Source: Kytococcus aerolatus (GTDB lineage Bacteria > Actinomycetota > Actinomycetes > Actinomycetales > Dermatophilaceae). From it: 64,000 nucleotides of DNA. The translations under genes were made by a program, and so were the position numbers. The stretch is taken from contig NZ_FYEZ01000001.1 of the NCBI RefSeq assembly GCF_900187395.1, positions 682,001-746,000 of the forward strand, read 5' to 3'. The notes below the pieces were generated by a model, which did no database searches, was not told the origin of the DNA, and was given only the letters and a program-made list of their open reading frames with translations. Below are positions 1 to 64,000 of this stretch, one piece after another (within the stretch, counting starts at the first letter, position 1; each line of letters opens with the position of its first letter).

Positions 1-854
1 TTGCGCTCCAGGCCCTCGGTGACCAGGAGCTCGGAGAGGCGCACATTCGAGACGCTGCCGTCGCGCTTCATCCACGCCACGGTCTGCCCCTTGCGGAGCT
101 CCCCGTTCTTGATGCGCAGCAAGGCGAGACGGCCGAGGAAGCTCGACGAGTCGAGATTGGTGACGTGCGCCTGCAGCGGGGCCTCGTCGTCGTACACCGG
201 GGCCGGCACGGTCTGCAGGATGGTCCGGAAGAGCGGCTCCAGGTCGGGGCTGTCCGGCAGGGCACCGTCACCGGGGGCCTCGAGGGAGGCCCGGCCGGCC
301 TTGCCGGAGGCGTACACGATCGGGAAGTCGATCTGCTCCTCCTCGGCGCCGAGGTCCATGAAGAGCTCGTAGACCTCGTCGATGACCGCGGCGCAGCGGG
401 CGTCGGGGCGGTCCACCTTGTTGATGACGAGGATGACCGGCATCTGCGCCTCGAGGGCCTTGCGGAGCACGAAGCGGGTCTGCGGCAGCGGCCCCTCGGA
501 GGCGTCCACGAGCAGCACCACGCCGTCCACCATGGAGAGGCCGCGCTCGACCTCGCCACCGAAGTCGGCGTGTCCGGGGGTGTCGATGATGTTGATGACG
601 ACGCCGTCCGGACCGACGCCCTCGATCTCCTGGGCCGCCGGGCCGCGGTAGTGCACCGCGGTGTTCTTCGCGAGGATGGTGATCCCCTTCTCGCGCTCGA
701 GATCACCGGAGTCCATGGAGCGCTCGTCGACCTTCTCGTGGTCGCCGAACACCCCCGACTGGTGGAGCATCGAGTCGACGAGTGTGGTCTTGCCGTGGTC
801 GACGTGGGCGACGATGGCGACATTGCGCCGGTCAGCGCGGTGGGTGAGCGTCAT
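1..854 (-). CDS. typA: GTP-binding protein TypA/BipA, 5' part (gene continues past the window edge)
   Basis: Translation GTPase of the EF-G/LepA superfamily that binds the ribosome and acts in stress adaptation and ribosome assembly. The first 284 codons are present. The G1 motif AHVDHGKTT is near residue 17, followed by the effector/G2 region ERGITI-like (here EREKGITI), G3 DTPGHADF and G4 NKVDRPDA; the start of the beta-barrel domain II follows. The ATG at 854 gives the usual short N-terminus before the P-loop, and no strong Shine-Dalgarno is visible. It is divergent from the peptide importer. TypA is separated from EF-G by the order and spacing of these motifs. The missing C-terminal domain prevents a full check. 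Confidence 0.9.
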
Positions 855-990
855 GTCCGCCAGTATCCCGCACCCGAGCCGATCCCACCGACCGCGGCGG
901 GTCCCGGACGGCCGATCAGCGGAGGGATTCGCCCAGATGGGACACAGATCACGATTGGGTGACAACCTCCTCTCCGGCGCACCACAGGTG

Positions 991-1019
991 CTGACAACCC
1001 CCCGCCCCCTCCCTACTGT
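991..1019 (+). promoter_or_regulatory. Probable sigma70-type promoter of the peptide importer operon
   Basis: CTGACA (991-996), a 17-bp spacer and TACTGT (1014-1019) form a good -35/-10 pair about 70 bp before the ATG of the binding-protein gene. The rest of 855-1087 shows no other feature. Confidence 0.45.
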
Positions 1020-1087
1020 CGACTACACCCGGTCACCAGACCCCAGCCGCGTGACGGTTCCCCGCCGCGCCACCGTGAGGAGAATCC

Positions 1088-2776
1088 ATGACCACGTCCC
1101 GCAGGGCGGCCCTCGCCGCCAGCTTCTGCGTCGCCGCCATGACCCTGACCGCCTGCGCGGAGTCGCAGCGCGAGGAGGGCGGCGGCTCCGGCTCCGGCGG
1201 TGGGGGTGAGCAGGCCTCCGGGGGCACCATGACCTTCGGCGCCGCTGGCGATCCGAAGCTCTTCGACCCCTTCTACGCCACCGACGGCGAGACCTTCCGC
1301 GTCACCCGCCAGGTCTTCGAGGGCCTTCTCGAGGTGAAGCCGGGCACCGCCGAGGTCGGCCCCGGGCTGGCCACCGAGTGGGAGTCCGACGAGGAGGGCA
1401 CCGAGTGGACCTTCACCCTCAAGGAGGGCGTTGAGTTCCACGACGGCACCCCCTTCAACGCCGAGGCCGTGTGCAAGAACTTCGAGCGCATGTCCACCCA
1501 GGAGGGTGCCGGACAGAGCCCCTCGGTCTCCGCCTACTGGCAGGACACCATGGGCGGCTTCGCCGACGGCAAGGCCGAGTCCCTCTACGAGGGCTGCGAG
1601 ACCAAGGGCGAGCACGAGGTGGTCCTGAAGATCACCCGCGCCACCTCGAAGTTCCCGGCGATGCTGACCCTCGACGCCATGTCCATGCAGTCCCCGACCG
1701 CGATGGACGAGTACAAGGCGAACGACGTGAAGGCCCAGGGCGAGGGCTTCGCCTACCCCGAGTACGCCACGAAGCACCCGACCGGTACCGGTCCGTTCAC
1801 CTTCGAGGGCTACGACAAGGCCAACAAGTCGATCACCCTGAAGCGCAACGAGGACTACCACGGCGAGAAGGCCAAGCTCGACGAGCTGATCTTCAAGGTG
1901 ATCCCCGACGAGTCGACCCGCAAGCAGGAGCTCAAGGCAGGCTCCATCCAGGGCTACGACCTGCCGAACCCGATCGACTGGGAGGCCCTCAAGGCCGACG
2001 GCAACCAGGTCTTGATCCGCGACCCCTTCAACGTCCTCTACCTGGGTCTGAACGCCACCGAGAACCCGGACCTCAAGAAGCTCGAGGTCCGCAAGGCCAT
2101 CGCGATGGCGATCAACAAGGAGCAGCTGGTCAAGACCCAGATGCCCGAGGGCTCCAGCGTCGCCAGCCAGTTCATGCCGGAGGCGGTGAGCGGCTACGAC
2201 AAGGGCATCGACCCGATCCCCCACGACCCCGAGCAGGCCAAGCAGCTGCTCAAGGAGGCCGGGGCGGAGAACCTGGAGCTCGAGGTGTGGTGGCCGGCCG
2301 AGGTCTCCCGCCCGTACATGCCCAACCCGGAGAAGATCTTCGAGGCGATCCGCACCGACCTCGAGGCCGTCGGCATCACGGTCAAGGCCAGCTCGAAGCC
2401 CTGGAACGGTGGCTACCTCGACGGCGTCGACACCGGCAAGGCCCAGGCCTACCTCCTCGGCTGGACCGGCGACTACGACTCGGCCGACAACTTCATCGGC
2501 ACCTTCTTCGGCACCACCGACAACCGGTTCGCCACCGGTGAGTACGAGTGGGGCGAGGAGCTGGCCCAGGACCTTCAGGCGGCCGACGGCACCGTCGACG
2601 AGAAGGAGCGCGAGAAGGCCTACCAGAAGCTCAACAAGGAGCTCGTCGAGGACTACCTGCCGGCCGTCCCGCTCACCCACTCGCCGCCCGCGATCGTGGT
2701 GGCCGACAACGTCGAGGGCCTCGTGGCCTCGCCGCTGACGGCCGAGACCTTCGCCACGGTCTCCATCAAGGAGTGA
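1088..2776 (+). CDS. dppA: ABC transporter peptide-binding lipoprotein (SBP family 5)
   Basis: Extracytoplasmic receptor of a dipeptide/oligopeptide importer, 562 residues. The signal peptide carries twin arginines at 5-6 and a lipobox Leu-Thr-Ala-Cys with Cys23 as the lipidation site. A Gly/Ser/Glu-rich tether follows, then a family-5 solute-binding domain to the end (typical start TFGAAGDPKLFDPFYATDGE and the FNVLYLGLN region). The ATG is preceded by GTGAGGAGAATCC, a good ribosome site. It heads a five-gene operon with two permeases and two ATPases. Peptide specificity cannot be read from the sequence; nickel or opine binding is possible in this family but less likely. Confidence 0.88.
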   Translation: MTTSRRAALAASFCVAAMTLTACAESQREEGGGSGSGGGGEQASGGTMTFGAAGDPKLFDPFYATDGETFRVTRQVFEGLLEVKPGTAEVGPGLATEWESDEEGTEWTFTLKEGVEFHDGTPFNAEAVCKNFERMSTQEGAGQSPSVSAYWQDTMGGFADGKAESLYEGCETKGEHEVVLKITRATSKFPAMLTLDAMSMQSPTAMDEYKANDVKAQGEGFAYPEYATKHPTGTGPFTFEGYDKANKSITLKRNEDYHGEKAKLDELIFKVIPDESTRKQELKAGSIQGYDLPNPIDWEALKADGNQVLIRDPFNVLYLGLNATENPDLKKLEVRKAIAMAINKEQLVKTQMPEGSSVASQFMPEAVSGYDKGIDPIPHDPEQAKQLLKEAGAENLELEVWWPAEVSRPYMPNPEKIFEAIRTDLEAVGITVKASSKPWNGGYLDGVDTGKAQAYLLGWTGDYDSADNFIGTFFGTTDNRFATGEYEWGEELAQDLQAADGTVDEKEREKAYQKLNKELVEDYLPAVPLTHSPPAIVVADNVEGLVASPLTAETFATVSIKE

Positions 2777-2888
2777 CCCGACGCCGGGGGCCGGGGCAGT
2801 GCACCAGGCACGGCCCCGGCCCCCTTGCACTGCGCGCAGCACCCCCTGCCCTGCCGCCGTGCCCCTCCGAACCCCGAGGAGTGACCCC

Positions 2889-3899
2889 GTGATCCGCTTC
2901 ATCGTGCGCCGTCTGCTCCAGATGGTGCTCGTGCTGCTGGCCCTGAGCCTGCTGCTCTTCTTCTGGCTGCGCTCCCTGCCGGGTGGCCCCGTCTCCGCCC
3001 TGCTGGGCGACCGCGCCACGCCGGCCACCCGCAAGGCCCTGGAGGAGCAGCTGGGTCTCGACCAGCCGCTGCCCATGCAGTACGTCGCGTTCGTCCAGCG
3101 CGCCGCGAGCGGCGACTTCGGGGTGAGCACCGGCATCCAGCCGGGCACCCCCGTCACCCAGATCTTCGTCGAGCGCCTGCCCGCGACCATCGAGCTGTCC
3201 GCGCTGGCGATCACGCTGGCCGTCGTGGCCGGCGTCCCGCTGGGCTACCTGGCGGCCCGGCGCCGCGGTGGGTGGTTCGACAACCTCTCGGTCATGAGCT
3301 CCCTGGTGGGCGTGGCCGTGCCGGTCTTCTTCCTGGCCTACGTGCTGCGCTGGATCTTCGCCCTCGAGCTGGGGTGGCTCCCGGTCTCGGGGCGCCAGGA
3401 CGCCTCGATCGACGCCACCCACATCACGAACTTCTTCGTGCTCGACGGGATCATGACCCAGGAGTGGGACGCCGCGTGGGACGCGCTGAAGCACCTCGTC
3501 CTGCCGGCCCTGGCCCTGGCCTCCATCCCGTTCGCGGTGATCTTCCGCATCACCCGCGCCTCGGTGCTGGACGTCCTCGACGAGGACTACGTGCGCACCG
3601 CCCAGTCGAAGGGCCTGGCCGCACGCACGATCCGCGGCCGGCACGTCCTGCGCAACGCGCTCATCCCGGTGATCACCGTGATCGGCCTACAGGTCGGTGC
3701 GCTGCTCGCCGGCGCCGTGCTCACCGAGAAGGTCTTCTCCATCGCCGGGGTCGGCAACGCCCTGGCGGAGGCCTTCACGCAGCGTGACTACGCGATGCTG
3801 CAGCTGCTCATCATGGCGGCGGCCAGCATCTACGTCCTGGTCAACCTGGTGGTTGACATCCTCTACGCGGTCGTCGACCCGCGCGTCCGGACGAGGTGA
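2889..3899 (+). CDS. dppB: Peptide ABC transporter permease, DppB/OppB type
   Basis: Inner-membrane subunit, 336 residues, six predicted membrane segments. The N-terminal signature MIRFIVRRLL and the EAA loop (YVRTAQSKGLAARTIRGRH, about residues 235-255), which contacts the ATPases, are both present. I chose the GTG at 2889 because it gives the canonical N-terminus and follows a GAGGAGTGA ribosome site; upstream in-frame sequence is intergenic. It overlaps the next gene by 4 bp, indicating translational coupling. Confidence 0.88.
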   Translation: MIRFIVRRLLQMVLVLLALSLLLFFWLRSLPGGPVSALLGDRATPATRKALEEQLGLDQPLPMQYVAFVQRAASGDFGVSTGIQPGTPVTQIFVERLPATIELSALAITLAVVAGVPLGYLAARRRGGWFDNLSVMSSLVGVAVPVFFLAYVLRWIFALELGWLPVSGRQDASIDATHITNFFVLDGIMTQEWDAAWDALKHLVLPALALASIPFAVIFRITRASVLDVLDEDYVRTAQSKGLAARTIRGRHVLRNALIPVITVIGLQVGALLAGAVLTEKVFSIAGVGNALAEAFTQRDYAMLQLLIMAAASIYVLVNLVVDILYAVVDPRVRTR

Positions 3900-4843
3900 A
3901 CGACATGACCCAGATGACGACCACTCCCCCGGTGCCCCCGGTCCGGGAGGCCGGCGGTCTCGACGACACCCGCGGCGAGTCCCTCTGGGCCGGCGCCTGG
4001 AAGCGGCTGCGCACCGACGTCGCCTTCCTCGTCGGCCTGGCGATCGTGGTGGCCTTCGTGGTCCTCGCGATCATCTCCCCGTGGATCGCCCCGCACGACC
4101 CGACCAGCGGCATGCTCCTGGACCAGGTCACCCCCAGCACCCCGGTCCCCGAGCCGCAGCCCGGGCACCCGCTCGGTGGTGACGCCCAGAGCGGGCGCGA
4201 CCTGCTCTCCCGCCTCCTGGTGGGCTCGCAGCAGACCCTCATGGTCGGCGTGCTCGCCACCCTCGGCGGCCTCGTCGGCGGTGTCCTCCTGGGCACCCTC
4301 GCCGGCGCCTTCGGTGGCTGGGTGGACGCGGTGGTCATGCGCATCGTGGACGTGATGCTCTCCATCCCGTCGCTGCTCATGGCTTTCTCCATCGCGGCCC
4401 TCTTCTCCGAGCCGACGCTCCGGACGGTCATCATGGCGATCGCGATCGTCCAGGTGCCGATCTTCGCCCGCCTCCTGCGCGGCTCGATGCTCGCCCAGCG
4501 CGACAGCGACCACATCGTGGCCGCCCGTGCCGCGGGGGTGAAGTTCGGACCGATCGTCTTCCGGCACATGCTGCCCAACGCGATGGGCCCGGTGATCGTC
4601 CAGTCCACGCTGGTCATCGCCACCTCGATCATCGACGCCGCCGCGCTGAGCTTCCTCGGAATCGGCAGCGCGGACACCCGCCGCCCGGAGTGGGGCCAGA
4701 TGCTCGGCGAGGCCCAGAAGCACATCGACTCCTACCCCCACCTGGCCATCTACCCGGCCCTGTGCATCATCGTCGTCGCCCTCGGCTTCACGCTGATGGG
4801 CGAGGCGCTGCGCGAGGCCCTCGACCCGAAGAGCCGGAGGTGA
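3896..4843 (+). CDS. dppC: Peptide ABC transporter permease, DppC/OppC type
   Basis: Second permease, up to 315 residues, with a hydrophilic N-terminal tail of about 45 residues, the OppC-type N-terminal segment, and the EAA loop (DHIVAARAAGVKFGPIVFRH) before the last membrane helices. The GTG at 3896 overlaps the dppB stop; an ATG three codons downstream (3905) is an alternative start and changes little. Partner of DppB in the translocation pore. Confidence 0.88.
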   Translation: MNDMTQMTTTPPVPPVREAGGLDDTRGESLWAGAWKRLRTDVAFLVGLAIVVAFVVLAIISPWIAPHDPTSGMLLDQVTPSTPVPEPQPGHPLGGDAQSGRDLLSRLLVGSQQTLMVGVLATLGGLVGGVLLGTLAGAFGGWVDAVVMRIVDVMLSIPSLLMAFSIAALFSEPTLRTVIMAIAIVQVPIFARLLRGSMLAQRDSDHIVAARAAGVKFGPIVFRHMLPNAMGPVIVQSTLVIATSIIDAAALSFLGIGSADTRRPEWGQMLGEAQKHIDSYPHLAIYPALCIIVVALGFTLMGEALREALDPKSRR

Positions 4844-4848
4844 CGTCC

Positions 4849-5925
4849 ATGAGCACCCCCCTGACGTCCGCTGAGCCCACCGACCCGATCGAGCCCGCCC
4901 GCACGGCGACGCCCGCGCACACCGCCCGCACCCGGCGCGAGCCGCTCCTGCAGGTGGAGGACCTCTCCATCACCTTCCAGCGCCGCGGGGCCGAGCCGTT
5001 CAGGGCCGTCGACGGCGTCTCCTTCTCCGTCGAGCCCGGCCAGACGGTCGGCCTCGTCGGTGAGTCCGGGTGCGGCAAGTCCGTCACCTCGCTGGCCATC
5101 ATGGGCCTGCTGCCCCGGCGTGGGGTACGGGTCGGTGGCCGCGCCCTGTTCGAGGGCACCGACCTGCTCGGCCTCTCGGACCGGGAGCTGCGGGACCGTC
5201 GCGGCCGGGACCTGGGCATGATTTTCCAGGACCCGCTGAGCTCGCTGAACCCGGTGGTGCCGATCGGCCTGCAGGTCGCCGAGGTGGTGCAGCGCCACAA
5301 GGGCATGAAGCGGGCCGCGGCCACGGGCTACGCCCGCGAGATGCTCCACCGCGTCGGCATCCCCGACCCGGACCGGCGCCTCAAGGAGTACCCGCACCAG
5401 CTCTCCGGCGGCATGCGCCAGCGGGCGCTCATCGCGATGGCCCTGGCCTGCGAGCCGCGCCTGCTCATCGCCGACGAGCCGACCACCGCCCTGGACGTGA
5501 CGATCCAGGCACAGATCCTGCAGCTGCTCAAGGAGCTCGTGCAGGAGTCCGACACCGCGCTCATCATGATCACCCACGACATGGGCGTGGTGGCCGGGCT
5601 GTGCGACGAGGTGAACGTCCTCTACGGCGGGCGGATCGTGGAGCGCGGCGAGCGCCACCCGCTCTTCGCCCACCCGCGCCACCCGTACACGAACGGCCTG
5701 CTCGGCTCGATCCCCAGCCTCGACGGAGACCGGGGCGCCGAGCTGACACCGGTGCCGGGCTCGGTGCAGGACAACCTGCCCTGGGCGGACGCCTGTGCCT
5801 TCGCCCCGCGCTGTTCCCAGCCGATCGAGCGGTGCACCGCCGCCTCCCCCGAGCTCGTCGACGACCCGCGCGTCGCCGACGACCGGACGCTGCGCTGCCA
5901 CAATCCCGTCGAGGAGTCGCGATGA
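4849..5925 (+). CDS. dppD: Peptide ABC transporter ATP-binding protein, DppD/OppD type
   Basis: Cytoplasmic ATPase of the importer, 358 residues. Walker A GESGCGKS is at 71-78, Q-loop FQDP near 126, signature LSGGM at 185-189 and Walker B LLIADE at 205-210. The C-terminal oligopeptide-transporter extension has the usual cysteine-rich patch (CAFAPRC...C). The ATG at 4849 lies five bases after the dppC stop and has an upstream GGAGG. About 30 extra N-terminal residues precede the first beta strand. Confidence 0.9.
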
Positions 5926-7049
5926 GCACGAAGCTGCCCGAGAGCACCCTGCGGCCCGAGCAGGGCCCCCGTCCCCGCCGGGAGGGTGACGACTACCTGG
6001 TGGAGGTCGACGACCTGAAGGTTCACTTCCCCATCAAGCGGGGGGTCGTCTTCGACCGCACGGTGGGCCACGTGAAGGCTGTCGACGGCATGAGCCTGCG
6101 CATCCGCCGCGGGGAGACCTACGGCCTGGTCGGCGAGTCCGGCTGCGGCAAGTCGACCTTCGGCCGGGCCCTGCTGCGCCTGGAGGAGGTCACCGACGGG
6201 GCCGTGCGCTTCGACGGCAAGGACCTCACCGAGTACCAGGGTGAGGCGCTCCGGAAGCAGCGCCGCCACATGCAGATGGTCTTCCAGGACCCGATGGGCT
6301 CGCTGGACCCTCGGCAGACCGTCGAGTCCCTGCTCATGGAGGGCATGTCCGCCCACGGCCTCACGAAGGACCGCGAGGCGGCCCGCCAGCGCCTCAAGGA
6401 CCTGCTCCACGAGGTGGGGCTCCCCCCGCAGGCGCTCACCAAGTACCCGCACGAGTTCTCCGGCGGCCAGCGCCAGCGCATCGGCATCGCCCGCGCGCTC
6501 TCGCTGGACCCCGAGCTCGTGGTGGCCGACGAGCCGGTCTCCGCCCTGGACGTCTCCGTGCAGGCCCAGGTCATCAACCTGCTCCGGAAGGTGCAGCGGG
6601 ACCACGACCTGACCTACCTGGTGATCGCCCACGACCTGGCCGTGGTCCGCCACATCTCCGACACGGTGGGGGTGATGTACCTCGGCGGTCTGGTCGAGGA
6701 GGCCCCGGCCGAGGAGCTCTACGACGCTCCGCTGCACCCCTACACCCGGGCGCTCATGTCCGCCGTCCCAGTGCCGGACCCGGTGGCCGAGGACGAGCGG
6801 GAGCAGCTGCTCCTGGCCGGTGACCTGCCCTCCCCGGCGAACCCGCCGAGCGGCTGCCGCTTCCGGACCCGCTGCCCCTTCGTGCAGAAGGACCGGTGCA
6901 GCACCGAGCGCCCCGAGCCCCGGACCGTGGACCTCCCCGGCGTCTCGGCCGAGCACACCGTCGCCTGCCACCACGTCGAGGCGGTCTTCCGGGGGGAGAT
7001 CACCCCGCGGAGCCCCGACGAGGTACCGGCGGTCACGCCCACCCCCTGA
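5922..7049 (+). CDS. dppF: Peptide ABC transporter ATP-binding protein, DppF/OppF type
   Basis: Second ATPase, 375 residues. Walker A GESGCGKS is at 71-78, then [12 protein letters not shown], signature FSGGQRQR and Walker B VVADEP, and again a C-terminal cysteine patch (CRFRTRCPF...C). The ATG overlaps the dppD stop by 4 bp (ATGA). It pairs with DppD as a heterodimer. A strong terminator follows, closing the operon. Confidence 0.9.
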
Positions 7050-7068
7050 GCCGGGGCGCTCCGCGGAG

Positions 7069-7102
7069 CAGGGGGTGGTGGGCCCGTGCCCACCACCCCC
7101 TG
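7069..7102 (+). terminator. Intrinsic-type terminator after the peptide importer operon
   Basis: Perfect 15-bp inverted repeat (7069-7083 with 7088-7102) around a 4-nt loop, 20 bp after the dppF stop. There is no U-tract, as is common in high-GC genomes. Confidence 0.7.
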
Positions 7103-7170
7103 CGGCGTACCCGGGGCAGGTATCCCTTGGCTTGGCTGCCACCCCCGGTCTTCCCTGCCACCATCCGGGC

Positions 7171-7872
7171 ATGACTGCACCGATCGTCCACCCCAACGGA
7201 GAGGTCCACGCCGCCACCGGCGACCGGCTGAACTGGCTGCGCGCCGGCGTGCTCGGCGCCAACGACGGCATCGTCTCCACCGCCGGCCTCGTCGTCGGCG
7301 TGGCCGGCGCCACCACCGACAGCCGGGTGCTGCTCATGACCGGCCTGGCCGGTCTGGTCTCCGGCGCCCTGAGCATGGCGGCCGGCGAGTACGTGTCCGT
7401 CTCCACGCAGCGGGACGCCGAGCGCCAGCTGCTCCGTGACGAGGAGCGGCACCTGGAGGAGATGCCGGAGTTCGAGCTGGCCGAGCTCACGAAGATGTAC
7501 CGCGAGCGTGGCGTCTCCCCCGAGCTGGCCGACCAGGTGGCCCGGGAGCTCACCGAGCACGACGCGCTGGCGGCCCATGCGGAGATGGAGTTCGGCTTCA
7601 CCCCCGGCGAGGAGACGAACCCGTGGTCCGCCGCCCTCGCCTCCCTGGTGGCCTTCGCCCTGGGCGCGCTTCTCCCCCTCCTGGCGATCGTGCTCACCCC
7701 GGCGGAGATCCGGGTGCCGGTGACCGCCGTGTCCGTCCTGCTGGCCCTGGCCGTCACCGGTGCCTCGAGCGCGCGCCTGTCGGGCTCCCCGGTGGGCCCC
7801 GCGGTGCTGCGCAACTGTGCGGGAGGCGCTCTGGCCATGAGCCTCACCTACGGCGTGGGCTCGCTCATCTGA
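7171..7872 (+). CDS. VIT1/CCC1-family transporter (iron/manganese type)
   Basis: Integral membrane protein of 233 residues, five predicted helices. It has the VIT1 hallmarks: an N-terminal amphipathic segment, LGANDGIVSTAGLVVGVAGA in TM1 (about residues 28-47), and GALSMAAGEYVSVSTQ at the end of TM2. A cytoplasmic Glu-rich helix region (EERHLEEMPEFELAEL) follows, which in the family binds metal. Members move Fe2+ or Mn2+ out of the cytoplasm. The ATG is 68 bp after the preceding terminator. It stands alone; substrate is inferred from the family. Confidence 0.82.
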   Translation: MTAPIVHPNGEVHAATGDRLNWLRAGVLGANDGIVSTAGLVVGVAGATTDSRVLLMTGLAGLVSGALSMAAGEYVSVSTQRDAERQLLRDEERHLEEMPEFELAELTKMYRERGVSPELADQVARELTEHDALAAHAEMEFGFTPGEETNPWSAALASLVAFALGALLPLLAIVLTPAEIRVPVTAVSVLLALAVTGASSARLSGSPVGPAVLRNCAGGALAMSLTYGVGSLI

Positions 7873-7892
7873 GCAGGCTATAGGGTTCTCCC

Positions 7893-8621
7893 ATGACGAA
7901 GCGCCCCGCCCTCCTGGTCATCCAGCACGAGACCGAGGGCCCGCCCGGCTGGCTCGGCGAGCACCTGGCCGCCCGCGGCGTGGAGCTCGACCTGGTCCGC
8001 GCCTGGGAGGAGTGGCCCGCCGACATCGAGGAGCGCCTGGACGCCGCCGCCGGCCTCCTCGTGCTCGGCGGGGAGATGGGCGCCCACGACGACGCGACGC
8101 ACCCCTGGCTCACCCCCACCAAGGCGTTGATCCGCCGCGCCGAGGAGCGCGGTCTGCCGCAGCTGGGCATCTGCCTGGGGCACCAGCTCATGGCCGTCGC
8201 CCACGGTGGCCGGGTCGCCCCGAACCCTGCCGGTCACGCCACCGGTGTCACCCCGGTGACACTCACCGAGGCCGGGCAGCAGCACCCGGGCCTGGCCCCG
8301 GCGGCCGGCGGTGAGCTGGTGATGTGGAACAACGACGTGGTGACCGAGCCCCCGGCCACCCTGCAGGTGGTGGCCACCTCCCCCGACGGCAGCGTCCAGG
8401 CCGCCCTGCACGGCGAGCACGGGCTGGGCATCCAGGGCCACCCGGAGGTCACCCCGGAGATCTTCGACTCCTGGACGGTCAACAAGCCCAGCAGCGAGCA
8501 GGTGCGGGAGGACGGCATCGACGTGGTCGCCGCCGCGGCCCGGGTGCGGGAGCAGGACGCCGCGCTGCGTACCACGTGGAGGCCGCTGGCCGACTGGTTC
8601 GCCGAGCGGCTGGGGGCCTGA
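7893..8621 (+). CDS. Class I glutamine amidotransferase-like protein
   Basis: Cytoplasmic 242-residue protein with the class I GATase fold. The nucleophile Cys94 is in GICLGHQLM and the His183/Glu185 pair in GHPEV, so the catalytic triad is intact. No synthetase domain is attached. Stand-alone proteins of this group are often annotated as GMP-synthase-like or gamma-glutamyl-hydrolase-like, and the amine acceptor is unknown. It starts 20 bp after the VIT1 gene stop and may share its transcript. A bidirectional terminator separates it from the convergent stress protein. Confidence 0.75.
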   Translation: MTKRPALLVIQHETEGPPGWLGEHLAARGVELDLVRAWEEWPADIEERLDAAAGLLVLGGEMGAHDDATHPWLTPTKALIRRAEERGLPQLGICLGHQLMAVAHGGRVAPNPAGHATGVTPVTLTEAGQQHPGLAPAAGGELVMWNNDVVTEPPATLQVVATSPDGSVQAALHGEHGLGIQGHPEVTPEIFDSWTVNKPSSEQVREDGIDVVAAAARVREQDAALRTTWRPLADWFAERLGA

Positions 8622-8630
8622 GCCCCGGGT

Positions 8631-8668
8631 GCAGGAGGCCCGCCCCGTTCCCGGGGCGGGCCTCCTGC
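8631..8668. terminator. Bidirectional terminator between convergent genes
   Basis: Perfect 17-bp stem (8631-8647 with 8652-8668) and TTCC loop, between the amidotransferase stop and the stress-protein stop. Confidence 0.75.
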
Positions 8669-8681
8669 ATGGTGCCGGCGG

Positions 8682-9590
8682 TCAGTGGGTGATGACCGCC
8701 ACCGGGCAGTGCGCCTCGGCCAGCACGCCCTGACTCACCGAGCCGAGCAGGGCCCCCCGGACACCTCCGCGACCGCGGGAGCCGACGATCACCAGGTCGG
8801 CGGTCTGCGAGGCTGCCACCAGGGCAGTCAGCGGGCGACCGTGCTGGACGTCGATCTCGACCTCGACCTCCCGGATCCGCTCGTCCCCGGAGCGCACCTC
8901 CTCGACGACCTCGGCGACCCGCGCCTCCATGTCGGCCACGGTGCGCTTCCACTCCTCGGACTCCGGCTCGGTGACGACGTAGCCGTCGACGACCGCCATG
9001 TTCCAGGTGGCCAGGGCGACGACCTTGTGCCCCCAGCGGGAGGCCGCGTCCATCGCGAAGTGCAGCGCCTTGGAGCTGTCCCGGCTGCCGTCGACACCGA
9101 CCACGAGACGGCCCTGCGACTCGGGGACGCCGTCGGGCCCCACGACGACGACGGGGCAGCTCGCGTGCATCGCCACCGTGAGCGAGGTGGAGCCCAGCAG
9201 GAAGCGGGTGAGGCCGTGCTTGCGGGCGGTGCCCACGACGATCATCTGCGCCACGCCGTCGGCCTCGAGCAGCGTCTGGCTGCCGGTGCCCCAGGGGGCG
9301 GAGAAGGTGAGCGGCGGGGCCTCGGGGAGCTCAGCGAGGATCTCCTCCACCGACTCGCGCACCGGGGCACCCTCGTCGACCTCCTCACCGGCCTGGGTGA
9401 CGAGCGGGGCATCCAGGCCGAGACCGAGCGGGGCGTAGGCGGTGGCCATGGCCTCCTGGGCGAAGATGGCATGGAGGCCCACCCCGCGGCGCAGGGCGGC
9501 TCCGGCGGCCCAGCGGACCACCTCCCGGTCTCGCTCCGTGCCGTCCACACCCACGACGACGCTGTTCTCGGGAATGGGGGTCTGGCCCAT
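8682..9590 (-). CDS. Tandem-domain universal stress protein
   Basis: 302-residue cytoplasmic protein of two UspA domains. Each carries the ATP-binding glycine-rich motif: GTARKHGLTRFLLGSTS near residue 130 and GSRGRGGVRGALLGSVS near residue 275. The domains open with VVVGVDGTERDREV and LVVGVDGSRDSSKA. The ATG at 9590 is favoured by a strong AAGGAGG seven bases upstream; longer in-frame starts lack one. Two-domain UspA proteins in actinobacteria usually bind ATP and are induced by hypoxia or nutrient stress. It is single and convergent with its neighbour. Confidence 0.87.
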   Translation of the reverse strand: MGQTPIPENSVVVGVDGTERDREVVRWAAGAALRRGVGLHAIFAQEAMATAYAPLGLGLDAPLVTQAGEEVDEGAPVRESVEEILAELPEAPPLTFSAPWGTGSQTLLEADGVAQMIVVGTARKHGLTRFLLGSTSLTVAMHASCPVVVVGPDGVPESQGRLVVGVDGSRDSSKALHFAMDAASRWGHKVVALATWNMAVVDGYVVTEPESEEWKRTVADMEARVAEVVEEVRSGDERIREVEVEIDVQHGRPLTALVAASQTADLVIVGSRGRGGVRGALLGSVSQGVLAEAHCPVAVITH

Positions 9591-9743
9591 GACGCCTCCT
9601 TGCGCTGTTGGTGACTCCAGCCTACTGGTGCCGGCACGGCGACCCCACGGGCACCGGACGCGGACGCCCCCAGAGGTCGTCCGCTGCCCTCGGCACATGC
9701 ATCGCGCCCGCGGTTATCACACCAAATGCGGCGAGCCCTCCAC

Positions 9744-9772
9744 GTGACATCTCCATGACGCTTCGTTATGGT
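9744..9772 (+). promoter_or_regulatory. Probable promoter of the lysC-asd-ect operon
   Basis: GTGACA (9744-9749), a 17-bp spacer and TATGGT (9767-9772) match a housekeeping -35/-10 pair, 36 bp before the lysC ATG. It is the only plausible promoter upstream of the six-gene (hydroxy)ectoine operon. Confidence 0.45.
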
Positions 9773-9807
9773 CGAAGCCGCTCCTGCCCACGACCCCCGG
9801 AGATCGC

Positions 9808-12676
<2,869 letters not shown>

Positions 12677-12713
12677 GCCGGGCCCGTCCACACGATCTGT
12701 GAGGAGCCCTGAG

Positions 12714-13985
12714 ATGACCCAGACCACCGAGAACCAGCCGGGCGACAGCGCGATCTTCGAGGCGCGCGAGTCCTCCGTCCGCTCCTACTGCCGCCAGTGG
12801 CCGAAGGTGTTCACCACCGCCTCCGGCGCCCGTCAGCAGACCGAGACCGGCGAGAGCTACCTGGACTTCTTCGCCGGCGCCGGCGCCCTGAACTACGGAC
12901 ACAACAACCCCACCCTCAAGACCGCGCTCATGGATCACCTCGCCGAGGACGTGGTGATCCACTCGATGGACATGCACACCCCGGCCAAGCGTCGCTTCCT
13001 CACCGCGCTCACCGAGCAGGTCCTCGAGCCGCGCGGGATGGACCACAAGGTGCTCTTCCCCGGGCCGACCGGGACGAACACCGTCGAGGCCGCGCTGAAG
13101 GCCGTGCGCAAGGCCACCGGTCGCACCGAGGTGGTGGCCTTCACGAACGGCTTCCACGGCATGACCCTGGGCGCCCTCTCCGCCACCGCCAACCAGATGA
13201 AGCGCGCCGGCGCCGGCGTCCCGCTGACGGACGTCACCCGGGCCGCCTACGAGGGCCACTCCGGCCAGGCCGCCGACCTGCAGGCGCTGGACGCCCAGTG
13301 GGCCGAGGCCGGTGAGGACCGTCCGGCCGGCGTCATCGTGGAGCTCGTGCAAGGTGAGGGCGGTCTGAACGCCGCCTCCACCGAGTGGGTGCAGCAGCTG
13401 GCCGAGCTGTGCACGAAGCACGACGTGAAGCTGATCGTCGACGACGTGCAGGCCGGCTGCGGCCGCACCGGCACCTTCTTCTCCTTCGAGCCGGCCGGCA
13501 TCACCCCGGACGTGGTCTGCCTCTCGAAGTCGCTCTCCGGCCTGGGCCTGCCGCTGGCGGTCACCCTGATCCGCCCGGAGCTGGACCAGTGGCAGCCGGG
13601 TGAGCACAACGGCACCTTCCGCGGCTTCACCCCCGCCTTCGTGACCGCTGCCGCGGCGCTCGAGACCTACTGGGCCGACGACGCCTTCGCCACCGAGGTG
13701 CAGGCCCGGGCCGAGCGCCTGCGCGCCGGGCTGGCCGAGCTCGTGGAGGCCGCCTCCGGCGAGGCCGCGATCCGCGGCCGGGGCCTCATGACCGGCATCG
13801 TCTTCGCCGACACCGAGGCCGCCGAGAAGATTGCCGCGGCCGCCTTCGAGCGGGGCCTGATGGTCGAGACCTCCGGTCCGGAGAGCGAGGTCGTCAAGCT
13901 GCTGCCGCCGCTGACCGTCACCGACGAGGAGATCGACGAGGCGCTGCGCATCCTGCGCGAGTCGATCGTCGCCATCGGCGCCTGA
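12714..13985 (+). CDS. ectB: Diaminobutyrate-2-oxoglutarate transaminase
   Basis: PLP aminotransferase converting aspartate semialdehyde to L-2,4-diaminobutyrate with glutamate as donor, the first committed ectoine step. 423 residues. The PLP lysine is Lys272 (CLSKSLSGLGLP), with Asp243 in IVDDVQAG holding the pyridine nitrogen. The ATG at 12714 follows GAGGAGCCCTGAG; an earlier in-frame start adds only five residues. Class III transaminase of EctB length, in the normal ectABC order. Confidence 0.94.
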   Translation: MTQTTENQPGDSAIFEARESSVRSYCRQWPKVFTTASGARQQTETGESYLDFFAGAGALNYGHNNPTLKTALMDHLAEDVVIHSMDMHTPAKRRFLTALTEQVLEPRGMDHKVLFPGPTGTNTVEAALKAVRKATGRTEVVAFTNGFHGMTLGALSATANQMKRAGAGVPLTDVTRAAYEGHSGQAADLQALDAQWAEAGEDRPAGVIVELVQGEGGLNAASTEWVQQLAELCTKHDVKLIVDDVQAGCGRTGTFFSFEPAGITPDVVCLSKSLSGLGLPLAVTLIRPELDQWQPGEHNGTFRGFTPAFVTAAAALETYWADDAFATEVQARAERLRAGLAELVEAASGEAAIRGRGLMTGIVFADTEAAEKIAAAAFERGLMVETSGPESEVVKLLPPLTVTDEEIDEALRILRESIVAIGA

Positions 13986-14028
13986 GCCCCACCCCGAAGA
14001 AACCCACGAACTGCAGGAGGAGAAACCC

Positions 14029-14445
14029 ATGAAGGTCATGCACCTGGACGAGCTGAACGGCACCGAGAACGACGTCGAGCACGGCAACTGGCGCTCGCGC
14101 CGCTTCTTCCTGGCCGACGAGGGCGTCGGCTTCAGCTTCCACGTCACCGTGCTCAAGGCAGGCACGACCACCGACATGTGGTACGCCAACCACGTGGAGT
14201 GCGTGTACGTCTACCAGGGCTCCGGCACCTTGGTGAACCGGGACACCGGCGAGGAGCACGAGCTGCGCCCCGGGACGATGTACCTGCTCAACGACGCGGA
14301 CAAGCACAGCGTGATCGCCGACGAGGACATCCACTGCACCTGCGTGTTCAACCCGCCGGTGACCGGCCGCGAGGTGCACGACGAGCACGGCGTGTACCCG
14401 CTGCTCGACGCCGAGGGCAACCGCCTGGACACCCCGAAGGGCTGA
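14029..14445 (+). CDS. ectC: L-ectoine synthase
   Basis: Cupin enzyme closing the ring of N-gamma-acetyl-diaminobutyrate to ectoine. 138 residues. The three iron ligands known from the Paenibacillus enzyme (Glu57, Tyr85, His93) are at the same positions here: HVE57, MY85 and KH93. Preceded by a strong GGAGGAG site. A stem-loop follows before ectD. Confidence 0.95.
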   Translation: MKVMHLDELNGTENDVEHGNWRSRRFFLADEGVGFSFHVTVLKAGTTTDMWYANHVECVYVYQGSGTLVNRDTGEEHELRPGTMYLLNDADKHSVIADEDIHCTCVFNPPVTGREVHDEHGVYPLLDAEGNRLDTPKG

Positions 14446-14474
14446 GCAGGCAGCGGCACAGCCGCTGAACACAC

Positions 14475-14521
14475 CCCGGGAGCGGGGGTCAGGTCGACCG
14501 GACCGGGCCCCCGCTCTCGGG
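14475..14521 (+). terminator. Stem-loop between ectC and ectD (partial terminator or RNA-processing site)
   Basis: A 14-bp stem with one G-U pair (14475-14488 with 14508-14521) and a 19-nt loop lies in the 125-bp ectC-ectD gap. No U-tract. It could lower ectD transcription relative to ectABC or stabilise the upstream message. Confidence 0.5.
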
Positions 14522-14570
14522 AACTCCCGAGAGGACACAGACCACAACCCCACAGCGTGAAGGAGGACCC

Positions 14571-15500
14571 GTGACCACCACCCACCAGAACCCCCACCAG
14601 ACCATCGCCGAGCGCGCCGACCACTACCCGACCCGGTACGTCGAGCAGCCCGGCCTCGTGGACCGGAACGATCCGGTGGTCGCCGGTACGGCCGAGGACG
14701 GCCCCTTCGACGGCGATCACCTGCAGCGCATCGAGGAGAAGGGTTACACCCAGGTCCCCGAGCTGTTCACCGCCTCCGAGGTGGAGCGGATGCGACAGGA
14801 GCTCAACCGGCTCGCCGGTGACCCGGAGGTCCTGGCCGACGAGCGCACCATCACCGAGGCCGGCAGCGGGGCGCTGCGATCGGTCTTCGAGGTGCACCGC
14901 ACGAACGAGCTGTTCCGCTCCGTGGCCCGCGACCCCCGGCTGGTCGCCCGGGCCGAGCAGGTGCTGGGCGGGCCGGTGGCCATCCACCAGAGCCGGGTGA
15001 ACTTCAAGCCCGGCTTCACCGGCAAGGAGTTCTCCTGGCACTCGGACTTCGAGACCTGGCACGCCGAGGACGGCATGCCCACCCCGCGGGCCATCAGCGT
15101 CTCCATCGCGCTCACCGAGAACCACGCGTACAACGGGCCGCTGATGATCATGCCCGGCTCGCACCGCCGCTTCGTGTCCTGCGTGGGTGAGACCCCGGAG
15201 GAGAACTACCGCTCCTCGCTGGTGATGCAGGGGGCGGGCACTCCCGACGAGGGCAGCCTGACCCGCCTCTACGAGGAGTACGGCATCGACGTCCTGACCG
15301 GTGGGGCCGGGGGTGCGATCTGGTTCGACTCGAACTGCATGCACGCCTCCCCGGGGAACATCACCCCGGCACCCCGCTCCAACGTCTTCATCGTCTACAG
15401 CGCGGCCGACAACGAGTGCGGGGCACCGTACGCCGCGCCGGCTCCGCGGCCGGAGTTCCTGGGCGCCCGGGAGCACCGGGAGGTGCTGCAGAGCCACTGA
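14571..15500 (+). CDS. ectD: Ectoine 5-hydroxylase
   Basis: Non-heme Fe(II)/2-oxoglutarate dioxygenase producing 5-hydroxyectoine. 309 residues. The iron triad is intact: His157 and Asp159 in SWHSDFETWH and His258 in CMHASPGN. The EctD signature region FKPGFTGKEFSWHSDFETWH is fully recognisable. GTG start after AAGGAGGACCC. Its presence predicts that the strain makes hydroxyectoine as well as ectoine, a desiccation and heat protectant. Confidence 0.95.
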   Translation: MTTTHQNPHQTIAERADHYPTRYVEQPGLVDRNDPVVAGTAEDGPFDGDHLQRIEEKGYTQVPELFTASEVERMRQELNRLAGDPEVLADERTITEAGSGALRSVFEVHRTNELFRSVARDPRLVARAEQVLGGPVAIHQSRVNFKPGFTGKEFSWHSDFETWHAEDGMPTPRAISVSIALTENHAYNGPLMIMPGSHRRFVSCVGETPEENYRSSLVMQGAGTPDEGSLTRLYEEYGIDVLTGGAGGAIWFDSNCMHASPGNITPAPRSNVFIVYSAADNECGAPYAAPAPRPEFLGAREHREVLQSH

Positions 15501-15534
15501 GCACCGGATCGGAGCGAGGATTTTCTTCTGCCCC

Positions 15535-15570
15535 GGAAAAGGGTCCGCCACACCCGGCGGGCCCTTTTCC
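15535..15570 (+). terminator. Terminator of the (hydroxy)ectoine operon
   Basis: A 15-bp stem with one G-U pair (15535-15549 with 15556-15570) and 6-nt loop, with a TTTT run inside the 3' arm, 34 bp after the ectD stop. Confidence 0.7.
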
Positions 15571-15663
15571 GGTGGCCCCTCGCAATGCATTACACAATGT
15601 GGCAGAGAACACAATTCGCGATAAGATGGAGGCGCATCATCCCCCGAGGCCCAGGAGGCCCAC

Positions 15664-16605
15664 ATGCGCGCATGGCACTTCGTCGGAACCCACAAGCCCT
15701 TCGAGCGGGTCGACATCCCCGAGCCCACCGCCGGCCCCGGCCACGTCGTCATCGATGTGAAGGCCGCCGGCCTCTGCCACTCCGACGTCGGCATCCTCGA
15801 GGACGAGAAGTGGCTCGACCTCATGCCCACCCTGCCGGTCGTCCCCGGCCATGAGACCGCCGGCGTGATCTCGGAGGTCGGCGAGGGCGTCACCGACTGG
15901 AAGGTCGGCGACAAGGTCGCCGTCTACCCGATGGTCGGCCCGATGGGCTACGGCGTGAACGGTGGCTGGGAGGACCGCGCCGAGGTCGCCACCGAGGCGC
16001 TGGTGCCCCTGCCCGAGGGCATCTCCTTCGCCCAGGCGGCCGCCGCCACCGACGCCGGCATGACCTCCGTCGGCGCCCTGACCACCGGTGGCGTCGAGTC
16101 CGGCATGAAGGTCGGCATCATCGGCTTCGGTGGGCTCGGCCAGATCGGCGCTCGAGTCGCCCACCTCCGCGGCGCCGAGGTCTACGTTGCCGAGATCAAC
16201 GAGGACGTCTGGGATCGCGCGAAGGAGGCCGGTGCCGTCAAGGTCGCGCAGTCCATCACCGAGTTCAAGGACGACGAGCTCGACGTCATCATCGACTACG
16301 CCGGCTTCGGCACCACCACCGCCGACGCGGTGGAGACCGTGAAGTACGAGGGCACCGTGGTCATCGTCGGCATGGGCAAGCTCGAGGCCACCCTCAACAC
16401 CTACGCGATGATCCTGGGCCGGGTCACCGTCCACGGCTCCAACGGTGGATCGAAGGAAGACATCGCCGAGTCCATGAAGTACATGGCTTCCGGAGAGCTC
16501 AGCCCGCTGATCACCGAGATCGACTTCGAGGAGATCGCCGACGGCGTCCAGCAGCTCGTCGACGGCACCGCCCGCGGCCGCCTGGTCGCCAAGGTCGCCG
16601 ACTGA
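15664..16605 (+). CDS. Zinc-dependent medium-chain alcohol dehydrogenase, short form
   Basis: NAD(P)-dependent alcohol/aldehyde oxidoreductase, 313 residues against the usual 340-350. Catalytic zinc residues are Cys38 (GLCHSD) and His63-Glu64 (GHE), with Asp130 where most enzymes have Cys. Rossmann motif GFGGLGQIGA is near 154. The four-cysteine structural-zinc lobe normally found near residues 90-115 is absent, which accounts for the short length. The ATG follows AGGAGGCCCAC. Monocistronic between two terminators. Substrate unknown. Confidence 0.82.
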   Translation: MRAWHFVGTHKPFERVDIPEPTAGPGHVVIDVKAAGLCHSDVGILEDEKWLDLMPTLPVVPGHETAGVISEVGEGVTDWKVGDKVAVYPMVGPMGYGVNGGWEDRAEVATEALVPLPEGISFAQAAAATDAGMTSVGALTTGGVESGMKVGIIGFGGLGQIGARVAHLRGAEVYVAEINEDVWDRAKEAGAVKVAQSITEFKDDELDVIIDYAGFGTTTADAVETVKYEGTVVIVGMGKLEATLNTYAMILGRVTVHGSNGGSKEDIAESMKYMASGELSPLITEIDFEEIADGVQQLVDGTARGRLVAKVAD

Positions 16606-19008
<2,403 letters not shown>

Positions 19009-19023
19009 GACACCGCCTGAACG

Positions 19024-19064
19024 CGAGGCGCCCCGCCCGAGCAGTGCTCGGGCGGGGCGCCTCG
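19024..19064 (+). terminator. Terminator after icd
   Basis: Perfect 19-bp stem (19024-19042 with 19046-19064) and AGT loop, 15 bp after the stop. Confidence 0.75.
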
Positions 19065-19084
19065 TCGTGGGGGGGGTGATGCGT

Positions 19085-19119
19085 GCTCAGTGGGCGTGGG
19101 TGTCCAGCACCACGCCGGG
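19085..19119. repeat. Left copy of a 35-bp imperfect direct repeat flanking an accessory block
   Basis: Matches 21240-21274 at 33 of 35 positions. Read on the minus strand it encodes the end of a protein (PGVVLDTHAH and stop) that is the C-terminus of the intact membrane protein at 21242-21637, so this copy is a detached 3' gene end. Confidence 0.6.
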
Positions 19120-19127
19120 GTCTCGGC

Positions 19128-19652
19128 TCAGCCTGGCGACCGCAGCGCCCGGGAACGCCACGTGTAGCCCAGCAGCGGCAGCACGGTGTAGACGACCGGG
19201 ACGGCCGCGAGCAGGAGCACGTTGAACAGGACAGCGCGCGTCGCTCCCAGCATCTGGAGGATGACGAGGAGGAGGACCCACAGGGAGACGGTGACGATGC
19301 TGTAGCGGGTGAACTGCTTCTGCTGACGCTGCAGCTCCTCGCTCCGGGACTCCCGCGTCGTGTGGACAGGAGGAGTCCCGGGCTTCGCCTTGAACACGTG
19401 CGCGTCTCCCATGGAGACGACCGGCGACCAGCCAGCGGCACGGAAGATGTCGAAGTACTCGGTGTCTGGGTCACGTTCGTAGGCGAGATCGAAGACTGCG
19501 TCTTCCGGAGGTGCGTCCGTGAAGGTCCACCCGTGTCCCAAGCTGCTGAAACCGCTGAGGCGCTTTCCCTCAGCGGCCATCCGAGAGAACATCGCGAGGT
19601 CCTTCTCCGGCTCGAAGGCCAGACCGTTGCTCATCTTGAGTGTCTTGCTCAT
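19128..19652 (-). CDS. DUF2812 domain membrane protein
   Basis: 174 residues. The N-terminal half is soluble with the DUF2812 pattern (GWTFTDAPPEDAVFDLAYERD and YFDIFRAAGWSPV), and the C-terminal half has two hydrophobic segments (about 122-140 and 144-163). Its ATG overlaps the stop of the upstream padR gene by 4 bp. PadR plus DUF2812 is a recurrent pair in Gram-positive bacteria in which the membrane protein is the regulated target. Molecular function is not known. Confidence 0.75.
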   Translation of the reverse strand: MSKTLKMSNGLAFEPEKDLAMFSRMAAEGKRLSGFSSLGHGWTFTDAPPEDAVFDLAYERDPDTEYFDIFRAAGWSPVVSMGDAHVFKAKPGTPPVHTTRESRSEELQRQQKQFTRYSIVTVSLWVLLLVILQMLGATRAVLFNVLLLAAVPVVYTVLPLLGYTWRSRALRSPG

Positions 19653-19972
19653 GCTTCCTCCAGGATGCGGTCGGCGAGGGCCAGCAGCCGTCTACGTCGT
19701 TCGACGTTCCGGGCGAGGACCTCGCGGCCGGCGGGGGTGATGCGGTAGGTGCGGCGGGTGCCCTCGCCTTCGAGCTCTGCGATGAGTCCCGCGGCGGAGA
19801 GCTTCTTCAAGGTGGTGTAGAGCGAGGCCGGACCGAGCGTGATCTCCCCGTCGCTGATCTCCTCCAGGTACTTCATCACCACGTAGCCGTGTCGAGGCTG
19901 CACCAGCGCCAGCAGGACGTGGAGGGCCGTGTCCGGGAGGTCCCCGTTGGCCAGGGCGGGGTTAGGAGCCAT
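19649..19972 (-). CDS. PadR-family transcriptional regulator
   Basis: 107-residue winged-helix repressor. The family core is clear: ALHVLLALVQPRHGYVVMKYLE, then ITLGPASLYTTLKKLSAAGLI as recognition helix and wing (RRTYRITPAGREVL). I chose the ATG at 19972, which gives the normal short N-terminus; upstream in-frame sequence runs across the putative operator. Translationally coupled to the DUF2812 gene, which it probably represses together with itself. Confidence 0.82.
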   Translation of the reverse strand: MAPNPALANGDLPDTALHVLLALVQPRHGYVVMKYLEEISDGEITLGPASLYTTLKKLSAAGLIAELEGEGTRRTYRITPAGREVLARNVERRRRLLALADRILEEA

Positions 19973-19990
19973 CGGCCCCACATCCCGATG

Positions 19991-20005
19991 TATCAGGTTC
20001 CGATA
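19991..20005 (-). promoter_or_regulatory. Putative PadR operator
   Basis: Imperfect 15-nt palindrome TATCAGGTTCCGATA, 18 bp upstream of the padR ATG and in the divergent spacer. Position and symmetry suit an autorepressor site; it is not a proven consensus. Confidence 0.4.
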
Positions 20006-20061
20006 TATCCATGAGTGATATTCAACCACACGGGAGCCCCCACAGCGGGTACCTTCATTCG

Positions 20062-20769
20062 ATGCACCGCGCAGCACAGTGGGGACCCCTCGCAGAGCAG
20101 GTCGCCGACATTTGCGTCGCCCACCTCCGGACCTTGGTGGGCGCCTACGTGCAAGGTTCGGCCGTGCTCGGCGGCTTCACCGGGGCTTCCGACCTCGACG
20201 TCCTGGTCATCGTGGCTGACAGCACCGGACTTGAGGATTTCGGAACAGCGTTGTCCCGCATGACCTCGCTCGACCGCCCCGTGGAGCTGTCAGTCGTCAC
20301 CGCGGCAGCGGCAGCCACCCCTGCCTCGCCATGGCCCTACCTGCTGCACGTGAACACTGACACCGAGGACGTTGTCCATGACGACGGGTCCGGCGACCCG
20401 GATCTCCTGGCCCACTACGCCGTCACCCGCGCCCACGGCCACACACTGGTCGGGCCGGAGCCCGACCGCGTCATCGGGGAGACGCCTCACCACGACCTGG
20501 TGGACTACCTTGCGGGCGAGCTGTCCTGGGCACTCGACCATGCAGACCAGCGCTACGCCGTGCTCAACGCCTGCCGGGCGGTCGCATTCGCGGAGTCTGG
20601 AGAGCTCCTCTCGAAGGTCGAAGGTGCCCGCTGGTGGGCGCTACACCGAGGCTGGAGCCCTCTGGTCGAGGGGTGCTTGGAGGCGCAGCTGGACGGCAGG
20701 GACATGGGCAGTCCCAGCCCTGCGGCCCGGTCCTTCGTGGCGGCTTGCATCGACGAGCTGCGTGTGTGA
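20062..20769 (+). CDS. Nucleotidyltransferase-fold protein, aminoglycoside adenylyltransferase (AadA)-like
   Basis: 235 residues from the ATG at 20062. The N-terminal nucleotidyltransferase signature is GSAVLGGFTGASDLDVLVI, with Gly32-Ser33 and the metal carboxylates Asp44 and Asp46. A helical C-terminal half (YAVLNACRAVAFAESGELLSKVEGARWW) resembles the AadA C-terminal domain, including the conserved LNxxR and KxxGxxW patterns. Members adenylylate streptomycin/spectinomycin or other small molecules. Whether this distant member confers resistance is unknown. Divergent from padR within the repeat-flanked block. Confidence 0.65.
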   Translation: MHRAAQWGPLAEQVADICVAHLRTLVGAYVQGSAVLGGFTGASDLDVLVIVADSTGLEDFGTALSRMTSLDRPVELSVVTAAAAATPASPWPYLLHVNTDTEDVVHDDGSGDPDLLAHYAVTRAHGHTLVGPEPDRVIGETPHHDLVDYLAGELSWALDHADQRYAVLNACRAVAFAESGELLSKVEGARWWALHRGWSPLVEGCLEAQLDGRDMGSPSPAARSFVAACIDELRV

Positions 20770-20775
20770 CGCAAC

Positions 20776-21228
20776 TCAGTCCTCGGGCACGTCCAGTCCG
20801 TCGATCCAGACTTTGACGGCCATCCACACGCAGGCGGTCGCCAGAGCCAACACGAACGCGGACGACAGGTCCTCGACGAGCAGCGAGTAGGCAGCCCAGG
20901 CCAGCAGGGTGTCGAGAACGCCGGTCACGACGTCCGCTGCGCGCCGACCGCCCCCGAGCAGGGCCACCAGCACCTTGACGGGCAGACCGAGGGCCCCGCT
21001 TACGACCATCACCCCTGGCGTGACGAGCAGCGAGTACAGGAGCACCTGCCACAACGGGTACTCCCACGCGATACCGCGGAGCGCCGCTGCGCCGAGCACG
21101 ACGAGCGTGGGCACCGAGACGAGCAGGAGCAGCCCCAGGATCACCACCCCATAGCCGAGGACCGGGTGGAGGGCGGTATCCGCCTCCACCCGGTCCTCGG
21201 GTCGAGCGTCGTCAGACGACGAACTCAT
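20776..21228 (-). CDS. Hypothetical membrane protein
   Basis: 150 residues from the ATG at 21228. A charged N-terminus is followed by three to four hydrophobic segments (about 24-46, 55-83, 95-115 and 118-140). No family recognised. It is convergent with the nucleotidyltransferase gene (stops 6 bp apart) and lies in the same accessory block. Confidence 0.5.
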   Translation of the reverse strand: MSSSSDDARPEDRVEADTALHPVLGYGVVILGLLLLVSVPTLVVLGAAALRGIAWEYPLWQVLLYSLLVTPGVMVVSGALGLPVKVLVALLGGGRRAADVVTGVLDTLLAWAAYSLLVEDLSSAFVLALATACVWMAVKVWIDGLDVPED

Positions 21229-21239
21229 CGGAGTGCTGC

Positions 21240-21274
21240 GCTCAGCGGGTGTGGGTGTCCAGCACCACGCCGGG
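21240..21274. repeat. Right copy of the 35-bp direct repeat
   Basis: Covers the stop codon and last codons of the small membrane protein; 33 of 35 positions match 19085-19119. Confidence 0.6.
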
Positions 21275-21637
21275 CTTGCGGAAGGCCAGCAAGGCCAGGG
21301 CCAGCGCCGCACCGAGGATGAGCAGGCCGAGGATGATGTGCGCCCAGCGCTGGCCCATCTCGGCCAGGCCGATCTGGATCAGGGCGAGCACGGCCACGCC
21401 GGCAGCGTGCATGAACAGGCCGGTGTTGCCGCTGACCTTCTTCCACAGGAAGGCACCGATGGCAGCGGCCACGGCGGCGATGAAGGTGGCGTAGCCGAGC
21501 CAGCCGTGGGCGTTGACGGCGTCGAAGTCGGTGAAGGCCACGAGCAGGCCGATGACGGCCTGCGCCACGGCCAGCAGGGCGGTCACGGCCGAGAAGTTGC
21601 GCAGGAGGTTCAGGTGAGGGGAGGTCTGGGTGTTCAT
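21242..21637 (-). CDS. Small four-helix membrane protein (conserved hypothetical)
   Basis: 131 residues with four hydrophobic segments (about 14-36, 43-63, 72-90 and 97-119) and histidines near membrane borders (HGWLGYATF, LFMHAAG, RWAHIILG), a pattern seen in cytochrome-b-like or DUF membrane proteins, but heme binding is not shown. The ATG at 21637 is followed by MNTQTSPHLNLLRN. Its last codons are duplicated near icd at 19085-19119, showing that this gene originally lay next to icd. Confidence 0.6.
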   Translation of the reverse strand: MNTQTSPHLNLLRNFSAVTALLAVAQAVIGLLVAFTDFDAVNAHGWLGYATFIAAVAAAIGAFLWKKVSGNTGLFMHAAGVAVLALIQIGLAEMGQRWAHIILGLLILGAALALALLAFRKPGVVLDTHTR

Positions 21638-21672
21638 GGACCCCAGTCTCCCAGAACACGGCGCCCTCCCCG

Positions 21673-25088
<3,416 letters not shown>

Positions 25089-25146
25089 TCACAGGGAACC
25101 ACAGGACGTGACGCAATGCACATCCACCCCCGGCGGGGCCGGCCCC

Positions 25147-26151
25147 TCAGGGCAGCGGGCCGCCCCGGGCGGTCACCCACAGCTCGTACCACTCGGCCCG
25201 GGAGAGGTGCACCCGGCCGGCCGCCGCGTCGGCGCAGGCCGCGATGCGCTGCGGCGAGGTCGTCCCGACCACCGGTGCCACCCGCGCCGGGTGTCGCTGC
25301 AGCCAGGCCAGGACGATCGACTCCGGGGTGGTGCCGTGCTCGGCGGCGAGCGCGGCCACCCGCCGAGCGGTCTGCTCCTCCCGGGCGGCCTCGAGCGGAT
25401 CGGTCGCACTCGACGCCCGCCCCGAGTAGCGTCCCTGGGCCAGCGCGCCCCACCCCTGGACCCGCGGCCCGCCGGCCAGCGCCTGCTCCAGCGCCCCGTG
25501 CGGGAAGCCCACCCTGGCCCCCTCGTCGGTGTTCACGAGCACCCCGGACTCCACCCAGCCCCGGGCGGCCAGGCTCGTCTCGAGCTGGTTGACCACCAGC
25601 GGCTCGGACATCCCGGCCTGCAGGCGGTCCACCTGCGCCGGGGAGTGGTTGGAGACGCCCACCTGCCGCACGAGCCCCTCGGCCACCAGCGCGTCGAGGG
25701 TCCGGCCGAGCTCCCCGGGGTGGGTCAGCGGGTCGGGTCGGTGCACCAGGAGGACGTCGAGATGGTCGGTGCGCAGGCGGGCCAGGCTGCCCTCGAGCGA
25801 ACGACGCACGTGCTCCGGGGAGCTGTCGTACCGGCCGTGGGTCTCCCCGGAGCACATCACCCCGCCCTCGCCGGGCAAGAGGATCCCGCACTTGGACTGG
25901 AGCCCGATCCGCTCGCGCAGGCCGGGCCGTTCCGCCAAGGCCCGCCCGAAGGCCTCCTCGGCCTTGCCGCGGGTATAGATGTCCGCGTGGTCGAACCAGG
26001 TGAGACCCGCCGCCAGCGCCGCCTCCACGACCGCCCCGGCCTGCTCCACCTGCTCGTCGGTGACCGGCTCGGCGTCCCAGCCCCCGCCCAGCCCCATGCA
26101 GCCCACCAGCAGGTCCGCCCGCCGCACGTCCCGTACCTCAGCGTGTGTCAT
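25147..26151 (-). CDS. Aldo/keto reductase (YdhF-like)
   Basis: NADPH-dependent TIM-barrel oxidoreductase, 334 residues. The catalytic tetrad is Asp and Tyr in FDHADIY, Lys in LQSKCGI and His in LLVHRPD. The C-terminal cofactor region is VVGTTSPQRIAACADA. Initiation is at the ATG at 26151. Substrate unknown. It lies downstream of the riboswitch region but reads away from it. Confidence 0.85.
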   Translation of the reverse strand: MTHAEVRDVRRADLLVGCMGLGGGWDAEPVTDEQVEQAGAVVEAALAAGLTWFDHADIYTRGKAEEAFGRALAERPGLRERIGLQSKCGILLPGEGGVMCSGETHGRYDSSPEHVRRSLEGSLARLRTDHLDVLLVHRPDPLTHPGELGRTLDALVAEGLVRQVGVSNHSPAQVDRLQAGMSEPLVVNQLETSLAARGWVESGVLVNTDEGARVGFPHGALEQALAGGPRVQGWGALAQGRYSGRASSATDPLEAAREEQTARRVAALAAEHGTTPESIVLAWLQRHPARVAPVVGTTSPQRIAACADAAAGRVHLSRAEWYELWVTARGGPLP

Positions 26152-26246
26152 GTCACGAGCCTAGGACGGCTCGACGGCGGGCCGCGCCGCCACAGCCCGG
26201 TTAGGCTGACGAGGTCCCAGCCCCTGACACTGCCCGGAGGTTCTCC

Positions 26247-27275
26247 ATGGCCGGCGGACTCGCTGCCCTCCTCGACGACATCGCCGCGATGTCCCGCCTG
26301 GCCGCGGCCAGCGTGGACGACGTGGCCGCCGGTGCGGCGAAGGCCAGCACGAAGGCCGCCGGGGTGGTCGTGGACGACGCCGCCGTCACCCCGCAGTACC
26401 TCGACGGGGCCGAGCCCGCCCGCGAGCTCCCGATGGTCCGCCGCATCGCGGCGGGCTCCCTGCGGAACAAGGCGATCATCATCCCGATCGCCCTCCTGCT
26501 CAGCCAGTTCGCCCCCTGGTTGCTCACCCCGCTGCTCATGCTCGGTGGCACCTACCTCGCCTTCGAGGGGGCCGAGAAGGTGTGGGAGATGGTCAGCGGC
26601 CACGACGAGGACGGCAAGGCCGCCGAGGAGCGCTCCCCGGAGGACGAGGACTCCGTGGTCCGCAGCGCCATCACGACGGACTTCATCCTGTCCTGCGAGA
26701 TCCTCGTGATCTCCCTCAACGAGGTGGCCACCGAGCCCATCGTCACCCGCGCACTGATCCTCGTGGCCGTGGCGATCGCCATGACCGTCCTGGTCTACGG
26801 CGCGGTCGCCATGATCGTGAAGATGGACGACATCGGTCTGGCCATCGCCAAGCGCCACGAGTCCGGTGCCCTCCACTCCTTCGGCAAGGGGCTCGTGAAG
26901 GCCATGCCGCACGTCCTGAGCGGCATCTCCTTCATCGGCATGCTCGCGATGCTGTGGGTCGGCGGGCACATCCTCATGGTCGGCCTCGACGAGTTCGGCC
27001 TGAGCTGGCCCTACGACCTGGCCCACCACCTGGCCGGGACGGTCGAGGGCGTCCCGAGCATCGGTGGCTTCCTGGCCTGGCTGGCCGATACCTTCGTGGC
27101 CATGGTCCTCGGCCTGGTCTGGGGCGCGGTGATCGTGCTGGTGCTCCACCTGCTGCCCTTCGGGCCCTTCGCGAAGGATGCCAAGGTCAAGCACGGCCAG
27201 CACGGCCGCCACACGCGGATCCACGACGGCGTGCACGGCCCGGCGGCCGACGGCGCCTCGCGCCTGGGCCGGTGA
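26247..27275 (+). CDS. DUF808 family membrane protein (YedI-like)
   Basis: 342 residues. It begins with the family signature GGLAALLDDIAAMSRLAA and TKAAGVVVDDAAVTPQYL, followed by multiple membrane helices. PFGPFAKDAKVKHG precedes a charged tail. Function is unknown for the family. GTGA overlap with the downstream glycosylase gene implies co-translation. Confidence 0.82.
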   Translation: MAGGLAALLDDIAAMSRLAAASVDDVAAGAAKASTKAAGVVVDDAAVTPQYLDGAEPARELPMVRRIAAGSLRNKAIIIPIALLLSQFAPWLLTPLLMLGGTYLAFEGAEKVWEMVSGHDEDGKAAEERSPEDEDSVVRSAITTDFILSCEILVISLNEVATEPIVTRALILVAVAIAMTVLVYGAVAMIVKMDDIGLAIAKRHESGALHSFGKGLVKAMPHVLSGISFIGMLAMLWVGGHILMVGLDEFGLSWPYDLAHHLAGTVEGVPSIGGFLAWLADTFVAMVLGLVWGAVIVLVLHLLPFGPFAKDAKVKHGQHGRHTRIHDGVHGPAADGASRLGR

Positions 27276-27883
27276 TCCCCCGCCGCCCCTCCCCGCTGGG
27301 TGGACGCCGCCCCCACCGCGACGAGCTGGACGTCTTCGCCGGGGGCACGGTGGACGACCTGCTCGGCCCGGACGTGCGTCTGCTTGTCGTGGGGATCAAC
27401 CCGGGGCTGTGGACCGCCGCGGTCAACGCCCCCTTCGCCCGACCGGGCAACCGCTTCTGGCCCTCGTTGCACGCGGCGGGGCTGACCGACTGGCAGATCG
27501 ACTGCACCGCCGGACTCACCACCAACGACGCCATGCACCTGCTCTCCCGCGGCCTGGGCATCACGAATCTCGTCGACCGCGCCACCGTGCGGGCCGACGA
27601 GCTGACCGCCGAGGAGCTGCGCGCCGGCCGGCGCCGTGTCGAGGGCCTGGTGCAGGGACTCCACGCCGGGACCGGGCGGCTCCCGGTGGTGGCCGTCGCC
27701 GGCATCACCGCCTACCGCACGGCCTGGGAGGACCGAGGCGCCCGGCTCGGCCGGCAGGAGCAGACCGTGGCCGGTGCCCCGCTCTGGGTGGTGCCTCAGC
27801 CGTCAGGTCTCAACGCCCACGAGAACATCGACTCGCTGGCCGAGAAGTGGCGGCAGGTGGCCGCCGAGGTCGACTGGGCCTGA
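27272..27883 (+). CDS. mug: G/U mismatch-specific uracil-DNA glycosylase
   Basis: DNA repair enzyme of the Mug/TDG family, 203 residues. The active-site loop VGINPGL carries the catalytic Asn; PGNRFWPSLHAAG and the minor-groove loop PQPSGLNAH are conserved. I chose the GTG at 27272, overlapping the upstream stop. It removes uracil or ethenocytosine opposite G. Co-transcription with a DUF808 gene has no clear functional meaning. Confidence 0.87.
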   Translation: MIPRRPSPLGGRRPHRDELDVFAGGTVDDLLGPDVRLLVVGINPGLWTAAVNAPFARPGNRFWPSLHAAGLTDWQIDCTAGLTTNDAMHLLSRGLGITNLVDRATVRADELTAEELRAGRRRVEGLVQGLHAGTGRLPVVAVAGITAYRTAWEDRGARLGRQEQTVAGAPLWVVPQPSGLNAHENIDSLAEKWRQVAAEVDWA

Positions 27884-27915
27884 TCCGGTGCGAGGTGGCG
27901 TCCACACGCCTTGGA

Positions 27916-27932
27916 CTGTACCTTTGGTACAG
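27916..27932. promoter_or_regulatory. Perfect palindromic operator upstream of the membrane protein/PadR pair
   Basis: CTGTACC-TTT-GGTACAG has 7-bp arms and a 3-nt centre, 31 bp before the ATG of a small membrane protein whose next gene encodes a PadR-type regulator. It is probably the regulator's own site. Confidence 0.6.
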
Positions 27933-27963
27933 AACCATCTGCCGAGCCCGCGAAAGGGCCACC

Positions 27964-28407
27964 ATGGAATCCACGTCCTCCCCCGCCACCGCCCGCACGA
28001 GCCTCCTCCCCTTCCTCGGAGTGATGGTCGCGCTCAACACCGTCTACCAGCTGGCCATCGCCCTGACCGGCCACCAGGTCGGGGTCGGCGCCGCCCTGGG
28101 ACTCCTGGTGATCGCCCTCACCATGGCCGTCTACCAGCGCACCACCGGCCGGGCCCTGGGCAGCCTGCGCTTCGGCCGGCTCGTCGCCCACACCCTGGTG
28201 TACGTCACGGTCAACCTCGGCTTCCACCTGCACGCCGCCTGGCTCATCGCCACGAACGACACAGGGGTGGAGGGTGCGTCGGGCATCCCCGTGCCGGCCG
28301 ACTGGGTCGGCCCCCTGGTGGTCATGCCCACGGTCTGGGGCATCGGCCTCCTGCTGCACGCCCTGGGCAGCCTGCTCGACCGCGGCTTCGAGACCCCTCG
28401 CGCATGA
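27964..28407 (+). CDS. Small membrane protein regulated with a PadR partner
   Basis: 147 residues with four hydrophobic segments (about 13-33, 40-55, 68-95 and 113-137), including LVYVTVNLGFHLHAAWLIA. The C-terminal part resembles the 2TM pattern found fused or linked to PadR regulators. The ATG at 27964 follows GAAAGGGCCACC. It overlaps the regulator gene by 4 bp. Function unknown; the operator and coupling suggest an effector of an envelope or drug-type response. Confidence 0.6.
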   Translation: MESTSSPATARTSLLPFLGVMVALNTVYQLAIALTGHQVGVGAALGLLVIALTMAVYQRTTGRALGSLRFGRLVAHTLVYVTVNLGFHLHAAWLIATNDTGVEGASGIPVPADWVGPLVVMPTVWGIGLLLHALGSLLDRGFETPRA

Positions 28408-28772
28408 CGGGGCTCACCCCCGAGGAGCAGGAGTGGGTCTCCGAGCTCACCGACAGCTGGGTGGCGGTCTACAAGAAGTCCGCCACCACCCTGGTGCTGC
28501 TGCAGATCCTCCGGGAGGACGGCCCGGCCAGCGCCGGTGACCTCGCCCCGCGGTTCACCCGGCGCACCGGGTGGACCGTCACCGAACGAGGGCTGTACCG
28601 GACCCTCCGCCGCCTGGCCGACGCCGGGGTGCTCAGCATCCAGAAGGTCGACGCACCACGCACGGGCGCCAAGCGTCAGGAGCTCCACCTGACCCCGGCG
28701 GGCCGGGAGTACCTGACCCGGATCGAGGCCCAGCTCGTGGCGGACGGCGGCCTCAGCCCTCGACGAGCTTGA
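28404..28772 (+). CDS. PadR/MarR-like winged-helix regulator
   Basis: 122 residues: a helical N-terminus (EEQEWVSELTDSWVAVYKKS), then LVLLQILREDGPASAGDLAPRF, then recognition helix TERGLYRTLRRLADAGVL with wing QELHLTPAGREYL. ATGA overlap with the membrane protein gene. It probably binds the TGTACC-TTT-GGTACA palindrome. Its last 20 bp overlap the convergent SMR gene. Confidence 0.72.
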   Translation: MTGLTPEEQEWVSELTDSWVAVYKKSATTLVLLQILREDGPASAGDLAPRFTRRTGWTVTERGLYRTLRRLADAGVLSIQKVDAPRTGAKRQELHLTPAGREYLTRIEAQLVADGGLSPRRA

Positions 28773-29070
28773 GCCCCGCCACGCAGCACACGAGGCCGAG
28801 CAGCAGCAGACCCTTCACCAGGCTCATCGTCTCGCTGCCCGTGGCCACCGCGTAGAGGACGGTCGTGGCCGCCCCGATGCCGACCCACACCGCGTAGGCC
28901 GTCCCCACGGGGAGCTCCCGCAGCGCCCACCACAGGCCCCCGAGGGAGACGATCGACCCGAGCACGTAGACGGTGAGCGGGCCGACGTCCCGCCAGCTGC
29001 CGATCCGGTCCATCGCCGTGACCCACACGGCCTCGAACATCCCCGAGAGGATGAGCACGATCCACGCCAT
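28753..29070 (-). CDS. Small multidrug resistance family exporter, SugE/Gdx-like
   Basis: Four-helix proton-coupled exporter, 105 residues. Glu13 and Trp16 in GMFEAVWVTA are the proton-coupled pair; GTAYAVWVGIGAATTVL in TM3 is characteristic. The sequence around Glu13 fits the guanidinium exporter (Gdx/SugE) branch better than EmrE/QacE, but that split is not certain by eye. ATG at 29070 after GGAGCGTGTCTGTC. Confidence 0.8.
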   Translation of the reverse strand: MAWIVLILSGMFEAVWVTAMDRIGSWRDVGPLTVYVLGSIVSLGGLWWALRELPVGTAYAVWVGIGAATTVLYAVATGSETMSLVKGLLLLGLVCCVAGLKLVEG

Positions 29071-29506
29071 GACAGACACGCTCCTCGTGGTCGTCTTTGC
29101 GCGTGACCGGGTACGACCACCCTCGTCCGGGAGCCGGTCGGGCTCGGGCGCAGGATAGTCGTCCCGCGCCGGACGGGGCCTGCCGACCCGCGTCGTCCAC
29201 CGCCCCGGCGACGGGGGCGACGGCGACGGGGGCGGGGGCGACTGAGCCCGCGACGACCCGCGCCTCACTCCCCGTCGGCGAGCAGCGCACCGACTGCATC
29301 GGAGCGCACGAAGGGGGGTGGGGCCGGGGGCTGTGTCTTCACAGAACGCGCGACCACACCTTCCACTTGCAGGAACTGTGAAGGGCGACAGGGTCGAGGG
29401 GGACGGCCGCCGGACCACCCCTCGGCGTGGTTCACGTCACCTTTGCGTTCGACCAGTGGCGGAGCCGGGCAGGACTGGGATACTCACCGGTGTGAGGCGA
29501 CAGGTG
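29071..29506. other. 436-bp intergenic region upstream of the SMR gene and the DisA_N-like gene
   Basis: No convincing gene. It holds a GC-rich (GGCGAC/GGGGGC) low-complexity tract at about 29207-29242. On the SMR leader strand a 9-bp hairpin lies at 29147-29170. Promoters for both divergent genes must lie here; none stands out. Confidence 0.5.
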
Positions 29507-31210
29507 ATGTGGGACGGACAGGACGAGCTCCGCTGGTCGATGGAGCAGCTCGCCGACGAGGCGCTCGAGCGGGCCGGGGTCGACCTGGAGGCGCGCGGCT
29601 TCCTCGTCGGCCTGCCGGAGGACGACCAGGACCTCCCGGTGGTCATCGAGCCCTCCCGCCGGGCCTTCGACGTCCAGGGGCTCGATGGCCTCATGACCGA
29701 GGCCCGGTCCCTCTTCGACGACCTGCCCGACCCCGAGGAGGACGACGAGTTCACCGCCTCGGACCACTACGACGCGGCCCGGCTCGAGGGCTGCCGCCGC
29801 CAGGTCGTCACCGACGCCCTCACCACCAGCTCCCGCCTGGCGAACCGGACCATGCGGGTGGGGCTGAGCGTGGTGGTGGGCCAGTATCGCGTCTTCCCGG
29901 TCCTCGCGGTCCGCCGGGACGCGCTGGAGACCCTCCCCCGCCTCGACCGGGAGCAGGTCGGCGGGCTGCCGCTGGAGGAGTCCTTCCCCGAGGCGATCCT
30001 CACCGACGTCCTGCGAGCCGCCTCCCGCGAGCTGGACCGCGTGGTCCCCAGCACCCTGGTGGGCGTGGACGCCGGGGCCATCCTGCGCTCGGCCGCCGAC
30101 AGCTTCGTCGACAGCGTCGTGGCCCGGACCGGCCAGGACTTCGCCCACGGCCTGCGCGACGCCCTGGACGCCGTCTCCGCCGAGACCTACGAGGGGCGGG
30201 CGAGCCTGGGGTCGATCGTGCTCGCGGCCCGGGACCACGAGCACGTCATCGAGGACGTTCGCTTCGAGCACGAGACCGCCCTGACCGCACCGAGCCTGTT
30301 CCGCAAGATGCTCGAGATGTCCGGGCGCGGCCTGCGGCTGCTCACCGACGGCCGCTCCGCCCACGGGCTGGGGGCGCTGTCCAGCTCCTACGACCCGTCG
30401 GCCCAGGACTGCTTCGTCATCGACGTCGTGGGCAACGGCGCCTGGGAGCTCTCGCACAACGGCAAGGCGCTGCTGCGGATGGACCACGGCAAGCCCTCGG
30501 TGCCCACCGAGGCGATGGACCCGGACACCTTCGCGGACACCGTCCAGCGGGTCTTCGGCAAGAACGGTGACGCCGACACCCTGTGGAGCATGGCCCAGGC
30601 CTGCGCCGGCCAGCAGCACGGCACGATGCTGGTGGTCCACCCCAACGCCGGGGCCGAGGGGGCCCGGCTCCTGCCGCAGGCCTTCACCATCGAGCCCACC
30701 CAGCTCGGCGAGCGCGCCTTCAGCACGCTGACGAAGATCGACGGCGCCGCCCTCGTGGACCCCCGCGGCACCTGTCACGCCGTCGGCGTCATCCTCGACG
30801 GGGCCGCCACCGGCACCGGCGACGGCAGCCGCGGAGCGCGCTACAACTCGGCTATCCGCTACCTGGCCGGCGAGGGCAAGGGCTCGATGGTCATCATCGT
30901 CAGCGAGGACGGCCGCATCGATCTGCTGCCCACCCTGATGCGCCGGGTGCGGCGCGAGGCCATCCAGGTCCGGGTCGACCAGTTCATCGAGGCCGTCCAG
31001 GACGAGGAGGACTACGAGAAGATCGCCCGGCTGGAGCGAGCCTGCGAGAAGGTCGAGTTCTACCTCACCCCCGAGCAGTGCGACGTGGTCAACGAGGCCC
31101 GGGAGGCCGTCGCCGAGCGACGCTGGGCCGAGGAGCGGGTGCGGCTCCAGGTCGTGCCCGTGCAGCCCCACCCGGCGATGGACGAGTCCTACTTCATCGA
31201 TCCGGACTGA
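29507..31210 (+). CDS. Diadenylate-cyclase (DisA_N/DAC)-like protein with a long N-terminal region
   Basis: 567 residues from the ATG at 29507 (GTG at 29492 or 29504 are alternatives). The first 380 residues are acidic, predicted soluble and not recognised. The C-terminal part has the DAC pattern: DGAALVDPRG near residue 412, then GARYNSAIRYL near 445 and MVIIVSEDGRIDLLP. The DGA motif is intact, but the RHR triad of c-di-AMP synthases reads RYN here. A charged C-terminal helix follows (EDYEKIARLERACEKVEFYL). It may be a nucleotide cyclase variant or a nucleotide sensor. No operon partner. Confidence 0.65.
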   Translation: MWDGQDELRWSMEQLADEALERAGVDLEARGFLVGLPEDDQDLPVVIEPSRRAFDVQGLDGLMTEARSLFDDLPDPEEDDEFTASDHYDAARLEGCRRQVVTDALTTSSRLANRTMRVGLSVVVGQYRVFPVLAVRRDALETLPRLDREQVGGLPLEESFPEAILTDVLRAASRELDRVVPSTLVGVDAGAILRSAADSFVDSVVARTGQDFAHGLRDALDAVSAETYEGRASLGSIVLAARDHEHVIEDVRFEHETALTAPSLFRKMLEMSGRGLRLLTDGRSAHGLGALSSSYDPSAQDCFVIDVVGNGAWELSHNGKALLRMDHGKPSVPTEAMDPDTFADTVQRVFGKNGDADTLWSMAQACAGQQHGTMLVVHPNAGAEGARLLPQAFTIEPTQLGERAFSTLTKIDGAALVDPRGTCHAVGVILDGAATGTGDGSRGARYNSAIRYLAGEGKGSMVIIVSEDGRIDLLPTLMRRVRREAIQVRVDQFIEAVQDEEDYEKIARLERACEKVEFYLTPEQCDVVNEAREAVAERRWAEERVRLQVVPVQPHPAMDESYFIDPD

Positions 31211-31290
31211 TCTCGGCCGCGCCGGTCCGAGCCCGTCCGAGCTGCTCCGGCCGGCTCGTCCCCGCTGCCCGGACCGCCGCCCGGTCTTGT

Positions 31291-31313
31291 TACGATCGAC
31301 TCCCCTAGGGGAG
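31291..31313 (+). promoter_or_regulatory. Promoter -10 and palindromic operator of the CDF exporter
   Basis: TACGAT (31291-31296) looks like a -10, and the perfect 14-bp palindrome CTCCCCTAGGGGAG (31300-31313) would cover the transcription start. The G/C-tract palindrome resembles sites of CsoR/RcnR-type metal repressors; the regulator is not in the window. Confidence 0.5.
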
Positions 31314-31324
31314 GAGGAGCAGGC

Positions 31325-32251
31325 ATGGGTGCCGGCCACGACCACGCGCACGCCACGGCGAGCACGGCCCGCTCGCGGCTGGCGGTCGCCTTCGCCCTGA
31401 CCTCCTTGGTCGCGGTCTCCCAGGCCGTGGGCAGCGTCGTCACCGGCAGCCTGGCCCTGCTCACCGACACCGCCCACGCCCTGGTCGACGCCTCCGGACT
31501 CCTGGTGGCCCTCGTGGCGGCCACGATGATGACCCGGCCGGCCAGCAGCGCCCGCACCTGGGGCTTCGCCCGGCTGGAGGTGCTCGCAGCCCTGGCCCAG
31601 GCCACCCTGCTCGTCGTCGTCGGGATCTACACCGCCGTCGAGGGCGTCCGGCGGCTCTCGGCTCCCCCGGAGGTGCCGCCCGGTGAGCTCCTGGTCTTCG
31701 GCGTCGTGGGCCTGGTGGTCAACCTCCTGGCCATGCTGGTCCTCGCCGGCGGGCGCGACGCCAGCCTCAACATGCGCGCCGCCTTCCTGGAGGTGCTCAA
31801 CGACGCGCTGGGCTCGGTCGGGGTCATCGTCGCGGCCCTGACGATCCGCTTCACCGGCTTCCTGCGGGCCGACGCCCTGGCCGGCCTGTTCATCGCCGCG
31901 CTCATCGTCCCCCGGGCCGTGCGGATCCTGCGTGTGGCACTGCGCATCCTCATGGAGTACACCCCGGAGGGGGTCGACCTGGACGAGGTGCGCCGCCACC
32001 TGCTGGAGCGGGACCACGTGCTGGACGTCCACGACCTCCACGCCTCGGCGATCGGCACGAACCTGCCGATCCTCTCGGCCCACGTGGTGGTCGAGGAACG
32101 GTGCTTCGAGTCCGCCCACGCCCTGGAGATCCTGCAGGACATGCACGAGTGCCTGCGCACGGACTTCCCGGTGGCCTTCGAGCATGCCACGATCCAGCTG
32201 GAGACCCCGGCCATCCACGCACAGGAGCCGACACACAGCCTGCACGACTGA
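31325..32251 (+). CDS. Cation diffusion facilitator (CzcD/ZitB-like metal exporter)
   Basis: 308 residues, six membrane helices. It starts with a His-rich tail (GHDHAHA). TM2 has the metal site in LLTDTAHALVD. TM5 reads LEVLNDALGS, with Glu where E. coli ZitB has His in the HxxxD pair. The cytoplasmic metal-binding C-terminal domain follows (VLDVHDLHASAIGTN and LSAHVVVEE). ATG after AGGAGGAGCAGGC. Likely exports Zn2+ or another divalent ion. Confidence 0.87.
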   Translation: MGAGHDHAHATASTARSRLAVAFALTSLVAVSQAVGSVVTGSLALLTDTAHALVDASGLLVALVAATMMTRPASSARTWGFARLEVLAALAQATLLVVVGIYTAVEGVRRLSAPPEVPPGELLVFGVVGLVVNLLAMLVLAGGRDASLNMRAAFLEVLNDALGSVGVIVAALTIRFTGFLRADALAGLFIAALIVPRAVRILRVALRILMEYTPEGVDLDEVRRHLLERDHVLDVHDLHASAIGTNLPILSAHVVVEERCFESAHALEILQDMHECLRTDFPVAFEHATIQLETPAIHAQEPTHSLHD

Positions 32252-32292
32252 GGCGGACGCTGCCCGCGCGGCAGCCCCACAGGGAGGACCCC

Positions 32293-32928
32293 GTGACCGC
32301 ACCGATCCCCGACCCGGGCCAGCGACTGCTCGGCGAGCTGCTGACCCGCGGCACCGTCGTGGTGCCGGTGACCCGGATCGGCGCCGCCTGGGTGGTGGGC
32401 GGGCTGTCCGCTGCCGCCGCCTCCGTCGCCCTGCTCGGCGCTCTCGGCGTGGTCCTGGTGCTGACCCAGGAGGGAGGCATCGGGGCCGCGCTCGCGGTGG
32501 CCGCGGCGACGGCGCTGCTGCTGGCCGTCACGGTGGTCGCCTTGGTCCTCGTGCGCCGCGGTGGGCACCGGCCGGTGGGCCAGTGGGTCCTGGACGCCCG
32601 GGGCGTGACGGTCGACGGTGTCGGACCGGTCCCCTGGGGCGACCTGCTGCCCCCGGAGCACCGGATGGAGTCGGCCCCTCGCGACGACGGCTACCGCCGG
32701 GTCCTCGTCATGCCGCTGACCGAGGCCGGCCAGCAGCGCGCGCTGGGGCTGGCCCCTGCGCAGCGACGGGTGCTCAACGAGGCCGTTCGCCCCACCGTCT
32801 GGGGACCCCGACCGCTGCAGACGCTGCTGGTCCGCCCCACCCCCGAGCTCTCGCAGGAGGAGCTCGGGGCCGTGCTGGAGCAGGCCCGCCAGGCCGCGCT
32901 GACCGGCCGGGTCCCGGTGCCCCACTGA
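32293..32928 (+). CDS. Hypothetical membrane protein with cytoplasmic C-terminal domain
   Basis: 211 residues from GTG 32293 (after AGGGAGGACCCC). Two hydrophobic segments (about 33-57 and 64-86) precede a soluble domain (VGQWVLDARGVTVDGVGPVPW, resembling a PH-like fold) and a C-terminal helix. It begins 41 bp after the CDF gene and may be co-transcribed. No family assignment. Confidence 0.5.
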   Translation: MTAPIPDPGQRLLGELLTRGTVVVPVTRIGAAWVVGGLSAAAASVALLGALGVVLVLTQEGGIGAALAVAAATALLLAVTVVALVLVRRGGHRPVGQWVLDARGVTVDGVGPVPWGDLLPPEHRMESAPRDDGYRRVLVMPLTEAGQQRALGLAPAQRRVLNEAVRPTVWGPRPLQTLLVRPTPELSQEELGAVLEQARQAALTGRVPVPH

Positions 32929-32990
32929 GGAGGCAACCCCGGCCCCGCGGTCCGGCTGAGCCGGGCAGGTGTCGGCCGGCTGCCCGCTCC

Positions 32991-33362
32991 TCAGGAGTGG
33001 GGCAGGAGCATCGTCACCGTCAGCGTGGTCGGTTCCAGGGCAGTCACGGCGTGGCGCAGCATCGGCGTGAGGTGGAGCATCTCGCCGGGCGCCAGCTCGA
33101 TCGGGCCGTCGGGGAGCGTGAGCTCGACCCGGCCCCGGTGCACCTGGATGATCACCGGGTGTCGGGCCGCGTGGTCGGCCAGCACGTCACCGGCGGCGAA
33201 CTCGAAGACCACGACCTTCCCAGCCTCGGTGGCCAGGACGTTCTTCGCCCCGGGTCGGCCGCCACGGGACTCCGCCTCGCCGAGGAGCGGGACCCGGGTG
33301 GCGGTGCCGGGGTCGTCGTCACTGCCGGCGGCGGTGCCGTCCACGTGGTCGTCGAGCGTCAT
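32991..33362 (-). CDS. Cupin-domain protein
   Basis: Single-domain cupin, 123 residues. Core strands include VVVFEFAAGDVLADHAARHPVIIQVHRG and the second motif IELAPGEMLHLTPMLRHAV. The ATG at 33362 is chosen over an upstream in-frame ATG because AAGGAGG lies seven bases before it. Function unknown. It precedes nothing on its strand and follows the P-type ATPase gene by 61 bp, so it may be read from the same transcript. Confidence 0.72.
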   Translation of the reverse strand: MTLDDHVDGTAAGSDDDPGTATRVPLLGEAESRGGRPGAKNVLATEAGKVVVFEFAAGDVLADHAARHPVIIQVHRGRVELTLPDGPIELAPGEMLHLTPMLRHAVTALEPTTLTVTMLLPHS

Positions 33363-33423
33363 GGGTTCCTCCTTCATCGGGTCGCCGGACGGTCTCCGGC
33401 GTGTTCCGGGGACTGCGGCCCCG

Positions 33424-36348
33424 TCAGGTCAGGGCAGGTTCCAAGCGCGGTGTGGGCTCGGCCGGGGCAGGCTCACCACGCCAGCGGAGCACCACCTTGC
33501 GGAGCTCGTCGAACCAGAGCACGCACGAGGCCAGGGCCAGGCACTTCAGCCACTGGTCGAGGGTGAGCGCCTCGGTGCCGAAGGCCGCCTGCAGGAAGGG
33601 CACGTGCACCACGGCCACCTGCGAGACCAGGCCGAAGGCCAGCGACAGCCACAGCCAGCGGTTGGTGAAGAGGCGGTGGAAGGCCGAGACGGTCTCCGAG
33701 CGCGAGTTCAGCGCGTTGAACAGCTGCGCGAGCACCAGCGTGGTGAAGGCCGCGGTGCGGGCGTTCTCCACCGACTGGTGGCCCTCGACGAGCCCGCCGG
33801 GCAGCTCCATGTCCAGGGCCAGCAGGGTCACCACGGCCATCACCAGGCCGATGGTGAGGATCCCAGTCCACATCCGGGTGTTGATGACCCGCTCGGAGAG
33901 CGGGCGGGGCCGGGCGGCCATGACGTCCTCGGTCTCGGGGTCGATCCCCATCGCGAGCGCCGGCGCCGAGTCGGTGACGAGGTTGATCCAGAGGATCTGC
34001 GTGGCCAGCAGCGGGGCGACGACGGCCTCCCCGTGGCCGGTCAGGCCGAGGTACCCGGCGAGCATCACGCCGAGGAACATCGTGAGGACCTCACCCATGT
34101 TCGAGGAGAGCAGGTAGCGCAGGAACTTGCGGATGTTGGCGAAGATCACCCGCCCCTGCCGCACCGCGGAGACGATCGTGGAGAAGTTGTCGTCCACGAG
34201 GATCATGTCCGCGGCCTGCTTGGAGACCTCGGTCCCGGTGACGCCCATCGCCACCCCGATGTCGGCCTTGCGCAGGGCCGGGGCGTCGTTCACCCCGTCG
34301 CCAGTCATGGAGACGATCTGCCCCTCGGCCTGCAGGGCGGCGATGAGCTGGAGCTTGTGCTCCGGAGCCACCCGGGCGAAGACGGAGACCTCCCGGACCA
34401 CCTCGCGCAGCTGCGCGTCGTCCATCCCGTCGAGCTCCGGACCGGCGACCGCCCGGGCGCCCTGCCCGACGATGCCGAGCTCCTGGGCGATCCGCAGGGC
34501 GGTGGCCGGGTGGTCCCCGGTGATCATCACGACGCGGATGCCGGCCCGATGCGCCTCGGACACGGCCTCGGCGGCCTCGGTGCGGGGCGGGTCGATGATG
34601 CCGACCGTCCCGACGAGGATCAGCCCCTCCTCGAGCGCCAGGCCCGCCTCGCCGTCGAGGGAGCCGTCGCCGGCCAGGGCCGCCTCGTACTCCCCCGGTT
34701 CCAGCGGCCGGTAGGCCACGGCGAGGGTACGCAGGGCCTGGTCGGACATCTCGGCGACGTCGCGCTCCACCTGCTCCCGGTCGGCGGCGGTGAGCTCCAC
34801 GACGCGCTCCCCCTCCCGGGCCCGGGTGCAGTGCTCGAGCAGCACGTCGGGGGCGCCCTTGGCGACGAGGGTCCGCTGGACGCGGCCCTCCGCGTCGGTG
34901 TGGTCGGCGTCCTCGACGACCACCGACATCATCTTGCGGTCCGAGGTGAAGGGCACCTCCCCGATCCGGGTGAACCGCTCCTGCCGCCGCTGGGTCAGGC
35001 CGGCCTTCTGCTCGGCCACGACGAAGGCCGCCTCGGTGGGGTCGCCGATGACCGACCACGAGCCGTCCTCCTCCTGCCGGACCTCGGCGTCCGAGGCCAG
35101 CGTGCCGCCGCTGAGGACGACGATGTCCTCCTCGCGCAGGTCGAGCTCCGGGTCCTGCTCGAGCAGCGGTGCCCCCTCGACGAGCACGTCACCCTCCGGC
35201 GCGTAGCCGACCCCGCTGATCTCGGCCGCGCCGGAGCGGGAGCGGACCCGCACCATCGTCATCTCGTTGCGGGTCAGGGTGCCGGTCTTGTCCGAGCAGA
35301 TCACCGAGGCCGATCCGAGGGTCTCCACCGAGGAGAGGGACTTGATGATGGCGTTGCGCCGGCTCATCGCCTGCACCCCGATCGAGAGGACCAGCGAGAG
35401 GATCGCCGGCAACCCCTCGGGGACGGCGGCCACGGCCAGCGAGACGCCGAGCAGGAGCACGTCGACGGCGTCCTGGGCGGTGCGGATGTCGCTGGTGAGC
35501 GCGACCGCCCCCATGACCACCAGGGCGATGACGATGACCGACAGGCCGAGCACCTTGCCGACGCCGGCGATCTCCCTCTCCAGCGGGGTGGCCTCCTGCT
35601 CGGTCTCGTTGAGCATCCGGGCGATGTGCCCCATCTCGGTGCCCATGCCGGTGTCGGTCACCACGGCCCGCCCCAGTCCCTGCGTGACCGCGGTGCCCTT
35701 GAAGACCATGTTCGTCCGGTCGCCCAGCGGGACGTGCTCGGCGAGCGTGGCCGGGGACTTGGTGACCGGCTGGGACTCCCCGGTCAGCGAGGCCTCGGCC
35801 ACCTGCAGCGAGGAGGCGCGCAGGAGGCGGGCGTCGGCCGGGACCGAGTCGCCCTCGGCGAGGACCAGCAGGTCACCGGGGACCACCTCGGTGGCGGGGA
35901 CGCGCAGCTGCTGGCCGTCACGCACCACCCCGGCGGTCACCTCGGACATCCGCTGCAGGGCGGCCACCGCGTCGGCGGCCCTGCCTTCCTGGACGTAGCC
36001 GATGATCGCGTTGGCGACCACGATGAGCAGGATGACCACGGCGTCGACCGGGAAGCCGTGGGCCCCCTCGAACCACCAGGCCGCCACCGAGATGACGATG
36101 GCGGCCAGGAGCAGGTGGATCAGCGGGTCGGAGAACTGGCGGGCGAGGCGCTTCCAGGCCGGTTCCGGGGGCTCGGCGTCGAGCTCGTTGGGGCCGTGCT
36201 GCTCGAGCCGGGCGGCGGCCTCGGCGACGCTCAGGCCGTGCTCGGGGTCCGTCCCCAGCTCCGCGGCCACCTCCGGCCCGTCGACCAGGGCCCAGTCGCG
36301 CTCCTGATCGGCGACGACCGGGGTGCTGAACGATGCGGCGTGACCCAT
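33424..36348 (-). CDS. P-type (P2) cation-transporting ATPase, Ca2+-ATPase-like
   Basis: 974 residues with full P2 architecture: N-terminal cation-ATPase domain (GLSVAEAAARLEQHGPNELD), actuator loop TGESQPV, ion-site helix with VAAVPEGLPAILSLVLS, phosphorylation motif CSDKTGTLTRNEM, hinge MTGDGVNDAPALRKADIGVAMG, and a C-terminal four-helix region. PEGLPA is the SERCA/PMCA-type motif, so Ca2+ (or Mn2+) export is likely. Na+ or H+ transport cannot be excluded. ATG at 36348. Confidence 0.87.
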   Translation of the reverse strand: MGHAASFSTPVVADQERDWALVDGPEVAAELGTDPEHGLSVAEAAARLEQHGPNELDAEPPEPAWKRLARQFSDPLIHLLLAAIVISVAAWWFEGAHGFPVDAVVILLIVVANAIIGYVQEGRAADAVAALQRMSEVTAGVVRDGQQLRVPATEVVPGDLLVLAEGDSVPADARLLRASSLQVAEASLTGESQPVTKSPATLAEHVPLGDRTNMVFKGTAVTQGLGRAVVTDTGMGTEMGHIARMLNETEQEATPLEREIAGVGKVLGLSVIVIALVVMGAVALTSDIRTAQDAVDVLLLGVSLAVAAVPEGLPAILSLVLSIGVQAMSRRNAIIKSLSSVETLGSASVICSDKTGTLTRNEMTMVRVRSRSGAAEISGVGYAPEGDVLVEGAPLLEQDPELDLREEDIVVLSGGTLASDAEVRQEEDGSWSVIGDPTEAAFVVAEQKAGLTQRRQERFTRIGEVPFTSDRKMMSVVVEDADHTDAEGRVQRTLVAKGAPDVLLEHCTRAREGERVVELTAADREQVERDVAEMSDQALRTLAVAYRPLEPGEYEAALAGDGSLDGEAGLALEEGLILVGTVGIIDPPRTEAAEAVSEAHRAGIRVVMITGDHPATALRIAQELGIVGQGARAVAGPELDGMDDAQLREVVREVSVFARVAPEHKLQLIAALQAEGQIVSMTGDGVNDAPALRKADIGVAMGVTGTEVSKQAADMILVDDNFSTIVSAVRQGRVIFANIRKFLRYLLSSNMGEVLTMFLGVMLAGYLGLTGHGEAVVAPLLATQILWINLVTDSAPALAMGIDPETEDVMAARPRPLSERVINTRMWTGILTIGLVMAVVTLLALDMELPGGLVEGHQSVENARTAAFTTLVLAQLFNALNSRSETVSAFHRLFTNRWLWLSLAFGLVSQVAVVHVPFLQAAFGTEALTLDQWLKCLALASCVLWFDELRKVVLRWRGEPAPAEPTPRLEPALT

Positions 36349-36396
36349 GTCTCCACGCTAGCCGCCTCCCCCGACAGGCCGCCCGAGGCCCCAGGG

Positions 36397-36959
36397 TCAG
36401 TCCTCGGGGTCCACCTCCTGGCCGCCCATGAACTCCTCGACCCACTCGGGGAAGCCGTCCTCCTCGGGGAGCGCCCACTCGGCCGGTACGTCGATGCCCT
36501 GAGCGGTGACCCAGGCCCGGAAGTCCGCGACCGCCTCGGGCTCCTCCGGCGGGCACTGGAGGGCGAGGAGGTCGACCTCGTCGAAGCCCACCGCGAGCAT
36601 GGCGAGCAGGTCGCGCGGGTTCTCGGCGACCGTGCCGGTCTCCCCGTCGGAGCCGAGGACCACGGCGTGCACCTTCACCGCCGTCGCGCCACAGTGCCAG
36701 CCATGAGCCGTCGCCCGAGGCCTCCGCGATGGGGAGGAGCCCGTCGGGCGTCCGCCCGTCGAACCAGTCGGCGAGGTCGAGACCGGCCGCGAAGACCGGC
36801 CGAGCTGCTCGTCGTCGGGATACGCGGTGAGGAAGGGGCCCTCTTCGCCCTTCACGACGTGGCCCTGCTCCTCCATCCAGAAGAAGGCCTGCTCGAGCTC
36901 TGCGGGAAGGGGGCCCACGAGGGGTGGTCGGCGGTCAGCTAGTCCCCGAGGCGTGACAT
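36397..36959 (-). pseudogene. Broken SMI1/KNR4 (SUKH)-like gene
   Basis: Piecing frames together gives about 187 residues: start MSRLGD, then ELEQAFFWMEEQGHVVKGEE, FAAGLDLADWFDGRTPDGLL, IAEASGDGSWLALWRDG, then VHAVVLGSDGETG and a C-terminal acidic helix. The pattern resembles SUKH immunity-type proteins. Disruptions are an early TAG at codon 7, a shift before ELEQ, and opposite shifts near 36800 and 36685. A -10-like TAGGTT seven bases before the ATG suggests a leaderless start. Decayed gene or local sequence errors. Confidence 0.6.
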
Positions 36960-37076
36960 GCGGCCAACCTAACCAGTCGGCCCACGCCGGGAAAAGGGTG
37001 AGTCCGCGACACCAGCCCAGACGGCCGCCGAGCCGCGCCTCCGCCGCCCGGGGAGCCCGTGCAGGCTTCGGGGTGA

Positions 37077-37303
37077 GGTCGGACTCGCAGAGTCCCACGA
37101 GCTCCTCCGATGCCACGACCTCGAGCAGCCAGAAGGCCTCCGAGTCCACCGAGAGCCGGTACTGGCCCGCCACCGAGGGCGAGGAACTCTGCGGTGTGAT
37201 GACCAGCGTCGAGGGCAGGAGGGGCGACACCGAGGTGGTCTTCCAGGGCGAGGAGGCAGAGATCACCTTCACTCAGCCCAAGAACGCCACCCCGAAGGGC
37301 TGA
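37077..37303 (+). pseudogene. Truncated copy of the META-like lipoprotein gene
   Basis: Encodes DSQSPTSSSDATTSSSQKAS through CGVMTSVEGRRGD joined directly to [19 protein letters not shown] and stop. It lacks the signal peptide and lipobox present in copy 2 (39470-40033) and has lost 252 bp in frame between two near-identical CGAC(A/G)CCGAGG stretches. No start codon or ribosome site. Confidence 0.75.
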
Positions 37304-37322
37304 CGCCCGCAACACCCCGCTG

Positions 37323-37354
37323 GGGCTGGTCAGTCACCGCAGACTGACCAGCCC
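37323..37354 (+). terminator. Hairpin after the truncated lipoprotein copy
   Basis: Perfect 12-bp stem (37323-37334 with 37343-37354) and 8-nt loop; the same hairpin follows the intact copy at 40053-40084. Confidence 0.6.
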
Positions 37355-37371
37355 TGGCCCGGCTGGCCCCG

Positions 37372-37563
37372 CTGAGCGAGCGCGAGCGGGAGGTGGTCGG
37401 CGCCGTGGCCCGGGGACTGAGCAACGCCGAGATCGCCGCCGAGCTCTTCCTCTCGGAGGCGACCGTCAAGGCGCACCTGGCACACATCGTCACGAAGCTC
37501 GACGCCAACCGCATCCAGGTGGCCATCCTGGGCCACGACGCGGGGCTCGACGCCGCCGGCTGA
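37372..37563 (+). pseudogene. LuxR-type HTH fragment, copy 1
   Basis: 63 codons of a GerE/LuxR DNA-binding domain: [20 protein letters not shown], then [20 protein letters not shown] and [11 protein letters not shown]. In complete response regulators this is the last 60 residues; no receiver domain precedes it. There is no ATG or GTG start. It is nearly identical to 40102-40293. Confidence 0.7.
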
Positions 37564-37566
37564 GCC

Positions 37567-37907
37567 TCAGGAACCGGAACGCGGGGCGTACATGATGACG
37601 GCCATGCCGAGCAGGCAGACCCCCGCACCGAGGAGGTCCCAGCGGTCGGGGCGGTAGCCGTCGGCCACCACCCCCCCCAGAGGATCGAGCCGGCGACGAA
37701 GACGCCCCCGTAGGCGGCCAGCACCCGACCGAACTCCCCCTCGGGCTGCCAGCTGGCGACCACCCCGTAGAGCCCCAGCGCGATCACCCCGGCACCGACC
37801 CAGACCAGCCCACGATGCTCGCGCAGCCCCTGCCACACCAGCCAGGCACCCCCGATCTCGCAGAGGGCCGCGAGCACGAAGAGTCCCAGCGAGCGCAGCG
37901 TGTCCAC
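37567..37907 (-). pseudogene. YnfA/UPF0060-family membrane protein gene with a frameshift
   Basis: From GTG 37907 the sequence reads [15 protein letters not shown]-like [20 protein letters not shown], then [13 protein letters not shown], and, after a +2 shift, [20 protein letters not shown] ending APRSGS. The length (341 bp) is not a multiple of three. The shift falls in a run of eight G (plus-strand C, 37671-37678); six would restore the usual YnfA reading frame. Four-helix protein of unknown transport role, about 113 residues when repaired. Confidence 0.75.
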
Positions 37908-38031
37908 GAGCGGACCGTAGCCGGGGGTCAGGGCAGGGGCACCTCCCGGCCCCGACGGATGGAAATCCGCCCCAACCCGCCCGCCCAGAACCGCAGCCAT
38001 CGTCCTCTCCCACCGTTCACACGCATTCCCA

Positions 38032-38047
38032 TGTGACTCCCGTCACA
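38032..38047 (+). promoter_or_regulatory. CRP/GlxR-type binding site upstream of the protease gene
   Basis: TGTGA-CTCCCG-TCACA matches the TGTGA-N6-TCACA consensus of CRP/GlxR regulators in both half sites, 87 bp before the protease ATG. The rest of 37908-38133 shows no gene. Confidence 0.55.
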
Positions 38048-38133
38048 TAATTGCTGGGTGCCCACCCCGCTAGGCTTGGCCTGACCGGCAGATTCGCCGT
38101 GAAGCGCCTTCGGGCCGACAGTGAGGCAAGGAC

Positions 38134-39467
38134 ATGTCCACTTTCTCGTTCTCCAAGAAACTACTTCTCTGGGGCATCCCTGCCCTTGCGGTGACGGCCG
38201 CCCCGGCCGCATCCACCCTCCCCGCAGACGGATCCGTGAGCGAGCACACCAGCACGCCGGTGGCAGTCTCCAGCTCGACCGATGAGGCCGACCCCCTCGA
38301 GGCGCAGCACCGCCTCGCGGAGTTCAAGACCTGGATCATCGAACACCCCGAGTTCGCCGATGCGGGATACATGGAGCAGATCAACTGGGCGGACGAGTCG
38401 CGGGTCACGGCCCTCTGGGACGCCGACCTCTGGGACGGCTCTGAGGCTGCGCGGAGAAGGCTGACTCAGGAGGCGGCCAGCCGGTCCATTCGCTTGGACT
38501 TCCAGCAGCGCGCCCACGGTCTGAACGACCTCCAGCAGATCTCCGGTCAGATCCTCGACCAGACGGAGCCGCTCGCGCTCATCGGGTTCGAGCTGGAGGC
38601 CGTCAGCACCCTGCGTGTGGACGATGGCCCGATCGAACTGATCGGAACCTTCGTCGAGCCGGCGCCCACCGCCCAGCGAGGCGACCTCGCCTCCATCGCG
38701 GGGGCACGCGGAGCGCAGTCCCCGGAGGACGTCGAGCGCATCGTGCGCGAGAGTGTGGGAGTCGACGTCGAGGTCGTCGAGGGAGAGGCGCTGCCGGCCA
38801 GGTCCCGCGCAGCGGACACCACGCCTTTCTTCGCTGGGGGCAGATGAAGGCCGATGGTGGCGGAATCTGCTCCAGCGGCTTCTCTCTGCGGTCGGGAGGC
38901 AGGACCTACACGACGACCGCCCGGCACTGCCGCGGAACCTTCCGGGCCTACAGCCGACCCTCCAGCGTTTATGGTTCCAACTACCGCTCGAGCACAGACG
39001 GAGCTGCAACCATGCTGACCGGACGAGGCGGTAGCCGAATGTTTGATGGCGCCTGGAGCAACTCCCCTGGATACAACAAGCCTGTGGCCGGCTACTACGA
39101 CGTCAGCCTGAATGACAACGTCTGCACCAGCGGTGCAAACTCCGGTGTCCACTGTTCGGTGAAGATCACGGACATGAGCCGGATGTGGGACGACAAGCGC
39201 GGCGCCGTGTCCACCATCGTCGGAGTACGCCAGGGGGCTGGAATTGCCGCCATTCAGGGTGACTCCGGGGGGCCTGTCGCGGTGCCCTACTCCAGCGGCA
39301 AGGTGGGAGCAGTAGGGATGATCCAGGCGGTCTCCTCCCCCATGATGACCGGCACAAGCTGTGGTTCCGCCCGCGTCCGAGGCACGAACAAGTGCAGCAA
39401 GACCGTCCTTTTCACCTCTATGCGGACCATCGCCCGGAGCTTCAACGCGCCCCTGGTGACGGGGTGA
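38134..39467 (+). pseudogene. Secreted trypsin-like (S1, streptogrisin-type) serine protease precursor with a frameshift
   Basis: The first part (38134-38847, 237 codons) has a signal peptide (KKLLLWGIPALAVTAAPAA) and an alpha-lytic/streptogrisin-type propeptide ending AADTTPFFAGG. The second (38844-39467) holds the mature enzyme: CSSGFSLRSGGRTYTTTARH with catalytic His, an Asp candidate in GYYDVSLND, and Ser in QGDSGGPVAV, plus paired cysteines. A run of five G (38836-38840 region) where six would join the frames separates them. As written, the protease half has no secretion signal. Repaired, it would be an extracellular protease of about 444 residues. Confidence 0.7.
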
Positions 39468-39469
39468 TC

Positions 39470-40033
39470 ATGGTGAACCGACCTGCCCTGCGCGGCCTGG
39501 CGATCTCAGTGCTCGTCAGCGGTGGGCTGCTGGTCGGCTGCAACAACAGTGAGGGGCCGGACTCCCAGAGTCCCACCAGCCCCTCCGATGCCACGTCCTC
39601 GAGCAGCCAGAAGGCCTCCGAATCTACCGAGACCCGCTGCTGGCCCGCCACCGAGGGCGAGGACCTCTGCGGTGTGATGACCAGCGTCGAGGGCAGGAGG
39701 GGCGACGCCGAGGCGGTCGACCTCAAGGGTGCCCTCACGGTCGAGGTCACCCCGGACCCCGCCGGCGACGGGTACTCCCTGCTCGCCACCGCCGATGGGT
39801 GCCAGCTGTGGACCACGCCCCTGACCGGCACTGCCCCCAGGTGGACCCCCCACCCTGACCGCCGAACGGACTCGGCCATGGGGTGCGACTCCCCGACCGA
39901 CCAGCCCGACTGGGTGATGGCGATGCTGGACAAGCCCTTCACCGTGCAGGTCGCCGACACCGAGGTGGTCTTCCAGGGCGAGGAGGCAGAGATCACCTTC
40001 ACTCAGCCCAAGAACGCCACCCCGAAGGGCTGA
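39470..40033 (+). CDS. META-like domain lipoprotein
   Basis: 187 residues. The ATG at 39470 lies two bases after the protease stop. Signal peptide with lipobox LLVGC (Cys24), a Ser/Thr-rich linker, then a beta-rich domain (YSLLATADGCQLWTTPL, DSAMGCDSPTDQPDW and TEVVFQGEEAEITF) that resembles META/HslJ domains, which in some proteins act as protease inhibitors. Adjacency to a secreted protease suggests a partner or inhibitor. A truncated duplicate lies at 37077-37303. Confidence 0.6.
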   Translation: MVNRPALRGLAISVLVSGGLLVGCNNSEGPDSQSPTSPSDATSSSSQKASESTETRCWPATEGEDLCGVMTSVEGRRGDAEAVDLKGALTVEVTPDPAGDGYSLLATADGCQLWTTPLTGTAPRWTPHPDRRTDSAMGCDSPTDQPDWVMAMLDKPFTVQVADTEVVFQGEEAEITFTQPKNATPKG

Positions 40034-40052
40034 CGCCCGCAACACCCCGCTG

Positions 40053-40084
40053 GGGCTGGTCAGTCACCGCAGACTGACCAGCCC
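40053..40084 (+). terminator. Terminator after the META-like lipoprotein
   Basis: Perfect 12-bp stem and 8-nt loop, 19 bp after the stop codon; identical to the hairpin at 37323-37354. Confidence 0.65.
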
Positions 40085-40101
40085 TGGCCCGGCTGGCTCC
40101 G

Positions 40102-40293
40102 TTGAGCGAGCGGGAGCGGGAGGTGGTCGGCGCCGTGGCCCGGGGACTGAGCAACGCCGAGATCGCCGCCGAGCTCTTCCTCCCCGAGGCGACCGTCAAG
40201 GCGCACCTGGCACACATCGTCACGAAGCTCGACGCCAACCGCACCCAGGTGGCCATCGTGGGCCACGACGCGGGGCTCGACACCGGAGGCTGA
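40102..40293 (+). pseudogene. LuxR-type HTH fragment, copy 2
   Basis: 63 residues if the TTG at 40102 were used: [20 protein letters not shown] followed by the HTH recognition region and KLDANRTQVAIVGHDAGLD. Only the DNA-binding domain of a LuxR-family regulator; no receiver domain and no ribosome site. It could be a small DNA-binding protein, but identical truncation in both copies favours a remnant already present before duplication. Confidence 0.6.
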
Positions 40294-40296
40294 GCC

Positions 40297-40662
40297 TCAG
40301 CCCTCTTGGCCGAGGACCTCCTCGATCGTGAGCCGGAGAGCGCCTGCGTGCTGGGACACCACCTGCCACACGATCTCGTAGTCCACGGCGTCGTACTCGT
40401 GGGCGATGCGATTCCTCATACCGATGGCACGCCTCCATGTGGGGTCCGCACGTCGCTCCTCGAGGAACTCGGCGGGGAGCCGCACGGCCTCGCCCAGCTT
40501 CAGCACCAAGGAGTCCGCGGCCAGGTGGGGCACGCCCAGGTCAGGGTCGGAGTCGAACCACTCACGGCCTCTGTCGGCGAGGGCCTCGGCCCGGAGACAG
40601 AGCCGGTGGACGTCACGCAGGCGTGCCACCGTCCCCGGCTCGAGCCCAGCGTGTGCGTTCAC
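40297..40662 (-). CDS. hepT: HEPN-domain toxin, HepT-like (DUF86)
   Basis: 121-residue predicted RNase of the HEPN family. The catalytic and modification motif R-x4-H-x-Y is intact: Arg83, His88 and Tyr90 in MRNRIAHEY. Its helical bundle core is SLVLKLGEAVRLP. In characterised type VII systems the partner MntA adds AMP to the Tyr of this motif. The ATG at 40662 overlaps the antitoxin stop by 4 bp. The stop codon lies inside the direct repeat at the cassette edge. Confidence 0.82.
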   Translation of the reverse strand: MNAHAGLEPGTVARLRDVHRLCLRAEALADRGREWFDSDPDLGVPHLAADSLVLKLGEAVRLPAEFLEERRADPTWRRAIGMRNRIAHEYDAVDYEIVWQVVSQHAGALRLTIEEVLGQEG

Positions 40663-41024
40663 AGGGCCACCGCGGTCCGCAGGATCTCGTGCCCGGGACG
40701 GAGCGCCCGGGAGGCGACCAACTCCACCGGCACCTCCAGCAGGGCCTCGGCCTCCTCAGCGGCGTCGATGAGATCCAGCAGGTCGATCTGAGGGGTCACG
40801 TCCACGAGGACGTCGAGATCACTCCCGGGAACGTCCTCCCGCCGAGCCACGGACCCGAAGACGCGCGGGTTGGTCATGCCGTGGCGGGCCAGCAGGGCGA
40901 TGAGCTCGGACCGATGGCGGGCCAAGGCCCGCCCCGGCGTCGTGTGCAGCATCGTCTCCATCGCCTCAGAGTACCGAGAAGGCCGGTCAGGACCCCAGGG
41001 CCGACACCACCACGTGAGCCTCAG
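40301..41024. mobile_element. HEPN-MNT toxin-antitoxin cassette bounded by 10-bp direct repeats
   Basis: TGAGCCTCAG occurs at 40291-40300 and again at 41015-41024. Between them lie the two cassette genes. In duplication copy 1 the same flanks are joined through a single TGAGCCTCAG (37561-37570), so the uninterrupted site is preserved in the same window. No transposase and no clear terminal inverted repeats. Confidence 0.65.
40659..40961 (-). CDS. mntA: MNT-domain antitoxin, MntA-like nucleotidyltransferase
   Basis: 100 residues, minimal nucleotidyltransferase. The GS-x10-DxD signature is complete: Gly36-Ser37 and Asp48/Asp50 in VFGSVARREDVPGSDLDVL. A third acidic position lies in VPVELVASR. 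It probably neutralises the HEPN protein by AMPylating its R-x4-H-x-Y tyrosine. The antitoxin gene comes first, coupled to the toxin. The ATG at 40961 is used; a second ATG three codons later is possible. Confidence 0.82.
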   Translation of the reverse strand: METMLHTTPGRALARHRSELIALLARHGMTNPRVFGSVARREDVPGSDLDVLVDVTPQIDLLDLIDAAEEAEALLEVPVELVASRALRPGHEILRTAVAL

Positions 41025-41084
41025 CCGCCGGAGCGCGGGGCGTACATGACCACGGCCATGCCGAGCAGGCAGACCGCTGCGCCG
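41021..41084 (-). pseudogene. 3' remnant of a YnfA-like gene, duplication copy 2
   Basis: About 20 codons ending in VMYAPR, collinear with the end of the gene at 37567-37907. Upstream sequence diverges after about 41084. Confidence 0.6.
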
Positions 41085-41184
41085 ACCGGATGGCCCGGCA
41101 ACCGACCGGAATCACGGCCTTCGTCCACTCCCACCGTTCACTCACGGTGGGTTCGGGGCAGAAGGGTGGGTCTGGCGGAGGAGC

Positions 41185-41871
41185 TCAGGCCCCGCGCGCG
41201 ACGAGCGGCATCTCGCGCACCGTGCCGGCCAGCAGGTCGACCACCGCGATGCGGCCCACCAGGGGCCGCCCCTGCCCGGTGAGCAGCTTGACCGCCTCCG
41301 CGGCCTGCCAGGCACCGAGCATCGCCGGGGTGGCCCCGAGGATCTGCGGCGGGGCGGGCAGCTCCTCGCGCATGGCGCTGGCGTCCTCCCACTGCGGCCC
41401 GCCGGGGACGAACACGCTGAGCACGCCCTGCCAGCCGTCGATCGCCGACCAGATCCAGGGCACGCCGGCCTCCCGGCAGCTCGTCGAGATGGCCGTGCGG
41501 GAGGCGACCTTGTCGGTGCAGTCGAGCACCACGTCGAAGCCCTGCACGAGCTCGGCGTCCTGTGCGGTGAGGCGCCGGACCTCCCCCTCGATCCGCGACT
41601 CGGGCGAGAGCTCCCGCATCCGCTCGGTGACCCGCTCCACCTTGAGCGCGCCGAGGTCGGCGTGGGTGAAGAGGGTCTGTCGGTTGAGATTGCTCAGCTC
41701 CACGACGTCGTCGTCGAGGAGCACGATCCGACCGACCCCGCTGGCCACGAGCGCGGGGATCGCCCCGGCCCCCAGCCCGCCGCAGCCCACGACGAGCGCC
41801 GAGGAGGCCCGCAGCACCCGGTTGCCCTCCTCGAGCAGCACCCGCTGCCGGGCCCACTGGTCGTCCTTCAT
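41185..41871 (-). CDS. ThiF/MoeB-family adenylyltransferase, short form without zinc motifs
   Basis: E1-like enzyme, 228 residues. The ATP loop is VVGCGGLGAGAI (near residue 26), then DDDVVELSNLNRQ and DCTDKVASR. Its role by context is adenylation of the MoaD C-terminal glycine for molybdopterin synthesis. The two CxxC zinc pairs of MoeB and any rhodanese domain are missing, giving a compact form. The ATG at 41871 is four bases after the moaE stop. MoeB is the likely role; ThiF activity cannot be excluded. Confidence 0.75.
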   Translation of the reverse strand: MKDDQWARQRVLLEEGNRVLRASSALVVGCGGLGAGAIPALVASGVGRIVLLDDDVVELSNLNRQTLFTHADLGALKVERVTERMRELSPESRIEGEVRRLTAQDAELVQGFDVVLDCTDKVASRTAISTSCREAGVPWIWSAIDGWQGVLSVFVPGGPQWEDASAMREELPAPPQILGATPAMLGAWQAAEAVKLLTGQGRPLVGRIAVVDLLAGTVREMPLVARGA

Positions 41872-41875
41872 CGCG

Positions 41876-42292
41876 TCAGCACTCACCGAGACCCACCCAC
41901 TCGTCACTCCCGTCGGCGAAGACCTGCTTCTTCCACACCGGCACCCGCTCCTTGATGCGCTCCACCAGCTCCGCGCAGGCCGGGAAGGCCCCCGCCCGGT
42001 GGGCCGAGGCGCAGCCGGCCACCAGGGCCACCTCGCCGATCGCCAGATCGCCCACCCGATGCTGGGCCACGGCCACCACGTCGAACTCCGCCTCGATCTC
42101 GGTGACCACCTCGGCCAGCACGCGCTCGGCCTCCGGGTGGGCCGAGTAGCCCAGCGAGACCACGGACCGGCCGTGGTCGTGGTCACGGACGACGCCCTCG
42201 AAGAGCACGACGGCGCCGTGGGTCCGGTCGGCCAGGTCCGCCCGGACGGCCGCCGGCTCCAGCGGCGTGGACTGGACGGTGGAGGCAGGCAT
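41876..42292 (-). CDS. moaE: Molybdopterin synthase catalytic subunit
   Basis: 138 residues. Converts cyclic pyranopterin monophosphate to molybdopterin with MoaD thiocarboxylate. Conserved segments are GAVVLFEGVVRDHDHGRSV, VAVAQHRVGDLAIGE, ASAHRAGAF and the active-site lysine region IKERVPVWKKQ. Divergent from moeA with only 34 bp between the start codons, so the promoters overlap. Confidence 0.92.
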   Translation of the reverse strand: MPASTVQSTPLEPAAVRADLADRTHGAVVLFEGVVRDHDHGRSVVSLGYSAHPEAERVLAEVVTEIEAEFDVVAVAQHRVGDLAIGEVALVAGCASAHRAGAFPACAELVERIKERVPVWKKQVFADGSDEWVGLGEC

Positions 42293-42326
42293 GCGGCCCA
42301 GCGTACGGCGCAGGCAGGATGGACCC

Positions 42327-43562
42327 ATGGTCCAGCCCCACCCCGCCCCACAGACCGCCTGGCAGCGCACCCCGGCCGAGCACACCGCGGCCGTCCGCGC
42401 CCTCGCGCCGGAACCCCGCCCCGAGCGGATCCCCCTGCCGGAGGCCACAGGGCGCATCCTGGCCCGGGACGTCGCCTCCCCGCGGGAGCTGCCGCTCTGG
42501 GACTGCTCGGCGATGGACGGGTTCGCCGCCCGCCGCGCCGACCTGGCCGAGGGCGTCGTGCTGCCGGTGCGCGGCGACGTGCCCGCCGGTGTCGCCCCCG
42601 GACCGTTGGAGCCGGGGACGGCGATGCGGATCATGACCGGCTCCCCCGTGCCGCAGGGGGCCGACACCGTGGTGCCGGTGGAGCTCACGGACATCCCCCG
42701 CGGACCGGTCCCGCTGCCCCAGGAGGTCCGCGTGGACGAGCTGCCGGCCGGGGACAACACCCGCGCCGCCGGCAGCGACGTGACCACCGGGCAGGTCGTG
42801 GCGGAGGCCGGGACGGTCCTCGACGCCCTCACCCTGGGCGCCGTCGCCGCGGTGGGGGTGGCCGAGGTCGAGGCCACCCGCCCGGTGCGGGTCCGGGCCG
42901 TGGCCACGGGGGACGAGCTGGCCCCGCTGGGCACCGAGCCGGGCCCGGGGCAGCTCCCGGACTGCAACTCCTGGCTGGTGCACGGCCTGGCCACGGCGCT
43001 CGGCCATCCCACCGAGCGGGTCCTGCTCGACCACGACGACCCGGAGGAGCTCGGCCGCCGCCTGCCGGAGCTCACCGCGGACACCGACCTGCTCGTCTTC
43101 ACCGGCGGGGTGAGCGCCGGCGCCTTCGAGGTGGTCCGCCAGTGCCTGGAGCCCCGCGGCATCGAGTTCGGGCAGGTGTCCATGCAGCCGGGCAAGCCGC
43201 AGGGCGTCGGGCAGCTCGACGGCGTGACCGTGCTCTGCCTGCCGGGCAACCCGGTCTCGGCGGTCGTGTCCTTCCTGGCCTTCGCCCGCCCGTGGCTGGA
43301 TGCCGCCAGCGGTCGGGAGGCCCCCGGGCCGGTGACGGCTGTGCTCGGCGACGGGTGGGCCAAGAAGCCGGGCCGCACCCAGTACATGCCCGTCACCCTC
43401 AGCCCCGAGGAGGGCCGGCTGGTGGCCCGGCGGCGCAGCGCCGAGGGCTCCCTCTCGCACCTGGCCTCCCGCCTGGCGGGGGTGGACGGATTCGCGATCG
43501 TCCCGGCTGCGGCCGAGGGCGTGCAGGAGGGGGACCTCGTCGAGGTCATGATGGTGCCATGA
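42327..43562 (+). CDS. moeA: Molybdopterin molybdotransferase
   Basis: Inserts molybdate into adenylylated molybdopterin. 411 residues. Family landmarks are LPLWDCSAMDGFA, RIMTGSPVPQGADTVV, VRAVATGDEL, FTGGVSAG, QPGKPQGVG and LPGNPVSAVVSF. The ATG at 42327 follows CAGGATGG. Overlaps moaC by 4 bp. Confidence 0.93.
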   Translation: MVQPHPAPQTAWQRTPAEHTAAVRALAPEPRPERIPLPEATGRILARDVASPRELPLWDCSAMDGFAARRADLAEGVVLPVRGDVPAGVAPGPLEPGTAMRIMTGSPVPQGADTVVPVELTDIPRGPVPLPQEVRVDELPAGDNTRAAGSDVTTGQVVAEAGTVLDALTLGAVAAVGVAEVEATRPVRVRAVATGDELAPLGTEPGPGQLPDCNSWLVHGLATALGHPTERVLLDHDDPEELGRRLPELTADTDLLVFTGGVSAGAFEVVRQCLEPRGIEFGQVSMQPGKPQGVGQLDGVTVLCLPGNPVSAVVSFLAFARPWLDAASGREAPGPVTAVLGDGWAKKPGRTQYMPVTLSPEEGRLVARRRSAEGSLSHLASRLAGVDGFAIVPAAAEGVQEGDLVEVMMVP

Positions 43563-44035
43563 GCCAGCCCTTCACCCATCTCGACGAGCAGGGCGCCGCC
43601 CGCATGGTCGACGTCACCCACAAGCAACCGACCGTGCGGCACGCGACCGCGCGGGCCACGGTGGAGCTCGGGCCCACCGTGGCCGCGGTCATGGACGACG
43701 GCGAGGTCCCCAAGGGGGACGTGCTGGCGGTGGCCCGCATCGCCGGCATCGCGGCGGCCAAGCGGGTGCCGGACCTGCTGCCCCTGGCCCACGTCATCGG
43801 CGTGCACCACGCCCGCATCGAGCTGGAGCGCGAGGGTGAGCTGCTCACCATCACCGCCGAGTGCGGCACCGCCGACCGCACCGGGGTGGAGATGGAGGCC
43901 CTCACCGCCGCGAGCGTGGCCGCCCTGGCCGTGGTGGACATGGTCAAGGGGCTCGACAAGGCCGTCCGCATCGGCGGGGTGGAGCTGATCGCGAAGTCCG
44001 GCGGCAAGTCCGGCGACTGGCACCGCGAGGGCTGA
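43559..44035 (+). CDS. moaC: Cyclic pyranopterin monophosphate synthase
   Basis: 158 residues, second enzyme of the cofactor pathway after MoaA. Contains ARMVDVTHKQPTVRHATA, GIAAAKRVPDLLPLAHVIG, TGVEMEALTAASVAALAVVD and MVKGLDKAVRI with the conserved catalytic Lys/Asp. ATGA overlap with moeA. Confidence 0.94.
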   Translation: MSQPFTHLDEQGAARMVDVTHKQPTVRHATARATVELGPTVAAVMDDGEVPKGDVLAVARIAGIAAAKRVPDLLPLAHVIGVHHARIELEREGELLTITAECGTADRTGVEMEALTAASVAALAVVDMVKGLDKAVRIGGVELIAKSGGKSGDWHREG

Positions 44036-44068
44036 GCCCGCCCACCGGGTCCCGGGGCCGGCGGCCCC

Positions 44069-44551
44069 TCAGTGGTCACCGCCGCGCACCTGGTCGAGCA
44101 GGTGGTCCAGCAGCGGATCGAGCACGCCGATCGCGTCGCGCACCCCGCCGGTGCTGCCGGGCAGGGTGATGACGACGGTCCGCCCGTGCTCCGCCTCGAC
44201 GAGGCCGGCCACCCCCCGGGTGAGCGGCGCCCCGGCCACGCCCTTCGCCGCGCCGACGGCCCGCACCTGCTCGATGATCCCCGGGATCTCCACGCTCAGC
44301 AGGGGCGCGACCACCTCGGGTGTGCGGTCGCGGGGCGTGACCCCGGTGCCGCCGGTGGTGAGCACGAGCTCGGCCCCCGCCTCGACGGCCCGCCGCACGG
44401 CCTGCGCCACGGGCTCCCCGTCCGGCACCACCACCCGCTCCACCGTGTGCCCCCTCCCGGCCAGCCACTCGGCGAGCAGCGGCCCGGAGCGGTCCTCGGC
44501 TCGACCGGCGCTCGCCCGGTCCGACGCGGTGACGACGTGACTGGTGACCAT
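44069..44551 (-). CDS. mogA: MogA/MoaB-family molybdopterin adenylyltransferase
   Basis: 160 residues. Activates molybdopterin with ATP before metal insertion. TASDRASAGRAEDRSGPLL and LVLTTGGTGVTPRDRTPE hold the MPT-binding residues; LPGSTGGVRDAIG is near the end. The ATG at 44551 is close to the divergent moaA start (44576) and lacks a Shine-Dalgarno, so both messages may be leaderless (TAGGGT at 44563-44568 fits a -10 for moaA). Confidence 0.88.
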   Translation of the reverse strand: MVTSHVVTASDRASAGRAEDRSGPLLAEWLAGRGHTVERVVVPDGEPVAQAVRRAVEAGAELVLTTGGTGVTPRDRTPEVVAPLLSVEIPGIIEQVRAVGAAKGVAGAPLTRGVAGLVEAEHGRTVVITLPGSTGGVRDAIGVLDPLLDHLLDQVRGGDH

Positions 44552-44575
44552 GTCACGCATCGTAGGGTTGAGGTC

Positions 44576-45592
44576 ATGTCCCACCTGCCGCTCGTCGACC
44601 GGTTCGGCCGGGTGGCCACGGACCTACGACTCTCCGTGACCGACGTCTGCAACCTGCGCTGCACCTACTGCCTGCCGGAGGTGGTCGACGGCTGGCTGCC
44701 CCGTGCCGAGGTCCTGGACCGCGAGGAGCTCGTCCGCCTCGCCCGCATCGGCACCCGGACCCTGGGCATCGAGAAGATCCGCCTCACCGGGGGCGAGCCG
44801 CTCACCCGCCCCGACCTGGTCGAGATCGTCGCCGACCTGCACCGCGCCCTGCCCGAGGTGGAGCTGGCGCTCACCACGAACGGTCTCGGCCTGGCCCGGA
44901 AGGCCGGTGCCCTGCGCGAGGCCGGGCTGTCCCGCGTGAACGTCTCCCTGGACACCGTCGACCGGCACACCTACGCCCAGATCACCCGCCGGGACCGCCT
45001 CGACGAGGTGCTCGAGGGGCTCTCTGCGGCAGTCGCGGCCGGGCTCACCCCGGTGAAGGTCAACTGCGTCCCCACCCGCGGGATCAACGACGACGGCCTG
45101 CTCGACCTCGTGGACCACTGCGTCGAGACCGGCTGCGAGCTGCGCTTCATCGAGCAGATGCCGATCGGTGCCCCCCGCGACTGGGCCCGGGAGAACCTCG
45201 TGACCGCCCAGGAGGTGCGCGCCCAGGTCGCCACCCGGTACGAGCTGCGCGAGGTGCCCGCCCGCGGCGCCGCCCCCGCCGAGCTCTTCGACCTGTGGCG
45301 CGACGGGGAGCAGATGGGCCGGATCGGCACCATCGCCTCGGTCACCGAACCCTTCTGCGGCTCCTGCGACCGCACCCGGATCTCCGCCGACGGCCAGCTG
45401 CGCTCCTGCCTGTTCTCGCAGGACGAGACCGACCTGCGCGGCCTGCTCCGCGGCGGCGCGGACGACGAGCAGATCGCCCGCGCCTGGCTGGGCACGATGG
45501 CCGCCAAGCCCCGCGCCCACGGCTCGGACGCCGGTGGCTTCGGCGAGGACTTCGTGCAACCCGAGCGACCCATGAACGCGATCGGAGGATGA
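44576..45592 (+). CDS. moaA: GTP 3',8-cyclase (radical SAM)
   Basis: First step of molybdenum-cofactor synthesis. 338 residues. N-terminal cluster CNLRCTYC (Cys25, 29, 32); C-terminal cluster CGSCDRTR with a further Cys in LRSCLF. The C-terminal Gly-Gly tail (NAIGG), needed for activity with MoaC, is present. Overlaps moaD by 4 bp. Confidence 0.95.
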   Translation: MSHLPLVDRFGRVATDLRLSVTDVCNLRCTYCLPEVVDGWLPRAEVLDREELVRLARIGTRTLGIEKIRLTGGEPLTRPDLVEIVADLHRALPEVELALTTNGLGLARKAGALREAGLSRVNVSLDTVDRHTYAQITRRDRLDEVLEGLSAAVAAGLTPVKVNCVPTRGINDDGLLDLVDHCVETGCELRFIEQMPIGAPRDWARENLVTAQEVRAQVATRYELREVPARGAAPAELFDLWRDGEQMGRIGTIASVTEPFCGSCDRTRISADGQLRSCLFSQDETDLRGLLRGGADDEQIARAWLGTMAAKPRAHGSDAGGFGEDFVQPERPMNAIGG

Positions 45593-45837
45593 CGACCATG
45601 ACCCTGCAGATCCGCTGGTACGCCGGCGCGGCCCAGGCTGCCGGTACCGAGTCCGAGACGGCCACCCTCAGCGGGCCCGGCAGCATCCGGGAGGTGCTCG
45701 CCGCCCACCGCCCGGGCGCGGCGGCCGTCCTGGAGCGCTGCAGCTTCCTCGTCGACGGCCGCCGCCTGGAGGGTGAGGAGCCCTTCCCCACCGAGGCCGG
45801 CACGCTCGACGTGCTGCCGCCCTTCGCCGGCGGATGA
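45589..45837 (+). CDS. moaD: Molybdopterin synthase sulfur carrier subunit
   Basis: 82-residue ubiquitin-like protein ending in the required Gly-Gly (PPFAGG). Start at ATG 45589 overlapping moaA (GGATGA); a second ATG three codons later is possible. Overlaps mobA by 4 bp. Confidence 0.92.
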   Translation: MTTMTLQIRWYAGAAQAAGTESETATLSGPGSIREVLAAHRPGAAAVLERCSFLVDGRRLEGEEPFPTEAGTLDVLPPFAGG

Positions 45838-46454
45838 GAACCGGCGAGGAGGCCACCCTCGAGAACACCGCAGCAATCGTTCTCTCCGGCGGGCGATCCG
45901 CCCGCATGGGGAGGCCGAAGCACGCGCTCGTGCGGGACGGTGTGACGCTGCTGGAGATCGCGCTCTCAGCCTGCCCCGGGGCGCGTCCGGTCGTGCTCGT
46001 GGGGCCCCCGTCGCTGCAGGCTGACCTGACCGCCGCGGGGCTGGCGGGACGGGTCGCCCTCACCCGGGAGGACCCCCCGGGCGGGGGACCGTGCGCGGGC
46101 CTGGCGGCCGGCATCGAGCGGGTGCCGGCCGGGGTGGAATGGGTCCAGCTGCTCACCTGCGACCTCCCCCGGGCCCCGGAGGTCGTGGCCGCCCTTGCCG
46201 CCGTCGAGCCTCCCCACGGGGCCGCGGCGGTTCTGGCCACGGACTCCTCCGGGTGGCCCCAGCTGCTCTGTGGCCGCTACCGGGCGGCACCCCTGCGGGC
46301 CGCGCTGGCCGGGGAGGTGCGGGACCGCTCGGCGCGCCGGGTGCTCGGTGATCTCGTCCGTCAGGAGATCCCGCTCGAGGACGTGCTCCTCGCCGACGTG
46401 GACGACCCGGACGCCGCCCGGCGGGCCGGGTTCAGCCCGCCCGGCGGCTGGTGA
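45834..46454 (+). CDS. mobA: Molybdenum cofactor guanylyltransferase-like NTP transferase
   Basis: 206 residues. Nucleotide-binding signature LSGGRSARMGRPKHALV near residue 18, then GGGPCAGLAAG and LLTCDLPR metal site. Attaches GMP (or CMP) to the cofactor. Its 3' end overlaps convergent modB by 23 bp. MobA is favoured by the gene neighbourhood. Confidence 0.87.
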   Translation: MRTGEEATLENTAAIVLSGGRSARMGRPKHALVRDGVTLLEIALSACPGARPVVLVGPPSLQADLTAAGLAGRVALTREDPPGGGPCAGLAAGIERVPAGVEWVQLLTCDLPRAPEVVAALAAVEPPHGAAAVLATDSSGWPQLLCGRYRAAPLRAALAGEVRDRSARRVLGDLVRQEIPLEDVLLADVDDPDAARRAGFSPPGGW

Positions 46455-47295
46455 AGCGGGACAGCCCACCGGCCCACCGCCCGCGCAGGGCCACGATGAC
46501 GGCCGCCGAGACGAGGAGCAGGACCACGCTGAGGGTGACGGCGGCCTGGGGGTCGTTCTGCATCGTGAGGTAGACGGCCAGGGGCATGGTCTGGGTGCTG
46601 CCGGGCAGGTTGCCGGCGAACACGATGGTGGCCCCGAACTCCCCCAGCGCCCGCGCCCAGCACAGGACCACCCCGGCCAGGAGCGAGGGGGCCGCCAGCG
46701 GCAGCGTGACCCGGCGGAAGGTCTGCCAGGCGTCCGCCCCGCACGTCCAGGCCGCCTCCTCCAGGCTGCGGTCGCGCTGGGCGAGGGCACCGTCCACGGT
46801 GGTCACGAGGAAGGGCATCGCCACGAAGGTCTGGGCCAGCACCACCGCGGCCGGGGTGAAGGGCAGGGTGACGCCGAACCAGGCGTCGAGCCGCTGCCCC
46901 AGGAGCCCGGTGCGCCCGAAGGCCATGAGCAGGGCGACACCGCCGACGGCCGGGGGCAGGACCAGGGGCAGGGTCACCAGGGCGCGCACCCCGGCGGCCA
47001 CCCGGCGGCGGAACGCTCCCCGCTGGTCGCTCGCTGCCAGCCACCAGGCCAGGGGGACGCCGCACAGGACCGAGAGCGCCGTGGCCACGCTCGAGCTGGT
47101 CAGCGAGAGCACGAGGGCCTGCTGGACCGACTCCCGCCCCAGCACCCCGGGCATCGCGACCCAGTCGGCCCGAAGCAGGAGCGCCACCAGCGGCACGGCC
47201 ACGAGGGCCACGGCCGCGGCCGCCAGCAGCGCCAGCGGCGCGGCTGACCAGTCGGTGCCGGACCGACGGGAGACCGGTGGGGTGGGCCTCGTCAT
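46432..47295 (-). CDS. modB: Molybdate ABC transporter permease
   Basis: 287 residues, six predicted helices. The ModB/CysT-type motifs LPPAVGGVALLMAFGR and the EAA loop SLEEAAWTCGADAWQTFRRV and RALGEFGATIVFAGN are present. It overlaps modA by 4 bp. No ModC ATPase gene follows; the next gene is convergent mobA. Confidence 0.9.
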   Translation of the reverse strand: MTRPTPPVSRRSGTDWSAAPLALLAAAAVALVAVPLVALLLRADWVAMPGVLGRESVQQALVLSLTSSSVATALSVLCGVPLAWWLAASDQRGAFRRRVAAGVRALVTLPLVLPPAVGGVALLMAFGRTGLLGQRLDAWFGVTLPFTPAAVVLAQTFVAMPFLVTTVDGALAQRDRSLEEAAWTCGADAWQTFRRVTLPLAAPSLLAGVVLCWARALGEFGATIVFAGNLPGSTQTMPLAVYLTMQNDPQAAVTLSVVLLLVSAAVIVALRGRWAGGLSRFTSRRAG

Positions 47296-48065
47296 GGCGC
47301 CGGGGCGAAGCCGGCCTCGTCGAGGGCGCGCCCGCCGTCCTCGGACCGGACCGCGTCGACGAGCTGCTGCGCCAGGTCGGCCTGCGCGCTGCCCTCGACG
47401 ACGGCGATCGGGTAGTCGGTCGTCCCCGCGGCCCGCTCCGGGAGGTCGATACCCCGCACCCGGTCCCCCGCCGCCCGGACGTCGGTGGCGTAGACGAGCC
47501 CGGCGTCCACCTCGTCGAGCTCCGCCTTGGCCAGGACGGCGCGCACGTCAGGCTCGAGGGTGGCCGGCTCCACGTCCAGCCCCTGGTCGGCGAGCACGGC
47601 CTCGGCCAGCGCACCGCAGGGCACCTCCGGCTGGCAGAGCGCGAGCTCGACCCCCGGCCGTGCCAGGTCGGCCAGCCCGTGGACGTCACCGGGGTTGCTC
47701 GGCGGCACAGCCAGCTGGAGGCGGTTGCGGGCGAAGACCTCCGGGGAGCCCACCCGCCCCGCCTCCACGGCCGGGGCGAGGGTGCGCTCGTCCGCGGTCG
47801 CGATCACGTCGGCGGGGGCCCCGGCGGCCACCTGCGCGGCCAGGGCGGAGGAGCCCCCGAAGCTCAGCCGCACGGTGGTCCCGGGGTGGTCCTCCTCGAA
47901 CTGCCCGGCGATCTCCTCGAAGGGCTCCCGCAGGCTGGCGGCGGCCAGCACGGTGAGGGTGCGCTCCTGCCCCTCACCCCCGTCCACCCCGGGCCCGGCG
48001 GGATCCGCACCGCACCCGGCCAGCAGGGGCAGACCGAGGAGCAGGACGGGCCAGCGAGCTGTCAC
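47292..48065 (-). CDS. modA: Molybdate-binding lipoprotein
   Basis: 257 residues, GTG start. Lipobox LLAGC (Cys18), then the ModA core LTVLAAASLREPFEEIAGQF, SFGGSSALAAQVAAGAPADV, PEVFARNRLQLAVP and VYATDVRAAGD. Ser and Ala/Tyr positions typical of oxyanion binding are retained. Divergent from the flavodoxin-like gene. The 171-bp leader has no recognisable Moco riboswitch. Confidence 0.9.
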   Translation of the reverse strand: MTARWPVLLLGLPLLAGCGADPAGPGVDGGEGQERTLTVLAAASLREPFEEIAGQFEEDHPGTTVRLSFGGSSALAAQVAAGAPADVIATADERTLAPAVEAGRVGSPEVFARNRLQLAVPPSNPGDVHGLADLARPGVELALCQPEVPCGALAEAVLADQGLDVEPATLEPDVRAVLAKAELDEVDAGLVYATDVRAAGDRVRGIDLPERAAGTTDYPIAVVEGSAQADLAQQLVDAVRSEDGGRALDEAGFAPAP

Positions 48066-48236
48066 GGAACCTCCCCGGGCCGGCAGGGCGCGACCGCTCG
48101 ACGACGTGGACGACTGGGGCCGGACCGAGCCGGCGTCCGCGACAGGTTACTGCCCCTGCGAAGGCAGGTCCCGGCCCGACCGGGGCCGTCCGCTCCCGCC
48201 CCGACCTCAGCGGAGTGGCGGTGGCACCCTGAGGGC

Positions 48237-48734
48237 ATGGCACGCCTGCTCCTGGTCCACCACTCCCCCTCGGCAACCACCACGGCGCTCACCGACGCCG
48301 TGCTCGGAGGAGCCCGCGACGACGCCATCGAGGGGGTGGAGGTCCACGTCCGTCCCGCCCTGGAGGCCACGGCCGAAGAGGTCCTCGCCGCGGACGCCGT
48401 CCTCCTGGGCACCTCGGCCAACTTCGGCTACATGTCGGGGGCCCTGAAGCACTTCTTCGACCGCACCTTCCTGGACATCGGCGGTGGCCTCGGCACGGAC
48501 GGTGGTGCGACCGGTGGGCACGAGAGCACCCGTACCATCCCCTACGGGCTCTACGTCCACGGCCGCTACGACCTGACCGGCGCGGTGCGCTCGGTCGAGT
48601 CGATCGTGTCCGCCCTGCCCTGGCGGCGGGCCGCTCCCGTGCTGGAGGTGCTCGGCGACCTCGGCCCCACCGAGCTGGAGCAGGCCCACGAGCTCGGGGC
48701 CACGCTCGCCGCCCTGGTCTCGCCCGGAGGCTGA
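48237..48734 (+). CDS. Flavodoxin/NAD(P)H-quinone reductase-like flavoprotein
   Basis: 165 residues with a flavodoxin-like fold. FMN phosphate loop VHHSPSATTTALTDAVL, then GTSANFGYMSGALKHFFDRT, a strong WrbA/flavodoxin-type isoalloxazine loop, and YGLYVHGRYDLTGA. Redox partner unknown. Divergent from modA. Confidence 0.75.
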   Translation: MARLLLVHHSPSATTTALTDAVLGGARDDAIEGVEVHVRPALEATAEEVLAADAVLLGTSANFGYMSGALKHFFDRTFLDIGGGLGTDGGATGGHESTRTIPYGLYVHGRYDLTGAVRSVESIVSALPWRRAAPVLEVLGDLGPTELEQAHELGATLAALVSPGG

Positions 48735-48839
48735 CCCCTCCCCCGGGTACGACCGGCGCACCCCCGCGGACCCGTTAGGATTGTGCGGCCTGTGTCCTCG
48801 CCGGGACGCACACCATCCCGACCCCCCTGGGGAGAGAAC

Positions 48840-49523
48840 ATGCCCATCCACACCCGTCGCCGGAGCACCCCGCTCCGCCGGCGTGCGCTGCTGTCCGGAG
48901 CGCTCGTCGCCGGTGTCGGCCTGTCGGCCTGCTCGCCGCAGGCACCCACCGAGGTGATGCCCGAGCGCTTCGTCGACCCGCCCTACCTGGCGGAGGACAT
49001 GGACGCCCAGGAGCAGGCCGAGGCCGAGGAGGCCTGGGAGCAGATCTCGGGCTGGGCCCTGGACAACGCGACCAGCGAGGGGGCGCTCGACCCCGAGAGG
49101 CCCACCACCGCCGCGGACCTGACCGAGCCCGTGGTCCGGCAGATGACCCCCCGTAGCGCGAAGGCCTGGGAGCGGCACGTGGAGGCCGACCTCGCCGGCG
49201 ATCTCGACGCCCGCGACACGGTGAACCTCCTGCACTTCCACGAGTGGCCCAAGAACTTCAACCGACGCCGGATGGAACCGGTCCATCACGGCTCCTGGGT
49301 GACCGACGGCGAGGTGTACCCGGCCGAGGGCGAGGGATTCGACATCTCGATGACCGTCGTCACCCGAGCCGGTCTGACCTGGGACAAGCAGCTGGTCTCG
49401 CAGGACGTCAACCGCCGGGTGAACCTGCGGGTCGTCCCCGAGGGCGACCGCTGGCTGGTGGCGAACTACGACGGGAAGCTCCGCATCACCCCCTCGGCCA
49501 AGGACGTCTCCCCCAACGTCTGA
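48840..49523 (+). CDS. Hypothetical lipoprotein
   Basis: 227 residues from the ATG at 48840 (after GGGGAGAGAAC). An Arg-rich N-terminus with RRRALLSGALVAGVGLSAC gives a lipobox Cys. The mature part is acidic and shows a mixed alpha/beta pattern (HHGSWVTDGEVYPAEGEGFD and NLRVVPEGDRWLVANYDGK), with no recognised family. The gene is monocistronic, ended by a strong bidirectional terminator. Confidence 0.6.
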   Translation: MPIHTRRRSTPLRRRALLSGALVAGVGLSACSPQAPTEVMPERFVDPPYLAEDMDAQEQAEAEEAWEQISGWALDNATSEGALDPERPTTAADLTEPVVRQMTPRSAKAWERHVEADLAGDLDARDTVNLLHFHEWPKNFNRRRMEPVHHGSWVTDGEVYPAEGEGFDISMTVVTRAGLTWDKQLVSQDVNRRVNLRVVPEGDRWLVANYDGKLRITPSAKDVSPNV

Positions 49524-49535
49524 CCCGTCGCCGCG

Positions 49536-49587
49536 CGACGAAGGAGGGGCGGCCCCACCCTGTGGTGGGGCCGCCCCTCCTTCGTCG
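49536..49587. terminator. Strong bidirectional terminator
   Basis: Perfect 24-bp stem (49536-49559 with 49564-49587) and CTGT loop between convergent stops. Confidence 0.85.
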
Positions 49588-50922
49588 TCAGGCGCGCGCG
49601 TCGGCCGCGGCGGGTCGGGTGCCCCGACCGGCGGGGACGAGCGCCCGGGTGGCATGACCCACCAGCCACTCCAACGGTCCCTGCCGCTGCACGCTCAGCC
49701 AGGCCAGCGCGAAGACGACGACGACCAGCACCTGCAGGGCGAACTCCACCCCCACCCCGAAGGTCTCCAGGGGGAGCAGCAGCATCAGCAGGTGCAGGCA
49801 GTAGAGCGTGAGGGTCATGCGTCCGGGCGCCGTGAGCAGCAGCAGCGACCGCGAGAGCAGGGTCCCCAGCCCGAGCATGACGCCGATCACCAGGAGGGCG
49901 ACACCGCTGGTGCGGAGCAGGTCCACCGGCGTCCCGCTGTGCGGGGCGATCGTGCTGAGCCACCACCAGGAGGTGGTGGGGACGGTGCCGTCCGGCCCCC
50001 AGACGAGGAGGTCAGCCGTCTCGTCCAGGGTCCACCCGGCTGCCATCTGCCCCTCGGCCACGTGCTCCAGCGCCCCCAGCGGCCCGGTGAGCACCTGGTA
50101 GACCACCCAGGAGAGGGCCGTGACGGCCACGCCGGCCAGCGCCAGGTGCACCGCCGAGATGCGCCGCCGCAGCCGCAGGCGGCCGATGCCCATCCCCAGC
50201 AGGATGTAGGGCAGCCAGCTCAGGGCGGGGAAGAGTCCGGTGACCACCAGGGTCTCCAGGAACTCGAGCGGCCGCGTGAACAGGTCCCCGGGGACCAGGT
50301 TGCCCAGGTTCGGCACCGGGTCGCCCTGCCGGAGCCAGTAGCTCAGCACCGGGCCCAGCACGGCCCCGACCGCGGCGAGGACGAAGAGCGGCCTGGCGCG
50401 CAGCCCGAGGAAAGGGATCGCCAGGGCGAACAGGGCCGCCAGGTAGGGCAGGATCACGCCGGCCGCGTCGACCGGGATGATCAGCCCCATGATCAGGCCG
50501 ATGGCCAGGATGAGGATCGCCCGCACCCCCTGCCGCAGCATCGGCGTCCAGCGGCCCCGGGAGAGCGGCCGCGATCCCCCGCTCATGAGCGCCAGCGACA
50601 CTCCGGCGAGGACGGCGAAGAGCGCCGAGGCCGTGCCCGAGGCCACCGTCCACGCGGGGTGGACCGTGATCTCGGGGGTGAAGGCGGGAAAGATGTGGAC
50701 CGATATCATGCCCAGCAGCGCCAGCCCTCGGGCCGCGTCGAGACCGGTCAGGCGGTGCTCCGTCGGCCCCTGGTCCTCCGGGGTCGCCCGCCCCGCCGGC
50801 TCGCACGCGTGCGGGATGTCGGGGACGACCTCGGTGCTCAGACCGGTGTTGGGCCCGTCCAGGGAGTCGAAGGAGGTGGCGGTGTCCGAGACGAACTCGG
50901 TGGCGCGGATGGCGGGACTCAT
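49588..50922 (-). CDS. DUF418/acyltransferase-like multi-pass membrane protein
   Basis: 444 residues, a soluble N-terminal tail of about 55 residues and ten or so helices. The start of the membrane part (RLTGLDAARGLALLGMISVH) and the late motif APGRMTLTLYCLHLLML fit DUF418 or heparan-glucosaminide-acetyltransferase-like proteins, which move acyl groups across or at the membrane. Its ATG overlaps the stop of the upstream synthetase gene by 4 bp, so it probably works on the same product. Confidence 0.7.
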   Translation of the reverse strand: MSPAIRATEFVSDTATSFDSLDGPNTGLSTEVVPDIPHACEPAGRATPEDQGPTEHRLTGLDAARGLALLGMISVHIFPAFTPEITVHPAWTVASGTASALFAVLAGVSLALMSGGSRPLSRGRWTPMLRQGVRAILILAIGLIMGLIIPVDAAGVILPYLAALFALAIPFLGLRARPLFVLAAVGAVLGPVLSYWLRQGDPVPNLGNLVPGDLFTRPLEFLETLVVTGLFPALSWLPYILLGMGIGRLRLRRRISAVHLALAGVAVTALSWVVYQVLTGPLGALEHVAEGQMAAGWTLDETADLLVWGPDGTVPTTSWWWLSTIAPHSGTPVDLLRTSGVALLVIGVMLGLGTLLSRSLLLLTAPGRMTLTLYCLHLLMLLLPLETFGVGVEFALQVLVVVVFALAWLSVQRQGPLEWLVGHATRALVPAGRGTRPAAADARA

Positions 50923-53900
50923 CGGGCGACCTCCAGGGTCTTCTCAACGGTGGTGGCGTCCTCGACCGCGGCCCGGACCGGCTGGGCCGGGATGCCCTGC
51001 CAGACGGTCCGTGCCGGCGTCGTCTCACCCTTCATGACCAGCGAGAGGGCCCGCAGGCGCGACCTCTCCTGCACGTCGGAGCCGTAGAGGACCACGGAGC
51101 GGGCACCGACCTCGGCCTCGTCCGCGACCCGCACCTCGTCCATCTTCATGACGCGGTCCTCGAAGAGGTGGGTCTGCAGCGAGACCGCGGGGCCGATGTA
51201 TGCACGGCGCCCGATCGAGACCAGGTCGAACTCGGTGATGTAGGTGGACTCCACCAGGGCGTGGCGGCCCACCCGCACACCGAACAGGCGGAGCACCGGG
51301 CCGAGCATCGGGGTGCCCTGGAGGTGCATGAGCAGCACCGGCACCGCCGCGGCCTCGAACACGCCCGTGACGAGCTCGCTGACGCGCACGAACTGGCTCC
51401 ACAGCGGCTCGACGCGCTTCCGGTAGCGGCCCATGAGCACCCACTTCATGAGGGCCACGAAGAGCGTCGTGGCCAGTCCGGCGAGCATGGCCACCGCCGG
51501 CAGGAGCATGATCATGGCCCACACGGGCAGCTCGGCGAAGGCCAGGGCCGAGGCCACCTGGAGGGTGGCGAAGGTGGACAGACCGAGCAGCGTGCCCGGC
51601 AGCGTGGCGCGCACGAACTCGATGAGATAGCGACCGATCACGACCTTGCGCGAGGGACGGTAGGTGTCCTCCTCGGAGTAGCCCTCGAACATCTCGCGCT
51701 GCGGGAGGAAGAAGGAGGGCGAGCCGAGCCAGGACTCACCGGGCTGGATGCCGGCGGCCGGCGGGGTGGACCCCACGCCGAGCAGGCTGTCCTGCCCCAT
51801 CTTCGACCCCGAGGGGACGAAGGCGGCGTTGCCGACGAAGGCCCGCTCCCCGACCTCGGTGGGCCGGAAGGCGACGTGCCCGCGGCAGTAGGTCGCGCTG
51901 CCGACCGAGGCCATGTCGGCCACGAACGACTCGTCGTGCAGGGTCAGCAGGCTGGGGTCGATGTTGGCGATCGTGGACACCTCGGCCCGCTTGCCCACCC
52001 GGGCGCCCAGCAGCCGGAGCCACGGCGGGGTGTACAGCGTCGAGTACATGCTGTTGGTGAGCAGGAGGCTGGCCTCCAGGAGCCGGTCGGCGAACCACTT
52101 GTCGACGCCCAGCTGGGAGCGCAGGTGGTGGATCCCCACCGGCATCCGGGGCAGGCCGAAGTTCCGCAGCCCCAGGATGAGAGCGCAGGCGCTCACCACG
52201 AAGAGGGGGCCGGTGAGCAGCGAGGCGAGCAGCCCCCACCAGACGCCGCCCGCGAGGAGCGTGGCCCACACCAGGACCACGGGCAGCAGCAGCGCCAGCA
52301 TCGGGAGGAGCTCCAGCCCGAGCACGCCCCACACGAAGCCGACGACCTGGGCCAGCCCCCAGCGGCGCGGCGCTCGGTCGCAGGCGGCCATCGTCACGAC
52401 GATGTCGTCCCCGGGGGCGGGCACCACGGTGGCCGGCGAGCCGGCACGGACCTCGCCGGGGGGCATCGTGAGGTCGGGGCCGACGACCGACTGCTCCTGC
52501 ACCATCGCGCCGATCCCGATCTCGCAGGGGGCGACCACCACGGAGTTGGCCAGGACGGTGGAGTCCTCGCGCAGGTGGATGTCCCCCACCTCGATGCGAC
52601 CGCCGGACACCGACCAGGCGTCCAGGCGGGTGGCGTACCCGATCGCGACCCCCGCGTCGATCGTCACCCGCGCGGGCAGGGTGATGATCGGCGTCCCGAC
52701 GTGGGCGGAGTCGTCCACCCGGGCGCCGGCCAGCCGGAGGTAGGGCGCGGCCAGGGCCGAGCCGGCGAGGTGGTTCATCGGGGAGAGCTCCATGGCCCGG
52801 CCGGCCATCCACACCCGCAGGTGCTCCATCGAGTAGAGCGGGTAGCTGCCCGGCTTCACGTCGCCCAGCAGGCGGGCCACGACGAGCGGGCCGACCCAGC
52901 GGGTTCCCAGGTAGGAGATCGGCAGCGAGACCGCCATGAGCTGCAGCAGGCTGATCGACGGCACACCCGAGTACCACCAGTAGGCGAGGGCCACCGGCGA
53001 CATGGCGACCATGAGCATGAGCAGCACGGCCACGGCCTGGGCCAGGCCGAAGAGCCAGATCCGGCCCGTCGAGGCGTGCTCGATCGGCTCGGTGGTGAGG
53101 GCCTCGCCCACGTCCTCGGTGGCCCCGCTCTCGTCGAGGGTGCCGGTCATGCCGCGGACGGTGGGCGTGGCGTAGAGGTCCATCACCGACAGCTGGGCCC
53201 CTCGCGGGTCCTCGCGCAGACGGGAGACGAGAGAGGCCGCGACCAACGAGTGACCACCGAGGTCGTCGAAGAAGTTGGCCTGCACGGACAGCTGGTCGGG
53301 CTCCACCCCGAAGGCGTCGGCCCAGACCCCGGCCATCCACTCCTCGGTCGGGGTCGCGGGCGGGACGTGCTCACCGCCACCGACCAGGCGCGGGGTGCTC
53401 GGCCGAGGCAGGGCCTTGCGGTCGACCTTGCCGCTGGGCAGCATCGGCATCTCGTCAATGGTCTCGAGGAACGAGGGGACCATGTAGGACGGGAGCGTGT
53501 CCCGCATGTCCTCCCACAGCTTCTGCCGCAGGCCGTCGACGTCGGTCTCGTCCTCGTTCACCGTGATGTAGCCGGCCAGGTCGCCACCACCACCGTCGGG
53601 CCAGTAGTTGACCGCGGCGGTGGGCACCCGCGGGTCGCGCATCATCACGCTCTCGATCTCACCGAGGTCCACGCGGTGGCCGCGGATCTTCACCTCGGCG
53701 TCGGCGCGGCCCAGGTAGACGATCTCGCCGTCCTCCTGGAAGCGCGCCAGGTCACCGGTGCGGTAGATCCGCTCCCCGGAGCCCTCGGGGTCCTGAATGA
53801 ACCGGTCGACGTTGAGCTCGGGGCGGTTGATGTAGCCGCGGGCCACACCGGGGCCGCCGATGCACAGCTCGCCGACCTCGCCGAAGGGCACCGGCTGGCG

Positions 53901-54953
53901 GTCGTCGTCGAGGATCGTCGCGGTGTAGGTGGGCACGGGCACACCGATGGTCACCGCCCGACCCGGCCGCAGGACGCCCCAGGTGCAGGTCACGGTCGCC
54001 TCGGTGGGTCCGTAGGTGTTGAGCATGCGCCGACCGGGGGCCCAGCGCTCGACGAGCTCGGCCGGGCAGGCCTCGCCGCCGACCATCACCGAGCGGATCG
54101 AGTCGATGGTGCGCTCGACGGTCGAGAGCACGGTGGGCACGCAGTAGAGGATCGTGATCCCGCGGGTCTCGAGGAACTCGGTGAGCCCGGCCCCGACGCG
54201 GCGAGCGTCGGTCGGGCCGGCCACCAGGGTCGCGCCGGCCGCCCAGGTGGGCCAGACCTCCTCGATGGCGAAGTCGAAGGCGATCGTCATGCCCTGGTAG
54301 ATGCGGTCGGTCTCCCGGACGTCGTACACCTCGGTGATGACGTGGATGAAGTTGACGATGCTGCTCTGGGCGACGTCCACGCCCTTCGGCCGACCGCTGG
54401 AGCCCGAGGTGTAGATGATGTAGGCCGTCGGGTCGTCGAGCCCGTCCGGGGCGGGCCGCGTGGTCGGGGCCGCGGCCACCGCGTCCTGGGTCGACGGGTG
54501 GTCGAGCAGCAGCACCGGGGCGGCGCTGGCGTGGTGCGCCGGGATCCCGGAGGTGGACAGCAGCATCGACAGCGAGCTGTCCTCGGAGATGAAGCTCACA
54601 CGGTCCGAGGGCGAGGCGGGGTCGATCGGCACGAAGGCGCAGCCAGCCTTCATGATGCCCAGCAGGCCGACGTACATCTCCAGCGAGCGGTTCAGGAGCA
54701 GGCCGATGCGCTGACCGGGCTCGACGCCCCGGTCCCGCAGGTGGTGGGCCAGGGCGTTGCCCAGCGCGTCCAGCTCCGCATAGGTCAGCCGCCGGTCCTC
54801 GAGCTCCAGGGCCACGTGGTGGGGAACGCGGTCCACACTGGCCTCGAAGTAGTGGTGCATCCGCTCCTGCATGGGCGGGCGGACGCCCGAGAGCTCGATC
54901 AGCTCGGTGGGCGACTTCAGGCGATCCGGCTCGGTTGGCGTCTGCAGGGCCAC
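50919..54953 (-). CDS. Pls/PosA-family membrane non-ribosomal peptide synthetase
   Basis: 1344 residues from GTG 54953 (GGGGGAG seven bases upstream). Adenylation domain: IIYTSGSSGRPKGV, FDFAIEEVW, NTYGPTEATVTC, YRTGDLARF, GRADAEVKIRGHRVDLGEIE and LPSGKVDRKAL. Carrier domain near residue 580 with LGGHS as phosphopantetheine site. Then six membrane helices alternate with three hexapeptide-repeat-like soluble domains. There is no condensation or thioesterase domain. This is the architecture of epsilon-poly-lysine synthetase and relatives, which make isopeptide amino-acid polymers or short aminoacyl products at the membrane. Product unknown. Confidence 0.85.
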   Translation of the reverse strand: MALQTPTEPDRLKSPTELIELSGVRPPMQERMHHYFEASVDRVPHHVALELEDRRLTYAELDALGNALAHHLRDRGVEPGQRIGLLLNRSLEMYVGLLGIMKAGCAFVPIDPASPSDRVSFISEDSSLSMLLSTSGIPAHHASAAPVLLLDHPSTQDAVAAAPTTRPAPDGLDDPTAYIIYTSGSSGRPKGVDVAQSSIVNFIHVITEVYDVRETDRIYQGMTIAFDFAIEEVWPTWAAGATLVAGPTDARRVGAGLTEFLETRGITILYCVPTVLSTVERTIDSIRSVMVGGEACPAELVERWAPGRRMLNTYGPTEATVTCTWGVLRPGRAVTIGVPVPTYTATILDDDRQPVPFGEVGELCIGGPGVARGYINRPELNVDRFIQDPEGSGERIYRTGDLARFQEDGEIVYLGRADAEVKIRGHRVDLGEIESVMMRDPRVPTAAVNYWPDGGGGDLAGYITVNEDETDVDGLRQKLWEDMRDTLPSYMVPSFLETIDEMPMLPSGKVDRKALPRPSTPRLVGGGEHVPPATPTEEWMAGVWADAFGVEPDQLSVQANFFDDLGGHSLVAASLVSRLREDPRGAQLSVMDLYATPTVRGMTGTLDESGATEDVGEALTTEPIEHASTGRIWLFGLAQAVAVLLMLMVAMSPVALAYWWYSGVPSISLLQLMAVSLPISYLGTRWVGPLVVARLLGDVKPGSYPLYSMEHLRVWMAGRAMELSPMNHLAGSALAAPYLRLAGARVDDSAHVGTPIITLPARVTIDAGVAIGYATRLDAWSVSGGRIEVGDIHLREDSTVLANSVVVAPCEIGIGAMVQEQSVVGPDLTMPPGEVRAGSPATVVPAPGDDIVVTMAACDRAPRRWGLAQVVGFVWGVLGLELLPMLALLLPVVLVWATLLAGGVWWGLLASLLTGPLFVVSACALILGLRNFGLPRMPVGIHHLRSQLGVDKWFADRLLEASLLLTNSMYSTLYTPPWLRLLGARVGKRAEVSTIANIDPSLLTLHDESFVADMASVGSATYCRGHVAFRPTEVGERAFVGNAAFVPSGSKMGQDSLLGVGSTPPAAGIQPGESWLGSPSFFLPQREMFEGYSEEDTYRPSRKVVIGRYLIEFVRATLPGTLLGLSTFATLQVASALAFAELPVWAMIMLLPAVAMLAGLATTLFVALMKWVLMGRYRKRVEPLWSQFVRVSELVTGVFEAAAVPVLLMHLQGTPMLGPVLRLFGVRVGRHALVESTYITEFDLVSIGRRAYIGPAVSLQTHLFEDRVMKMDEVRVADEAEVGARSVVLYGSDVQERSRLRALSLVMKGETTPARTVWQGIPAQPVRAAVEDATTVEKTLEVAR

Positions 54954-55034
54954 AGACTCCCCCTCAGGTGTTGAGTCAACGTCTCGGGTGACCGGCGGGA
55001 CGTCGGGCCACAGGCACGGTCTCTGCCACTTTAC

Positions 55035-55050
55035 ACCCCCCGGAGGGGGT
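55035..55050 (-). terminator. Short GC hairpin between popT and the synthetase gene
   Basis: ACCCCC-CGGA-GGGGGT, 24 bp after the popT stop on the minus strand. Confidence 0.45.
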
Positions 55051-55073
55051 TCCCGAACCATCCCGCCTGCTGG

Positions 55074-56087
55074 TCAGGCCCCGGGGGTCGGGGTACCAAA
55101 GCGTCGCTCGAAGACCACCAGCGCCGCGACGACGACGGCCCCGAGGAGGCCCAGCAGCACCGGCCCGGTCACCGGGTCGGTCGGGCCGGTCACGGCCCCG
55201 GCCCCGTGCTCCCCGACGACCTCCTGCCAGGGCCACAGCGCCCGCAGGGAGCCGATCATCAGCCCGCTCATGGCCAGCAGGGTGACCCGGCGGTGGCGCA
55301 GCAGGAAGTAGCGGATGACACGCACGAAGGAGGCCAGCCCGACCATCGCCCCGAGGCCGAAGACGGCGATGTAGGTGAGATCGCGCTCGTCGATGGCGGC
55401 CATGGTGGGGGCGTAGAGGCCGATGGCCAGCAGGAAGAAGGAGCCGGAGACCCCCGGCACGACGAGCGCGCAGATGGCCACCGCCGCAGCGAGGAAGACC
55501 ACGAGGAGGTTCGGCTGCATCCGGGTCTCCCCGCCGGCCATGCTGACCAGCAGGAAGCTGATGACGGCGGCCACGACCACGACGAGCACGGCGGCGACCG
55601 GGGAGAGCGTGGGACGCCCGGCGGCCTCGTCCTCGCGACGGCTGTCACGGGCCATGAGGAGCGGGACCGCGATCGAGGCCACCACGAGCCCCAGGAAGAG
55701 GCCGCGGGCGTGCTCGGGGTGGTCGACCACGAGATCGGCCATGGCCCCGGCAGCCAGCAGGACGGCCGCGAGCATGCCGGCCATGACCGGCACCAGAAGG
55801 CCCCACGAGCTCTGGCGCAGCTGACCGACGAAGCCATTCCACCGGTCGGGCCCCTGGACCAGCCGCTTGAGGGCGGACAGGACGTGGGCGGCGGAGTCGA
55901 GCAGCTCGTCGTAGACCCCGGTGACCAGGGCGACGGTGCCGCCGGAGACCCCCGGGACGAGCTCGGCCATGCCGATGAGGACCCCGCGGACGAGGTTGAG
56001 CAGGATGCCGAGCGGCGTCTGCCGACCGGTGGGTGCTCCGGGGGACGGGGCCTCGTGGGCGGCGTCCTGCGCGATCTGGCTGGTCAT
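55074..56087 (-). CDS. popT: Undecaprenyl phosphate translocase, PopT-type (DUF368)
   Basis: 337 residues, about nine helices. The two inverted half-repeats carry the DUF368 signatures ELVPGVSGGTVALVTGVYDE and ALVVPGVSGSFFLLAIGLY. DUF368 proteins were identified as recyclers of undecaprenyl phosphate across the membrane, together with DedA proteins. ATG at 56087. It is upstream of the synthetase gene on the same strand, separated by 120 bp and a hairpin. Confidence 0.82.
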   Translation of the reverse strand: MTSQIAQDAAHEAPSPGAPTGRQTPLGILLNLVRGVLIGMAELVPGVSGGTVALVTGVYDELLDSAAHVLSALKRLVQGPDRWNGFVGQLRQSSWGLLVPVMAGMLAAVLLAAGAMADLVVDHPEHARGLFLGLVVASIAVPLLMARDSRREDEAAGRPTLSPVAAVLVVVVAAVISFLLVSMAGGETRMQPNLLVVFLAAAVAICALVVPGVSGSFFLLAIGLYAPTMAAIDERDLTYIAVFGLGAMVGLASFVRVIRYFLLRHRRVTLLAMSGLMIGSLRALWPWQEVVGEHGAGAVTGPTDPVTGPVLLGLLGAVVVAALVVFERRFGTPTPGA

Positions 56088-56183
56088 GGAGTGTGCTCTT
56101 CGTCCTTCGGTCGGCACGGGGTCCGGGGGACTGTATCCACCCCGCGGCCGACGGCAGGAATCCGCGACGGGCACGATGGGGAC

Positions 56184-56564
56184 ATGAACGCTGTCCCCTG
56201 CCCCTGCGGCTCGCCGGACTTCTCGACCTGCTGCGGTCCCCACCTGGCCGCAGAGACGCTGCCACCCACCGCGGAGGCACTCATGCGCTCGCGCTACTCC
56301 GCCTTCGCCCGCGGGGACTCCGAGCACCTGTGGCGCACCTGGCACCCCCGTACCCGTCCGGCCTCGGTGGATCTCGGCGACGCCGAGTGGACCGGGCTGG
56401 AGGTGCACGAGGTGGTGGGCGGCCGGCCCGGGCAGACCGAGGGCGTGGTGGAGTTCACGGCCCGCTCCCGGCAACCCGACGGGTCGTGCGAGGCGTTGCG
56501 CGAGCGCTCCCGCTTCGCGGTGCGGGCCGGGCGGTGGTTCTACGTGGACGGCGAGCAGCGCTGA
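56184..56564 (+). CDS. YchJ-like SEC-C motif protein (UPF0225)
   Basis: 126 residues. The N-terminal zinc motif is CPCGSPDFSTCCGPHL, then MRSRYSAFARGDSEHLWRTW, and a cystatin-like/NTF2-like fold ending RWFYVDGEQR. The C-terminal second SEC-C motif of E. coli YchJ is missing. Function unknown. ATG at 56184. Confidence 0.85.
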   Translation: MNAVPCPCGSPDFSTCCGPHLAAETLPPTAEALMRSRYSAFARGDSEHLWRTWHPRTRPASVDLGDAEWTGLEVHEVVGGRPGQTEGVVEFTARSRQPDGSCEALRERSRFAVRAGRWFYVDGEQR

Positions 56565-56596
56565 GGCGCAGCGCCAGCACCGGCGCTCGGGTGCGC

Positions 56597-57268
56597 TCAG
56601 CCTGCCAGCTCGGTCAACCCGTCCAGATCGAGCAGGGCGATCTCGGCACCGGAGACCTCGACCAGGCCCCGCTTCTCCAGCCGTGCCAGGGCACGGCTGA
56701 ACGACTCGGGCGTGACACCCAGGTAGGAGGCCACCTCCCGCTTGCGCATGGGCAGGCTCACCCGGACGTCCCGTCCCTGCACGGCGGCCGGCAGGTCCAG
56801 CAGGTAGTCGGCCAGGCGGGCTGCCATGTCGGTGCTGGTCAGGCGGGCGATGCGCTGCTCGGCGTCGGCCAGCCGCCGACTCATGGCCCCGAGCAGGTCG
56901 CGCGTGATGCGCGGGTGCTCCCCCATCAGCCCCGCGAGCTGGTCGTGCTGGAACACGCAGGCCACGACCGGTTCGATCGCGGTGGCCGTGTGGTCGGCGG
57001 GCCCACCGGCCAGGAAGGGGTGCTCCCCCACCACCTGCCCGGGGGCCACCGTGCGGACGATCCGCTGGGTGCCGTCGGCCCGGCCGTGGGTCAGCTTCAC
57101 CGTTCCCTCGTGCAGCACGAACAGCTGACCGACCTCCTCGCCCTGCCGGTAGAAGTCGTGCCCGGCCTCCACCATCTCGGGGTGCGCGCAGGAGGCCACC
57201 TGTTGCTGGGCCTCCGGGTCGAGGCCGGCGAAGATCGGCACCTGGGTCACGCAGAGGTCCTGAGGCAT
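56597..57268 (-). CDS. CRP/FNR-family regulator
   Basis: 223 residues: cyclic-nucleotide-binding-type beta roll (residues about 12-125), dimer helix and HTH_Crp domain (MRKREVASYLGVTPESFSRA). The recognition helix ESFSRALARLEKRGL has the FNR-type E-x-x-S-R. Cysteines at 6, 27 and about 104 could bind a redox ligand, but the full four-cysteine FNR cluster is not present. Divergent from the metallochaperone/ATPase operon, with an FNR-like box between them. Confidence 0.85.
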   Translation of the reverse strand: MPQDLCVTQVPIFAGLDPEAQQQVASCAHPEMVEAGHDFYRQGEEVGQLFVLHEGTVKLTHGRADGTQRIVRTVAPGQVVGEHPFLAGGPADHTATAIEPVVACVFQHDQLAGLMGEHPRITRDLLGAMSRRLADAEQRIARLTSTDMAARLADYLLDLPAAVQGRDVRVSLPMRKREVASYLGVTPESFSRALARLEKRGLVEVSGAEIALLDLDGLTELAG

Positions 57269-57291
57269 GGATCCATCCTGCCTCGCCCGGC

Positions 57292-57333
57292 TTGATCTTG
57301 GTCAAGGAGACCTGGGGCGGACCTTCCTACCGT
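57292..57333 (+). promoter_or_regulatory. FNR-type box and promoter of the metal operon
   Basis: TTGAT-CTTG-GTCAA (57292-57305) differs from TTGAT-N4-ATCAA at one base. A -10-like TACCGT lies at 57328-57333; with a start near 57340 the box is centred at -41.5, the class II activation position. Confidence 0.65.
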
Positions 57334-57376
57334 GAGGGCATCGACGGAGATCCCGTCGAGGACGGAAGGACGAATC

Positions 57377-57607
57377 ATGACGAACACCGCTCTGCAGCAC
57401 ACCACCCTTCGCGCACAGGGGTTCTCCTGCCCCTCCTGCGTCAGCAAGATCGAGAAGCAGGTCCAGCGTCTTCCCGGCGTGGAGAAGGTCGAGGTGAAGT
57501 TCGCGAGCTCCCGGGTCGAGGTCGACCACGCGGAGTCCGTGACCCCCGAGGATCTCGTGGCAGCCGTCCGCAAGGCCGGGTACGAGTCCTCCCCCTCCGT
57601 CTTCTGA
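57377..57607 (+). CDS. Heavy-metal-associated (HMA) metallochaperone
   Basis: 76 residues with a ferredoxin-like HMA fold. The metal pair is Cys18 and Cys21 in GFSCPSCVSKIEK, followed by RLPGVEKVEVKFASSRVEVD and AVRKAGYESS. The ATG at 57377 follows GGAAGGACGAATC. It is the detached metal-binding domain for the ATPase 51 bp downstream, which lacks its own. Confidence 0.87.
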   Translation: MTNTALQHTTLRAQGFSCPSCVSKIEKQVQRLPGVEKVEVKFASSRVEVDHAESVTPEDLVAAVRKAGYESSPSVF

Positions 57608-57658
57608 GCACGGGGCCCTCACCCCGAACGCCACCCAGCACCTCGCGAAAGGACTCCC

Positions 57659-59551
57659 ATGACCATGACCCGGCCGCCCCTCTGGCGGCGCCTCGAGGGC
57701 TCCCCCTGGACCATCCCCGCCCTGGCCGCGCTGCTCGTGGTCGTCTCGTGGACGCTGGGCTGGTCCGGGCGGGACGGCGCGGCCGACCTGGTCATGCTGG
57801 CGGCCGCGGTGGTGGCGGGTCACCGCATCGCTCTCAGCGCCGTGCGCGCGCTGCTCAACCGGGTGGTCGGGATCGACCTGCTGGTCACGGTCGCCGCCGT
57901 CGGTGCCGTCCTGGTCGACAACTACTGGGAGGCCGCGGCGGTGACCACGCTGTTCGCGATCGGCGGGGCGCTGGAGGCCATGACCCTGGCCCGCACCCGA
58001 TCGGCCCTCTCCGAGCTGGTGGACTCCGCCCCGGACATGGCCATGGTGGTGCGTGAGGGTGTCGAGACCGAGGTCCCGGCCCACGAGGTCCGCCCGGACG
58101 AGGTGGTGATCATCAAGGCCGGTGGCATCGTGCCCGTCGACGGCGAGGTCTTCGGCGGCCGGGCCGCGGTGAACGAGGCCAGCATCACCGGCGAGTCGAT
58201 CCCGGTGGAGAAGACCGAGGGCGACCCCGTCTACGCCGGCACCGTCCTGACCGGGGGCCACGTCCGGGCCCGGGCCGTCTCCATCGGCGCCGAGACCACT
58301 CTGGCCCGGATCATCCGCCGGGTCGAGGACGCGCAGGACGCCAAGGCCCGCACGCAGACCTTCATGGAGCGCTTCTCCCGCTGGTACACCCCGGGCATCG
58401 TCCTGATGGCCCTGGTGACCGGTCTGGTCACCAGGAACGTGGAGCTGGCCCTGACCCTGCTGGTCATCGGCTGCCCCGGCGCGCTGGTGATCTCCATCCC
58501 CGTCGCCCTCGTGGCCGGGATCGGTCGCGGCGCACGGTCCGGGGTGCTCATCAAGGGTGGTGAGCACCTGGAACGGGCCGCCACCGTCGACGCGGTCGCA
58601 CTGGACAAGACCGGCACCCTCACTGCCGGGGCGCCGGAGCTCACCGACGTCGTCCCCGTGACCCCGGGGGTCGACCGTGAGGAGGTGCTCCGTGCCGCCG
58701 CTCTGGCCGAGGTGGGCAGCGAGCATCCCCTGGCCGAGCCGATCGTCCGCCGAGCCCGCCAGGAGGGCCTGCTCGTGGGGAGCCCCGAGGGTGACTTCCG
58801 CCCCGTGGTGGGGCACGGCATCGTCGCCAGGGTCGAGGGGCGGACCATCGCGGTGGGCAAGCCCGAGCTGGGTGAGCAGGCATTCCCCGGCACCGACGCC
58901 ACGGCCCTGCGGGAGCTCGTGGACGAGCTCGGGAGCCGGGGGCGCACGGCCATGGCCGTGGTCCGCGACGGAGAGCCGCTGGGCGTGGTGGCCGTCGCCG
59001 ACACCCTGCGCCCCGAGTCCGCCGACGTGGTGGAACAGCTCCACCGCAGCGGTGTGAAGCGCGTGCTGATGCTCACCGGTGACCGCGAGTCGGTGGCCAG
59101 GGCCGTGGCCGCCGAGGTGGGTGACCTCGAGGTCCACGCCGGCCTCCTGCCGGAGGACAAGCTCGCCATCATCGAGCGGCTCCGGGCCGAGGGGCACCGG
59201 GTGGCCATGGTGGGAGACGGGGTGAACGACGCCCCGGCCTTGGCGAGCGCCGACATCGGCATCGCGATGGGTGCAGCGGGCAGCGGCCTCGCGGTGGAGA
59301 CCGCGGACGTGGCCCTGATGGCCGACCGCATCGACCGGGTCGGCGACGCCCTGGGCCTGGCCCGCTCCACGGTGCGCGTGATGCACCAGAACATCGTGAT
59401 CGCCCTGGTGACGGTGGCCCTGCTGCTGGCCGGTGTCTTCGCCGGCGGTGTGACCATGAGTCTGGGCATGCTGGTGCACGAGGCCTCGGTGCTGGTGGTC
59501 ATCGTGAACGCGATGCGCCTGCTGCGTCACGAGCCGTGGGGTCACCGCTAG
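57659..59551 (+). CDS. Heavy-metal P1B-type ATPase with CPG motif
   Basis: 630 residues. Actuator TGES at 177-180, membrane metal motif Cys272-Pro-Gly in VIGCPGALVISIP, phosphorylated Asp316 in DKTGTLTAG, the P1B-specific His-Pro at 356-357 (SEHPLAEP), and hinge GDGVNDAPALASADIG. No N-terminal HMA domain. The CPG in place of CPC/SPC leaves metal specificity open. FNR-box control suggests a role under low oxygen or redox stress, as for the Flp-linked ATPases of Gram-positive bacteria. Confidence 0.87.
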   Translation: MTMTRPPLWRRLEGSPWTIPALAALLVVVSWTLGWSGRDGAADLVMLAAAVVAGHRIALSAVRALLNRVVGIDLLVTVAAVGAVLVDNYWEAAAVTTLFAIGGALEAMTLARTRSALSELVDSAPDMAMVVREGVETEVPAHEVRPDEVVIIKAGGIVPVDGEVFGGRAAVNEASITGESIPVEKTEGDPVYAGTVLTGGHVRARAVSIGAETTLARIIRRVEDAQDAKARTQTFMERFSRWYTPGIVLMALVTGLVTRNVELALTLLVIGCPGALVISIPVALVAGIGRGARSGVLIKGGEHLERAATVDAVALDKTGTLTAGAPELTDVVPVTPGVDREEVLRAAALAEVGSEHPLAEPIVRRARQEGLLVGSPEGDFRPVVGHGIVARVEGRTIAVGKPELGEQAFPGTDATALRELVDELGSRGRTAMAVVRDGEPLGVVAVADTLRPESADVVEQLHRSGVKRVLMLTGDRESVARAVAAEVGDLEVHAGLLPEDKLAIIERLRAEGHRVAMVGDGVNDAPALASADIGIAMGAAGSGLAVETADVALMADRIDRVGDALGLARSTVRVMHQNIVIALVTVALLLAGVFAGGVTMSLGMLVHEASVLVVIVNAMRLLRHEPWGHR

Positions 59552-59598
59552 GGTGATGGTTCTTCCTCACTCCCCGCCCCCGAGCCAGCAGAGGTCCC

Positions 59599-61113
59599 AT
59601 GTCTTCCCGCATCCACCACTCCGGCCTGCGTTCCAAGGTGATGTCCGCCGAGGAGGCAGCCGCCTTCATCCGGCCCGGCACCACGGTGGGCATGAGCGGC
59701 TTCACGGGCTCCGGCTCCCCGACCGCCGTCCCGCTGGCCCTGGCGGAGCGGATCCGGGCCGCGCACGACCGGGGCGAGGAGTTCCGGATCAACCTCCACA
59801 CGGGTGCGTCGACCTCCCCGGAGATGGATGGCGCTCTGGCGGAGGTCGATGGCGTGGCCCTGCGGGCCCCGTTCCAGTCGGACCCGGCGATGCGGGCCAA
59901 GATCAACGCCGGCGAGATCGACTACGTCGACACGCACCTCTCCCACCTGGCGCAGACGGTGTGGAACGGCTTCTACGGCCCGATGCACACCGCGGTCGTC
60001 GAGATCTCCGCGATCCGCGAGGACGGGACCCTCGTCCCGAGCTCCTCAGTGGGCAACAACAAGACCTGGCTCGACCTGGCCGAGCAGGTCATCCTCGAGG
60101 TCAACTCCTGGCAGAGCGCCGACCTCGAGGGCCTGCACGACGTCTACTACGGCACGGCCCTGCCGCCGAGCCGCAAGCCGGTGATGATCACCGCCCCGTC
60201 GGACCGGATCGGCCAGCCCTACTTCGAGGTCGACCCGGCCAAGGTGGTGGCCGTCGTGGAGACCCACGCGCCGGACCGCAACTCCCCCTTCAAGCCGGCC
60301 GACGACGACTCGATCGCCATCGCGCAGCACCTCATCGAGTTCTTCGAGCACGAGGTGGCCCAGGGCCGCTACGACGAGCGCCTGCTGCCCCTGCAGTCGG
60401 GCGTGGGCAACATCGCCAACGCCGTGATGGCCGAGCTCGTGAAGTCCCGCTTCAAGGGACTGACGGCCTACACCGAGGTGGTGCAGGACGGCATGCTGGA
60501 CGCCCTGGACTCCGGCACGCTGGCGACCGCCTCGGCGACCGCCTTCTCCCTCTCGACCGAGGCCGCCGAGCGCTTCAACGACACCGTTGCGGCCTATCGC
60601 GACAAGCTCATCCTGCGCACCCAGGAGATCTCCAACCACCCGGAGGTCGTCCGCCGCCTGGGCATCCTGGCCATGAACGGCATGCTCGAGGCCGACCTGT
60701 ACGGCAACGTGAACTCCACCCACCTGATGGGCACGAAGATGATGAACGGCCTGGGCGGCTCCGGCGACTTCGCCCGCAACGCCTTCACGTCCTTCTTCCT
60801 CACCCCGTCGACCGCGAAGAACGGCGACATCTCCTGCATCGTGCCGATGGTCTCCCACGTGGACCACACCGAGCACGACGTGCACGTGGTGGTCACCGAG
60901 CAGGGCCTGGCCGACCTGCGCGGGCTCTCCCCGCGGCAGCGTGCTCGCCTGATCATCGAGAAGTGCGCCCACCCGGACTACCGCCCGGCGCTGGAGGACT
61001 ACTACGAGCGGGCCCTCAAGGGCTCCGACGGCCTGCACACGCCGCACCTGCTGGGCGAGGCGCTCTCCTGGCACCAGCGCTTCCTCGACACGGGATCGAT
61101 GAAGCAGGGCTGA
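59599..61113 (+). CDS. Acetyl-CoA hydrolase/succinyl-CoA:acetate CoA-transferase
   Basis: 504 residues, class I CoA-transferase of the Cat/AarC type. The catalytic Glu293 lies in AYTEVVQDG, with the oxyanion-type GVGNIANAV loop at 268-276 and the CoA-binding region NGLGGSGDFARNA. It transfers CoA between succinate and acetate, recycling acetate. ATG at 59599 after CAGAGGTCCC. Monocistronic. Confidence 0.9.
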   Translation: MSSRIHHSGLRSKVMSAEEAAAFIRPGTTVGMSGFTGSGSPTAVPLALAERIRAAHDRGEEFRINLHTGASTSPEMDGALAEVDGVALRAPFQSDPAMRAKINAGEIDYVDTHLSHLAQTVWNGFYGPMHTAVVEISAIREDGTLVPSSSVGNNKTWLDLAEQVILEVNSWQSADLEGLHDVYYGTALPPSRKPVMITAPSDRIGQPYFEVDPAKVVAVVETHAPDRNSPFKPADDDSIAIAQHLIEFFEHEVAQGRYDERLLPLQSGVGNIANAVMAELVKSRFKGLTAYTEVVQDGMLDALDSGTLATASATAFSLSTEAAERFNDTVAAYRDKLILRTQEISNHPEVVRRLGILAMNGMLEADLYGNVNSTHLMGTKMMNGLGGSGDFARNAFTSFFLTPSTAKNGDISCIVPMVSHVDHTEHDVHVVVTEQGLADLRGLSPRQRARLIIEKCAHPDYRPALEDYYERALKGSDGLHTPHLLGEALSWHQRFLDTGSMKQG

Positions 61114-61127
61114 TCCGGGCTGGCCCC

Positions 61128-61152
61128 GGCTGCCCCGAGCACTCGGGCAGCC
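61128..61152. terminator. Terminator between the CoA-transferase and a convergent broken gene
   Basis: 11-bp stem with a 1-nt bulge (61128-61139 with 61142-61152), 15 bp after the stop codon. Confidence 0.6.
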
Positions 61153-61157
61153 CGACC

Positions 61158-61612
61158 TCAGGGCAGGTCCAGCTCGACGGCCTCAGGCCGCTCGATCCCC
61201 GGGGCGCGGGAGGCGAGGAAGTCGAGATAGCGTTCGTCCTCCATCGCGAAGATCTCCGGCCCACCCCCCCATGTAGGCGCGCATCAGCTCGTCCGCGGCC
61301 CGGTCGGTGTTGCCGAGCTCGAGCTGGGCCTGCCCCAGCCGCAGGTGGATGAACGGGTTGCCGATCGCCCCGGGGCAGTGCATGCAGGCACTCAAGGCCT
61401 CCTGGGCGGTGGCGTAGTCCCCCCCCCCGCTGCATCTGCACGTCGCCGATGCTGGCCAGGACCCAGGTGGCCTCCGGGCGCGAGAAGCGGGGCGCGGGCA
61501 GCAGGTCCCACGCCTGGTCGTAGGTCTGGACGGCCTCGTCCGGCCGTCCGTCCTCGAGGAGCTGGTTGCCCCGCTCGCACACCTGCTCGACCTGATCCCT
61601 CCACGTGGTCAT
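61158..61612 (-). pseudogene. TPR-type protein gene with two homopolymer frameshifts
   Basis: Repaired, it reads a TPR-like protein of about 150 residues: MTTWRDQVEQVCERGNQLLE, WVLASIGDVQMQRGG, then DYATAQEALSACMHCPG, NPFIHLRLGQAQLELGNTDR, ADELMRAYMGG, then PEIFAMEDERYLDFLASR and ELDLP. Frame breaks coincide with a run of ten C (61419-61428) and one of seven C (61264-61270). The ATG at 61612 has GGAGG nine bases upstream. Similar stand-alone TPR proteins occur among polymorphic-toxin immunity genes; the role here is unknown. Confidence 0.7.
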
Positions 61613-61880
61613 GGTCATCCCCCTCCGTGATCGATGTGCCGGCGTCCTGCCGATGCCGGTCACCCCAGCAGCCGCGTGGCCAGCTGTCCACCGCCTCGAC
61701 GGAGGACCGTGCCGCTCCGCCGGCGCTGGAGGAGGGACCGGCCCAGCCCGAGGGCTGCGTGGCCCCGGTGGACGCGCACCAACGATGACTGGCAAGGAGG
61801 GGCTGAGCAGGCCGAGGCGCCAGGTTCACACCGAGGAAGTCGCTCATGCCCGAGGCAGGAGAGGCCCCGCCGCACAGGAG

Positions 61881-62231
61881 TCAGGCCACCACGAGGACCA
61901 GCCGGGGGACGTTTCCGTCAAACCGGGCCAGGACGTCGGTGGTGCTCGGGTCCGGCAGCGGGCGGTCCGTCGACCCGCTGGGTCCCGGCCAGAAAGCGCA
62001 TCAGCAGGGGCAGGCACAGCAGGTAGGCCACGGTGAGCAGCAGCGCGACGGCCGCCACCCCGACGTGCACGTCACGGCCGTCAGGGTGGGGGTGGTCAGT
62101 TGGTCACGCTGCCACGCGGCGAGCCCCGGGACGTGGCGCATCCCCAGGCCGACCGCGAGGGCCGCGAGGAAGAGGCCGAGCGCCGGGAGCAGCGCCGTCG
62201 TGCGCGAGGTCGATGCGCTCAGCGTCCCCAT
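61881..62231 (-). pseudogene. Small two-helix membrane protein gene, frame-disrupted
   Basis: ATG 62231 starts MGTLSASTSRTTALLPALGL with one hydrophobic segment to about residue 30. After TLTAV the sense shifts frame to VHVGVAAVALLLTVAYLLCL, a second membrane helix. It shifts back near RPLPDPSTTDVLARFDGN and ends VPRLVLVVA. Total length is a multiple of three, so the two shifts compensate. No family recognised. Confidence 0.5.
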
Positions 62232-62252
62232 CCCTCCGGCGCCTCGCGGGTC

Positions 62253-62603
62253 TCAGGCGAAACGGGTCCCGAGCTGCGGGTCGAACAACCGGTACCCCCG
62301 CCCACGCATCATCTCGATGCTCGCGTTGAGCTGCTCGCCCTCCGCCCCGTAAGTGGTGAGCTCGGCGTGCTGGTCCCCCAGGTACACCTCGACCGCCGGG
62401 GTCCCCTCCGGGTCGGCCCCCGGCGGGTGCAGGAACTGGTGGTCCCAGCTCCAGCCGGGCAGGCCGTCGGCGAAGGCGTCCACGATCTCGTCGCGCGACA
62501 CCGCGGTGACCCCGTCCACCGGGCGGCCCTCGTCGAGCGCCGCGTACACGTCAGCGGCGTCGAGGTCGTCCCCGCCCGCCCAGAACACCAGACTCGTACT
62601 CAT
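62253..62603 (-). CDS. Hypothetical small soluble protein
   Basis: 116 residues from the ATG at 62603, acidic. Segments such as SLVFWAGGDDLDAADVYAAL and LPGWSWDHQFLHPPG with VEVYLGDQHAELTTYG suggest an alpha/beta protein. Intact frame. It lies among decayed accessory genes and next to a MazEF module; an immunity-type role is possible but unsupported. Confidence 0.5.
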   Translation of the reverse strand: MSTSLVFWAGGDDLDAADVYAALDEGRPVDGVTAVSRDEIVDAFADGLPGWSWDHQFLHPPGADPEGTPAVEVYLGDQHAELTTYGAEGEQLNASIEMMRGRGYRLFDPQLGTRFA

Positions 62604-62653
62604 GAGTGGCAGCCTGCCCGGCGGGCGGGCGGGGAGCAACGCCTTGCCCTCTG

Positions 62654-62992
62654 TCAGGCATCGATGAGGAGCGCCAAGGACTCTCGGATCTCGCTCAGGG
62701 CCACGTGCCCCACGTTGCCGTGGGACTCCACGATCCGCACCGTCGCCACCGACCGCACGTGCTGGCACTGGGCCGCCGACGCCACGTCCAAGCCGTTGTG
62801 CGGATCCGCCTCGAGGGTGATCTCCACCGCCGACCGCCGCAGAGTACGGGTCAGCGGCACGACCTGCACCACGTTCGGACCACCACTGAGAATCCGGCCG
62901 GCCGTCACCACCACCGCGGGCCGACGCAGGCCGGCCTCGCTGCCCAGGGGCACCCCCAAGTCCACCGTGACGACATCACCGGGTGTCAGCAT
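62654..62992 (-). CDS. mazF: MazF/PemK-type endoribonuclease toxin
   Basis: 112 residues. SH3-like MazF fold: MLTPGDVVTVDLGVPLGSEA, RRPAVVVTAGRIL, NVVQVVPLTRTLRRSAVEI and a C-terminal helix (ALSEIRESLALLI). The ATG at 62992 lies 17 bp inside the antitoxin gene. mRNA interferase activity is inferred from the family. Confidence 0.82.
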   Translation of the reverse strand: MLTPGDVVTVDLGVPLGSEAGLRRPAVVVTAGRILSGGPNVVQVVPLTRTLRRSAVEITLEADPHNGLDVASAAQCQHVRSVATVRIVESHGNVGHVALSEIRESLALLIDA

Positions 62993-63173
62993 CGAGCCAT
63001 GCCGTCTCGTCGTCGCGCAGCTCGGCGGCGAGCTCGCGCGCCATCGCGTCCTGACGAAGCGCCCGGAGAGCATGTTGCACCGTCTCGTCCACCGACTCGC
63101 GCCGAGCCCTGGCAAGAGTCGTCAAACGGCGATGCGTCTCCCTGCTGACGCGAACGGTGGTGGTCTCGACCAT
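62976..63173 (-). CDS. Ribbon-helix-helix antitoxin paired with MazF
   Basis: 65 residues. N-terminal RHH: TTVRVSRETHRRLTTLARA, ESVDETVQHALRAL, and a C-terminal acidic toxin-binding tail (AAELRDDETAWLDADTR). It overlaps mazF by 17 bp. It probably represses the pair through the palindrome just upstream. Confidence 0.78.
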   Translation of the reverse strand: MVETTTVRVSRETHRRLTTLARARRESVDETVQHALRALRQDAMARELAAELRDDETAWLDADTR

Positions 63174-63190
63174 GCGTGGATCGTAGTTGA

Positions 63191-63210
63191 TGTAGACGAG
63201 GCCGTCTACA
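63191..63210. promoter_or_regulatory. Putative autoregulatory operator of the MazEF-like module
   Basis: Perfect 8-bp inverted repeat TGTAGACG-AGGC-CGTCTACA, 17 bp upstream of the antitoxin ATG. Confidence 0.55.
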
Positions 63211-63253
63211 CGGGCTCGGCGAGTGCGCCCGCGCTGGCAGCCCCCCCTTTGGG

Positions 63254-63475
63254 TCAGCGGACGCGGGTCGCCCGGCGGAATCGATCCTGGCCGATGGTGA
63301 AGGCCTGCCCGGACACCTGCTCCTCGAGCTCCCGACTCTCCAGCTCGCGCTTCCCCACCCTGACCAGGAGCTGCTGGTGGTCCCTGGTGACGAGGTAGTA
63401 GGGGTCGTGACGGCTGACGGCATCCGCGACGGACAGCAGGCCGAACGGAGCGTTGGAGAGGAGCGCGAGCACGTG
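63254..63475 (-). pseudogene. Possible C-terminal fragment of an unidentified protein
   Basis: About 70 codons reading like real protein (LLSNAPFGLLSVADAVSRHD, YYLVTRDHQQLLVRVGKREL) and ending at 63254. The sense breaks at about 63475, where a plus-strand beta-lactamase-fold fragment begins. No family assigned. Confidence 0.3.
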
Positions 63476-64000
63476 ACCGGCGCGGTCTCCATCGGGTACT
63501 TCGACGCCGAGCACGACACCACCACCCAGTACGGCCACGTGGACATCGAGAACGGCGTGCGCGCCGACGAGAGGTCCGTCTACGAGTGGGGGTCCACCAC
63601 CAAGCTGCTGGTGTGGGTGGCGATCATGCAGCTCGAGGACCAGGGGAGGCTCGATCGCAGCGACCAGGTGTCCGACCACCTGGAGGGCACGGGACTGACC
63701 TTCGAGAAGTCCTTCACCCTGCAGGACCTCATGGACCACCGGGCGGGCTTCGCCGAGATCGCCTACCCCCCGGAGACCACCGACCCTCCAGGACTTCCTG
63801 ACCTTCGGCCGAGCGCTCCTGCCGGACACCGACGGGTCCCGCGCCCTCTTCGACGACCCGGCCACCCTCACCGAGCTCTTCTCGGGCAGCATCCACTACG
63901 CGGGGACCCAGATCGTCCGGAGCTCCAACGGGTGCGCCCCAGCACCTGGCTGACGATCGTGCTGGTCATCAGCCTCGCGAACGTCCTGTACTGGCGCTGG
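63473..64000 (+). pseudogene. Broken beta-lactamase-fold serine hydrolase, cut by the window edge
   Basis: From about 63473 the plus strand reads VTGAVSIGYFDAEHDTTTQY, then the SxxK active-site motif as YEWGSTTKLLVWVAIMQLED and LQDLMDHRAGFAE. Near 63786 the sense moves to another frame (LQDFLTFGRALLPDTDG, FSGSIHYAGTQIVRSSNG). Near 63930 it moves again to STWLTIVLVISLANVLYWRW, a membrane helix. No signal peptide or start precedes it. Class C/PBP4*-like hydrolases with C-terminal helices have this layout. Confidence 0.6.

Follow-up and report, generated by a model that had tools for sequence, protein, structure and literature searches.

The HepT/MntA toxin-antitoxin pair of Kytococcus aerolatus lies at the junction of a luxR-type fragment and ynfA, and the one other Kytococcus genome compared is occupied at the collinear site. 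We consider it probable that the pair was inserted into this junction a single time, before the two known alleles diverged, and that, having no ends of its own, it represents a shortened HTH-MntA/HepT module. In terms of mechanism, a cut-down member of an actinobacterial HTH-MntA/HepT group, without the N-terminal XRE-HTH and the palindrome, would have entered the convergent luxR-type fragment/ynfA junction once, presumably leaving short direct repeats; the surrounding block is duplicated in K. aerolatus, where copy 1 is unoccupied. As an insertion this is an ordinary toxin-antitoxin event common to the sister genome; what is unexpected is the joint absence of the HTH and of the palindrome. 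The analysis covers a 64-kb stretch of DNA, referred to here as the window, from a genome of 2.40 Mb in 5 contigs (G000), and the sister comparison covers one other genome of the genus, G001 (single contig, 2,785,024 bp), which we infer to be Kytococcus sedentarius 541T.

The window contains TGAGCCTCAG at three positions, always on the + strand (37561, 40291 and 41015). As the first-pass annotation had claimed, the occurrences at 40291 and 41015 bound the HepT/MntA pair and the one at 37561 marks an unoccupied junction within the same window, where, in copy 1 of the duplicated block, a single TGAGCCTCAG connects the same flanks (Table 1). Clear homology between the right blocks of copies 1 and 2 resumes at this 10-mer; the alignments of the two copies meet there, so that copy 1 has it once and copy 2 twice. 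Two convergent frames have their stop codons inside the 10-mer of copy 1 (TGA of the luxR-type fragment at 37561 and TCA of ynfA at 37567), and at the occupied site the left repeat supplies the stop codon of hepT. A GerE Pfam match identifies the luxR-type fragment of copy 2. The duplicate block also includes a longer lipoprotein-like frame (recognised by eye, with no Pfam match) and a second luxR fragment.

Table 1. Features of the hepT/mntA locus and of its unoccupied counterpart (window coordinates)
Feature	Position	Strand	Remarks
Copy 1 left flank	37225..37570	+	3' end of lipoprotein-like frame (by eye), inverted repeat, luxR-type HTH fragment
Single TGAGCCTCAG at unoccupied junction, copy 1	37561..37570	+	
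Copy 1 ynfA (UPF0060)	37567..38013	-	Split over two frames
Copy 2 left flank	39955..40300	+	336/346 identical to copy 1 (37225-37570)
Left direct repeat TGAGCCTCAGCC	40291..40302	+	First 10 bp common to copy 1; contains luxR-fragment stop and hepT stop
hepT, HEPN RNase toxin	40297..40662	-	121 aa, GTG start, R83-x4-H88-x-Y90
mntA, MNT adenylyltransferase antitoxin	40659..40961	-	100 aa, without HTH; TGA overlaps hepT GTG
Region upstream of mntA	40962..41014	-	Without ATATC-N4-GATAT palindrome; no HTH remnant detectable
Right direct repeat TGAGCCTCAGCC	41015..41026	+	Contains ynfA stop
Copy 2 ynfA remnant	41021..41141	-	3' end and upstream piece, middle missing

The repeats at the occupied ends measure 12 bp in the window (TGAGCCTCAGCC) and 13 bp in G001 (TGAGCCTCAGCCG), compared with 10 bp shared with copy 1. 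Within 200 bp on either side, TGAGCCTCAGCC is the longest word common to both ends, and it was equalled in 2 of 200 shuffles. Copy 1 reads TGAGCCTCAGGAA, and therefore does not exactly match a duplication produced by insertion into a ynfA end of the occupied type. On its own TGAGCCTCAG is not rare, as it occurs 12 times in the K. aerolatus genome and 5 times in G001, compared with 4 and 9 occurrences, respectively, of the same pattern read backwards; it is its position that matters. A longer repeat at the right end was also considered: directly ahead of the right 10-mer, 18 of 30 positions agree with the 3' end of the copy 1 luxR fragment, a score equalled by 0.47% of the 30-mers in the window, and the corresponding 30 nt of G001 match it at only 15 of 30 (equalled by 5.8%). 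Elsewhere in the duplicate block, two overlapping frames resemble one broken trypsin-like protease (38134-39467, overlapping near 38844; GDSGG by eye), with no Pfam match above cut-off for the pair, and copy 1 ynfA is likewise split over two frames (37269-38013). The split ynfA and the broken trypsin-like frames reflect either real decay or assembly errors.

Both genes were recognised by Pfam and carry complete motifs, in agreement with the earlier identification of an intact HepT/MntA pair. HepT matches the HepT-like family with 49.2 bits (cut-off 23.5) and aligns over a complete RX4HXY motif (R83-x4-H88-x-Y90), while MntA matches NTP_transf_2 with 25.2 bits (cut-off 21) and has a complete GSX10DXD motif (G36-S37-x10-D48-x-D50). 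The NCBIfam equivalog models HepT_toxin and MntA_antitoxin score 38.3 and 25.2 bits, respectively, and because both values lie below the strict cut-off of 60 we do not claim exact equivalence. The genes form a putative two-gene operon on the minus strand, mntA first and hepT second, in which stop and start codons overlap in GTGA. The predicted model of MntA (pLDDT 91.6) resembles minimal nucleotidyltransferases as well as HepT-MntA complexes; it matched 1wot with an E value of 2.7e-6 and the HepT-MntA complex 7bxo with 9.3e-5 in a Foldseek search. The HepT model was poor (pLDDT 64.9) and its structure search uninformative, and a PDB sequence search with the HepT alignment returned zero matches; the HEPN assignment is that of Pfam and the motif. 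In the one allele pair available, that of K. aerolatus and G001, dN/dS is 0.10 for mntA and 0.29 for hepT. Judged from sequence, these low values and the intact motifs point to a functional type VII pair whose built-in DNA-binding domain has been lost.

In Shewanella, MntA places three AMPs on the Tyr of RX4HXY and thereby neutralises the RNase, as described in the available text of PMC7641770. By analogy, Tyr90 would be the AMPylated residue of the Kytococcus HepT, which would cleave RNA until MntA moves AMP onto this residue and silences it. The Shewanella oneidensis pair (SO_3166/SO_3165; available text of PMC7641770 and PMC4621449) shares with that of Kytococcus the RX4HXY and GSX10DXD motifs, an antitoxin gene placed first and an MNT antitoxin without an HTH, and the Kytococcus MntA model matches its crystal structures; sequence identity is low, however, since the structural search matched HepT-MntA complexes at 16-21%. 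MntA (40659-40961) also matches the PADLOC candidate defence models PDC-S09 (PDLC04902, 04904-04906), with E values of 1.6e-24 to 1.4e-10. The likeness to PDC-S09, compared by label only, is confined to MntA, as HepT has zero matches among the PADLOC models.

In the sister genome the collinear site is occupied by the module, again between two 10-mers, and one such locus was found there. Window positions 33001-37570 are collinear with G001 at 98.5% identity, and the order there is luxR fragment, TGAGCCTCAG, hepT/mntA, TGAGCCTCAG, an uninterrupted ynfA and a ThiF-family (moeB-like) gene. The insertion is therefore not private to K. aerolatus. The two modules, 88% identical over 714 bp of hepT/mntA DNA, have in common the site, the repeats and the absence of both HTH and palindrome. 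They differ by about 10-12% nucleotide divergence, and G001 has an uninterrupted ynfA, no duplicated block and no unoccupied copy. It should be noted that with one other genome of the genus compared, an old and single insertion depends on two alleles. These alleles are not clearly independent vertical lineages, since both sit in a high-identity stretch shared between the species. Across window positions 31500-59600, identity to G001 is 98.4% (25,683 aligned bases) and reaches 99.0% when 37450-42640 is set aside, and in the 4-31 kb region it is 80.5% (20,351 aligned bases); the change falls near 31.2 kb and the match to G001 ends at 59638. These alignments suggest that the two species recently exchanged about 28 kb. 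Inside it, the module locus (37450-42640) is only 93.7% identical over 2,856 aligned bases, which makes a third allele or a separate recombination likely.

A search with HepT matched 18 of 78 genomes, K. aerolatus included, and among these 78 an identity of at least 60% was found, besides its own, only in G001, G047 and G045. Scanning the genome collection gave nine loci, seven of them close (63-73% identity; L076-L082, of which L079 is the G047 locus and L081 the G045 locus), from Serinicoccus, Arsenicicoccus, Agilicoccus and Brevibacterium plus Tessaracoccus, Mobilicoccus and Propionibacteriaceae MAGs. These seven share with Kytococcus the gene order, the MNT clade and, in the six with an open hepT, a HepT that is 58-72% identical. 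They differ from it in their surroundings, in having no clear flanking repeats, in the XRE-HTH on MntA (7/7) and in the palindrome (0-1 mismatch in 6/7). Their MntA proteins are 146 aa long with the XRE-HTH at the N terminus in all seven, and the palindrome ATATC-N4-GATAT upstream of mntA has no mismatch in four, one in two and three in one. From the end of the palindrome to the start of mntA there are 7-10 bp across the seven relatives, and 9-10 bp in the six with 0-1 mismatch. In K. aerolatus and G001 no HTH match was obtained for MntA, and the best palindrome upstream of mntA has 6 mismatches. The match of the Kytococcus MntA to the HTH-MntA profile begins at profile position 49-54, past the HTH. 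A remnant of the HTH in the 53 nt upstream of mntA was sought by HMM and rejected, as the score was no better than that of controls (reached by fractions of 0.11 of shuffled and 0.24 of window-sampled DNA for K. aerolatus, and 0.36 and 0.50 for G001).

Across the order, the HTH-MntA profile was matched at an E value of 1e-10 or better in 129 of 396 genomes, K. aerolatus included, which is not a count of HTH-MntA because many of the listed matches span the MNT part alone. The best 30 loci, among them that of K. aerolatus and three already seen, comprise 12 with the palindrome at no more than two mismatches and 18 without, where shuffles expect 0.18; in 3 of the 30 the GSX10DXD motif is not evident as read. 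A palindrome with 0-1 mismatch placed 9-10 bp before the start is found at 12 distinct loci (L076-L080, L082, L119-L123 and L125). In more distant HTH-MntA genes (L131, L132, L135, L136 and L138), inspection by eye shows a different motif ahead of the start, resembling TATCA/TGATA. Of the best 30 loci, 23 entered an unrooted FastTree of 32 MNT domains and 94 columns; left out were L116-L118 (which are L079, L081 and L077), L133 (K. aerolatus itself) and L127, L137 and L141 (motif not seen). In this tree the domains of K. aerolatus and G001 group with eight HTH-bearing proteins at a support of 0.988, and are closest to L076, L077 and L082 at 0.818; the inner supports around Kytococcus are moderate (0.73-0.82). 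As the Kytococcus MNT domain groups within an HTH-bearing clade of the unrooted tree, loss of the HTH is the simplest reading.

Transcription of the pair is probably no longer controlled as in the relatives, and its source may be the co-directional ynfA side. We tentatively propose, with rather less than even confidence, that the module is a headless HTH-MntA/HepT fragment, a captured piece that lost its DNA-binding domain and operator and survived under host transcription. According to the available text of PMC4621449, the MNT antitoxin of Shewanella has no recognised DNA-binding domain and yet binds its own promoter and represses it, so that loss of the HTH need not equal loss of self-repression. 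If true, the antitoxins of the actinobacterial HTH-MntA clade, a group of type VII systems, would combine a modifying enzyme with an operator-binding repressor, and Kytococcus would represent a natural loss of the repressor function. This offers a testable pairing of HTH-MntA with a precisely placed palindrome, at the 12 distinct loci, against a natural pair that has neither. A literature search, made largely without subscription papers, found no HTH-fused MntA with an operator, which is weak evidence of novelty, and no paper on a Kytococcus toxin-antitoxin system.

Either an old paralogue that is unoccupied or a precise loss of the module could explain copy 1, whose flanks point in different directions. 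Among the 21 variable sites of the 346-bp luxR segment, 11 join copy 1 with copy 2, 8 join copy 1 with G001 and 2 join copy 2 with G001; past 37473, where 16 sites vary, copy 1 groups with copy 2 at 11. The 71-bp ynfA flank has 10 variable sites: 7 join copy 2 with G001, and one each joins copy 1 with G001, joins copies 1 and 2, and differs in all. These conflicting sites require recombination or gene conversion. When the ynfA flank was set against 28 ynfA 3' ends of the family and the G001 paralogue, synonymous sites proved too variable to polarise. The alternative to a paralogue that was never occupied is a secondary deletion: the block was duplicated together with the module, which then disappeared from copy 1 when the short repeats slipped or recombined. 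We regard this as quite possible, if somewhat short of an even chance: the sole other genome of the genus compared is occupied, the 11 of 16 luxR-fragment sites past 37473 that join copies 1 and 2 are as in a recent duplication, and the block has deletions and a split ynfA. However, at 7 of the 10 sites that vary in the 71-bp ynfA flank, copy 2 and G001 agree and copy 1 differs, and the GAA beside the 10-mer of copy 1 is CCG in both occupied alleles.

How the repeats arose bears on the mode of the single insertion that we prefer. They could derive, without any target duplication, from a circular or linear DNA fragment joined through a short shared sequence of 12-13 bp, as would be in keeping with repeats at the occupied ends (12-13 bp) that exceed the match to copy 1 and with the termination of hepT and the occupied ynfA on the same nucleotides. 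We consider such joining rather unlikely, as none of the seven relatives has TGAGGCTCA in the 60 bp next to its hepT stop. Ku-dependent end joining was rejected, there being no Ku match in the K. aerolatus genome. Carriage by a phage or plasmid was also rejected, the HepT matches comprising one phage and six plasmid records, all below 60% identity; IMG/VR gave one weak HepT locus.

The first-pass annotation had proposed that the pair moves as a minimal cassette and duplicates 10 bp of its target; this would make it a non-autonomous mobile element served by an enzyme acting in trans. The exact 10-bp repeats and the unoccupied junction speak for this idea, as does the lack of a transposase, which the annotation had correctly noted: Pfam found none among the 16 window frames scanned around the locus. 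Also borne out was its statement that terminal inverted repeats are lacking (shuffles score as well in a fraction of 0.97 for K. aerolatus and 0.68 for G001), but this counts against an element, and so do the failure to find a second copy of the module in either genome (save a weak 40-bp match in G000), the position of both alleles at one site and the shortening of the module relative to its relatives. Movement as a cassette is not supported: G001, the one other genome of the genus compared, has the module in the same place with the same ends, and in the seven other close relatives the ends differ in every case. Most of what the annotation had named as evidence against itself was thus observed, the sister site being occupied and the ends differing in relatives, and its third point, a deletion origin of copy 1, keeps the chance given above. 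We therefore regard a mobile element as very improbable, which removes one candidate for enzyme-free mobile cassettes.

The surroundings of the module differ among the relatives. The TGAGCCTCAG ends and the luxR-fragment/ynfA setting are absent from all seven; TGAGCCTCA is absent from their loci on both strands, and ynfA was not found there. Flanking repeats beyond chance are lacking in six of the seven (106 bp of upstream sequence only for L078), and the flank of L081 has an 11-bp low-complexity repeated word that 9 of 200 shuffles reach. The Pfam-identified neighbours all differ in 6 of 7: a radical SAM protein (L076), an alpha/beta hydrolase (L077), a Pup ligase family protein (L079), a Glu/Gln-type tRNA synthetase and DUF222/HNH (L080), a LuxR-type ATPase regulator and a phosphopantetheinyl transferase (L081), and a luciferase-like monooxygenase (L082); L078 neighbours had no Pfam match. 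The 400-bp flanks of the seven (106 bp upstream for L078) match neither one another nor Kytococcus, with the exception of the luxR-type HTH of L081, which lies upstream of mntA and matches the Kytococcus luxR fragment, located downstream of hepT, with an E value of 4e-6. Mobility of HEPN-MNT modules, with recent insertion or deletion between close genomes of Deinococcus and Thermus, was described in 2009 (available text of PMC2701414). The Deinococcus radiodurans and Thermus thermophilus HB8 cases resemble a Kytococcus insertion in that one genome has the module and a close relative lacks it at the syntenic position, and the available text of that paper makes no mention of flanking repeats. 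From a comparison of the loci, the differing neighbourhoods fit a slow horizontal spread, as described for HEPN-MNT, rather than a cassette with fixed ends.

Two of the relatives depart from the others in hepT itself. In the Agilicoccus HepT (L081:4956-5339), His-Asp-Glu-Asp occupies the position expected for the RX4HXY Tyr; this locus also has the weakest palindrome among the seven. In Arsenicicoccus, hepT (L082:5001-5384) is apparently frameshifted and the HTH-MntA gene is open.
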